37,514 nt of DNA from a virus: IMG/VR virus record IMGVR_UViG_3300030101_002233, positions 1-37,514 of that record; one strand, given 5' to 3'. Below, in pieces: positions 1 through 37,514 of this stretch. The stretch's first letter is position 1, and every line of letters starts with the position of its first letter. Both the position numbers and the translations under genes were made by a program. A model generated the notes under the pieces. It had not been told where the DNA came from, searched no databases, and worked only from the letters and a program-made list of their open reading frames with translations.

Positions 1-133
1 AGTTTAAAAAGGCAATTAAAATAGATGCCAAAATAAAAAGTCCTACACTAGCACAAATGCCAAATGCAAGACCCTCTTGTAATACTTGGGTAAATGTTTT
101 GCCCCCTTCAAAAATTGTTGCTTTCTTTTTCAT
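1..133 (-). CDS. Small membrane protein, partial (cut by window start)
   Basis: This is the truncated second copy of the gene seen whole at 37166-37309. The ATG lies at 131-133 and the frame runs off the window start, leaving 44 complete codons of the 47. Two of the differences change residues (Ala/Thr at residue 5, Thr/Ala at residue 15) and one is synonymous, so the reading frame is conserved between variants. The C-terminal half is one hydrophobic helix. It counts as the same locus as the right-end copy, not a separate gene. Confidence 0.6.
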   Translation of the reverse strand, partial: MKKKATIFEGGKTFTQVLQEGLAFGICASVGLFILASILIAFLN

Positions 134-235
134 GATATTTTTTTTAATTAATAATATCACAAATAAAAAGCATTTTTATTAAATAATTTATACAAAATAT
201 AAAAAATATTTAAGACAATTTGTCATATCAATTCA

Positions 236-248
236 GCCCCTCCCCTAC
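236..248 (-). other. G-rich motif GTAGGGGAGGGGC
   Basis: The minus strand reads GTAGGGGAGGGGC, a conspicuous purine block in an AT-rich genome. The same 13-mer lies at 35584-35596, with a close relative at 35561-35573. All of these flank the block of the 367-aa gene and the long intergenic region. Its role is unknown; a replication, packaging or G-quadruplex function is possible. Confidence 0.5.
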
Positions 249-308
249 CCTAGTCATATCTAGGAAGTGAAAAAAATCTAGAAAAATATAAGCTAATATA
301 TTTCGTTA

Positions 309-372
309 GCAGTTTCAGGGCAGTTTCAATGGCAAGGCAGTTTCAATGGTTGTTATCGTTAAGGCAGTTTCA
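309..372. repeat. Cluster of four GCAGTTTCA repeats
   Basis: Four exact copies of GCAGTTTCA start at 309, 320, 337 and 364, all in the same orientation. The three at 320, 337 and 364 continue into CAATG or AATG. They sit between the terminator at 377-439 and the leader of the small membrane-protein gene. Spacing is irregular (11, 17, 27), which argues against a CRISPR array or regular iterons. A matching cluster is at 10100-10172. Confidence 0.8.
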
Positions 373-376
373 ATGA

Positions 377-439
377 AAAAAAATAAAAAATAAAAAAAAA
401 GAGCTACCATTTCTGATAACTCTTTAATTTAAGTGGCTC
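377..439 (-). terminator. Rho-independent terminator after the 91-aa gene
   Basis: On the minus strand GAGCCAC (439-433) pairs with GTAGCTC (407-401) with one mismatch, and is followed by nine T residues and further T-rich sequence. The 3' arm resembles the terminator at 35892-35918 (shared AAGTGGCTC on the plus strand). It closes the single-gene unit 474-749. Confidence 0.75.
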
Positions 440-473
440 AGAATTCAATCTGACCTTTGTTCTTCCACTCAAT

Positions 474-749
474 CTAACTAACCCTGTATTTTTTGCCCTT
501 AAATCTTACTTCTAATAACCTATCAAAAGGAATTGTTCTATAACCCTCTTTATGCACATCAAATACAAATAACATATTGTAATCATCAGGGTTAAATGCA
601 GGTTTTCCTCCTTTTAAATGCTTTTTTACTCCTAATCTAGCGTTCATCTCTCTATTAGAACCATCTTTTTTGGTAAATGATACGCTGAATATCTTTCCAT
701 CTGTATCGTGTATAATCTGTTTAGCAGTTTCACTCGTAATTTTAGTCAT
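474..749 (-). CDS. Conserved phage protein of unknown function
   Basis: This 91-aa protein carries a conserved-looking core: GKIFSVSFTKKDGS, then RLGVKKHLKGG, then a C-terminal YRTIPFDRLLEVRFKGKKYRV. From memory this pattern recurs in small proteins of many phages and has no assigned activity. It is predicted to be a small soluble, beta-rich basic protein. It stands alone in its own unit: a strong host-type promoter (778-809) lies upstream and a terminator (377-439) downstream. That arrangement suggests high early expression. A GCAGTTTCA motif occurs inside the gene at 724-732. Confidence 0.75.
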   Translation of the reverse strand: MTKITSETAKQIIHDTDGKIFSVSFTKKDGSNREMNARLGVKKHLKGGKPAFNPDDYNMLFVFDVHKEGYRTIPFDRLLEVRFKGKKYRVS

Positions 750-777
750 AGTTAGTTTAGTTTAGTTAATACTTATA

Positions 778-809
778 CAAAGATACAACAAATAATTAGA
801 ATGACCAAA
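778..809 (-). promoter_or_regulatory. Bacteroidetes-type early promoter P3
   Basis: The minus strand has TTTG (809-806), 20 bases, then TATCTTTG (785-778), matching the Bacteroidetes consensus. It is nearly identical to the promoter at 5846-5877 (both begin TTTGGTCA). The leader that follows is made of AACTAA repeats ending at the ATG of the gene at 749. Confidence 0.85.
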
Positions 810-814
810 TTATT

Positions 815-1015
815 TTAATCTTTTATATAAGTTTTTTTGTTAAGTATGTAATTCATAAGAGGTTGGCTTACTCCATACTTTTTAGCTAGTTGCTGTTGAG
901 TAAAAACACCTGTTTTATACTCTTTTCGTATCATTTCCGCTTCCTCATAAGTGAATTTTCTCTTAGAATAACCACCTCCCCTTCTATCTTTTCTATCATA
1001 TATACTTATACTCAT
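815..1015 (-). CDS. Small helix-turn-helix DNA-binding protein
   Basis: The 66-aa protein has a basic glycine-rich start followed by an HTH of about 40 residues: YEEAEMIRKEYK, then TQQQLAKKYGVSQPLMNYILN. The QLAKKYGVSQ segment is a typical recognition-helix arrangement, as in resolvase-type or transposase-type HTHs. It overlaps the upstream nuclease gene by four bases, indicating translational coupling. It is the last gene of early operon 2 and lies just upstream of promoter P3, so it might act there, though this is inference. Confidence 0.75.
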   Translation of the reverse strand: MSISIYDRKDRRGGGYSKRKFTYEEAEMIRKEYKTGVFTQQQLAKKYGVSQPLMNYILNKKTYIKD

Positions 1016-1365
1016 AGTCTGTTCTCCAAATAATCATCTATTGTTTGTTGGCACTCATCAAATCCTTTCACAACTTTTGCATAATATCCAACCTCATTTA
1101 GATATTCAATCCATTCTTTTTGCTCTTTCGTAGCGTAAGATTTTTTATCTTTTTTTATCTCCAAAAATAACCCTGCAAATTTATGAGTAGGATAACAAAT
1201 TTGTAAGTCAGGAAAGCCTTTTACATAACCTGTTGCCTTAGCCTTTACCGCCTGTCTGAATGTTGTCCTTATCCCCCCTAAACTTGCGCAGTATCTTACT
1301 CTTGGATATTTTAGTTTTAGATACTCTACCACGCTTTTTTGTAGGTTTTCCTCCTGATTTCTCAT
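1012..1365 (-). CDS. VRR-NUC domain nuclease
   Basis: The 117-aa protein matches the stand-alone VRR-NUC fold of the PD-(D/E)xK nucleases. An N-terminal EENLQKSVVEYL helix is followed by a central GFPDLQI segment (Asp ligand), then LFLEIKK (Glu and Lys of the catalytic motif) and a C-terminal WIEYLNEVGYYAKVVKGFDE. Phage VRR-NUC proteins of this length act on branched or structured DNA, probably in recombination or replication. The first 128 nt overlap, in another frame, the end of the membrane protein gene at 1238-1549. The early conserved Glu residues make this start necessary, so the overlap seems real. Confidence 0.85.
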   Translation of the reverse strand: MRNQEENLQKSVVEYLKLKYPRVRYCASLGGIRTTFRQAVKAKATGYVKGFPDLQICYPTHKFAGLFLEIKKDKKSYATKEQKEWIEYLNEVGYYAKVVKGFDECQQTIDDYLENRL

Positions 1366-1549
1366 CTTTTAATTCCCTTCTTATTTCCATCATTTTATTG
1401 TAAAGCTTTGTCCCTAAACTATTGTAGATTTTGCTTTCTAAATCTGTTCTTTCTAACGAGCAAGTGTCTAGTTCTTCCTCTATATCCTTTATTCTTATGT
1501 TTAAATAAATACAATATATAATTATGATGATTAATATTAGTGTTTGCAT
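1238..1549 (-). CDS. Membrane-anchored protein with basic tail
   Basis: The 103-aa protein starts with a strong hydrophobic helix (residues 2-17, mostly Ile/Leu) with no cleavage site. A short charged coiled-coil-like region (residues 20-62) follows, then a very basic tail rich in Lys, Arg and Ser. This is the outline of an inner-membrane protein with a cytoplasmic or periplasmic coiled coil, and it superficially resembles an i-spanin. However, it sits in the early operon rather than beside lysis genes. The basic tail is encoded in the 128-nt overlap with the nuclease gene. Function is unknown. Confidence 0.6.
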   Translation of the reverse strand: MQTLILIIIIIYCIYLNIRIKDIEEELDTCSLERTDLESKIYNSLGTKLYNKMMEIRRELKDEKSGGKPTKKRGRVSKTKISKSKILRKFRGDKDNIQTGGKG

Positions 1550-1555
1550 GTTTAA

Positions 1556-1795
1556 TTAGTATGATGTTTCTCCATATTGTCCCTCAATATAGATTTTTTT
1601 AAATATTATGTCTATCTGCTCAGGTTTTTTATTTACTCTCCTTGCCATTTTATTTAACAACCCTTCATCTTTTTTTATTTCTTCTTCAACATTTGTTAGG
1701 ACAAAGGTATCAATTTTTTTTATAGCAAACTTTCTCACACTACCTTTTTTCTTATATCCATAGTCAATAATTACCCTATAAATCGGTTTCCCCAT
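1556..1795 (-). CDS. Hypothetical protein
   Basis: The 79-aa protein is rich in Lys and Ile with a predicted mixed alpha/beta fold (YRVIIDYGYKKKGSVRKF at the start). I do not recognise a family. It lies between two small membrane-protein genes and overlaps the 41-aa gene upstream by 20 nt. Tight spacing on both sides supports it as a real operon member. Confidence 0.6.
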   Translation of the reverse strand: MGKPIYRVIIDYGYKKKGSVRKFAIKKIDTFVLTNVEEEIKKDEGLLNKMARRVNKKPEQIDIIFKKIYIEGQYGETSY

Positions 1796-1901
1796 TATTT
1801 TTTTCGTATTCTTTTAAATTTTCTTCTAGGTCATTATCATCTTTACCTAAATAAAAATAAAGCCAAATACCTATTAGCGCTAATAATAAATATGAAATCA
1901 T
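1776..1901 (-). CDS. 41-aa single-pass membrane protein
   Basis: A short gene starting at ATG 1899-1901 and ending at TAG 1776-1778. The protein begins MISYLLLALIGIWLYFYLG, a clear transmembrane helix, followed by an acidic tail (KDDNDLEENLKEYEKNN). Its start overlaps the stop of the upstream DUF3310 gene as ATGA, a typical coupling arrangement, and it fills an otherwise empty gap. The function is unknown. Confidence 0.6.
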   Translation of the reverse strand: MISYLLLALIGIWLYFYLGKDDNDLEENLKEYEKNNGETDL

Positions 1902-2149
1902 TTGTTTCTTTCTATTTTTTCTAATTCAAACTCTAAATGTGCTATTGCTTTTTTTAAGCACTCAACAGGTGTATCGTGCTTGTGGTATGCTCGTAATATG
2001 TAAGTAGTAGCAGTAGCAAGATGATAAGGTAAATCAAAATTATCACAAACTTTTCTCGCTTCATATCCATTTTTTCCTTTATAATATTCAGGCACTCTTT
2101 TGTCTTTGAATTGCCACTCTACTTTGTTTTTTTCTTTTTTTATCATCAT
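1898..2149 (-). CDS. DUF3310 family protein
   Basis: The 83-aa protein contains the DUF3310 pattern: YYKGKNGYEARKVCDNF, then LPYHLATATTYILRAYHK, then a final helix with LKKAIAHLEFELEK. Members are small helical proteins common in phage genomes and sometimes annotated as SaV-like nucleotide-kinase-related; no activity is established. The gene overlaps the upstream membrane-protein gene by 62 nt and is coupled to the 41-aa gene downstream through ATGA. The second Met (2146) is an alternative start. Confidence 0.8.
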   Translation of the reverse strand: MMIKKEKNKVEWQFKDKRVPEYYKGKNGYEARKVCDNFDLPYHLATATTYILRAYHKHDTPVECLKKAIAHLEFELEKIERNK

Positions 2150-2312
2150 CTAAAAGCTTAAAATACAATTCTCTAAACACATCTAGCTCTCTTTCTAGGG
2201 CTTTGCTTTCTTTTACCATCATGTAAGTAGCAAAAATAACCCCTAATATCATTCCTGCCAACAAAGATATAAAAATAATAACGATAGGTGTAAAATAACT
2301 TGTATATTCCAT
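2088..2312 (-). CDS. Single-pass membrane protein with basic tail
   Basis: The 74-aa protein has one transmembrane helix (about residues 8-32, IVIIFISLLAGMILGVIFAT). A charged helix follows (SKALERELDVFRELYFKLL), then a basic C-terminus (KKRKKQSRVAIQRQ). The layout resembles the gene at 1238-1549: membrane anchor, helix, basic tail, with the tail-encoding region overlapping the next gene in another frame (62 nt with DUF3310). No family is recognised. A role in tethering DNA or a protein partner to the membrane is only a guess. Confidence 0.6.
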   Translation of the reverse strand: MEYTSYFTPIVIIFISLLAGMILGVIFATYMMVKESKALERELDVFRELYFKLLDDDKKRKKQSRVAIQRQKSA

Positions 2313-2318
2313 AACTTA

Positions 2319-2510
2319 TTAAATTTGTTTTGTTAATAAATTCAATCTTTTTTCTCTTTCTGTGATAGAAAGGCTATCCCAATTTTCAGGTTTTATAATT
2401 CCCTCAGTAGCAAATATAATTCTTTCTTTGTATGCTACTTTTTCTTGTTGTGTTTGTTCTGTCATCTCGCCCATAGCAAGAAACATCTTCATAAAATATA
2501 ATTTATCCAT
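2319..2510 (-). CDS. Hypothetical small protein
   Basis: The 63-aa protein is mainly helical and charged (EKVAYKERIIFATEGIIKPENWDSLSITEREKR in outline), with no recognised domain. It lies 2 nt downstream of the 127-aa gene and 6 nt upstream of the next, a tight operon fit that supports translation. Confidence 0.6.
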   Translation of the reverse strand: MDKLYFMKMFLAMGEMTEQTQQEKVAYKERIIFATEGIIKPENWDSLSITEREKRLNLLTKQI

Positions 2511-2512
2511 GT

Positions 2513-2896
2513 CTATTTTTTTAATTGTTTTAAATTCCCTATTGATTTCAACCCTGTCCCTATTCTACTTCTGTAATTTAACCTCTTATCTACTTGTTTA
2601 GGCTCTTTATCATCATTATCCCAAATTAGTTGCCTGTGGGACTTTATCCATCTGTAATAAGTTTTTACATTTAGTGCAAACAAATCAGTATTTCTAACCC
2701 CCTGCCTAAAAGCATTTTCAATATCACTAAACATAAGTTTATTAAAGTCCTGTTGCAAATCATCACTCAAAGAACGAGCAAGTATTACTATCTCTTGCTC
2801 ACTCTTTGTTTGACCTAACTCAACTAATGTTTTGCTTATTAAATCTACACATTTAAGATTTAATTCGTTTTTATCCTCTGAAATTATATATTTCAT
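2513..2896 (-). CDS. Hypothetical protein, possible replication-module member
   Basis: The 127-aa protein has a central helical part with DDLQQDFNKLMFSDIENAF, then GVRNTDLFALNVKTYYRWIK and SHRQLIWDN. The run of aromatic and basic residues is reminiscent of small proteins near replication genes in flavobacterial phages, but I know no assigned function. It is 2 nt from the DUF3846 gene upstream. The basic C-terminus (RSRIGTGLKSIGNLKQLKK) could bind nucleic acid. Confidence 0.65.
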   Translation of the reverse strand: MKYIISEDKNELNLKCVDLISKTLVELGQTKSEQEIVILARSLSDDLQQDFNKLMFSDIENAFRQGVRNTDLFALNVKTYYRWIKSHRQLIWDNDDKEPKQVDKRLNYRSRIGTGLKSIGNLKQLKK

Positions 2897-2898
2897 AG

Positions 2899-3165
2899 TT
2901 ATAATATTTGGTTTTTATCTATAACCAAAACATCTCCAACAATTATATCTGTTCCGCCATACTCATAAAGGTCTGTTGCCTTCCGGTTTTTCTGCAACCT
3001 TAATAGCCTTCCCTCCTCGTTTATAACCATTAGCTTACCTCTTTTAGTTTTAACTATCTGTATATGCCCACCTATTATTTTTTGCAATTCTTCTAACGAA
3101 AAATCTTTATTGTTTTTAGGTTTTACATATTTTACATTACCATCAGTTTTAATAATTTTTGCCAT
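2899..3165 (-). CDS. DUF3846-like protein
   Basis: From the internal ATG at 3165 the product is 88 aa and begins MAKIIKTDGN. The frame extends to 3213, but that would overlap the upstream gene. The pattern fits DUF3846: a strand-rich start, FSLEELQKIIGGHIQIV, then LMVINEEGRLLRLQKNRKATDL and a C-terminal IIVGDVLVI. DUF3846 proteins occur widely in phages and plasmids and have no established function. The gene sits within early operon 2. Confidence 0.75.
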   Translation of the reverse strand: MAKIIKTDGNVKYVKPKNNKDFSLEELQKIIGGHIQIVKTKRGKLMVINEEGRLLRLQKNRKATDLYEYGGTDIIVGDVLVIDKNQIL

Positions 3166-3184
3166 AATATATTTATTTTTATTG

Positions 3185-3568
3185 TTAAAGTTCTGCTTGA
3201 AAAGAACACTCATAATATTCCTCTACGCATTTTTCTATCTTTCTTCCTAGCTCTAAATCAGCGTATTCTTCCAATAAGTATTTTAAATCAGATGTATTCA
3301 TTTTCTTTTCTTTAAAAAAATCATTTAACATTTGGTCATTATACCCATTGTTTTTCTCAAAAAACTCATCAAACGCTTCTTTATAATCCCCTAAGTTATC
3401 TAATATTTTTTGAATTCCCCTTTTTATGTCAGGCAACGCTTCATTATCATAATAATACTCCACATAACTTGGCTCGTAATAAGGTCTTCCAAACCTATCT
3501 GCATTTGTGCTTCCTTGCACCGCAAACCAAAATTTTCCTTCAATGTCTCCGCTATAATATCTACCCAT
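3185..3568 (-). CDS. Conserved phage protein (MGRYYSGDIEGKF family)
   Basis: The 127-aa acidic protein opens with MGRYYSGDIEGKFWFAVQGS, an N-terminus I recall from conserved hypothetical proteins of several phages. It continues with a YVEYYYDNEALPDI segment and a helical C-terminal half ending with CVEEYYECSF. No catalytic motif is evident. A leader with AACTAA-type repeats lies upstream (3600-3627), separated by a 7-codon mini-ORF. Cytosolic; function unknown. Confidence 0.7.
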   Translation of the reverse strand: MGRYYSGDIEGKFWFAVQGSTNADRFGRPYYEPSYVEYYYDNEALPDIKRGIQKILDNLGDYKEAFDEFFEKNNGYNDQMLNDFFKEKKMNTSDLKYLLEEYADLELGRKIEKCVEEYYECSFQAEL

Positions 3569-3627
3569 AGTTTTAATTGCCTACTACTTTACTCATAGGA
3601 CTTTGTTTAGTTAATATTTAGTTTAGT

Positions 3628-3822
3628 TTATTTATGTTGTTCATCACTTATTGAGCAATCATATTTAAGAGTGTAGTATTCGCTACCACTATCTCCGCAA
3701 TCATCACAATCATACTCATACCATAATTCCGTTCCATCTACGCCCATGTTTCCGTATTCTATATTATCACTTCCACACTTAGCGCATCTGCCCTGACAAT
3801 CTTTTTCGTGTTCTTTATCCAT
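3628..3822 (-). CDS. Small zinc-ribbon protein
   Basis: The 64-aa acidic protein contains two knuckles, CAKCGSDN (about residues 13-20) and CDDCGDSG (about 39-46), which would bind one zinc ion in a rubredoxin-like ribbon. A further Cys lies in each terminal part. Such mini zinc ribbons are frequent in phage early operons and are probably protein- or nucleic-acid-binding adaptors. Its neighbour downstream is the 127-aa conserved phage protein and upstream the replication protein. Confidence 0.75.
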   Translation of the reverse strand: MDKEHEKDCQGRCAKCGSDNIEYGNMGVDGTELWYEYDCDDCGDSGSEYYTLKYDCSISDEQHK

Positions 3823-3837
3823 AGCTTACTTAATAAT

Positions 3838-4488
3838 TTACTTGTTAATAATATCTCTTGCTTTTTGCCAAGAGTTTAGTTGGTTCTGTGTTTTGTTTTG
3901 TTTGTTATCGTTAAAAGAATTACTCTCCCATGTCCTTATACAAGCCCTCCAATCTTTCATAGGGTTTTTACCCACTTTCCAACCATTGCTTTCATAAAAA
4001 TTAAAGAATTTTATTATATCAACTTTATTTTTTCTCTCTACACAATAAAGTTCTAATTCTTCCAATGTTGGCTTCTTAAACCTATTGCTTTTTTTAGCCG
4101 TTTTAACGGCTTCAACCACCTCAATAGGATTATCTTCCAACTCTAATAGTTTATACTGCTCTACTATCCTTAAAATGCTTTTATGAGGGTTTGAGTTGCT
4201 ATTAAGTTCTGATATATGATTTACTCCTTGTTGAAACTTTACAAACTCTTTAATAAACCACTTACTGCCACCATCAAAACTTATAACATTACTTCCAAAC
4301 AGTTTTAATGCTTCTTCTTCTTTTAGTTTTACACCTAATCGTATTGAAGCAACCTCAACCTCAACTTGCCACACACCTGCATTGTCGCAATCATCTAACA
4401 TATATAGCCATAATAATTTATACGCAGGAGGAAGGTTTCTAACAAATCCTTTTTTCCATTTTTCTGTATCTGTAAATCTCTTTGCCAT
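3838..4488 (-). CDS. Phage replication protein, replisome-organizer/DnaD-like
   Basis: The 216-aa protein has two recognisable parts. The N-terminal segment (MAKRFTDTEKWKKGFVRNLP, then YKLLWLYMLDDCDNAGVWQV) is typical of winged-helix replication initiators and helicase-loader adaptors of phages. The C-terminal segment (KKPTLEELELYCVER, then FFNFYESNGWKVGKNPMKDW) is often found at the end of phage replication proteins. The likely role is to bind origin DNA or load the host helicase, since no helicase gene is visible here. The precise family assignment is from memory. Confidence 0.75.
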   Translation of the reverse strand: MAKRFTDTEKWKKGFVRNLPPAYKLLWLYMLDDCDNAGVWQVEVEVASIRLGVKLKEEEALKLFGSNVISFDGGSKWFIKEFVKFQQGVNHISELNSNSNPHKSILRIVEQYKLLELEDNPIEVVEAVKTAKKSNRFKKPTLEELELYCVERKNKVDIIKFFNFYESNGWKVGKNPMKDWRACIRTWESNSFNDNKQNKTQNQLNSWQKARDIINK

Positions 4489-4490
4489 AT

Positions 4491-4670
4491 CTAATACTCT
4501 TTATGCGTTAATTTTTCATTTTCTCTTATAACTAATTTTGAATAAAGTTTGTGTAGCATATTCATAAATTCATTGCTATCCATATCCATAAAGGCTTTAT
4601 TATTTTCTAAATCTTTTTCAATCATAATTATAAGATACTTTAATTCCTGTTGTGTTAATTCTAATCTCAT
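4491..4670 (-). CDS. 59-aa hypothetical protein
   Basis: A short gene with ATG at 4668-4670 and TAG at 4491-4493. The product is helical and charged (begins MRLELTQQELKYLIIMIEKD, ends NEKLTHKEY). It fits the gap between the peptidase stop (4673) and the replication gene start (4488), each within 3 nt, so operon spacing strongly supports it. No family is recognised. The amphipathic helices suggest a small oligomeric adaptor. Confidence 0.65.
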   Translation of the reverse strand: MRLELTQQELKYLIIMIEKDLENNKAFMDMDSNEFMNMLHKLYSKLVIRENEKLTHKEY

Positions 4671-4672
4671 AT

Positions 4673-5464
4673 CTATTTATTTTTTTTAGACCAATGGTCA
4701 GTTAAATACCTATTTACTACTTCTTTATGCTTCATTGAGCCATCATAATTGTCTGATACATCTTCATATTCATCATCATAATCATCATACTCTATTTCAA
4801 TTTGATTAGGGTCTGTAATCTCATCATCTCCTACATATATATCGCTTAAACAATCAGGGCAATACCTGTAATCAATACCAAATTCACTTTCTAATAGGTT
4901 TTCGCAATGACAATAATAACACTTATAATTTCCTAAATCATCTGTAATTACCTCTTTCTCTAAGTTGTTATGGTCTGCATACCAATAACTTCTGTTTGCG
5001 CCACTCCAATCTCCCCAATCATAATTACCATAGTCAGATGTGTATTGAAACTCATACTTATTAAAACCTAAATCATCTATTAATCTTTCTACCATAGTTA
5101 AGCAGTTGTTAGCATCATTGAAAACAACATACTCTTGGTCTGAATGAGGGTTGTAATAACCACAACTCATGTTTGCTACACAAACACCTATACCATTCTC
5201 TGCTAATTGACCTACATCTGTAATAGCACCTGATGTTATTTTATATCCATGATGTGCTAATATAGGTTTTATTTTTTTGGTAAATGCTTTACTGAATAAC
5301 TTGCCTGATATGTTATTTACAAAATCTGAATTACCTCTCCTGTCTCCTTGAAAACAATAGCCAACATTCTTAAACCAATTCATATCAGCTTGTCGGCTAC
5401 CTACACAGCCTATTTCTTCTGAATGAAAAAATGCACACTTGATTACATCTCTTGTAAGCAACAT
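4673..5464 (-). CDS. Peptidase M20/PepT-like, C-terminal part (after in-frame TGA)
   Basis: This 263-aa frame continues, without a frame change, the peptidase begun at 5800. It supplies the rest of the active site: FFHSEEIGCVGS (catalytic and metal-binding Glu pair, residues 16-17), QGDRRGNSD (Asp ligand) and NPHSDQEY (last His ligand). Beyond the catalytic part comes a zinc ribbon (CYYCHCENLL paired with CPDCLSD) and a very acidic stretch before a basic end. Alone it lacks the first two metal ligands, so activity would need readthrough of the TGA at 5477-5479 or association with the upstream fragment. The ATG at 5464 may just be an internal Met. Confidence 0.7.
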   Translation of the reverse strand: MLLTRDVIKCAFFHSEEIGCVGSRQADMNWFKNVGYCFQGDRRGNSDFVNNISGKLFSKAFTKKIKPILAHHGYKITSGAITDVGQLAENGIGVCVANMSCGYYNPHSDQEYVVFNDANNCLTMVERLIDDLGFNKYEFQYTSDYGNYDWGDWSGANRSYWYADHNNLEKEVITDDLGNYKCYYCHCENLLESEFGIDYRYCPDCLSDIYVGDDEITDPNQIEIEYDDYDDEYEDVSDNYDGSMKHKEVVNRYLTDHWSKKNK

Positions 5465-5476
5465 ATAAAGCGCTAT

Positions 5477-5800
5477 TCATACCCCTACTTTATCATCTCC
5501 GCCTACACCCACTTGTAGTCCTTGCGACTTATCAAAAGCAAACAAAATACTATCATCATCAAACACCTGAAACTCTTTGTGTATATCGTGAACTGTATCT
5601 GTATGAGAAACTATACAAGGGTATATATCGCTTTTACCTTTGGTAATATATATATTATTGTCTTTGATTTCTACTTTTGCATCAGGCACATTAGATATGC
5701 AAAAATCTTTTATGTATGAAATCATTGCATACTCATTACCACTTGTTGTTTGGATAGACAATATATCTATTAATAATTTTTTTCTTAAATTTTCTGTCAT
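5477..5800 (-). CDS. Peptidase M20/PepT-like, N-terminal part ending at TGA
   Basis: The 107-aa product is the start of a zinc aminopeptidase-like enzyme of the M20/M28-type clan. It has a helical start with SIQTTSGNE, then CIVSHTDTVHD (metal ligand His66, catalytic Asp68) and finally GVGGDDKVGV with the bridging Asp (102/103). It stops exactly where the conserved strand should continue. The next codons in the same frame encode IALYML and then the remaining active-site motifs. It is the first gene behind promoter P2. Either a nonsense mutation, a recoded TGA or a sequencing error explains the split; an intact enzyme would be about 375 aa. Confidence 0.75.
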   Translation of the reverse strand: MTENLRKKLLIDILSIQTTSGNEYAMISYIKDFCISNVPDAKVEIKDNNIYITKGKSDIYPCIVSHTDTVHDIHKEFQVFDDDSILFAFDKSQGLQVGVGGDDKVGV

Positions 5801-5845
5801 AATCGTTAAATATTTAGTTAAACATTAGTTAGTTGAAATTCTATA

Positions 5846-5877
5846 CAAAGATACGAATAATATTTGAATTGACCAAA
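5846..5877 (-). promoter_or_regulatory. Bacteroidetes-type early promoter P2
   Basis: The minus strand has TTTG (5877-5874), 20 bases, then TATCTTTG (5853-5846). It drives early operon 2 (5800 down to 815). The leader contains CAACTAACTAATG followed by TTTAACTAAAT before the ATG, like the leaders of P1 and P3. Confidence 0.85.
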
Positions 5878-5909
5878 TTATTTACATCTTTTTTTAAAAT
5901 AATTTAAGC

Positions 5910-5977
5910 AAAGAGGGAATTGTAATCACTCACAAAGTATAACTGCTCGGTTATTAATTAAATTACTAACCCTCTTT
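5910..5977 (-). terminator. Branched stem-loop closing early operon 1
   Basis: Three nested stems are visible: AAAGAGGG (5910-5917) with CCCTCTTT (5970-5977), GTAAT (5922-5926) with ATTAC (5962-5966), and TAAC (5940-5943) with GTTA (5950-5953). It lies between the SSB-like gene stop and promoter P2. The T-run after the outer stem is not immediate (T-rich around 5888-5895 on the RNA strand), so it may be a terminator, an RNA-stability element or a cis-regulatory structure. Confidence 0.5.
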
Positions 5978-5991
5978 ACCTAAATCAAAGT

Positions 5992-6255
5992 TTAGAATGG
6001 TAAATCTTCATCATCTGATGTGTTGCTTGTCTTTACTTCTTCTATATCTTTTTTAGCAGGTTCGTATGTATTCTCATAAGCATAGTGAGTTGCCCCCTTT
6101 TCAGATGGCTCTCTGCGTTCTGATATTACTATTGAAACCCAACCTCTTTTTGCTATCTTTTGCAAATCTTCTAATTTGAAATTTGCGTTAAAAAAATCTC
6201 CATATTGTCCTGAAACTTTTTTAATACTACTTGCTACATAATTTTTGTCTGCCAT
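5992..6255 (-). CDS. SSB-like protein with acidic C-terminal tip
   Basis: The 87-aa protein ends in DDEDLPF, the acidic, hydrophobic-capped tip by which bacterial single-stranded DNA-binding proteins dock their partners. The body (SSIKKVSGQYGDFFNANFK and RGWVSIVISERREP) looks like a compact beta-rich ssDNA-binding core, shorter than cellular SSB. It probably coats ssDNA during phage replication and recruits host or phage enzymes through its tail. It is the last gene of early operon 1 and overlaps the DnaA-like gene by 22 nt. The assignment rests mainly on the tail and context. Confidence 0.65.
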   Translation of the reverse strand: MADKNYVASSIKKVSGQYGDFFNANFKLEDLQKIAKRGWVSIVISERREPSEKGATHYAYENTYEPAKKDIEEVKTSNTSDDEDLPF

Positions 6256-6683
6256 TTTTTATCAATTTTTAATTTATACTCATTTTTTCTTTCTATTAAT
6301 TCATTTAACCTTTTAGATAGTTCCTCCATTTTTCTTTCAACTTCTTTCACTTCGTGAATATAATAGTTGTCATCTAGCATTAATGCTCTTTCTATCTCCT
6401 CATAATTTTTTTTATAAGATTTTAGAATTTTGACAAATATATCGTGTTGTTGCATATTATGAAGAATTGTCGCATGATTTTTATTAAGAATATCTCCTAT
6501 TTCTTTAAATGTTAATCTAAAAATATTTCTTAAAACTCCTGAGTAAAGCCTTCTAGCATCAACAATCTTTCTTACTCTGCTTGTGCCTTCAATTCTACTC
6601 CAATCTAGGTTATACCTTTCGCATATCTCTGCCTTTATTTTATCATCTCTTTCTTTGGTAAACTCTAATTTATACTTGCTCAT
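6234..6683 (-). CDS. DnaA domain-IV-like DNA-binding protein
   Basis: The 149-aa protein contains the DnaA C-terminal origin-binding fold at residues 21-90. SRVRKIVDARRLYSGVLRNI corresponds to the basic-loop and helix region, then LTFKEIGDILNKNHATILHN matches the signature helix (usual form: IG..F..RDHSTV..A). The AAA+ ATPase part of DnaA is absent. A long charged coiled coil follows (residues 95-145). It may recognise DnaA-box-like sites as a phage initiator or compete with host DnaA. It overlaps the SSB-like gene downstream, consistent with a replication module. Confidence 0.8.
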   Translation of the reverse strand: MSKYKLEFTKERDDKIKAEICERYNLDWSRIEGTSRVRKIVDARRLYSGVLRNIFRLTFKEIGDILNKNHATILHNMQQHDIFVKILKSYKKNYEEIERALMLDDNYYIHEVKEVERKMEELSKRLNELIERKNEYKLKIDKKWQTKIM

Positions 6684-6695
6684 GTTTTTACTTTT

Positions 6696-7010
6696 TTACT
6701 TTTTATACTTAGAAGGCATCGCATCTATCAGGTCAAAATTTTCTTCTCCCTTAATAACTAACTCTCCTTCCGGTAAATCAATTTCAATTATATCTACAAT
6801 ATCTCTAACATCTATATTTAGAAAGTTAGCAATTCTTCTCATATGATAATACCTTAACATATAAGGGTTTTTAATATACTTGTCTATTGTAGTTCCTTTT
6901 ATGTTGCATATCTTTCCAAACCTTCTTTTAGATATTCCTCTAATTCTTAGGGTTGCTTCTAGTTCGTTCCTAGAATTTCTAACCCTGTCATAATTATTTA
7001 CTTTGCTCAT
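6696..7010 (-). CDS. XRE-like helix-turn-helix protein
   Basis: The frame opens at 7034, but the ATG at 7010 avoids overlap with the gene upstream and gives 104 aa. The central part has an HTH: RNELEATLRIRGISKRRFGK, then CNIKGTTIDKYIKNPYMLR and YHMRRIANFLNIDVRDIVDI. This is the five-helix Cro/XRE layout with the partner-helix LNIDVRDIVD pattern. The acidic C-terminus follows. It is likely a transcription regulator or an origin-binding accessory, being located next to the DnaA-like gene. Confidence 0.7.
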   Translation of the reverse strand: MSKVNNYDRVRNSRNELEATLRIRGISKRRFGKICNIKGTTIDKYIKNPYMLRYYHMRRIANFLNIDVRDIVDIIEIDLPEGELVIKGEENFDLIDAMPSKYKK

Positions 7011-7011
7011 A

Positions 7012-7218
7012 TTAATAATATTTTGGTTTAACAATAAGTTCTTTTAGTTTATTCACAGGCACAAAATATTTGCTTTTTTTAGTTCTATAAAATAATTTAA
7101 CATCTTGTGCTGTTAAAAATCTTGTTATATCATCTTCAACAAGTTCTCCTATAAGTGTTGTTCCGTTTGAAACAATATAAGTGAATGGTTTGCTATGATG
7201 TTTTATTATTTCAACCAT
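7012..7218 (-). CDS. Hypothetical small protein
   Basis: The ATG at 7216-7218 gives a 68-aa protein with only 8 nt overlap with the upstream gene; the longer frame to 7278 would overlap by 68 nt. The protein is basic and probably beta-rich (MVEIIKHHSKPFTYIVSNG, then LTAQDVKLFYRTKKSKYFVP). No family is recognised. It sits between the 89-aa gene and the XRE-like gene. Confidence 0.55.
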   Translation of the reverse strand: MVEIIKHHSKPFTYIVSNGTTLIGELVEDDITRFLTAQDVKLFYRTKKSKYFVPVNKLKELIVKPKYY

Positions 7219-7480
7219 CAAACACTCCTGCTTTTCGCATTTGCTCGTATTGGTCTTTGGGGTCTCTTTTGATTTCATTCTCTTTTAAATATTTTAATTT
7301 TTCTTCTGCTTCTATTTCTGAATAGTAGTTAAGATTATTTAGTATTTCTGTTTTTTCATTTTCAGGTATTGATGTGTATTGAACAATGCTCTCAATGTAA
7401 TTTAACTGCCAATCTTCTGCTTGTTTGGGCTTTCCATCAAGAACATCATTCAGCCAATCATTATATTCATCACTATTCAT
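7211..7480 (-). CDS. Hypothetical acidic protein
   Basis: The 89-aa helical protein (start MNSDEYNDWLNDVLDGKPKQ, end YEQMRKAGVFDG) carries no recognised domain. It overlaps the putative annealing protein by 8 nt and ends in TGA overlapping the next start region. Coupled translation with neighbours suggests it works with the recombination or replication proteins here. Confidence 0.6.
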   Translation of the reverse strand: MNSDEYNDWLNDVLDGKPKQAEDWQLNYIESIVQYTSIPENEKTEILNNLNYYSEIEAEEKLKYLKENEIKRDPKDQYEQMRKAGVFDG

Positions 7481-7922
7481 CTACTATTTCATCTTGACCA
7501 AAAACTCCTTGCTCATAAAACCCTGCAATTTTAAGAACAACTCTACTCATTGCTCGTTTTTCTGCCATAGCAACAGGAAACTTTTTACCTCCTCCCATTA
7601 AGTTTTCGCTAGATGCTTCTCCAAAACTCATCATATTTCTAGCTTCATTTTTATTTAACTTTATACTAGCAGTTGCTCTCATTACAACCCATTCCTTTTC
7701 CATAACAACAGGCTCGTATGCTATTGATATGTTTTGTTTGGAAACTATCTTATCTATACCGGTTCTTGTAATAATTACAAAACCCCTCTTGTCTTTATAA
7801 ACATCTTCCTTAACTAGACCATTTTCTAAAAATAATCTTTTTAATGTTTCTTCTTTTGTTTCTTTAATTGGTGGTGTAGAATTTTCTACTCTCATTAGTT
7901 TTTCTCTCATTTTTCTTGACAT
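7473..7922 (-). CDS. Putative phage DNA annealing or recombination protein
   Basis: The 149-aa protein has a beta-rich middle (GFVIITRTGIDKIVSKQNI, then WVVMRATASIKL) and the signature FGEASSENLMGGGKKFPVAMAEKRAMSRVVLKIAG. Helices with AEKRA.sRV.LK..G resemble the C-terminal helix of Rad52/ERF-type annealing proteins, and proteins of this type sit in phage replication modules. I cannot assign the family with certainty. Its position directly before the DnaA-like and SSB-like genes supports a role on DNA. A leader with TTAACTAAATTAAATTAAA precedes the start. Confidence 0.5.
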   Translation of the reverse strand: MSRKMREKLMRVENSTPPIKETKEETLKRLFLENGLVKEDVYKDKRGFVIITRTGIDKIVSKQNISIAYEPVVMEKEWVVMRATASIKLNKNEARNMMSFGEASSENLMGGGKKFPVAMAEKRAMSRVVLKIAGFYEQGVFGQDEIVDE

Positions 7923-7945
7923 TTTAATTTAATTTAGTTAATAAT

Positions 7946-8302
7946 TTATTGTGTTATTTCTTTTAAAAAATCTCTAAGTCTTTCATCAAAAGTTTTCTTT
8001 TTAGTTTTTTTGTCATCTAAAATTCCTTGATAATCTGACTTAAAAATATCGCTTAATATTTTTTCTTTTTTATTGTTAAGTTTATACTCAACTACATTAG
8101 CCATTCTAGGCTCTCCATTTTTACATCTGTATCTAGTGGGAACTGACAATGGTATACTTATTATATCATGTCCTTGCCTTCTTAAAGAATGTATAATTCC
8201 TGATAATCTATAAGCCCCATAATCGTTAATTGCTTCTTTTTGTGTTAATCTTTTGCCTTCTTTTAAGTGTTGCAAAATATCACTTGTTTGCGTGTTTTTC
8301 AT
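7946..8302 (-). CDS. Helix-turn-helix protein (HTH_39-like)
   Basis: The 118-aa basic protein opens with ILQHLKEGKRLTQKEAINDYGAYRLSGIIHSLRRQGHDI, the pattern of the HTH_39 family: a short helix, a TQKEA turn helix and a recognition helix with LRRQGHDI. A beta segment with RYRCKNGEP follows, then a charged C-terminus. Such proteins are common in phage early regions and probably bind DNA in replication or transcription control. Confidence 0.75.
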   Translation of the reverse strand: MKNTQTSDILQHLKEGKRLTQKEAINDYGAYRLSGIIHSLRRQGHDIISIPLSVPTRYRCKNGEPRMANVVEYKLNNKKEKILSDIFKSDYQGILDDKKTKKKTFDERLRDFLKEITQ

Positions 8303-8319
8303 AGTTTTATATTTAAAGT

Positions 8320-8616
8320 TTAATATTCATCTCTTTCCGCATCAGCCCTCATCTCATTATAATTCTCTCTTTCTAATGCTTCGTATTCATAATCCTCAAT
8401 CTCATCACATTCTTCTCCACATTCAGAACAACACATTTCTTCTATGTCAGCGTGTTCTTTACACTCACTACAAATATCAGTTTCTGCTACCATTTTAGCG
8501 CCACAACAATTACTTATATCTCCCTCTACAATTTCAGAGCCACAACAAGCAGAAACCATATTATATCCATACCCATCATCAATAGGGTTGCTTAATTTCC
8601 AATCATCATAATTCAT
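8320..8616 (-). CDS. Multi-cysteine zinc-ribbon protein
   Basis: The 98-aa acidic protein contains repeated CCG and CxxC units: SACCGSEIVEG, NCCGAKMV, ICSECKEHAD and CCSECGEEC. Together they can bind about two zinc ions. Phage proteins of this type (CCGA motifs with CSECKEH) are frequent and thought to be adaptor-like. It is the second gene of early operon 1, tightly packed 2 nt after the 107-aa gene. Function unproven. Confidence 0.75.
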   Translation of the reverse strand: MNYDDWKLSNPIDDGYGYNMVSACCGSEIVEGDISNCCGAKMVAETDICSECKEHADIEEMCCSECGEECDEIEDYEYEALERENYNEMRADAERDEY

Positions 8617-8618
8617 AT

Positions 8619-8942
8619 CTATACTGTTTGATTGTTAATTCTTGGGACGAAATTTTCATCTTTATCATATAGTCCTAATAAATCGTGTGCCAATGTGTTC
8701 TTAAATTGATTAATGTAATAACTTTCATTTTCAATATGTAAGTCGTGTGCAAGATAATACTCTACCAAGTCATAACAATAATCAGGATTATCAGATAAAG
8801 TAAATACAATCATTTGTCTTTTGTTTTTACACTCTCTCATAAAAGGTAAATTCTTTTCACAAATATTTATTGCTTCATCTAAATAATCCTTAGATACACA
8901 TAAATCTAGTTTATCCGTTAAAATTTTTTCAAGTTTTTTCAT
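8619..8942 (-). CDS. Hypothetical protein, first gene of early operon 1
   Basis: The 107-aa helical protein begins MKKLEKILTDKLDLCVSKDY and includes NLPFMRECKNKRQMIVFTLS and DYCYDLVEYYLAHDLHI. No family is recognised. As the first gene behind promoter P1 it is likely among the earliest expressed. That position is often held by host-takeover proteins, but nothing in the sequence shows a target. Confidence 0.65.
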   Translation of the reverse strand: MKKLEKILTDKLDLCVSKDYLDEAINICEKNLPFMRECKNKRQMIVFTLSDNPDYCYDLVEYYLAHDLHIENESYYINQFKNTLAHDLLGLYDKDENFVPRINNQTV

Positions 8943-8988
8943 AGTTAGTTAGTCGTTTAGTTAAACATCAGTTAGTTAAAATTCTCTG

Positions 8989-9019
8989 CAAAGATACAAC
9001 AATTTTTGAAACTACCAAA
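8989..9019 (-). promoter_or_regulatory. Bacteroidetes-type early promoter P1
   Basis: The minus strand shows TTTG (9019-9016), 19 bases, then TATCTTTG (8996-8989) followed by C. It drives early operon 1. The leader carries AACTAA units (TTAACTAACTGATG and TTTAACTAAACG) as in P2 and P3. Confidence 0.85.
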
Positions 9020-9041
9020 ATTATTTATACTTTTTTTCAAA

Positions 9042-9257
9042 TTAAATTGTATCTTTATTAGGTTTTCTAGATAATCTATTAACAAATCTTCTTTCTAATT
9101 CAGCATCTAAAACCTTTCTAATTCTTGATTTATCTACATTAAATTTACTTTTAATATCATCATAACTATTGTTATTTGGATTGTTATAATAATAATCTAT
9201 TATTTGTTTAGATAAAATATTTAATTCTTGCTTAGTTCTTTTTTTATTTTTTTTCAT
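9042..9257 (-). CDS. Small helix-turn-helix regulator candidate
   Basis: The preferred start is the ATG at 9257, giving 71 aa that begin MKKNKKRTKQELN. The frame extends to 9320, but that would place the start inside the 30-bp operator-like element (9296-9325). The protein has a helical lead, then YDDIKSKFNVDKSRIRKVLD, a good HTH, and a basic end. It is a single-domain DNA-binding protein without a visible oligomerisation domain. The same 30-bp element precedes the late operon, so it is the best candidate for a self-regulated controller of late transcription; this is inference. Confidence 0.65.
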   Translation of the reverse strand: MKKNKKRTKQELNILSKQIIDYYYNNPNNNSYDDIKSKFNVDKSRIRKVLDAELERRFVNRLSRKPNKDTI

Positions 9258-9295
9258 TAAAATATTACTAATACTATTTATAATACTATTACTAT

Positions 9296-9325
9296 AAGGG
9301 TTTAAGCAACCCTTGACCAACCCTT
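9296..9325. promoter_or_regulatory. 30-bp operator-like element, copy 1
   Basis: The plus strand reads AAGGGT-N7-ACCCTT-N5-ACCCTT. AAGGGTT (9296-9302) and AACCCTT (9308-9314) form a perfect inverted repeat, and a second AACCCTT (9319-9325) follows 11 bp on, about one helical turn. The copy at 35243-35272 has exactly the same spacing. The 17 bases at 9285-9301 (ACTATTACTATAAGGGT) are also identical to 35232-35248. It lies just upstream of the small HTH gene. Confidence 0.75.
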
Positions 9326-9334
9326 AATTAAGTG

Positions 9335-10093
9335 TTAAACTCTTTGTATTTTACTTCCTAAATCCATAGGAACTACTAATGCGGTTTGACCTTTATCTAA
9401 AACGACACCACAACTTAAAGTAGGTTTTTTCGGAAATTGAGTTCCGTATGCAAACGCATATGCATCTACATCAATACCACAACCCACATTCATTCCAAAT
9501 ATCATGTCATTCCTAGAAGCCATATAAGACACTCCGGCAAAAGAATGAGAATGACCCATAACAGTAGATTGTCTATTAGCTATTGCCCTATTTCTAGCGC
9601 CTGAAATACCTCCGCTTCCTGTCCCATGCTCATACAAAACACCATCTATTTCCCATTGTAATCTCCACCTCCAACCCTTTGGCGCTTCCCAAATTTCTTC
9701 ATAAGTTTTAAGAAATCTTTTAGGTATTCCTGTTGAGGTTGCTTTTCTAAATGGTAGCGCTGAATGATTACCAACACAAACTTTAACATCAGGAAATGTT
9801 CTATACCACTCATTCATTTTTTCCTGCGCTAATTCGCTTTCCCTAGTAATATCATACGCTTCTGATGAATTTTCATGATATGATAAAGCGTGGTTATCTA
9901 CCTCATCTCCTATGTGAACTATATCAGAAACTCCAAATCTGTCAAAAACTTCATAGCAGAAATCTCTATATCTTGGGTGGCAAAATGGTTCGTGGGTGTC
10001 TCCTATAATTCCAACACTCCCTCTATTCTCTCTTATTGATTTTATGTAGTCGTTTTCTTGCTTAGATAATCTAGTTCTAAATTTTTTATTCAT
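9335..10093 (-). CDS. Calcineurin-like metallophosphoesterase
   Basis: The 252-aa protein has the ordered metal-binding motifs of the family: GDTHEP (31-36), GDEVDN (62-67), GNHS (108-111), EHG (155-157) and GHSH (180-183). These coordinate two metal ions for phosphoester hydrolysis. Phage members of this type are related to nucleases and phosphatases acting on nucleic acids or nucleotides; the substrate cannot be told. It is the last gene of the late-side block. The region before it holds the candidate small RNA and GCAGTTTCA repeats, so its expression may be separately controlled. Confidence 0.85.
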   Translation of the reverse strand: MNKKFRTRLSKQENDYIKSIRENRGSVGIIGDTHEPFCHPRYRDFCYEVFDRFGVSDIVHIGDEVDNHALSYHENSSEAYDITRESELAQEKMNEWYRTFPDVKVCVGNHSALPFRKATSTGIPKRFLKTYEEIWEAPKGWRWRLQWEIDGVLYEHGTGSGGISGARNRAIANRQSTVMGHSHSFAGVSYMASRNDMIFGMNVGCGIDVDAYAFAYGTQFPKKPTLSCGVVLDKGQTALVVPMDLGSKIQRV

Positions 10094-10099
10094 ATATCA

Positions 10100-10172
10100 G
10101 CAGTTTCAACGGTTTTTTTAAAGTCAGCAGTTTCAGCAGTTTCAACGCATATACGCATACACAGCAGTTTCA
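10100..10172. repeat. Second cluster of four GCAGTTTCA repeats
   Basis: Exact copies start at 10100, 10127, 10136 and 10164, in the same orientation as those at 309-372. The flanks are also similar: CAGCAGTTTCAACGGTTTTTT on one side (first 20 bases) and CAGCAGTTTCAAACCGTTTT on the other. The cluster lies between a terminator (10222-10246) and the metallophosphoesterase start, as the first cluster also lies between a terminator and a gene. Confidence 0.8.
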
Positions 10173-10221
10173 AACCGTTTTTTAATTTGGCCAATATATA
10201 AAAAATTTTTAATTATAATAC

Positions 10222-10246
10222 GAAAAAGAGGGAAACTACCCCCTCT
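10222..10246 (-). terminator. Intrinsic terminator
   Basis: On the minus strand AGAGGG (10246-10241) pairs with CCCTCT (10232-10227), with an 8-nt loop, followed by TTTTT. It ends the candidate small RNA and would also stop read-through from the lysis-like genes. Confidence 0.65.
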
Positions 10247-10305
10247 CTTTCTTAACTAAACTAATGTTTCCGACTATGATGCAAGCAGAACGCTTGCGTG
10301 AATAC
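10222..10305 (-). ncRNA. Candidate ~85-nt structured small RNA
   Basis: A promoter (10312-10343) and an intrinsic terminator (10222-10246) bracket this gene-free stretch. The predicted transcript starts near 10305. It can form CTATG/CATAG as an outer stem around a perfect GCAAGC/GCTTGC hairpin (10281-10297 on the plus strand), and ends with the terminator hairpin and five U residues. There is no ORF of note. It could be a stand-alone small RNA or a leader/attenuator for the metallophosphoesterase gene. No known RNA family is recognised. Confidence 0.5.
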
Positions 10306-10311
10306 ATAGCG

Positions 10312-10343
10312 CAAATATACTATTTTTTATTCATATCTGCAAA
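10312..10343 (-). promoter_or_regulatory. Bacteroidetes-type promoter P4
   Basis: TTTG (10343-10340), 20 bases, then TATATTTG (10319-10312) matches TTTG-N20-TAnnTTTG fully. It overlaps the 3' end of the 64-aa membrane protein gene. The predicted transcript runs into the structured region 10305-10222. Confidence 0.7.
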
Positions 10344-10514
10344 CCCTTGACCTAAAATTAATGCAGCAATACTCATTAGTATATTATTAACTTCTTCAGG
10401 ATTTAAACCAAATGCATCTGATAGTAAAGTAGTAATTACACCTACTACTGTATACCAAAACTTTTTACTTCTAATCATTTGTCCGATTAAATACTTTTCT
10501 AAAAAATTTTTCAT
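10320..10514 (-). CDS. Small membrane protein, holin-like
   Basis: The 64-aa protein has a basic N-terminus (KNFLEKYLIGQMIRSKKFWY), a hydrophobic stretch (TVVGVITTLLSDAFG) and, after an acidic turn (NPEEVNN), a second one (ILMSIAALILGQGFADM). This two-helix hairpin with a charged end suits a small holin or holin-like protein. It lies 1 nt after the DUF5675 gene, where lysis genes are expected. Assignment is by topology and context only. Confidence 0.6.
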   Translation of the reverse strand: MKNFLEKYLIGQMIRSKKFWYTVVGVITTLLSDAFGLNPEEVNNILMSIAALILGQGFADMNKK

Positions 10515-10515
10515 T

Positions 10516-10965
10516 TTATCTATTTTTAATTATTAAATTGATTTGTTTACTTATATTATTGTCAAATAAATAACTCATTAAATATTCGTGAGCTATTTTG
10601 CTTTCTAAAATTTTATCAGGAGTTTGCGCTCTATGTGTTCCTGTTAAAATACAACCCTTAGTGTCTGATGGGTAATTTCCACGATGAAACAAAATATAAC
10701 TTCTATCAGGAACATCTTCAACTAATAAATGCACATAATCATAATTACCGCTTTCATTTCTATATCTTACACGACACTTATATTCTCCTTTTGGAATGCA
10801 AGATATGCTTTTTTTATTATCTTTCCAAGCTAATTCTAATGTATGTGCAATAAATTCTCCATTACAATACAGTTTTCCTAGGACTGAATTTTCTGTAAAA
10901 GTATCTCTAATTATTAATAAATTAGCCTTATTTTCCTTGTCCTCTGTACTTTTTCTTATAGCCAT
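10516..10965 (-). CDS. DUF5675 family protein, possible lysis function
   Basis: Starting at ATG 10965 gives 149 aa. The frame is open to 11034 with TTG or GTG (11025) as alternatives, which would overlap the 41-aa gene more deeply. The domain shows LLIIRDTFTENSVLGKLYCN, CIPKGEYKCRVRYRN, then YILFHRGNYPSDTKGCILTG. The conserved H.GN...D..GCI pattern is typical of DUF5675, a phage family often placed near holins and sometimes suspected of cell-wall activity. Neighbouring small membrane proteins make a lysis role plausible but unproven. Confidence 0.7.
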   Translation of the reverse strand: MAIRKSTEDKENKANLLIIRDTFTENSVLGKLYCNGEFIAHTLELAWKDNKKSISCIPKGEYKCRVRYRNESGNYDYVHLLVEDVPDRSYILFHRGNYPSDTKGCILTGTHRAQTPDKILESKIAHEYLMSYLFDNNISKQINLIIKNR

Positions 10966-11053
10966 TTTGACCTTTTGAAGCATTTTTAGAATGAATTCCT
11001 TTGCGTTTTTTATTGCTTTTTTCACGAAATACAAAACCTAATTTTTTTGCCAT
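10928..11053 (-). CDS. 41-aa very basic phage protein
   Basis: A short gene with ATG at 11051-11053 and TAA at 10928-10930. Its ATG overlaps the stop of the 164-aa gene as TAATG, a coupling signal. The protein is strongly basic (KSNKKRKGIHSKNASKGQNG, ending YKKKYRGQGK). I recall similar short proteins with a KGIHSKN...YKK.YRGQG ending in flavobacterial phages. It overlaps the DUF5675 gene in another frame by 38 nt or more. It could bind nucleic acid or act in the virion. No function known. Confidence 0.65.
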   Translation of the reverse strand: MAKKLGFVFREKSNKKRKGIHSKNASKGQNGYKKKYRGQGK

Positions 11054-11547
11054 TAAAGAGCAGGTTTAAATACTGTAACAATTTCAACATCGCATGCAGC
11101 TGTATCTGCAGCGGCCTGTATTGTTTTTATTGTGCTAAATGCAGTATAACCCACTTCAGGGCCTTCCACACATAACGCAACCGCAGCGTTATCTTGCAAC
11201 ATAAAGCTTTCGTATGGACCTAATTTAATATTAAAACGATTATTAGACAACGCCATAACAAATTGCACAATACAATAATTAGTGTCGTCTAAATTAGTAA
11301 GCCTTACATATTGAAATTCTGTAGTAATTCCTGTTCCTGCAGCATTAGCAGTTCCGTAATGAAACAATGTTGTCCATGTTTGAGCTTCTTCTGCTTCCGC
11401 CTTTAAAGCTACCTTTACTATTCTTTGGTCTGCTTCTGTACATTCAGTACGAACATAAGTGCTACTACTCCCAAAATCTCTTGTATTTAAAGTTATATTA
11501 TCTGTTATATTAGCAGTAAAATCTGATGGTGTTATTGTTGTTGCCAT
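11053..11547 (-). CDS. Probable virion structural protein
   Basis: The 164-aa protein is rich in Thr, Ala and Asn with regular beta character: MATTITPSDFTANITDNITL, then FQYVRLTNLDDTNYCIVQFVM and KLGPYESFMLQDNAAVALC. A compact beta-sandwich is likely, as in head decoration or fibre-tip proteins. It sits in the late block between two small membrane-type genes. It could be a capsid decoration protein; there is no direct homology I can name. Confidence 0.55.
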   Translation of the reverse strand: MATTITPSDFTANITDNITLNTRDFGSSSTYVRTECTEADQRIVKVALKAEAEEAQTWTTLFHYGTANAAGTGITTEFQYVRLTNLDDTNYCIVQFVMALSNNRFNIKLGPYESFMLQDNAAVALCVEGPEVGYTAFSTIKTIQAAADTAACDVEIVTVFKPAL

Positions 11548-11548
11548 T

Positions 11549-11722
11549 TTATTTTTTATTTTTTAATTTTATAAACTTATAAATAGTAAAAGCAATAGCT
11601 AGACTTGTAGAAATAAAAAGAAGTATTTCATTACACTCAGCCAAACTCAACCCCACTACTCCGCCATTGGCAGCCAAAACTTCTACTGTATCTTTCATAT
11701 TACTATTTATTGTGTTTTTCAT
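11549..11722 (-). CDS. 57-aa membrane protein, holin-like candidate
   Basis: A short gene with ATG at 11720-11722 and TAA at 11549-11551, fitting between the neighbouring genes with 1 and 4 nt gaps. The protein has a polar N-terminus (MKNTINSNMKDTVEVLAANG), then a hydrophobic helix (ILLFISTSLAIAFTIYKF) and a basic end (IKLKNKK). Its one-helix shape with charged C-terminus resembles class III holins or holin partners. A second initiation codon at Met9 could give a shorter form. Function is inferred from size and place. Confidence 0.65.
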   Translation of the reverse strand: MKNTINSNMKDTVEVLAANGGVVGLSLAECNEILLFISTSLAIAFTIYKFIKLKNKK

Positions 11723-11726
11723 TTTA

Positions 11727-12359
11727 TTATGTTGTATATCCTATTTCTAGTGTTAAAGAAGCGTATACTTGTGGAGCTTCTGCTTCTTCGTTTTGTTTAA
11801 TCATTATAAATAAATGGTCTCCCGCATCAACAGTTGTATTAAGATACTCAGAACCCGGGTCTACGGTGTAAGTAGCAACTTTATTATCGCTAGAAAGACC
11901 CGAAACAACTTTTTCAAACATAACTGTTGGATAGGCATTTGTATTGCTAGAGTGAGGAGTATATTTAACAAAAGCAACAGTAAATTCTTGAGCATCAGAA
12001 GAAGAAACTTGAAGTAAAGAATTGTTTACTACCCCGGCTTTATTAACTATCCAATTAGATATTCTAAAAAACCTTTTTTGAATAACCGTAGTTGAGGCAG
12101 ATATAGTTGCGCTACCATAGTCTTGGTTTATATCATAAGGACTTTGACCAAATTGTTGAGATTCAGGATATTGATAATTAGTAGTTAAAGTACAATATCC
12201 CGAAATTGTAAAATTATCTATTTTTAGAGAAGAAAAGCCTTGCCACTGTAAATTCCCTGAATTATTTTTACTGCATATAGTATTATTAGCAGCTAAAGAA
12301 AGTCCTTTAGGATTGTGTAAATTATCCTCACTTAAAAATGCATGTTCGTTACTTGCCAT
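11727..12359 (-). CDS. Probable head fibre or decoration protein
   Basis: The 210-aa protein begins MASNEHAFLSEDNLHNPKGL, an N-terminal pattern (H..L...NLH.PKG) I know from virion proteins of flavobacterial and other phages. The rest is beta-rich (SISAS, FFRISNWIVN, VYASLTLEIGYTT), suggesting a jelly-roll or fibre knob. It follows the neck protein gene in the late block. Assembly location (head surface or tail) cannot be decided from sequence. Confidence 0.6.
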   Translation of the reverse strand: MASNEHAFLSEDNLHNPKGLSLAANNTICSKNNSGNLQWQGFSSLKIDNFTISGYCTLTTNYQYPESQQFGQSPYDINQDYGSATISASTTVIQKRFFRISNWIVNKAGVVNNSLLQVSSSDAQEFTVAFVKYTPHSSNTNAYPTVMFEKVVSGLSSDNKVATYTVDPGSEYLNTTVDAGDHLFIMIKQNEEAEAPQVYASLTLEIGYTT

Positions 12360-12370
12360 TTATTTTATTT

Positions 12371-12991
12371 TTAATTACAATTACAATTACAGCCATAGGA
12401 ATTACCATAGCAATAACCACAAGAGCCATTGCGTATAACATAATTACCGTAATAATCTCTATCATATATACTATCATACATTACTATTCCATGATTTTTA
12501 AACACCTCATCATTCATGCAAGATTTATTTTCATCAAATGTAGGGAAAAAACCTGTTTGGTCTTCGCCTGTAATATAATCCATCATGTCTTGCATAAACA
12601 ATTTGCCCTTTCTGTATGTGCTTTGTCTATACACATTTAACTCATCAGAAGTTACCGCATTAGCAAACTCATCTATATTGGTTACAATTCCTGCAGAAGA
12701 ACTATTGTTTTGTATTTCTAAAATAACCTCAAACCTAGTCATCCAACACAATGCAGGAATTAAATAATATTCCATTAAGGCTTGATTGTTAGCTGTCAAA
12801 CTTCCATTATTATGCTGTTCTTTTAATTCTCCATAAAATTTTACACCTAACAAAGGTTTAATATGTGCTAATTCAGCCATTACTATAGTATCATTAGATA
12901 TTAAATAAGGGTCAGTATTTGAATTAGTAAATGATTGCGCTATTACTTCTTCTGCTGTAGCTAAAGGTATGTATTGTCTTAAATTTGCCAT
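12371..12991 (-). CDS. Neck/head-tail connector-like protein
   Basis: The 206-aa helical protein has an N-terminal IPLATAEEVIAQSF, then AELAHIKPLLGVKFYGELKE and an ALMEYYLIPALCWMTRFEVI segment. This layout is common in neck (adaptor) proteins encoded next to phage portals. It directly follows the portal gene. The C-terminus is odd: GSCGYCYGNSYGCNCNCN, five Cys in 18 residues, which could bind metal or form disulfides. The adaptor role is a likely but not certain call. Confidence 0.65.
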   Translation of the reverse strand: MANLRQYIPLATAEEVIAQSFTNSNTDPYLISNDTIVMAELAHIKPLLGVKFYGELKEQHNNGSLTANNQALMEYYLIPALCWMTRFEVILEIQNNSSSAGIVTNIDEFANAVTSDELNVYRQSTYRKGKLFMQDMMDYITGEDQTGFFPTFDENKSCMNDEVFKNHGIVMYDSIYDRDYYGNYVIRNGSCGYCYGNSYGCNCNCN

Positions 12992-12992
12992 A

Positions 12993-14333
12993 TTATTCTT
13001 CTATTATTTTTTTATCAATATCATCATCATAGCTATCTATTTTTTCTTTTTCTTGACTTTCATTATCCTCATCATCATAATCTACAGTTATAGTTTCTCT
13101 ATCAGAAATAAACATGTCTCCGTCCTCTAACATTGGAAGGTCTTCATCTAGCATTCTTCTTTGTTCGTTAATAGTCAAAACTAATTTAACATCTATTTCG
13201 TTAGCATAAGACACAGGCGGCTCATAATGTATTTGTAAATCTTTAGGGTCAAACCCTAACTCATTATATAAAATTCTTCTTACCCCGTTTAATAAAAGCT
13301 CAGAAGTGTCTTTTACAACAGTAGTCATAGCTAAATCATAAGCAATTCTTATTTCGCTGCCTGTATTATTCATTTTTCCTGAACTAACAATACCACTTAA
13401 AGAAGGCTGCCACCTATGAGCAGTTATAATATTTTGGTCGGTTATTCTTTGAAGCTCTAACCAACTACCTTCTGAATCATCTTTTATTATACTTACATTT
13501 GCAGGGGAAGTATCTCCATTTTTTACAATAAACATAATCTTACCATTATTGCCATCTCCAACAAATTTCTTTTGCGCTTCACGCACTAATTTTTTTGCTT
13601 CTTCTTCTCCCATGTCCCCACTAATCTCTACAATAGCAGAAGGTTGAAATCCGTTTTTAAATTTAGTATGATTCCATTTTCCTATTTCATAATCTACTGC
13701 AATATGCTCTAAAGCAGCAACATAATCAGGAAGCCCATAAAAATTAAAAGTAGGCTCATAGTCTTTAAAGTGAATTACAAACTTATTATGAGCAACATTA
13801 GGATATATAGGAAGTCTTGATATTTTATTGTCCTGATTCCAATATCTTTTCCAATCAGGGTTTATATAAACCTCTTTGTTTGTTTTAGACATTCTAACTG
13901 TAGTAGCGTCTAAATGATATAAATTTACCCCACCATCATAAATTACACCTTCTAAATAAGCATTTCCAAAGGTATAATAATCATCTGCTAATTTTTTAAA
14001 AACATCTCTAAGAGATTCGTGATTTGCGTTTACATCATCTACAAACTTTCGCAACTCCTCATTATTGCAAACAAATTTTGCACCACTTGTAAATATTGTT
14101 TTTTGTGCTAAAACAGAACGATTAGTAGACGACTTTCTTTTTAATTCTGCTAAATATTGAGGAAATAAATTATCCTCTCCAAAAGGAATCCATTTTGTTT
14201 GAACATTTTTTAAGTTTTTAGGTTCGGCTATATGTTGAGGTACAGCTAAATTAAAAACTCCAAATTCGTAAACATTTTTATTTGTCGCCTTTGTCTTTAC
14301 TTGGCTTTTTGGCTTTACTGATTTTTTTCTCAC
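12993..14333 (-). CDS. Portal protein
   Basis: The 446-aa protein fits a siphophage portal. An N-terminal arm with WIPFGEDNLFPQYLAEL leads into the wing/stem region (DDYYTFGNAYLEGVIYDG, FYGLPDYVAALEHI, DYEIGKWNHTKFKNGFQPS), with a clip and crown of helices and a highly acidic end. It forms the dodecameric ring at the capsid vertex. The start appears to be GTG at 14331-14333, overlapping the 101-aa gene by 56 nt; no ATG lies before the conserved part. The portal comes late in the block, after the capsid and tail-tube genes. Confidence 0.8.
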   Translation of the reverse strand: MRKKSVKPKSQVKTKATNKNVYEFGVFNLAVPQHIAEPKNLKNVQTKWIPFGEDNLFPQYLAELKRKSSTNRSVLAQKTIFTSGAKFVCNNEELRKFVDDVNANHESLRDVFKKLADDYYTFGNAYLEGVIYDGGVNLYHLDATTVRMSKTNKEVYINPDWKRYWNQDNKISRLPIYPNVAHNKFVIHFKDYEPTFNFYGLPDYVAALEHIAVDYEIGKWNHTKFKNGFQPSAIVEISGDMGEEEAKKLVREAQKKFVGDGNNGKIMFIVKNGDTSPANVSIIKDDSEGSWLELQRITDQNIITAHRWQPSLSGIVSSGKMNNTGSEIRIAYDLAMTTVVKDTSELLLNGVRRILYNELGFDPKDLQIHYEPPVSYANEIDVKLVLTINEQRRMLDEDLPMLEDGDMFISDRETITVDYDDEDNESQEKEKIDSYDDDIDKKIIEE

Positions 14334-14583
14334 TTGAATTATTTATTTTATTTATAAATGTGTTTCCACCGTTAAATTCTTCATAAGTTCTAGCCAAATC
14401 CTCTTGGCTAACGCTATCCCAATTAATCACTAAAGACTCCTCTCCATTGTTAAAATTAGTAGAAAGTCCTTTTTTTAGCCACTTTTCTTTTACTTCGTAT
14501 TTTGCCATATCTAAATATAATTTAATATTTATGTTTGATTTAGTTGGTAAATCTACATTATTTTTTTCATTACACCCACACAT
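14278..14583 (-). CDS. Hypothetical protein before the portal gene
   Basis: The 101-aa protein begins MCGCNEKNNVDLPTK at ATG 14583. A second start, MAKYEVKEKWLKKG at 14508, would give 76 aa. The body has VINWDSVSQEDLARTYEEFN and a basic, Lys-rich C-terminus that overlaps the portal start. The ATG at 14583 lies directly behind the T-run of a terminator, so expression depends on read-through. I do not recognise the family; its position suggests a head assembly accessory. Confidence 0.6.
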   Translation of the reverse strand: MCGCNEKNNVDLPTKSNINIKLYLDMAKYEVKEKWLKKGLSTNFNNGEESLVINWDSVSQEDLARTYEEFNGGNTFINKINNSSEKKISKAKKPSKDKGDK

Positions 14584-14585
14584 CT

Positions 14586-14620
14586 TAAAAAAGATTGAGT
14601 AAGAGGTTTTACCCTCTTAC
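14586..14620 (-). terminator. Intrinsic terminator after the second tail-tube gene
   Basis: GTAAGAGG (14620-14613) pairs perfectly with CCTCTTAC (14606-14599) around a GTAAAA loop, followed by TCAATCTTTTTT. Its loop is the same as that of the terminator at 15842-15874. Partial read-through must occur, as no promoter is visible before the portal gene. Confidence 0.8.
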
Positions 14621-14651
14621 CTTATCTATAATTATTCAGCAGTTTCAACGA

Positions 14652-15224
14652 TTACGCTAAATTTGCTGTAGTATTAGAAGCTCCCGGAGTTATAGTTCCT
14701 GTATATGCTCTTGGAGTTTCAAAAGAAGTTGCTGTCAAAGTAACCGTAGCACCATTACCGTCTGCAAAATCTGTTCCGCTAGTCCCTTCAAGACTCATAT
14801 GAGCGTATGTTTTACTATACTTCCAATAATCAGAACCATTACCTGTTCCTTTATACTCCTCACTAATACCACAAGTCATTTTTCTTCCATCTCTAAATTG
14901 ACCTACCGCCACTATACAAGCATTTTTCATATCTTCTAAAATATGAAGTTTTGCTGATGTTATATTTGGAATATAAAATTGTACAGTAGTTTCATATCTA
15001 GTTACTCCATTTTCTTTAGAAGCTGTAGTATTCCAACTAGATGTGCTTGGTTTAAGCTGAAACATTGCCCAACCTGTTTTAGTAAGATTAGTATATTCGT
15101 GAGTTCCTGCAGCACCTACTGTAACAGCAGTAAGAGTTGCTATATCTGTAATGTAAATATTATGTAAACCACCAACTTCTACTAGCCCTGCGCAATCTAA
15201 TGCTATACCTGTATCTATTGCCAT
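14652..15224 (-). CDS. Tail-tube-like protein, paralogue 2
   Basis: The 190-aa protein is a clear paralogue of the product of 15253-15819. Both begin MAIDTGIAL.CA.LVEVGG, share WNTT.S.ENG.TRYETTVQ, NACIVAV and a LTATSFE.PR.YTG ending, and finish in ..TTA.LA. The fold is likely the beta-barrel of tail-tube proteins. A terminator follows, consistent with high expression upstream. The two could be alternative or jointly assembled tube subunits. The GCAGTTTCA motif lies just after the stop codon (14639-14647). Confidence 0.6.
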   Translation of the reverse strand: MAIDTGIALDCAGLVEVGGLHNIYITDIATLTAVTVGAAGTHEYTNLTKTGWAMFQLKPSTSSWNTTASKENGVTRYETTVQFYIPNITSAKLHILEDMKNACIVAVGQFRDGRKMTCGISEEYKGTGNGSDYWKYSKTYAHMSLEGTSGTDFADGNGATVTLTATSFETPRAYTGTITPGASNTTANLA

Positions 15225-15252
15225 TTTTTATTTATTTTTAAATTGTTAAACA

Positions 15253-15819
15253 TTATGCTAAAGTTGCTGTAGTATTACCCGCATTATAAGTTACTGAACC
15301 TGTATAAACTCTTGGGATTTCAAATGAAGTAGCTGTTAAAGTAATAGTTGCCCCATTACCATCAACAAAATCAGAACCACTAGTTCCCTCAAAAGTCATT
15401 CTAGCATAAGTATCATTATATTTCCAATTATCTCCATATCCAAAACCTGTATAAGGCTCACTTATACCACAAGTTCTAAATACACCGCTTCTAAATTCAG
15501 CAACCGCAACTATACAAGCGTTTTCCATTGTTTTTATTAAAGCAGCTTTAGCAGAACCTATGTTTGGTATATACCACTGAACAGTTGTTTCATATCTTGT
15601 TAAGCCATTTTCATGACTAGAAGTAGTATTCCAAGTAGCCGTATTAGGCTTTACTTGAAACATTGCCCAATCAGAAGTTCCATCTAAACTACTATAAGCT
15701 GATGTTCCTGATGTAGTTTTAGTAGCTATGTTGGTTAAGTCTGTTACAAATATATTTTGTATTCCACCAACCTCTACTAAATCTGCACAAGCTAAAGCTA
15801 TTCCCGTATCTATTGCCAT
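15253..15819 (-). CDS. Tail-tube-like protein, paralogue 1
   Basis: The 188-aa protein lies directly after the capsid gene terminator. Features include ADLVEVGGIQNIFVTDLTNI, TTVQWYIPNIGSAKAALIKT and FRTCGISEPYTGFGYGDNWK. By size, beta-rich character and position it is the best candidate for the major tail protein. The next gene is a tandem paralogue with roughly 55-60% similar sequence by eye. Which of the two forms the tube, or whether both do, cannot be seen here. Confidence 0.6.
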   Translation of the reverse strand: MAIDTGIALACADLVEVGGIQNIFVTDLTNIATKTTSGTSAYSSLDGTSDWAMFQVKPNTATWNTTSSHENGLTRYETTVQWYIPNIGSAKAALIKTMENACIVAVAEFRSGVFRTCGISEPYTGFGYGDNWKYNDTYARMTFEGTSGSDFVDGNGATITLTATSFEIPRVYTGSVTYNAGNTTATLA

Positions 15820-15841
15820 ATTATTGTATTTTTAAAAGGTT

Positions 15842-15874
15842 AAAAAAAGGTTGTAGGGGATTTTACTCCCCTAC
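15842..15874 (-). terminator. Intrinsic terminator after the major capsid gene
   Basis: GTAGGGGA (15874-15867) pairs with TCCCCTAC (15860-15853) around a GTAAAA loop, followed by AACCTTTTTTT. It is one of the strongest hairpins in the window and fits a device that makes the capsid transcript the most abundant one. Confidence 0.85.
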
Positions 15875-15888
15875 TTCCATTTCAATTA

Positions 15889-16992
15889 TTATGCTAACAT
15901 TCCTCCTGTTACTAAAGAATTCCAACCGTATTGGAAGCCCATAGTAAAGTAAGCTCTAATTAACATTTTGTCATCAGCTGGGTCATAGAACATTCTAAAC
16001 TCATTTTCAGGAGCATTAACATCACTTCCTATAAATAAGTTAGACTTAGCTGCATAAATACAACCTTGAGTTAAATCTCCTGCACCACCTGCAGATGTAA
16101 ATAATGCAGGGTGGGTAGCACCTGCTAATGCAGTAAATGCAGTGTCCCATTCATACATAGGAACTACTTCAACACCTCTAAAGTGAAGTCTTGGGTAGTT
16201 TACACCTGTTTGAGCTTCTGAGTGTCCATAATCTACTGAACCTACTGCAGGACTAATAGCTGTTAAAGCACCATAGTATGCGTTGTAGATATTTGGAGTA
16301 ACAAACATTTTCTTTTCAGAAGCAGGAGTTTGTTGTAATTCTGCCGGAGCAGCATCAAATACGCTTCTTAATAAAAGTTCTGCATCTGCAGGAGGAATAA
16401 CACCACCAACTGTAGTTAATGGAGCTGTACCTGTAATAGACGAAGTATACTCAGTTAAAGCAGTTCCTGAGAACACTGAACCTCCTGAGATTGATTTCCA
16501 TAGACCATCTCCCATCGAACCATAAGAACAGTTTGCAGCAGCTGCATTAAGAGTGCTATCTCCTGCCCACATATTTCTTACTGTATCGTGTTGGATTCCT
16601 TTTCTTACTCTGTTTCCAATTACATCAGCTAATTGAGTTCCATTTAAGTCAGGCATATTGATACCCGCTGCATATGATTCTCTTAAAACTTCTGCTTTGA
16701 ACTCACTCCAACATTGCTCTTGTTTTACAGATACATTTTCTACCGCAAGGACTTTTTGTTCTATATCAAAGTCATTTAAGTTAGCACCTGTACAAGTGTT
16801 TGCAGCACAACCTGAATTTACAGCTGTGATGTCTGTTAATTTGTTTGCCATTAATATGTTATGCTTAAACTTTACATTAGGATAAACTGTGTAGTTTTTC
16901 ATAATGTCGTCAGAGCGAAACATTGGCTCTAATAAAATATTAGAAGCATATGTACCTTTATACAATCCTCCTAAATCATTATTTGCTATCAT
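15889..16992 (-). CDS. Major capsid protein
   Basis: The 367-aa protein starts MIANNDLGGLYKGTYASNIL and has capsid-like features: an N-terminal arm, a long helix (VSVKQEQCWSEFKAEVLRES), QHDTVRNMWAGDS, a P-domain region (ELQQTPASEKKMFVTPNIYN) and an A-domain-like end (MFYDPADDKMLIRAYFTMGF). It belongs to the HK97-fold group of flavobacterial phage capsids by length and context. It follows the ClpP-type prohead protease with scaffold domain and is followed by a strong terminator, as expected for the most abundant virion protein. Confidence 0.8.
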   Translation of the reverse strand: MIANNDLGGLYKGTYASNILLEPMFRSDDIMKNYTVYPNVKFKHNILMANKLTDITAVNSGCAANTCTGANLNDFDIEQKVLAVENVSVKQEQCWSEFKAEVLRESYAAGINMPDLNGTQLADVIGNRVRKGIQHDTVRNMWAGDSTLNAAAANCSYGSMGDGLWKSISGGSVFSGTALTEYTSSITGTAPLTTVGGVIPPADAELLLRSVFDAAPAELQQTPASEKKMFVTPNIYNAYYGALTAISPAVGSVDYGHSEAQTGVNYPRLHFRGVEVVPMYEWDTAFTALAGATHPALFTSAGGAGDLTQGCIYAAKSNLFIGSDVNAPENEFRMFYDPADDKMLIRAYFTMGFQYGWNSLVTGGMLA

Positions 16993-17020
16993 TTCTTTTT
17001 CTTTTTAAATTTATAATTAA

Positions 17021-18019
17021 TTACTTAAGTCGTGCAGCTAGTGAGTCAAAAAACTTACTATTTGCGTCCTCTACTTTGTTTTCTACTACGATAGGGTCTG
17101 AATCTGTAGAGGTATCAGTTCCTTTCGCTTCTGACTTGCTTAATAAAGCATTTACTCTATTCACTTCTTCAGTAAGAGTTTCTTTTTCTCCTTCTAAATC
17201 AGCGATAGAATTGTTAAGTGTTGTAATAGTAGCTTCTAATTCAGAGAATTTATTCATCACTTCCTCATTGTCAGCAAGCTTTATTTCAACCTCAACATTC
17301 TCAGCAGTTTCAATAGATTTTTTGCTATCTTTTACTTTAGCAATAATCTCGTCTACTTTTGAGTTAAACCAAGATTTTAGTTCTTCTGTCATTTTTGTTG
17401 ATTTTTTATTTGTTAAACTTAAAACTTTCTCCACCTTTTTGTTTGTGATGTTCTTGAATCTTGAAACATCATATTTTGCAGCCACTTTAATAGGTTCTGA
17501 GATGGAGTCTACAAAACCTAGAGCTACTGCTTCTTCTGCTGTAAGCCAAGTTTCCTCATTCATCATTTCTATGATTTCATTATAAGGCATTTTTGTTTTT
17601 TTAACATAAACTTCAGCAATTTCATTTGTAATTTTATCAAGAACATCAGCTTGCTTTCTCATATCTTTAGCATCTCCTTGAGTTCCTCCCCAAGCGTTAT
17701 GTATCATAATTAAAGAGTTTTCACTCATAATTACTTTATCTGCTGCCAACGCTATAACAGAAGCAATACTTGCTGCTATACCTTCAATATAAACTGTTGT
17801 TTTTGCTTTTCTTCTTTGAATAATAGAATAAATAGCCATACCCTCAAAAACTTCTCCACCTAAACTGTTAATATGAATATTTAATTCTTGATTATCGTAC
17901 TCTTTAATCTCGTCAATAAAGCTTTGAGCTGTTATCCCGAAAGTACCTATATCGTTAAATAAATAAACATCTGAAACTTCAGATGCATTATTTTTAATTT
18001 TATACCATTCTTTTCGCAT
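17021..18019 (-). CDS. ClpP-type prohead protease with C-terminal scaffold
   Basis: Starting at the ATG at 18017-18019 the product is 332 aa; the frame extends five codons further to 18034. The protease part shows LNIHINSLGGEVFEGMAIYS, GIAASIAS (nucleophile Ser near residue 84), MIHNAW (His near 107) and WLTAEEAVALGFVDSI. The C-terminal third (after MTEELKSWFNS) is a charged coiled coil with a SIADLEGEKETLTEEVNRV segment, like a built-in scaffold. It matures the capsid encoded next. A late promoter candidate ends about 5 nt before this start, so the mRNA may be nearly leaderless. Confidence 0.8.
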   Translation of the reverse strand: MRKEWYKIKNNASEVSDVYLFNDIGTFGITAQSFIDEIKEYDNQELNIHINSLGGEVFEGMAIYSIIQRRKAKTTVYIEGIAASIASVIALAADKVIMSENSLIMIHNAWGGTQGDAKDMRKQADVLDKITNEIAEVYVKKTKMPYNEIIEMMNEETWLTAEEAVALGFVDSISEPIKVAAKYDVSRFKNITNKKVEKVLSLTNKKSTKMTEELKSWFNSKVDEIIAKVKDSKKSIETAENVEVEIKLADNEEVMNKFSELEATITTLNNSIADLEGEKETLTEEVNRVNALLSKSEAKGTDTSTDSDPIVVENKVEDANSKFFDSLAARLK

Positions 18020-18023
18020 AAAA

Positions 18024-18065
18024 CAAAAATACAAACAGTATTAAAAACATTTGCGAAGTTTTAGG
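18024..18065 (-). promoter_or_regulatory. Phage late promoter candidate L3
   Basis: CCTAAAACTTCGCA (18065-18052), 20 bases, then TATTTTTG (18031-18024). The 14-mer fits YYWAAAAYTTCGYA and the -7 box matches TAnnTTTG fully. It lies in the gap before the prohead protease gene, so it would drive the head genes. Compare sites L1 (35153-35194) and L2 (32165-32206). Confidence 0.65.
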
Positions 18066-18073
18066 AATAAATT

Positions 18074-18397
18074 TTAATAACTTACATTATAGGTAGGCAT
18101 ATGTTTACTTCTGTCTTTGTAAACTATTGTTTGAGCTTGCCTTTCAGTTATTTCATATTTAATAGAAATGTCCATAAAAGTATGAGTCCTGTTGCCTTCG
18201 TTTTCAACTAACAACTTGTCAAAATCGTGAATTATCATATAATTTCTTACTTTTTTTGGTGGTATTAAACCTCTTTCTAATAAATGTAATATTGTGTCTT
18301 TAATGGTTGGAGAGTCAGGTATTCTTAATGTAACCTCTTGTTCCATTAAATCTAAATACTCATAAACTATTTCTATTTTATTTTGTCTATCAGCCAT
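18074..18397 (-). CDS. Hypothetical protein with possible HTH end
   Basis: The 107-aa protein begins MADRQNKIEIVYEYLDLMEQ and ends FMDISIKYEITERQAQTIVY followed by a basic tail. The latter part resembles an HTH (DISIKYEITERQAQTI), which could make it a small DNA-binding or terminase-like accessory protein. It overlaps the upstream gene by 8 nt. It is placed between the tape-measure group and the head genes, at the end of the first late transcript. Function unknown. Confidence 0.6.
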   Translation of the reverse strand: MADRQNKIEIVYEYLDLMEQEVTLRIPDSPTIKDTILHLLERGLIPPKKVRNYMIIHDFDKLLVENEGNRTHTFMDISIKYEITERQAQTIVYKDRSKHMPTYNVSY

Positions 18398-18668
18398 CTA
18401 TCCATTTTTCGTTTACTTTTTGCCAAAACTGTAAAACAGCCTGTCTACAAGCCCCACAATCAATACTCTGTTTGTTTCTAGGCATGTATTTGTGCCAATA
18501 ACCAAATAAATCTCTCATCTTTGCACTTTGATAATGTTCTTTATCTTTTATAGTGCTAATAAAACCTAAAATTAATTGTATTTCTTTTTTATCTTCTTCT
18601 TTTACTTGAGTGGCAACACTTTCTATAAATTGCATATTTTGATTTTTTATAGGCCCTTTTCTTCCCAT
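18390..18668 (-). CDS. Small CxxC protein
   Basis: Several starts are possible: 18695, 18683 or 18668. The last gives 92 aa (MGRKGPIKNQ...) with least overlap with the upstream gene. The protein has a helical middle (KEIQLILGFISTIKDKEHYQ), KMRDLFGYWHKYMPRN and a C-terminal IDCGACRQAVLQFWQKVNEK. Proteins with this DCGACRQ.VL.FW ending recur in tail regions of phages. Function unknown. Confidence 0.6.
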   Translation of the reverse strand: MGRKGPIKNQNMQFIESVATQVKEEDKKEIQLILGFISTIKDKEHYQSAKMRDLFGYWHKYMPRNKQSIDCGACRQAVLQFWQKVNEKWIDG

Positions 18669-18856
18669 TTTCCTATTGGACATTTCCCAAACCATTCTGT
18701 AGAAAGTTTTGCTTTAGCGTCTATAAAGCAAGAACACTTGCCACATCTTGAACCTGTTGTTATTATTGGTTTTCTTAACATTAAGAAGTTTCTGTAAAAA
18801 TCGCATTTTTTACATATACTTATACGAGCATCTTTTATTTTTTTATCAACAAACAT
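18647..18856 (-). CDS. Small four-cysteine zinc-finger protein
   Basis: The 69-aa protein has ISICKKCDFYRNF, then SRCGKCSCFIDAKAKLSTEW and GKCPIGKW. The C.KC...C.KC.CF...KA.L....CP.GKW pattern is a known small phage protein type found next to tape-measure genes. It probably binds zinc. It lies 18 nt after the tape-measure gene. The role in tail assembly is suspected by position only. Confidence 0.75.
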   Translation of the reverse strand: MFVDKKIKDARISICKKCDFYRNFLMLRKPIITTGSRCGKCSCFIDAKAKLSTEWFGKCPIGKWEEKGL

Positions 18857-18874
18857 ATGTTTATTTTTTAATTA

Positions 18875-21800
18875 TTAAAAACTAGCATTGTTTTCTATTG
18901 CTTGAACTTTTCTTTGTGTTGTTGTAATATCAGACTCTACCACAACCACCTTACCACCTCCCATTTGACCAAATCCTGCTGAATTAAATCTAGCAGCACT
19001 AAATGAGCTTTGATTAAGTAAACCTCCATCAGCAAACTTAACACCTCCTCCTGCGGCATTCATAGCTGAAAGTTGAGGTTTAAACATTGCTGTGCTTCTT
19101 TTATTTATAACAGCTTCCCCTCCTTCTAGTTCTACAACTCTACCGCCAACTGCAAATTTTTCTCCACCTTGAGCGTGTGATTTTCCTCTAACCATTCCTC
19201 CATTTGCAAACTTTTCTATCATTCCTCCTTTAGCAAATTGCTGAGATTCAATAACTGCTAATTGAGCCATAGTGGTTGCAACTATCATAGGGATTACAAA
19301 TGGAGACAGTGTACCTGTTTGTCCTTGTACTTTGGTAATAGCTAAAGCTCCGTTTATAATTGCTTGCGCTCTTGCGGCATTTTTTTCTTTTCTAGCAAAC
19401 TCATTATTAAGCCTTTCTTCTTCTAACTTAAGCTCATGGTCTTTTATTTGTTTTTTACCGTCATAATCAGCCTGACTTATTAACTTATCTCTTAATTGTA
19501 TGTCAAAATAATGCATTTCATTATCATAAGTATTTTGCAAGCTGTTTAATTGAGCTTCTTTAGACCTAGCAAGATTATTAGACATAATAGAAAATGTAGC
19601 ATTAGCTATTTCTTGAGCCAATTCAACTTTAAATTGCTTAAGCTCCACTTCAGTTTCGTAGTCATTTATTTTTATATTTTCTTCAACTACCTCCAACTGC
19701 TTCATAATTTTCTTTCTTTTGCTACTATAATTTTTATACAACTCTAGCTTTTTTTCTAGCATCTTTTTTTCAGCCTCTAAATCTTCTCTTTGCAGTTCTA
19801 AAGTAGAATGCTTTTTATCCCTGCCTTCTTGAGCAAGCCTTCTTTTTGTTTTTAATAACCCTTCGTCTAACCTGTCCTCTCTAATTTTTAAAGAAGCCTT
19901 ATCCGCTTTTTCTACTGCTTTTAAATATTTAAGATGCATCGCTGCCCTTCTTTTATCTCCTTCTTTATAAATAGCTAATTCATCTTTAGCTAAATCTTTT
20001 TCTTTTTCTAAAATTTTTAAGTTTCTTTGTTCTTCATTTTTTATAAAATGCTCGCTTTCTCTATCACTAACCTGTCTTTTAAATATAGCCAACTCCTCTG
20101 CAAAATCTCTTACAGCTTTAGCGTCTACACATTCTCCTGTATTAGGGTCACGATGTTGCCCTGAAGGGCAAGGTTCTACCCCTCCTTTGTCTATAAGTTT
20201 TTTTAATTTTCCGCCTAGCTTTAGTATTCTTTCCCTAAACCACGCTTCATCTTTTGCTTCTTCTGCTACTTCCGCTTGCAAACTAGCTATTTCATCTAAA
20301 GCCACTTTTAACTCTGCAAAATTATCCATATCTTTAAAAAGCTCCATAGGAGTTGTAATCATTTTACCTATTTCCATTCCTGCCCCAATAGCCAAAAACT
20401 CAAGATTTTGAAAAAACCCGCTTACATCTGCTCCGTCTTTTTTAGGGTCGTAATCCGATATAAAATCAAATAATTTTTTCGAAATGTCTAAAGCTCTTTG
20501 CTGTCCTTGTGCTTGAATATCCCCAAAAGTGTTAAATTCTTGCTTTGCTAATAAACCTTTCATATCTTTTTGCAGCTTATAAAGTCTAAATGCTCTTTTT
20601 TCTTGTTCTTTATAAAAATTCGCCAAACCTTCTTCCGCAACTTGTAGCTCTATTCTTTTTTCAAATTCGTCATTAAGCAGTTTTTCAGCTTTTGCTAAAT
20701 TGTTTGTATCATTAATATCAGTAAGCTGATACCCTAAAAACTCCGAATATTTTCTATTAATTTCTGCTAATGCCATTTGTCTAGTTTTTTCAGTAGCAGT
20801 AGTTCTTTGAACAACATCAAAAAGATTTTCAAATTCTTTAACCTGAAGCCTCATTCTATCTGATATTTTCTTGTCTGTAGCATCTGTAAAATACTCTATC
20901 CACTCTCTTATTCCTTTACTTACCGAATTAACCACAGGAGCTACTTTTTCGGATAAAACTAAAAACAAACCTTCTAAAGCAGATGTAAACCTTTTAAACG
21001 CACCTTTTGTAGAGTCCTCCATAATAGCAGCCATTTCTCTACCCGCTCCTGCTGCATTATTTAAAGCTCCTACATAGTTTTCAATTTTTTCTGTACTATT
21101 AATCATAGCCTGCATAGCTATAACCTGTCTTACATCTACAAGAGATTGCATCTCTAACTGACCTATTTGAGCGTCTTTTAGTTTATGCAAGGCTTTAATC
21201 ATATCCTCTGTACTGCTAACTGTAAAACCAATTCTTTTAGCTAATGCTGAAGTAGGATTTGCCATTTTTAAGAATATATTCCTTAAAGATGTACCCGCAA
21301 TAGAAGCTTCAATACCTGTGTCAGAAAGCGCTCCCATTACTGCCGCAGTACCTTCAATATCTACACCTATATTTGCAGCAATAGCCGAAACTTTAGTCAT
21401 AGATGTTTGCCATTTTTCAATATCTAAAGCCGAACTAGTAAAGGCAACAGCCATTACATCAACCACCCTTGTTGCTTCTGAAGCATCTAATGCAAACCCT
21501 CTTACCGCAGAACCCGCAACCATCGCGCTTCTTGCCAAATCACTTCCTGTAGCCATTGCTAAATCTAGTGTTGCTGCTTGAAGGTTTAATATTTGGTCTG
21601 CTGTAAATCCTAACTTAGAAAAGTTTACCTGTAATTCAGCAACTTGTTTAGCGGTAAAGAATGTTGTTCTACCTAACTCTTTAGCACTTTGTTCAAGCTT
21701 CATAAACTCCTCGTTTGTTGCTCCCGATATAGCCCTTACTTTAGCCATAGAAAATTCAAAATCAGTAAAGGTTTTAAATGCTGTTACAAAAACCCTGCTT

Positions 21801-22120
21801 AATGTTCTAACAGTAGCTATAACAGCAGTAATGCCAACGGCCATTTTAGCCATTCCTTTAACAAAACCTGCAGAACCCTTTGTTCCTTTTTTCTGTTCGT
21901 TATTTAGTCTTGTAAGTTCTTTTCTGTGTTGCTTGTATTTTTGTGTAGCTTTATGAATAGCCCTTTCTTTGTCTATCCAATCTTTAGCAGTTTGTTTATT
22001 AACTTTTTTAGTTTGTTGCTGCTCTTTTTTAAGGCCTTGTATTTCTTTTTTTAATTTAAGTAAATCATTAACACCCTTAATTTTTATATCTATTATTTTT
22101 TGTTCTCTTGCTCCCGCCAT
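18875..22120 (-). CDS. Tail tape measure protein
   Basis: The 1081-aa protein is the longest helical gene product. A coiled-coil lead (1-80) is followed by a hydrophobic stretch and the TP901-type core (about 105-330: FEFSMAKVRAISGATNEEFM, ELGRTTFFTAKQVAELQVNF, LDLAMATGSDLARSAMVAGS). Then come long charged coiled coils (400-870), interrupted by a small Cys motif (CPSGQHRDPNTGECVD). Gly-rich repeats (FAKGGMI, FANGGMV, FAVGGRV) lie near the end, with an ELEGGEAVINKRST segment. It sets tail length and is threaded through the tube. The length predicts a medium siphovirus tail. Confidence 0.9.
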   Translation of the reverse strand: MAGAREQKIIDIKIKGVNDLLKLKKEIQGLKKEQQQTKKVNKQTAKDWIDKERAIHKATQKYKQHRKELTRLNNEQKKGTKGSAGFVKGMAKMAVGITAVIATVRTLSRVFVTAFKTFTDFEFSMAKVRAISGATNEEFMKLEQSAKELGRTTFFTAKQVAELQVNFSKLGFTADQILNLQAATLDLAMATGSDLARSAMVAGSAVRGFALDASEATRVVDVMAVAFTSSALDIEKWQTSMTKVSAIAANIGVDIEGTAAVMGALSDTGIEASIAGTSLRNIFLKMANPTSALAKRIGFTVSSTEDMIKALHKLKDAQIGQLEMQSLVDVRQVIAMQAMINSTEKIENYVGALNNAAGAGREMAAIMEDSTKGAFKRFTSALEGLFLVLSEKVAPVVNSVSKGIREWIEYFTDATDKKISDRMRLQVKEFENLFDVVQRTTATEKTRQMALAEINRKYSEFLGYQLTDINDTNNLAKAEKLLNDEFEKRIELQVAEEGLANFYKEQEKRAFRLYKLQKDMKGLLAKQEFNTFGDIQAQGQQRALDISKKLFDFISDYDPKKDGADVSGFFQNLEFLAIGAGMEIGKMITTPMELFKDMDNFAELKVALDEIASLQAEVAEEAKDEAWFRERILKLGGKLKKLIDKGGVEPCPSGQHRDPNTGECVDAKAVRDFAEELAIFKRQVSDRESEHFIKNEEQRNLKILEKEKDLAKDELAIYKEGDKRRAAMHLKYLKAVEKADKASLKIREDRLDEGLLKTKRRLAQEGRDKKHSTLELQREDLEAEKKMLEKKLELYKNYSSKRKKIMKQLEVVEENIKINDYETEVELKQFKVELAQEIANATFSIMSNNLARSKEAQLNSLQNTYDNEMHYFDIQLRDKLISQADYDGKKQIKDHELKLEEERLNNEFARKEKNAARAQAIINGALAITKVQGQTGTLSPFVIPMIVATTMAQLAVIESQQFAKGGMIEKFANGGMVRGKSHAQGGEKFAVGGRVVELEGGEAVINKRSTAMFKPQLSAMNAAGGGVKFADGGLLNQSSFSAARFNSAGFGQMGGGKVVVVESDITTTQRKVQAIENNASF

Positions 22121-22124
22121 AATT

Positions 22125-22631
22125 TTAAACTGTTATCATTACTGTAATTGTTTCGTCTACCTCTGTTTGTCCTAAAATTGCATCTACCTGTAATCCTGTT
22201 GCTTTTTTTATTCTGTCAAACACTCCTACTTTTTCAGCAGTTTCAAGCGCATTACCAATAAATCCCCTAGGACTAACCGTTCCCTTTTTTCTTATTGATT
22301 TTCTAACTCTATTTGCTATTACTAAAGCGCTTTGATTGTCAAACGGAAGCATTTTTCCCCTTCTTTGTTTTTGTTTTACCCACCTTATTAATTTTATAAG
22401 ACCAACCTTAGTCCCCGGTTTTGAACCTTCATCTACTGCTATTGCATATCCTGCACTATTGGTAATGTTTAATACAAGAGAATTTCCTTTTACATCAAAA
22501 TCTACATCAAAAGAATCATATAGTTTTCCTGAAGCAATATGGTCTTGAGCAATAAGTTCTTGCTGCAATATGCTCTCAATTTGCTCTCCTTCTCTAATTA
22601 ATATTTTTGCTATTTCTCTAAACTGTGTCAT
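22125..22631 (-). CDS. HK97 gp10-like tail completion protein
   Basis: The 168-aa protein fits the gp10-like group: an N-terminal helix (EIAKILIREGEQIESILQQE), HIASGKLYDSFDVDFDV, then ITNSAGYAIAVDEGSKPGTK and a basic region (RVRKSIRKKGTVSPRGFIG). The Y...VDEG..PG motif is typical. Such proteins cap or complete the tail at the head junction. The gene overlaps nothing and is next to the tape measure gene. A GCAGTTTCA site lies inside at 22237-22245, coding for ETAEK. Confidence 0.65.
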   Translation of the reverse strand: MTQFREIAKILIREGEQIESILQQELIAQDHIASGKLYDSFDVDFDVKGNSLVLNITNSAGYAIAVDEGSKPGTKVGLIKLIRWVKQKQRRGKMLPFDNQSALVIANRVRKSIRKKGTVSPRGFIGNALETAEKVGVFDRIKKATGLQVDAILGQTEVDETITVMITV

Positions 22632-22639
22632 GTAAAAAT

Positions 22640-23032
22640 TTATGTTCCATCAGGATAATTATATCTACTAGGCTTTCCATCTTTCCAATAATTTCTTTCT
22701 ATAGGTCTATTATTATCTCCTTGATTATTTATATAGTTACTTTCTACAATATCATCTTCATCTGAATGCCTTACCATTTCTACTAAATTTCCAAATTCAT
22801 CTTTTATCATAACAGGACTCCAAAAGGGAGCGGTTTTTGTTTCATCTCCCGCATACAAATCCATATAAACCTTACCCTTTTTTACTCTTACTATACCTCT
22901 ATCTGTAACAGATATATCATCTACAGTAATGGGATTGGCATTACTTCTACCATTGTTAGATTCTAAAGGCGCATTTTGTTTAGAATGCGACCTTTTTGGT
23001 ATTATTTTTATTGCTTTTTCACTTGTAGCCAT
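22640..23032 (-). CDS. Hypothetical tail-region protein
   Basis: The 130-aa protein begins MATSEKAIKIIPKRSHSKQN and includes VDDISVTDRGIVRVKKGKVY, then AGDETKTAPFWSPVMIKDEF and a C-terminus rich in Asn, Tyr and Asp. Beta-rich, with no recognised family. Its start shares a base with the stop of the large tail gene, so translation is probably coupled. A minor tail or baseplate component is likely. Confidence 0.55.
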   Translation of the reverse strand: MATSEKAIKIIPKRSHSKQNAPLESNNGRSNANPITVDDISVTDRGIVRVKKGKVYMDLYAGDETKTAPFWSPVMIKDEFGNLVEMVRHSDEDDIVESNYINNQGDNNRPIERNYWKDGKPSRYNYPDGT

Positions 23033-26000
23033 TAACTATACTCTATTTTAATATTATTTACATACACAGGCCAATGACCAACTTCTAACCATTGTATTAA
23101 CTCTACTTTAGTAGGTTGGTTTTTAGCAGGGCTATAACCATCTATTTTATTTATTCTCCACCAAGCTTCATCAAGATAAATTAATTTTCTCATATCTAAA
23201 TTTAATATATCTTTCATTTTTAGATTTACATATACAGTTCTTATTCTAGGAGCTTGTTTAAGCTGTTCTATCATATTTTTGTAATATACTGTATATAATC
23301 CCGGAACAGGGTTTGTTTGAAATTGACCGGGAGCTTCAAATGCTTCATCAGAAAAAGATAAAGAAGGTCTTAATGTTGCGGTGTGAATTCTTTCTTCCCA
23401 ATCTACAAATGTGGCTCTAGGGTAAACCGTTTGATTAGCAAAAGCACTACCATTAGAAAATATTCTCGACCAATAAGTTTGAGTTCCTGCAGCGTTCGCT
23501 ACTAAGCCATTTGGTATGGTTGTATAGTTTACGGGGTTTTCCCAACAATAATAAAATATTCTAGGCACATATCCCTCAACTAAATCCACAGGCCTATATT
23601 GATTATTCCCTAGTCCAATTCCGTTATAGCAATCTTCAGACCATACATTAGGAATTAAAACAGGAGCTTTAGTAACCGTAGAATCATCATGAGCATCATT
23701 ATCCCAAACCTGTGTAGAAGATGCAAATAAAGGATTAATTAACTCTAATGTTCCTGACTCATAATCTTCTCCTAAAACTTCATTATAATCATATAAACGG
23801 TTAGTATCTCCATATATATTGCTTTTATAATTTAAGCTTTCAGCATATTTATCTCCACTATCTTTTTTATATCCTACTCTTAATTCACTTTTTAATCCTA
23901 TATTATATTCATCTTTAATATCTTGCGATAAATCTACTTTTGTTGTCCAATCTATACCTTCGGATTTGTTTTTGTAAAAATCATTAAATGGCTCTATATA
24001 AACTGTTTTAGACTGAACATCTGTAGTAAAATATAAATTAAACAAATGAGAAATTGCTTTTATAAAGTCCACTTGACTTATTCCGCAAGGAAGTATGTTG
24101 TTTTTTTCAACAAGACCTCCAAGTTGTGGTACTGAATCATTATAAGTTATAGTCATTCTCGGCTGTCTATTTCCCAAAGATGCTGTTACTCCATTAAATC
24201 CAAAGTCTACATCAACATCAGGCTCGCAACCTGTTAAATTTTGCCCCACAACTTGACCTTGAAGCTCTATAGTATCTCCAACACCTAAAGTAACACTAAA
24301 AGAAGGGACAATCGTGTCTTCAATTGAGGTGTCCCAACATCCCTTTTCCACCCAATCTAAACCTTCGAATACTGGGTGTTGAAAACCGTTTGATGTAGTG
24401 TTTCCATAAATAGTTTGTCCGCCTGCTACAACTTTAACCCTTGAAGCCCAAGTCCACATATCAGCAGGGTTTCCAGGCAAAAACTCCCAATAGCAAGTTC
24501 CTGTGCTGTTTGCACAATCGCCACCACTACTTCTTAAAATAATTCTATATCCCATTTCTGCAGTAACATCATAAGTTCCCGCCATTTGACAAGTCCAAAC
24601 CCCTGTGCCATTATCATATGAACTTGAAGGGTCATTTACATTATGATTTAAAATACAGGTATGCCAAGTATTTAGAGTGCCTAATCCTACATTATCATGA
24701 ACACTTTGCCAATCGCCACTTTGTCTTTGCTGTGTACAACTAAAATGAACTCTATTATCTTTTGCATCATTTTTTAAAAACGGAAATGTTGTTATTAATC
24801 TTTTAAAGTGGTCTGAATTTATAAAACTTGAATCTATTTTATATCCTATATTTTTAAATATTTTTTGTAACATATTATAAACATAGAAAGCAGCCTGAAA
24901 ATCAGGCGGTCTACCGGTGTCAAATGTATTTATATAATTTTGCAATCCACCTCTATTAAAATCTCTATAAGAAATTAAAGGAAACTGTATATCAGTTTGG
25001 CTTTGGTCTTTAAGCCAAGTGCTTTCTATTGTTGGGAAATCATACATAAATTCATCGGCTTCGTCATAAACCTCACAAAGTCCTTTATCTTTCAATTCTG
25101 ACATCCAACTAAAATTACCCCCATATATAGTGCAAGTATACGATTTCGCCTTTCCTGCGTGTGCAGATTTTTTAATTTGTATTTTTCCATCAAAAAAAGG
25201 AGTTCCATCAACATTTATTCTACAATCTTTAATTCCATAAGTGGTTTTTTCACTTTGGTCTACATTGGCTTTCCATATTTGATTAAATATTTTATTGTTT
25301 CTTTTTGTAGCAGGTAAATCAAAGCTTTTAGAATAATCTCCAAATCTTTTGTCTAAGCTTTTTCCATCAGACACAGTATAAGAAATATCTAATGGAAAAT
25401 CTTCGCTATTTGAAACCTCAAGAGTTCCAATAACGCTTTTGTCATAATTAATAAGCTGAGTGGTTACAGGTGTTGTATAGCTTGTAAACCTTACATCAAC
25501 AGAATTTAATTTAATTGTAGTTCCGCTTTTATTTATAACACTAACATCAAGAAGTCTGTCGTTAGCAGCAAAAGAACCTGTTGAATTAGCTGTGTTAGTA
25601 AAAAAACTAATCGTATTCATTCCTAAAGACAGGGGGTTTGTTGGCTGTAAAAGAGGATTATTACTAATTCTTATTTCTGATTGAACAATATTGTTTAACC
25701 CAACAGCGCCTGTTAAATTACCACCTTGAACGGAATTTAATCCCACAACAATACAATCTCCATTAATACTTGTATCTATTGCGCCAACATTTATTCTTAA
25801 TTTAGCAATACCCGGAACGACAAGAGAGTTAGCATCAAATAAATCAACTTTAGCGTAAAACCCACTCCAATTAAAATTCATTGAACCCGCTCCTGTTTCC
25901 ATAATGCTTATATAATCAAAAGTTATTGGCCCTGTTGGAGATGGGGAAGTAGTACCATTTTTATTATAATATTCTATCCATAAAATTTCATTACCACCTT

Positions 26001-26973
26001 GCGCAATAAATGTTGCAGATTGCTCTGTAGTTATATTAGGCTTAAAATGACCATTAGTTAAAGGGGAGTTAGTGTTGTTACCTCCATTTAATGCGCCCGG
26101 AGCTGTACCATAAATATTTGCACTTGCACCTCCAAGAACATTATATGTTTGACCTCCATACGATATACCTGCTCCTCCGCTCCACCCTAAACTCAAATAA
26201 CTATGTCCCGCCGTGTCAGCTTGAGCTAACCTTATTTTTAATGTATATTCTTGTCCCGGTGTAAGGCCTTGTATAAGTTGGTATATTCCACATTTAGAAG
26301 TTCCACCACTACCATTGCTACAAGTTGAAGTTGTTCCTCCCCCCAAACGAAGATTATGAAAACTTGGATTATTGCCGGGATAATTCATTTCAGGCGGGAC
26401 ATTTGAAGTTGGTCTTAAAAATGCAAACGAACCTGAACCACTACAAATAGTATACCAACCGTACCAAGACCTTCCGGGATTATTAGGATTAGGAGTTCCT
26501 GTTAAGCCAAAAGAACTTATCATTGTTCCCGCAGGATTTAAATAAGAATTTAAAACCATAGGTGGATTTGCCCACCCATTATAAGTAGAATGGTCTTCAG
26601 AAAAATCATAATCTCCAACAAATTCCTGCGTGCTAGGCCCGGCAGTTCCAGGGAAATTAGCTTGATTCGCAGAAGTAGTGGGCATCGGTGTATCTCTATA
26701 AAAAATACTACAAAACCCTGCGCCGGGAGGTTGTGTGCTATCATAAGCAAAAGGCTTTAAGGTAGTTGATGAAGGAACGCCATTAGCGCCCGATATATTG
26801 TAACTTACAGGATTGCTATTAAAACTACAACCTGCTAATCCAATATTTGAACCATAAAAAGCAGAAGTAAAGCTTTGATTAGGAACATTATTATTGTCAT
26901 ACATTGCTGTAGAAGGAATATATGTATCATCATATTCTTTATCTATAATATCAATAGTAATATTTTTTGCCAT
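23032..26973 (-). CDS. Large tail/baseplate hub-like protein
   Basis: The 1313-aa protein has two main parts. The N-terminal ~500 residues are Gly/Asn/Ser-rich and beta-sandwich-like (GLTPGQEYTLKIRLAQAD, TFIAQGGNEILWIEYYNKNG), as in carbohydrate-binding modules. The C-terminal ~800 residues show the tail protein pattern of Bacteroidetes phages: NSEDFPLDISYTVSDGKSLD, YSKSFDLPATKRNNKIFNQI, FKNIGYKIDSSFI, DFIKAISHLFNLYFTTDVQS and IDWTTKVDLSQDI. It probably forms the distal tail hub carrying receptor-binding domains. It is the largest gene of the window. Confidence 0.7.
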   Translation of the reverse strand: MAKNITIDIIDKEYDDTYIPSTAMYDNNNVPNQSFTSAFYGSNIGLAGCSFNSNPVSYNISGANGVPSSTTLKPFAYDSTQPPGAGFCSIFYRDTPMPTTSANQANFPGTAGPSTQEFVGDYDFSEDHSTYNGWANPPMVLNSYLNPAGTMISSFGLTGTPNPNNPGRSWYGWYTICSGSGSFAFLRPTSNVPPEMNYPGNNPSFHNLRLGGGTTSTCSNGSGGTSKCGIYQLIQGLTPGQEYTLKIRLAQADTAGHSYLSLGWSGGAGISYGGQTYNVLGGASANIYGTAPGALNGGNNTNSPLTNGHFKPNITTEQSATFIAQGGNEILWIEYYNKNGTTSPSPTGPITFDYISIMETGAGSMNFNWSGFYAKVDLFDANSLVVPGIAKLRINVGAIDTSINGDCIVVGLNSVQGGNLTGAVGLNNIVQSEIRISNNPLLQPTNPLSLGMNTISFFTNTANSTGSFAANDRLLDVSVINKSGTTIKLNSVDVRFTSYTTPVTTQLINYDKSVIGTLEVSNSEDFPLDISYTVSDGKSLDKRFGDYSKSFDLPATKRNNKIFNQIWKANVDQSEKTTYGIKDCRINVDGTPFFDGKIQIKKSAHAGKAKSYTCTIYGGNFSWMSELKDKGLCEVYDEADEFMYDFPTIESTWLKDQSQTDIQFPLISYRDFNRGGLQNYINTFDTGRPPDFQAAFYVYNMLQKIFKNIGYKIDSSFINSDHFKRLITTFPFLKNDAKDNRVHFSCTQQRQSGDWQSVHDNVGLGTLNTWHTCILNHNVNDPSSSYDNGTGVWTCQMAGTYDVTAEMGYRIILRSSGGDCANSTGTCYWEFLPGNPADMWTWASRVKVVAGGQTIYGNTTSNGFQHPVFEGLDWVEKGCWDTSIEDTIVPSFSVTLGVGDTIELQGQVVGQNLTGCEPDVDVDFGFNGVTASLGNRQPRMTITYNDSVPQLGGLVEKNNILPCGISQVDFIKAISHLFNLYFTTDVQSKTVYIEPFNDFYKNKSEGIDWTTKVDLSQDIKDEYNIGLKSELRVGYKKDSGDKYAESLNYKSNIYGDTNRLYDYNEVLGEDYESGTLELINPLFASSTQVWDNDAHDDSTVTKAPVLIPNVWSEDCYNGIGLGNNQYRPVDLVEGYVPRIFYYCWENPVNYTTIPNGLVANAAGTQTYWSRIFSNGSAFANQTVYPRATFVDWEERIHTATLRPSLSFSDEAFEAPGQFQTNPVPGLYTVYYKNMIEQLKQAPRIRTVYVNLKMKDILNLDMRKLIYLDEAWWRINKIDGYSPAKNQPTKVELIQWLEVGHWPVYVNNIKIEYS

Positions 26974-26974
26974 A

Positions 26975-28843
26975 TTAGTTAGATTGAGTATTTATTTCAT
27001 TAGACTCAACAAACTCAATTTGAGCTTGAACTAAGCCTGCATTTTCATCTATTGTTGTTGTGCTACTATTTGTTATTAAAACAGGAACATAGCTTTTAAA
27101 TCCCGGTTTTTGTAATTTCATATCATTTGTAGTCCCAACATACTCTTGCCTTGTGTTTTCTTTAACTACCCATACATTAGGAGAGGTATAAAGTTCTTCT
27201 ATCCATTTAGCTTCTACTGCATTTAAAGGGTCTGTAAAAACTGTATATTGTTTATTGGCGTTTACATTTAAAACTTCCCTTGAGTGAGGGTACATATCTG
27301 CTAAACCTCTACTGCTAGGAGAATAACCATCTGTATCAAAATCATATTGAAATCTAGAATAAGGGGTTTGTTTGGTAATAGTGTTTTGACTTACATCTAA
27401 ACCGGAAGTTATATTTCTTTTAGCTGTATATGAATCTATACCTCCGAGTCTATTTAGCCACATAAATTTTACACCCTCTCCCATTCCATCAATATTGGAA
27501 AAAGCTTCATTAACAGGGCTTTCGTCTAATTCAAAATATCTATACTCGCCAATCCTTATATCACTTGCACCTGTTCTATGTATTACAGAAGCTCTATAAT
27601 ATGGTTTAGCTGAAGATATTACACTAGGGACATAAGTTCCTGTTGTCCAAGGGACGGGTTGAGACCCATTATTATGTAAATTAACATAAGCAGGAGAAAC
27701 ATTCTGAACAAAAGTTCTATATTGATTATATGCAAATTTATAATTTGAAGAACTAGTTCCTTGCCTTTGCGCTCTTTGGCCTTTAACACAATCCACTAAA
27801 TATACTGTTGTAAGAGATGTAAAAGTTTTTGAAGCACTAGACTCTATCTTTACAGCAAGAGCTTTAGATGTGGGAATATTTGGACTTCCTGTCAAAGTTG
27901 ATTGAAACCATTGTAAATACTCTGCATTATCGGTTGCTCTTATTTTTTTAAAATATAATTTATCCTTATCAGTAGTGTTCCCACCTATTCTTTGTTGCCC
28001 ATTAGGACAGTAAGTCATGAAGGTTTTATAAGAAGAACCGGCGCCTGAAAACATAAGTCTTCCTCCGTTCCCACCAATACCATTCCTGTCTGTTATTTGA
28101 TTAGCGCCATTGTAAATCCAAAAATCAGAAACACTTCTGCTAGACGGAGTTGTACATAAAACTAAACTTCCGTCAGCAGCATATAGCTCAAACCTAGCCC
28201 TTATTGCTATTCTCCTACAAGTTCCATTTAACTCAAAATTATAAAGCATTTCTGAATTAGTTGTACTCACGATATTATTCATTGTCCATTGACCATTTAA
28301 ACCTCCATAAATATTACGCTGTGATGAACCTTGGTCTTGCATTCCTGTTGAGCCATCAGTAGCTCCACCCCAAGTTCCTATACCCGGAGGAACTAAACTA
28401 TAAGACAATAAATTATTTAAAATAGGAGCGATGTTTACTGTAAATCTATGTCCCACAACTGTTCCGGCTGCATCTTGCCAACCATTAAATTCAGCAGGAA
28501 CATCTTTTGATTTTCTTATTGTGCATATTTTTTTTCCATTGGCTAGTGATACAGTTTGAGTATCTGTTTTATGACAAGGCAATTCGTAAATATCAAACAA
28601 AACATTTACCAAATCATTTGTTATTCTTTCGTTATTACTCCCTGTCCCTTCATGGTCTTGTAGTAATGTTGTGCCGTTTTTCCAAAGCACCTGAATATTC
28701 ATGTCTTGATTACAAGAGTAAAGAGATAGTCCTACCTGTCCTCCAAAAACATCATAAGTATACCTACCTGAATTAATTGATTGTGTACTATATGACCTAG
28801 GTGCTAAGCTAAAATAAATAGCTGTTTGATTCATTGTTGGCAT
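26975..28843 (-). CDS. Minor tail protein
   Basis: The 622-aa protein is beta-rich and Asn/Thr/Ser-rich, with MNQTAIYFSLAPRSYSTQSI at the start, then VLFDIYELPCHKTDTQTVSL, NIAPILNNLLSYSLVPPGIG, LADMYPHSREVLNVNANKQY and WIEELYTSPNVWVVKEN. The ELYTSPNVWV...YVPV.I....I.....L.QAQIEFVESNEI ending is common to tail tip proteins of Bacteroidetes phages. It is placed between the lectin-domain protein and the large hub protein and is likely part of the tail tip. Confidence 0.65.
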   Translation of the reverse strand: MPTMNQTAIYFSLAPRSYSTQSINSGRYTYDVFGGQVGLSLYSCNQDMNIQVLWKNGTTLLQDHEGTGSNNERITNDLVNVLFDIYELPCHKTDTQTVSLANGKKICTIRKSKDVPAEFNGWQDAAGTVVGHRFTVNIAPILNNLLSYSLVPPGIGTWGGATDGSTGMQDQGSSQRNIYGGLNGQWTMNNIVSTTNSEMLYNFELNGTCRRIAIRARFELYAADGSLVLCTTPSSRSVSDFWIYNGANQITDRNGIGGNGGRLMFSGAGSSYKTFMTYCPNGQQRIGGNTTDKDKLYFKKIRATDNAEYLQWFQSTLTGSPNIPTSKALAVKIESSASKTFTSLTTVYLVDCVKGQRAQRQGTSSSNYKFAYNQYRTFVQNVSPAYVNLHNNGSQPVPWTTGTYVPSVISSAKPYYRASVIHRTGASDIRIGEYRYFELDESPVNEAFSNIDGMGEGVKFMWLNRLGGIDSYTAKRNITSGLDVSQNTITKQTPYSRFQYDFDTDGYSPSSRGLADMYPHSREVLNVNANKQYTVFTDPLNAVEAKWIEELYTSPNVWVVKENTRQEYVGTTNDMKLQKPGFKSYVPVLITNSSTTTIDENAGLVQAQIEFVESNEINTQSN

Positions 28844-28844
28844 A

Positions 28845-30764
28845 CTAATATATTTTATATTTATTGTTTAAATAACTTTTAACTCTTTCTATTTCTAAAT
28901 CTGTAATGGCTCTATCATATATTATGATTTCTTGTATTTCTCCTCCGCTTAAATCTCCCAATCTAACCCCTCTTCCTATTTGTAGTTTTGCAGAATTATA
29001 AGTTTGAGTGTGGTCATAATCTTCCATAAGGCCTGCCATTTGATTATTATTTGCAATTAAGTCTAATACTTCTGATGCGCTATCTAACCTTACTGCTGTT
29101 AAAATATACTCACTAGTGTTTCCGTTCCAAACATATCTAGCATTCCACTCTCCCGTAGACGCAGAACTATCTCTAACGACACAGTATGCTCTTTGGGAAT
29201 TACTACCTATTGTAAGCTCTACATTGCCATTTTCATAATTGATATATGTAGATGTTTCAGGAGTTGGATAAAAATCTCTTAAATTATCACTTGACATTCC
29301 TCCGTCCATTGTTCCATCGTTAGGACTAGTTGTTGCTAAAGCTTGGTCAGGAACAGTAGGAACAGAAGTGTTATCTCCCATTCTCCACCAACCAATACAA
29401 TCATTTTTTACTGTAGATGTATTTATATTGGTAGGCGCTCTTTTATTGTAAAGCTCTGTTATTTCTGCTTGAGTTAATTCTTTATTGTAAATACTTACCT
29501 CGTCTAAATCTCCGTAATAAGGATTTCCATTTCCATTTCCAATTTCAAGAGGGTCTGAACCCGCAGCCATTCCGTTATATCCTACTTGAGTTATCTGATT
29601 ATCTTGGCTTTCTATTCCATTAATATATATTTTTATTCCTGTAGCCATATTACTACCATCATAAGTAAAAGCGTAGTGCTTCCATTCTCCTCCCGAAGCT
29701 ATTGCGCTTTGTGTTACTCTACATTGCAAATAAGCTCCTGATGCTGACCACATTCTAACATAAACATAACCATTAGATTGCAGCGAATAAAAAGAGTATT
29801 CCTTGTCTGCTGAATTATTTTTATCTATAAAACCTCTTGGGCTTTGAAGCGGGTTAATATTAGACCAAACAGAAACACTAAATGGTTGGTCATTTCCTGC
29901 TCCATCAGTAAAAGAATATATATTATTACCACTTCCATCTTGAGGGTTTCCAATGCTTACCACATCAGGAGCGGATTGCATATGCATGGATAGCTTATTT
30001 GTAAATCCAGTAGATACAAGCCTTGATTTAGCAACTATAAAAGCTGTAAAATCTGTTCCTATTGGGCTATTACTAACAGTTTCAAACACATTATTAGATG
30101 AAAAAGATATTTTTGTTTTATTGTTAGCCCCACCGTAAGCCACTCTTTTAGGCCTTAAAGTATCATTAACCTGTTGTGCATTATTATTGTTTCCTGATTT
30201 ATCTATCCATCTAGAAACCTTACCTGTTATAGTGTCATATTCTATATCGCTATCAGCAGACAACCACATTAATAAATTATTTATTTGGTTTGGATAGTAA
30301 TTCATAGGAATATTACCCACCATACATCTTGTTACCGCTCTAAGAGTGAAAAACATTTTTATTTGAACCAATCTGTCATTAGCAACTTCTTTTACTCTTT
30401 CAAATGTTAAACTTTCTTCAAGAAAATATATTCCAACATTATCTCCTCCGGGATTGTTATAATGTATCATTAATTTATCAAACCATTCTAAAGCAAAGTC
30501 TTGTAAGTTATCCCATTCTTTATCTAAGCTAACTGCATTTTGATTAGCTGTTTTATATGTATCAAAAAAATCTATTTCAAAATCATAAGCTTCCCAACCC
30601 CCATAAATTTCAGGCATTTCAGAATTAGGAGGGTTTATCATCATATAAGGATAATTTGTATTGTGCTTTTCATTTACCTCAAAAGTATATCCAAACTCCT
30701 TATCTCCATAAGTCCATAAGGTTTTCATCTGCGACACTATACTATTTAATCTATTTATTGCCAT
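28845..30764 (-). CDS. Tail protein with nested LamG/concanavalin-like domains
   Basis: The 639-aa protein appears to have three layers. Residues 1-150 look like a small tail-terminator type domain (YEFEIDFFDTYK-like strand pattern and FERVKEVANDRLVQIKMFFT). Residues 160-290 form the first half of a concanavalin-like domain (LLMWLSADSD, VSRWIDKSGNNNNAQQ, FTAFIVAKSR). Residues 290-495 contain a full LamG_3-type domain (FSVSVWSNI, GGEWKHYAFTYDGSN, IKIYINGIESQ, YYGDLDEVSIYNKELTQAEI). Residues 505-639 complete the outer domain (LTAVRLDSASEVL, GGEIQEIIIYDRAITDLEIE). It is a likely receptor-binding protein. Confidence 0.7.
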   Translation of the reverse strand: MAINRLNSIVSQMKTLWTYGDKEFGYTFEVNEKHNTNYPYMMINPPNSEMPEIYGGWEAYDFEIDFFDTYKTANQNAVSLDKEWDNLQDFALEWFDKLMIHYNNPGGDNVGIYFLEESLTFERVKEVANDRLVQIKMFFTLRAVTRCMVGNIPMNYYPNQINNLLMWLSADSDIEYDTITGKVSRWIDKSGNNNNAQQVNDTLRPKRVAYGGANNKTKISFSSNNVFETVSNSPIGTDFTAFIVAKSRLVSTGFTNKLSMHMQSAPDVVSIGNPQDGSGNNIYSFTDGAGNDQPFSVSVWSNINPLQSPRGFIDKNNSADKEYSFYSLQSNGYVYVRMWSASGAYLQCRVTQSAIASGGEWKHYAFTYDGSNMATGIKIYINGIESQDNQITQVGYNGMAAGSDPLEIGNGNGNPYYGDLDEVSIYNKELTQAEITELYNKRAPTNINTSTVKNDCIGWWRMGDNTSVPTVPDQALATTSPNDGTMDGGMSSDNLRDFYPTPETSTYINYENGNVELTIGSNSQRAYCVVRDSSASTGEWNARYVWNGNTSEYILTAVRLDSASEVLDLIANNNQMAGLMEDYDHTQTYNSAKLQIGRGVRLGDLSGGEIQEIIIYDRAITDLEIERVKSYLNNKYKIY

Positions 30765-30765
30765 A

Positions 30766-31005
30766 TTATTTTATTTTTTCTGAATGTATAGCTTCTTGCA
30801 CACTTCCATCATAATCTCCTTTTGCATTTTGCCAACTTAAATAAGTTAAAATTTTATATAAATTAGTGTTTTTAACACTATCAATTTCATTCATACCATC
30901 TATTGTAAAAACTTTTTCTTTTGCTAAGGTAAATAAACTATGTAGCCATCCAAAAGGCTTTATATATTGTTTAAATGCATTTTCTGCAGCTACTCTACCT
31001 TTCAT
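30766..31005 (-). CDS. Hypothetical tail-region protein
   Basis: The 79-aa protein (start MKGRVAAENAFKQYIKPFGW) follows the 236-aa gene with an ATGA overlap. Upstream of its ATG is AAAAGGAGGAGG, a strong Shine-Dalgarno-like block that is rare in this genome. It may just reflect Glu-Lys codons of the upstream gene. The protein is helical and has no known family. With its upstream partner it resembles a pair of tail-assembly genes, but no slippery frameshift site is evident. Confidence 0.6.
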   Translation of the reverse strand: MKGRVAAENAFKQYIKPFGWLHSLFTLAKEKVFTIDGMNEIDSVKNTNLYKILTYLSWQNAKGDYDGSVQEAIHSEKIK

Positions 31006-31712
31006 GCTACCTCCTCCTTTTCTATCTCCTCCGAATACATTTGCAAAGCGTTTGCTAATTTCAGATTTTGTTTGGTCAAAAAAAAAGCGAACTCTAATAC
31101 AATGTCCATTTTTAAAGTTTTAAATTTCTCAGTTTTTTCTTTTACCAAGTCATCATCATAAACTTCTCCTAATTTTCTACAAAGTATAGCCATTTGTTGA
31201 GGCAAAACATCATAATTGCCATTAGTTAGCTGCTCTACATTCATATCTAACTGTGTTGCTTCAATATAATCCCCAAATGTGTTGTCAAGCATGTTATCTA
31301 TAGGAAAAAAATATCTTTCCCCTTCAAAATCAAAATAATCTACTCCTTTCGGTTTATACTCATCTCTAAAAATATTCATAGCTTCAATTACTGTTAAAGC
31401 TTTGCTTAAATCTACTGATTCTATATCCTCATCACTAATATTAGCTACATATTGGAATATTTCTTTATTCATATTTATTAAATCTCTTTTTTCTAAAAAA
31501 TCTAATGTAGCTTCTTTCATTGCTTCTGTATAATTGCCAAGCGCAGTATTTTCATCTTCCTTTACAATACCATCTGCAAGTTTTTTCTTTTTTTCATACT
31601 TAGATATAATTCTATAAATAGAACACCAATAATTTAGCGTCATATCTTCCCAATCTGTTGGAATGTTTACGGTTTTAGTTGAATCTCCGTCAATAACATC
31701 AATTATAAGCAT
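31002..31712 (-). CDS. Tail-assembly-chaperone-like protein
   Basis: The 236-aa protein begins MLIIDVIDGDSTKTVNIPTD, followed by WEDMTLNYWCSIYRIISKYE, a pattern (P..W..MTL..Y..I) seen in small tail-assembly or head-tail accessory proteins of phages. The later part has FDFEGERYFFPIDNML, FGDYIEATQLDMNVEQLTNG and FKTLKMDIVLEFAFFLTKQN. It probably assists tail assembly, but the function is uncertain. The stop overlaps the next start as ATGA. Confidence 0.5.
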   Translation of the reverse strand: MLIIDVIDGDSTKTVNIPTDWEDMTLNYWCSIYRIISKYEKKKKLADGIVKEDENTALGNYTEAMKEATLDFLEKRDLINMNKEIFQYVANISDEDIESVDLSKALTVIEAMNIFRDEYKPKGVDYFDFEGERYFFPIDNMLDNTFGDYIEATQLDMNVEQLTNGNYDVLPQQMAILCRKLGEVYDDDLVKEKTEKFKTLKMDIVLEFAFFLTKQNLKLANALQMYSEEIEKEEVA

Positions 31713-31727
31713 AATTTTATTTTTTTA

Positions 31728-32147
31728 TTAGTTTGATTTGCTTTCTTCAAAAATTGTTAGCATTTTTTCTAATTCTCCTATAGCTTCTAACTCATCTAAC
31801 AAAGTGTGTGTGTCTGAGGTTATTCTTACTGTTCTTTCAAATAATTTATCAATAGCAAGGTTTACATCATCGTCATTGTTTTTGCTTCTTATCCCTATTA
31901 AAAAACCTGTGGAAGCATACATCATTAAATTTGGAATCATGTAGCACCACTCATTAAGTTGGCTTTCATTGTTTGTATATTCTTTAAATTTGTTAGAATA
32001 CCTTACAACATTAGATAAAAGCTCATTTATTTCTGAAAATTTACCAACTTTGGCATTTTCAGTAGCGTTAAACATAATTCGTTGAATATCTTTTATATAA
32101 ACCTGCAAATAACCTGCATGTTTCTTATTTATTGCTTCAATTTTCAT
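31728..32147 (-). CDS. Hypothetical protein behind late promoter L2
   Basis: The 139-aa helical protein starts MKIEAINKKHAGYLQVYIKD and contains NAKVGKFSEINELLSNVVRY, EWCYMIPNLMMYASTGFLIG and a long C-terminal helix rich in Glu and Leu. No family is recognised. It is the first gene after the late promoter candidate in the gap following the terminase gene, so it starts the tail transcript. Confidence 0.55.
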   Translation of the reverse strand: MKIEAINKKHAGYLQVYIKDIQRIMFNATENAKVGKFSEINELLSNVVRYSNKFKEYTNNESQLNEWCYMIPNLMMYASTGFLIGIRSKNNDDDVNLAIDKLFERTVRITSDTHTLLDELEAIGELEKMLTIFEESKSN

Positions 32148-32164
32148 TTATTCCACTTATTTCG

Positions 32165-32206
32165 CAATAATATAAAAAAAATTCTATATATCTACGAAGT
32201 TTTTAA
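32165..32206 (-). promoter_or_regulatory. Phage late promoter candidate L2
   Basis: TTAAAAACTTCGTA (32206-32193), 20 bases, then TATTATTG (32172-32165), one mismatch to TAnnTTTG. It lies in the 65-bp gap between the large terminase gene and the 139-aa gene. Same 14-mer family and identical spacing as L1 and L3. Confidence 0.65.
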
Positions 32207-32212
32207 AAGTGA

Positions 32213-33658
32213 TTACTCAAAATATAGCACCTTTGCGTGATTCCACATATTTTTGTTAATTGCCATTACTAAACAATCCACCATATCATCGTGTTTTGCA
32301 GCAGGAAAACGGACTAGTTGATTTAAAAATTCTTCGTTCCATTTTCCTTTAAGCAAACTTACTCTGCCGCTTTCTAAAGAAGCGCTTATATCAGATACTC
32401 TAGCCACTTTGTCTTTTGATGGTGGCTTATCTTCTCTCACATTTAATCCTGTTTCTTTTTTTAATGTTTGAACTATTGACTTTCCTGATGCTTTTGGCTC
32501 AACATAAATTCTGCTTCTGTTTGTGTAGCCGTTTTTAACAACCCATTGTGGAATAAATTTTACTAATTCAGGAAATTCTTTTCTAACATTAACACAATCT
32601 ATAATTTGCCAACGATTTTCTCTAAAAGTATAAGCAAGAAGCGCCGAGGGGTCATTTTTTTCATTTGCAGTATATGCGGGGTCAATAACAAAGTCTACAA
32701 CCGTTTTTTCATCTGTAAATTTAATATTATCAATTTTAAACCAATCTGCCTTAATCATTCCTGAATTTATAGGTGTTGGCGTCTGCATAAGCTGACCTGC
32801 ATAACCATAACTACCTAAAGCCTGTTTATAATCATCTAAAATTGATTTATTAAACCTATCTGTCCAAAATAAACCATCATCATCATAAAATTTTTCTAAT
32901 TTTGTTGGTTTTACATCATTAGATAGTTCTGCAGGTATACATATATGCTTGTATTTTAATCTTGATTCGTTATTAATTAAAAAACCACTTAAATCGTTTT
33001 CGTGTATTCTTTGCATAATAATTATTCGCACTCCTGTTAAAGGGTTATTTAGTCTTGAGTAAAATGTGGTTCTATACCATTCGTTAGCATTTTCTCTTTC
33101 AATTTCAGATGCTGCGTGTTGAGGAGATACAGGGTCATCAACAATCAAGAAATCTCCTCCTTGACCCGTTACAGTACCCCCAACTGATGTCGCCCTTCTA
33201 ACTCCTAAAAAATTATTTTCATATCGGGCTTTTAAGTTTTGGTCTTTTTTAATGTGAAAAATATCTCCCCATCTTTCTTTAAACCAATCAGATGTTATTA
33301 TATCTCTACTTCTTGTTGCATGTTCTATTGAAAGGTCTGCAGAATAAGATGCTGTTATAAATCTTAGTTTAGGATTTTTTATCCAAGTCCATACAGGAAA
33401 CATAACAGTAACTAAAATTGATTTTGTAGAACGAAAGGGTATATTTATAACTATATCTTTTGTTTTTGGTCTTCCTTCATTTATTCTTTCTGCTTCTTCT
33501 TGCAAAGTATCACAAAGATATTTATGATGCCAATTAGTAGATAGAGGAATAGAAGGCTCAATAATATGCCAAGCTCTTTTAAAAAATTCATAGAATGAAA
33601 GTTCGCATAATTTTTTTTCTAAAGCTTTTTGAATAGGGTCGTTATTCTCCTTTTTCAA
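32213..33658 (-). CDS. terL: Terminase large subunit
   Basis: The 481-aa protein packages DNA into the prohead. The ATPase domain shows a divergent Walker A (INIPFRSTKS, 71-80), RSRDIITSDWF, Walker B (DFLIVDDP, 169-176) and MQRIHENDLSG (215-225). The nuclease domain has VIDPAYTANEKNDPSAL (Asp326), YVEPKASGKS (Glu387) and KHDDMVDCLVMAI (Asp457/458), the acidic metal-binding triad. Its length is usual for this type. It overlaps the small terminase gene by 17 nt. The Walker A lacks the usual GK in the classical place but keeps the Lys-Ser. Confidence 0.92.
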   Translation of the reverse strand: MKKENNDPIQKALEKKLCELSFYEFFKRAWHIIEPSIPLSTNWHHKYLCDTLQEEAERINEGRPKTKDIVINIPFRSTKSILVTVMFPVWTWIKNPKLRFITASYSADLSIEHATRSRDIITSDWFKERWGDIFHIKKDQNLKARYENNFLGVRRATSVGGTVTGQGGDFLIVDDPVSPQHAASEIERENANEWYRTTFYSRLNNPLTGVRIIIMQRIHENDLSGFLINNESRLKYKHICIPAELSNDVKPTKLEKFYDDDGLFWTDRFNKSILDDYKQALGSYGYAGQLMQTPTPINSGMIKADWFKIDNIKFTDEKTVVDFVIDPAYTANEKNDPSALLAYTFRENRWQIIDCVNVRKEFPELVKFIPQWVVKNGYTNRSRIYVEPKASGKSIVQTLKKETGLNVREDKPPSKDKVARVSDISASLESGRVSLLKGKWNEEFLNQLVRFPAAKHDDMVDCLVMAINKNMWNHAKVLYFE

Positions 33659-34040
33659 TTTCTTTTAATTTAGCTTTAATATCTTCAATAGTAACATCTT
33701 CATTCAAATCAATTTTTATATTTTTTGATGTGTTGTCTGTTATTTCGTTTGAAGATAATTTTGGAACAGTATAATTCATTAGCTTTGTTATTGCACTAAT
33801 GTATGCTTCAGGACTTTCTTCAAAAAGAACATCTAAAGCTTTTTTTATTTTAAAAGAATGACCCTCTAAAGCCCAAGCCAAAGCAGACCTGCTCATTTTT
33901 GTAATTTTATTTGGCTCTCCTTTTTTTCTTCCATTAGGATTAGAAACAGGAACAGAATTTTTTTCTGAAATTTTTTGAGGGTCAATATTTTTTTCCATTA
34001 CTTTTTTTCTAAGTAATCGCCTTTTATTTTTTTCCTCCAT
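33642..34040 (-). CDS. terS: Terminase small subunit candidate
   Basis: The 132-aa basic protein lies directly upstream of, and overlaps, the large terminase gene. It has a Lys/Arg-rich start, SNPNGRKKGEPNKITK (a motif common at the N-terminus of small terminase-like proteins), a helical part (SALAWALEGHSFKIKKALDV), then AYISAITKLMNYTVPKL and a final acidic region. It probably binds the packaging site and directs the large subunit. The assignment is by gene context and the GRKKG.PNKIT motif. Confidence 0.7.
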   Translation of the reverse strand: MEEKNKRRLLRKKVMEKNIDPQKISEKNSVPVSNPNGRKKGEPNKITKMSRSALAWALEGHSFKIKKALDVLFEESPEAYISAITKLMNYTVPKLSSNEITDNTSKNIKIDLNEDVTIEDIKAKLKEIEKGE

Positions 34041-34043
34041 AAA

Positions 34044-34724
34044 TTAAAGTTTTTTTATAGAATCTGCTAATTTATCTATATATTCATCTAATTCATCATC
34101 AAGCATTGATAAAATCATTTCATCATTACTTTTATCTACGACTATTTCTTTATCTTCGTTATCAAAAGTAAACAAAACAATCATTTCTTCGCCTTCTTTT
34201 TCCACTTTTACCTCTAGCTCTCCTTCTGTGTGTAGAGTTTTCATCATTTCTTGAGTAAAATGAAAGTGATGGTCGTGTTCTTCATCTGAATAATATTTTT
34301 TCTTTGCCATATCTTTTTTCTTATCTATTTGTTCTAATTTTTTTATTGCCCACTCAATACCACTTGTTCCTCCCCAAGCGTCCCACATTAGGCCTCCACA
34401 GCCTTCATCGTAAGGAACATCTTTGTGCTGTTGATGTCTTTTAAATGATGCCATTCTTGCAATCGTTGAGCGGCTCAACTTTTCTTTTCTTGAGAGCTGT
34501 CCTGCGCGAGTCCACCCTATGTTAGTTCCACAAGAAGTTCCATTTTCCTCTTTATACTTTATTGCTCTTTTTGCATTATTAGTTGCTGATTCAGGATAGT
34601 CATTATAAGTTTCCTCTGCATAATAATCTGCATTAGCACTTTCGCACTCCGATTTTGAAGAATATTGGCATTTACCACTTTCTCCAAACCTCCATAATCC
34701 ATTTTCACATTCTAAACAAGGCAT
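34044..34724 (-). CDS. Virion/maturation-associated protein with Cys-rich start
   Basis: The 226-aa protein has a Cys-containing start (MPCLECENGLWRFGESGKCQ) and a motif well known from phage structural and maturation proteins: YPESATNNAKRAIKYKEENG, IGWTRAGQLSRKEKLSRSTI, ARMASFKRHQQHKDVPYDEG and CGGLMWDAWGGTSGIEWAIK. The C-terminal half is highly acidic (GEEMIVLFTFDNEDKEIVVD). The module is often fused to prohead proteases or scaffolds; here it is separate and next to terminase. Confidence 0.65.
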   Translation of the reverse strand: MPCLECENGLWRFGESGKCQYSSKSECESANADYYAEETYNDYPESATNNAKRAIKYKEENGTSCGTNIGWTRAGQLSRKEKLSRSTIARMASFKRHQQHKDVPYDEGCGGLMWDAWGGTSGIEWAIKKLEQIDKKKDMAKKKYYSDEEHDHHFHFTQEMMKTLHTEGELEVKVEKEGEEMIVLFTFDNEDKEIVVDKSNDEMILSMLDDELDEYIDKLADSIKKL

Positions 34725-34727
34725 ATT

Positions 34728-35114
34728 CTACGATTGAGGGCAATCCATATACAAGACAACAACAAGACCTTCTATCTCTGCGGTTGTTATGGTGCTAAAA
34801 CCTCCATATATAGTCATATCGTGATAATAAGTTGTTGAAACAGGTATACTAGCACTATTTCCGTCTATATCAAGCATATCTACATTTGTTAAAGTAGTAA
34901 AAATTGCTGTACCTCCAACTAACGGTTCTCCTACACTTATTATATGTATTCTTGAAACAATTCTATTATCATGAATATTAGAACTTTGAGTCCATTCCTG
35001 TCCCGGACCTAGAATAACAGTTCCGCATTTTCCCATTCTTTCATACATCAAACTTGCTTCATAAATTGTAGCAGCGTTATTTGTTATATTACTTGGTATA
35101 TTATTTTGTCCCAT
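34728..35114 (-). CDS. Hypothetical, probable virion protein; first late gene
   Basis: The 128-aa protein begins MGQNNIPSNITNNAATIYEA and is beta-rich (GTVILGPGQEWTQSSNIHDN, SRIHIISVGEPLVGGTAIFT, LVVVLYMDCPQS). No clear family; it resembles small decoration or fibre proteins in composition. It is the first gene of the late operon, preceded by a late promoter candidate (35153-35194) and the 30-bp operator-like element (35243-35272). Confidence 0.55.
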   Translation of the reverse strand: MGQNNIPSNITNNAATIYEASLMYERMGKCGTVILGPGQEWTQSSNIHDNRIVSRIHIISVGEPLVGGTAIFTTLTNVDMLDIDGNSASIPVSTTYYHDMTIYGGFSTITTAEIEGLVVVLYMDCPQS

Positions 35115-35152
35115 TTTTTTATTATTTATTTATCAATACTATTTCCAATTCA

Positions 35153-35194
35153 CAAATAAAAGAAAATATTTTATATTACATACGAAATTTTTGG
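35153..35194 (-). promoter_or_regulatory. Phage late promoter candidate L1
   Basis: CCAAAAATTTCGTA (35194-35181), 20 bases, then TTTATTTG (35160-35153), one mismatch to TAnnTTTG. It lies about 40-80 bp upstream of the first late gene. The same motif and exact spacing recur at L2 and L3. A second, alternative -7 box (TAGTTTTG, 35229-35222) lies closer to the operator-like element. Confidence 0.65.
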
Positions 35195-35242
35195 AAATCA
35201 TATTTTAACTATAACCATTACCAAAACTATAACTATTACTAT

Positions 35243-35272
35243 AAGGGTATAGTAAACCCTTAAGCAACCCTT
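35243..35272. promoter_or_regulatory. 30-bp operator-like element, copy 2
   Basis: AAGGGT (35243-35248), 7 bases, ACCCTT (35256-35261), 5 bases, ACCCTT (35267-35272): the same geometry as 9296-9325. It also holds the perfect palindromic arms TACTATA/TATAGTA around AGGG. It lies about 130-160 bp upstream of the first late gene and just above a TAGTTTTG box, where an activator or repressor could act. Confidence 0.75.
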
Positions 35273-35560
35273 AAATATAAAATTGAAATTCTTTTCCAAT
35301 TTATAATATTAATAACACTTCCAAAAACTTCTTTTAAATGTCAAAAAATTCTTATACCTTTGGAATCTTATAGGATACGCTATTGCTCATATCGCAATTA
35401 GCATATCTAATACCAAAATGTATGTTTAAATTTAGAATAGGTAAAGTAATAATACAGCTAATCCCACCCAAAATAACTATCAAATTATAAAATTGGATTT
35501 GAATTTTGAATGTGTGTGTGTAGATGGTCAGAACCGTTGGCAAAAAAAATTGACGGAATT

Positions 35561-35596
35561 GCCCCTCCCCCACCGAAAAATTAGCCCCTCCCCTAC
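35561..35596 (-). other. Pair of G-rich motifs, possible G-quadruplex
   Basis: The minus strand carries GTAGGGGAGGGGC (35596-35584) and GTGGGGGAGGGGC (35573-35561), giving four G-runs of four or more within 36 bases. The first is identical to the motif at 236-248. Outside these places such runs are very rare in the window. Confidence 0.55.
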
Positions 35597-35891
35597 TGAA
35601 AATCAGGGCGTTATGCTGTCAGTTTGTCAGTAAAAAACAATAGAAAAAAGTAAAAAAATGCTTCTTTTTTGGCGTTTGTGTGTGGTTTTGTGTGTTTTTC
35701 GTGAGGTTTTGCCTTAATTTAGTAAAGTTTTGCTTATATCAGCATAGGCAAAGCTATTAAAATACCGCCTTTTAATTAAATTCTTTGTATGTCTTATTAA
35801 TTAATTTAAGCGCTTCTAATAGCTTTAATTGTGTTAAGTGATACCAATATACCACAAAGACCACAAAACGCCTTTAAAACGCTTAAAAGCA

Positions 35892-35918
35892 TAAAAAAAG
35901 CCACTAATTAAAGTGGCT
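35892..35918 (-). terminator. Intrinsic terminator after the 367-aa gene
   Basis: AGCCACT (35918-35912) pairs perfectly with AGTGGCT (35905-35899) around TTAATT, followed by TTTTTT. It closes the unit of the 367-aa gene. Confidence 0.85.
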
Positions 35919-36036
35919 CTTATTAACTGCACATTGATAAAAAAATACTAATTCAGATAATTAAAGTTAATATACTATTATCAATATCGTTTTGGTTGTT
36001 TCTCATAGGCGTAAAGGTTTTAATTAATAACTAGTT

Positions 36037-37140
36037 TTATATATCTAAATCATCTCTGTGCGAATAGTTGCCTGTAAAACTATTATAAACTGCATTATCT
36101 GTATTGATATACTCCTCCCTTTCTTCACAATATACTGCGCAATCTTCACAGAGTGTTTCCCCATCTACATCAGAATAATAACTATCTTCCTCATGATGCC
36201 TAGCCCCGCAATTATCACAGGTGCATGTGATATTGTGTCCGTTCTCGCCGTTAGTTTGGTCAAGTAATACATCTGCGTTTTCTCCTTGTGTTTGCCACAG
36301 ATCTCCCTCTATCCCTTGGAATGTATCAGCATAAGGAAAATAGTCGTAATTATCAAAACTATTTTTTAACTCTATTGTCATGGTTGGCGTTCGTTGGGTT
36401 GCTTCTCCTAGTTCTGCTGTTGTCAATTCGTTCTTAATGTGGTTTAAAGAATAACAATTTAATTGTTTTGCGCCTGTTAGCTTTTTGGCGTGTTTATACA
36501 CTTGCGCTTGATATACTGCCTTAATGCTGTCTGAACTATTAAACACTTCTGCGGTGTATATTCTATCTAAATAAAAAATATCTTGCTCTACATCTTGCCA
36601 TAATAACGCCCTTGCATAAATATTTTTTTCTTTATCAACTAAGCAAATCATTCTTAAATTAATGGTGTCCGCGTAAACTTCAAACCAATCTTTTGGTTTG
36701 CCTTGCATACATGAACTTGAACCAATAAAAACTCTCCTCCCGTTGTCGTTTAATTGTCCAAATCTCATGGCGTAAACTTCGGGTATGTTTTGCGCTTCAA
36801 CTACTGCTGAATATAAAGAAACGCTTTTTATAAAGTCGTTAAAAAATTGCGTTTCTAGGTGGTTGTAAATTTCGTTGTTTGTTATCTCCTGAATTAAGCC
36901 CCTGAAAAATTTAAGTGGCTTTAATCCTGAAAAGTATTTCTCGCGGTGTTCTTTTTTGTTCTCATCAATTATAATGCCTGTATTTTCTAAAATTTTGCGC
37001 TTTTTTTCTTCTGTAATTGCGCTAATTTGTAAAGGGTTGTCCGCTTGTCTTTTTATGTGCTTAAATTCTCTATCCTTTTCCGTTAGCTTAAAGCCCATAA
37101 TTTTTAGCTTTTTTTGGTATTCTTTTACTAATGCTTCCAT
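36037..37140 (-). CDS. Conserved phage protein with C-terminal zinc finger
   Basis: The 367-aa protein has a charged N-terminal region (MEALVKEYQKKLKIMGFKLT), a central part with YAMRFGQLNDNGRRVFIGSS, CMQGKPKDWFEVYADTINLR and ARALLWQDVEQDIFYLDRIY, and a C-terminal zinc-binding module: CTCDNCGARHHEED, then CEDCAVYCEEREEYI. The central pattern recurs in conserved proteins of several phages, without assigned function. It is its own unit with a strong terminator and uses somewhat more GC-rich codons than its neighbours, perhaps a later acquisition. The leader holds GTTTAGTTTAAT-like repeats. Confidence 0.65.
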   Translation of the reverse strand: MEALVKEYQKKLKIMGFKLTEKDREFKHIKRQADNPLQISAITEEKKRKILENTGIIIDENKKEHREKYFSGLKPLKFFRGLIQEITNNEIYNHLETQFFNDFIKSVSLYSAVVEAQNIPEVYAMRFGQLNDNGRRVFIGSSSCMQGKPKDWFEVYADTINLRMICLVDKEKNIYARALLWQDVEQDIFYLDRIYTAEVFNSSDSIKAVYQAQVYKHAKKLTGAKQLNCYSLNHIKNELTTAELGEATQRTPTMTIELKNSFDNYDYFPYADTFQGIEGDLWQTQGENADVLLDQTNGENGHNITCTCDNCGARHHEEDSYYSDVDGETLCEDCAVYCEEREEYINTDNAVYNSFTGNYSHRDDLDI

Positions 37141-37165
37141 AGTTTTTTTAGTTTAGTTTAATAGA

Positions 37166-37309
37166 TTAATAAATTAAGTTTAAAAAGGCAATCAAAATAG
37201 ATGCCAAAATAAAAAGTCCTACACTAGCACAAATGCCAAATGCAAGACCCTCTTGTAATACTTGGGCAAATGTTTTGCCCCCTTCAAAAATTGTTGTTTT
37301 CTTTTTCAT
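37166..37309 (-). CDS. Small single-pass membrane protein
   Basis: The 47-aa product starts at ATG 37307-37309 (MKKKTTIFEGGKTFAQVLQE); the open frame continues upstream to 37384, but that part is low-complexity and lies in the leader. A polar start is followed by a hydrophobic helix (GICASVGLFILASILIAFLN). The start codon lies at the base of a potential hairpin, TGATATT/AATATCA (37308-37335), which could hinder ribosome access. It is followed within 25 nt by the 367-aa gene. Function unknown; the second, partial copy is at 1-133. Confidence 0.65.
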   Translation of the reverse strand: MKKKTTIFEGGKTFAQVLQEGLAFGICASVGLFILASILIAFLNLIY

Positions 37310-37514
37310 GATATTTTTTTTAATTAATAATATCACAAATAAAAAGCATTTTATTAAATAATTTATACAAAATATAAAAAACATTTAAGACAATTTGGCA
37401 TATCAATTCAGCCCCTCCCCTACCCTAGTCATATCTAGGAAATGAAAAAAATCTAGAAAAATATGAGCTAATATATTTCGTTAGCAGTTTCAGGGCAGTT
37501 TCAATGGCAAGGCA
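37177..37514. repeat. Right copy of imperfect terminal direct repeat
   Basis: This corresponds to 1-339 with seven substitutions and a one-base indel. It holds the body of the small membrane gene, its leader, the G-rich motif (37411-37423) and two GCAGTTTCA units at 37484 and 37495. See the left copy for the interpretation as a circular-closure overlap between variants. Confidence 0.9.

Follow-up and report, generated by a model that had tools for sequence, protein, structure and literature searches.

Readthrough of UGA in a phage gene is already known from the coat/A1 gene of Q-beta, in which the codon is read as Trp about 1 time in 15 (PMC8067240). Also known are in-frame stops in bacterial genes that evolve under purifying selection; these are mostly short-lived and have been suggested to lower expression (Belinky et al. 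2021, PMC7918605). Furthermore, crAss-like and other phages of Bacteroidota carry reassigned stop codons, e.g., in code 15 (PMC9523058). In the literature searched, we found no study of readthrough in Bacteroidota.

The stretch of viral DNA analyzed here (IMG/VR record IMGVR_UViG_3300030101_002233; 37,514 nucleotides, referred to as the window) contains a minus-strand frame of 375 codons (5800-4673) that is open apart from a TGA at codon 108 (5479-5477), which separates GGDDKVGV from IALYML. The original prediction that this TGA splits an otherwise intact zinc peptidase gene was borne out. Both halves share one phase, and the joined protein matched phrog_4191 (peptidase) across the junction at 6.9e-54 (residues 6-279), better than the separate halves (8.8e-15 and 6.7e-30). 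The apparent second open reading frame (ORF), at 5464, merely begins at codon 113, the first ATG that follows the TGA. The locus comprises the following features:

4673..5800, minus strand: complete peptidase gene of 375 codons, codon 108 being UGA; predicted M42/PepT-like zinc peptidase with a zinc-ribbon-like C-terminal extension
5477..5479, minus strand: in-frame TGA (codon 108), aligned with TGG (Trp) of relatives; within helix 101-116, right after the metal ligand D102/D103
5474..5476, minus strand: ATA codon 3' of the TGA in all TGA copies; the +4 base is A
5477..5800, minus strand: predicted truncated product of 107 amino acids, ending mid-helix, without EE, D153, and H219
4673..5464, minus strand: downstream ORF from codon 113, without H66, D68, and D102/D103
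5846..5876, minus strand: match to TTG-N20-TATCTTTG, 76 nt 5' of the start codon, which we take to be a Bacteroidota-type promoter

Like Q-beta A1, this is a phage gene with one start, a short and a long product, and a UGA at which a host tRNA presumably inserts Trp. However, the short product of Q-beta is the major coat protein and its UGA closes a full domain, whereas the peptidase UGA lies inside the catalytic helix and the short product is apparently useless. Q-beta is also an RNA coliphage, while the peptidase phages are double-stranded DNA (dsDNA) phages of Bacteroidota. With the bacterial stops of Belinky et al. the phage TGA shares an orthologous position and a low dN/dS, but the bacterial stops mostly persist on a population scale (71% of the pairs are identical over 30 bases) with high dN/dS (PMC7918605), in contrast to phage lineages that have diverged by about 20-40% in protein sequence with dN/dS near 0.1. 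Code 15 phages likewise infect Bacteroidota and read a stop codon as sense, as would be the case here, but in them many genes are altered and suppressor tRNAs are present, whereas in the peptidase phages one codon of one gene is affected and no tRNA was found. A homologous M20/M42-type peptidase, gp038 of Cellulophaga phage phi38:1 (AGO48068.1; 46% identity over 64% of the query), is annotated as a single uninterrupted gene, unlike the one studied here. Three things are unusual: the stop sits inside the catalytic helix and leaves a short product of no apparent use, it has persisted for long, and it occurs in this group of phages.

The joined protein contains the complete residue set of the MH clan (M42/M20), namely HxD, (G)DD, EE, D, and H, and the corresponding metal and catalytic residues (H66, D68, D102, D103, E128, E129, D153, and H219) are invariant in 56 relatives. 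As originally proposed, this active site is complete only when both halves are joined. The ORF from codon 113 would not be an enzyme by itself, since H66, D68, and D102/D103 are missing from it. The Pfam match to M42 was weak (16.7, below the gathering score of 23.2), and a profile built from the 56 relatives retrieved M42 aminopeptidases and peptidase T in a PDB search. In an AlphaFold2 model (mean pLDDT, 84), the full-length protein adopts a PepT/M42-like fold, with PepT (3gb0) and M42/TET aminopeptidases as best Foldseek matches (probability, 1.00; E value, about 1e-9). By residues and modeled fold, the gene product fits an M42/M20 (MH-clan) zinc peptidase, with the activity predicted accordingly from the model. 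Residues ~246 to 375 (window positions 4673-5065, minus strand) make up a C-terminal extension that contains a zinc-ribbon-like CxxC...CxxC motif (CYYC and CPDC) and a conserved terminal helix; it is missing from shorter homologues (about 245-265 amino acids), and its only Pfam match, to RNHCP, was below threshold.

We read codon 108 in each related viral contig fetched and found the same TGA in six more contigs from six other metagenomes, i.e., in seven of each including the window. Protein identity to the window is 78% for L002, 73% for L082, 74% for L083, and 72% for L086 (L132, L133, and L134 are the same contigs as L082, L083, and L086, respectively), and 58% for L003/L172 and L005/L178, which are near-identical to each other; the carriers come from different metagenome projects. 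This codon is TGG (Trp) in over 55 further close relatives; in more distant ones the residue is Trp, Phe, or Tyr and in rare cases His or Ala. TAA or TAG did not occur at codon 108 in the contig collection, and no homologue was seen as two separately starting proteins of the lengths found here. Among 591 ORF products scanned in 69 loci (772 kb), the codon-108 TGA is the sole in-frame stop backed by more than one homologue, and every one of the 49 homologous queries has W opposite it. Since no other homologue-backed in-frame stop was found in the 69 loci, assembly errors produce no background of such stops. Scans for the TGA motif in genome contigs gave 45 matches, all by chance, and a broader TGA pattern gave four additional matches in viral contigs, none of either set in a peptidase. 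One TGG contig, L192, shows an apparent frameshift at the GGDDK motif (about codons 84-104), with its match in two parts, which is probably a sequencing or assembly error.

The codons 3' of the TGA are under strong purifying selection, much as in the TGG relatives. Pairwise dN/dS in the core downstream of the TGA is 0.03-0.13 for TGA-TGA and TGA-TGG pairs versus 0.04-0.07 for TGG pairs, and values upstream are similar. With dS between copies of 0.35 to above 1, the stop has been kept over a long period of divergence. No TGA copy contains a further stop or frameshift, and neither relaxed selection nor added lesions, as expected of a pseudogene, were detected in these copies. In the five-member clade, codons 109 to 112, which separate the TGA from the next ATG, differ by synonymous changes only (GCG/GCC/GCA and CTT/CTA/TTA), a pattern that favors in-frame translation through the TGA over a restart. 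An extended conserved nucleotide signal was not found near the UGA, where synonymous divergence is ordinary (0.35-0.39) and only TGA ATA is fixed. An overlapping ATGA start at the TGA was considered and discarded, as it is not conserved (L133 reads GTTTGA). In the pairs of relatives L142/L143, L169/L179, and L157/L168, synonymous divergence is about half as high 5' of codon 108 as 3' of it (e.g., 0.18 versus 0.41), which suggests that the 5' part of the gene has undergone recombination or is under constraint.

The peptidase tree requires two changes at codon 108, and a single change occurred in 0% of the bootstrap trees. In an AU test on a tree without the deep rows, a single origin was not rejected (P = 0.49); a tree of neighboring genes also gave two changes, and 17% of its bootstraps allowed a single one. 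The TGA may have arisen either once or twice.

Elsewhere in the genome TGA acts as a true stop, as the original prediction had stated. Six further genes of the window terminate in TGA (minus strand; 31002, 18390, 7211, 2088, 1898, and 1012), each followed by a second in-frame TAA or TAG 0-5 codons on. In the TGA-bearing contigs, no homology-supported frame of another gene contains an internal TGA. The Trp codons of the window are otherwise TGG (about 138-151, at 32% G+C), and no tRNA gene was found in the window or the related loci scanned. A general reassignment of TGA, including code 4 (TGA = Trp), which the original prediction had already considered unlikely, was rejected on these grounds: there is one internal TGA per genome, and the codon terminates other genes.

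In 6/6 distinct copies the TGA is followed by A, a permissive context for readthrough (UGA followed by A or C), but at most two independent lineages stand behind this weak association. ATA as codon 109 occurs in only 5/40 TGG relatives of the same clade. In E. coli, UGA followed by A is reportedly misread by tRNA-Trp particularly readily (PMC5289835, citing Engelberg-Kulka 1981). Judged from phage relatives only, the host family would be Flavobacteriaceae: the terminase kin of the window phage are Croceibacter and Cellulophaga phages. Flavobacteriaceae carry an ordinary tRNA-Trp(CCA), with the same arm matched in 86/100 genomes. Three of these tRNAs were read over their whole length: they have A9, G24, and an anticodon stem of 5 bp, and they lack the suppressor changes discussed in PMC13092985. 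After the UGA, neither folding energy nor covariation gave a signal of a stimulatory RNA structure beyond noise; such structures are not obligatory and accompany only some known cases of readthrough. A long RNAalifold stem near the UGA consisted mostly of invariant pairs and was rejected. As no RNA stimulator was found, the readthrough efficiency may be low.

The TGA is probably a retained, functional leaky stop that is read as Trp by the host tRNA-Trp at low efficiency, giving little full-length enzyme. The majority of ribosomes would terminate at the UGA and release the 107-residue fragment as a dead-end product, while a minority would misread UGA-A via the host's normal tRNA-Trp(CCA), place Trp at the position of the relatives' TGG, and complete the 375-residue M42/PepT-like enzyme. 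The outcome would be a peptidase at a low, fixed dose, expressed from a gene with its own putative promoter, and this low dosage may be what is beneficial. Alternatively, the UGA could be a regulatory switch, gained twice independently at the same codon, at which readthrough varies with release factor 2 (RF2), Trp-tRNA charging, or infection stage, so that the peptidase is timed and dosed by the translation state of the host; we regard this as unlikely. Efficient suppression, in which phages or hosts supply a UGA-reading tRNA-Trp or a weakened RF2 and the peptidase reaches a normal level or appears only at one infection stage, is also unlikely. The linear, possibly incomplete contigs could miss a suppressor tRNA, and alternative codes with suppressor tRNAs are known from Bacteroidota phages (PMC10879173). 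Furthermore, across the phage family a second stop follows within 5 codons in 72% of TGA-ended genes versus 51% for TAA and 58% for TAG, but these percentages include homologous genes and gene overlaps, so that the excess may reflect either leaky UGA or overlaps. Efficient suppression fits poorly with a single in-frame UGA per genome against all the TGG codons, with the lack of tRNA genes in the loci scanned, and with the single tRNA-Trp arm shared by 86/86 matched Flavobacteriaceae genomes, including the three full reads.

A two-piece enzyme, produced by termination at the UGA and restart at the ATG of codon 113, with both fragments assembling into a peptidase, is improbable. Every TGA copy has this ATG, which at 12 nt from the stop is near enough to allow coupled restart, and both parts are under purifying selection; yet the break falls within helix 101-116, the catalytic helix would be left with a gap where codons are skipped, these codons vary only synonymously, and Met113 is equally present in the TGG relatives. 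The original prediction had also offered a recent nonsense mutation or a sequencing error, and in-frame stops are indeed widespread and usually short-lived in bacteria (PMC7918605). Both options have become very unlikely, and a pseudogene with them; occurrence in seven contigs of seven metagenomes, the large divergence, and the selection on intact downstream codons refute these readings in substance. As to the inserted residue, the earlier proposal of programmed readthrough with Trp or Cys is supported for Trp, judging from the homologues, but not for Cys. Selenocysteine, for which UGA is the codon and which could be imagined near the metal site, has next to no probability: relatives have Trp (others Phe or Tyr) but never Cys at the site, and neither an Rfam match or SECIS-like element nor a tRNA-Sec was found.

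The locus provides a comparative case of a dsDNA phage enzyme that would rely on readthrough of a stop inside its catalytic core, showing neither a suppressor tRNA nor an RNA stimulator. Gene callers split or drop such genes, and similar cases in viral metagenomes may go unnoticed. The peptidase TGA could also be used as a simple system in which to test how leaky UGA is in Bacteroidota.

The match at 5846..5876 was called a putative promoter from the Bacteroidota consensus. TTG-N20-TATCTTTG is likewise matched upstream of the peptidase in most TGG relatives as well as in L002, L133, L134, and L172. In most of the phage family, a closely similar promoter-like block, TTGGTNNNTTCAAATATTATTCGTATCTTTG, stands 5' of the peptidase gene, with a partly fixed spacer reminiscent of an operator or repeat.
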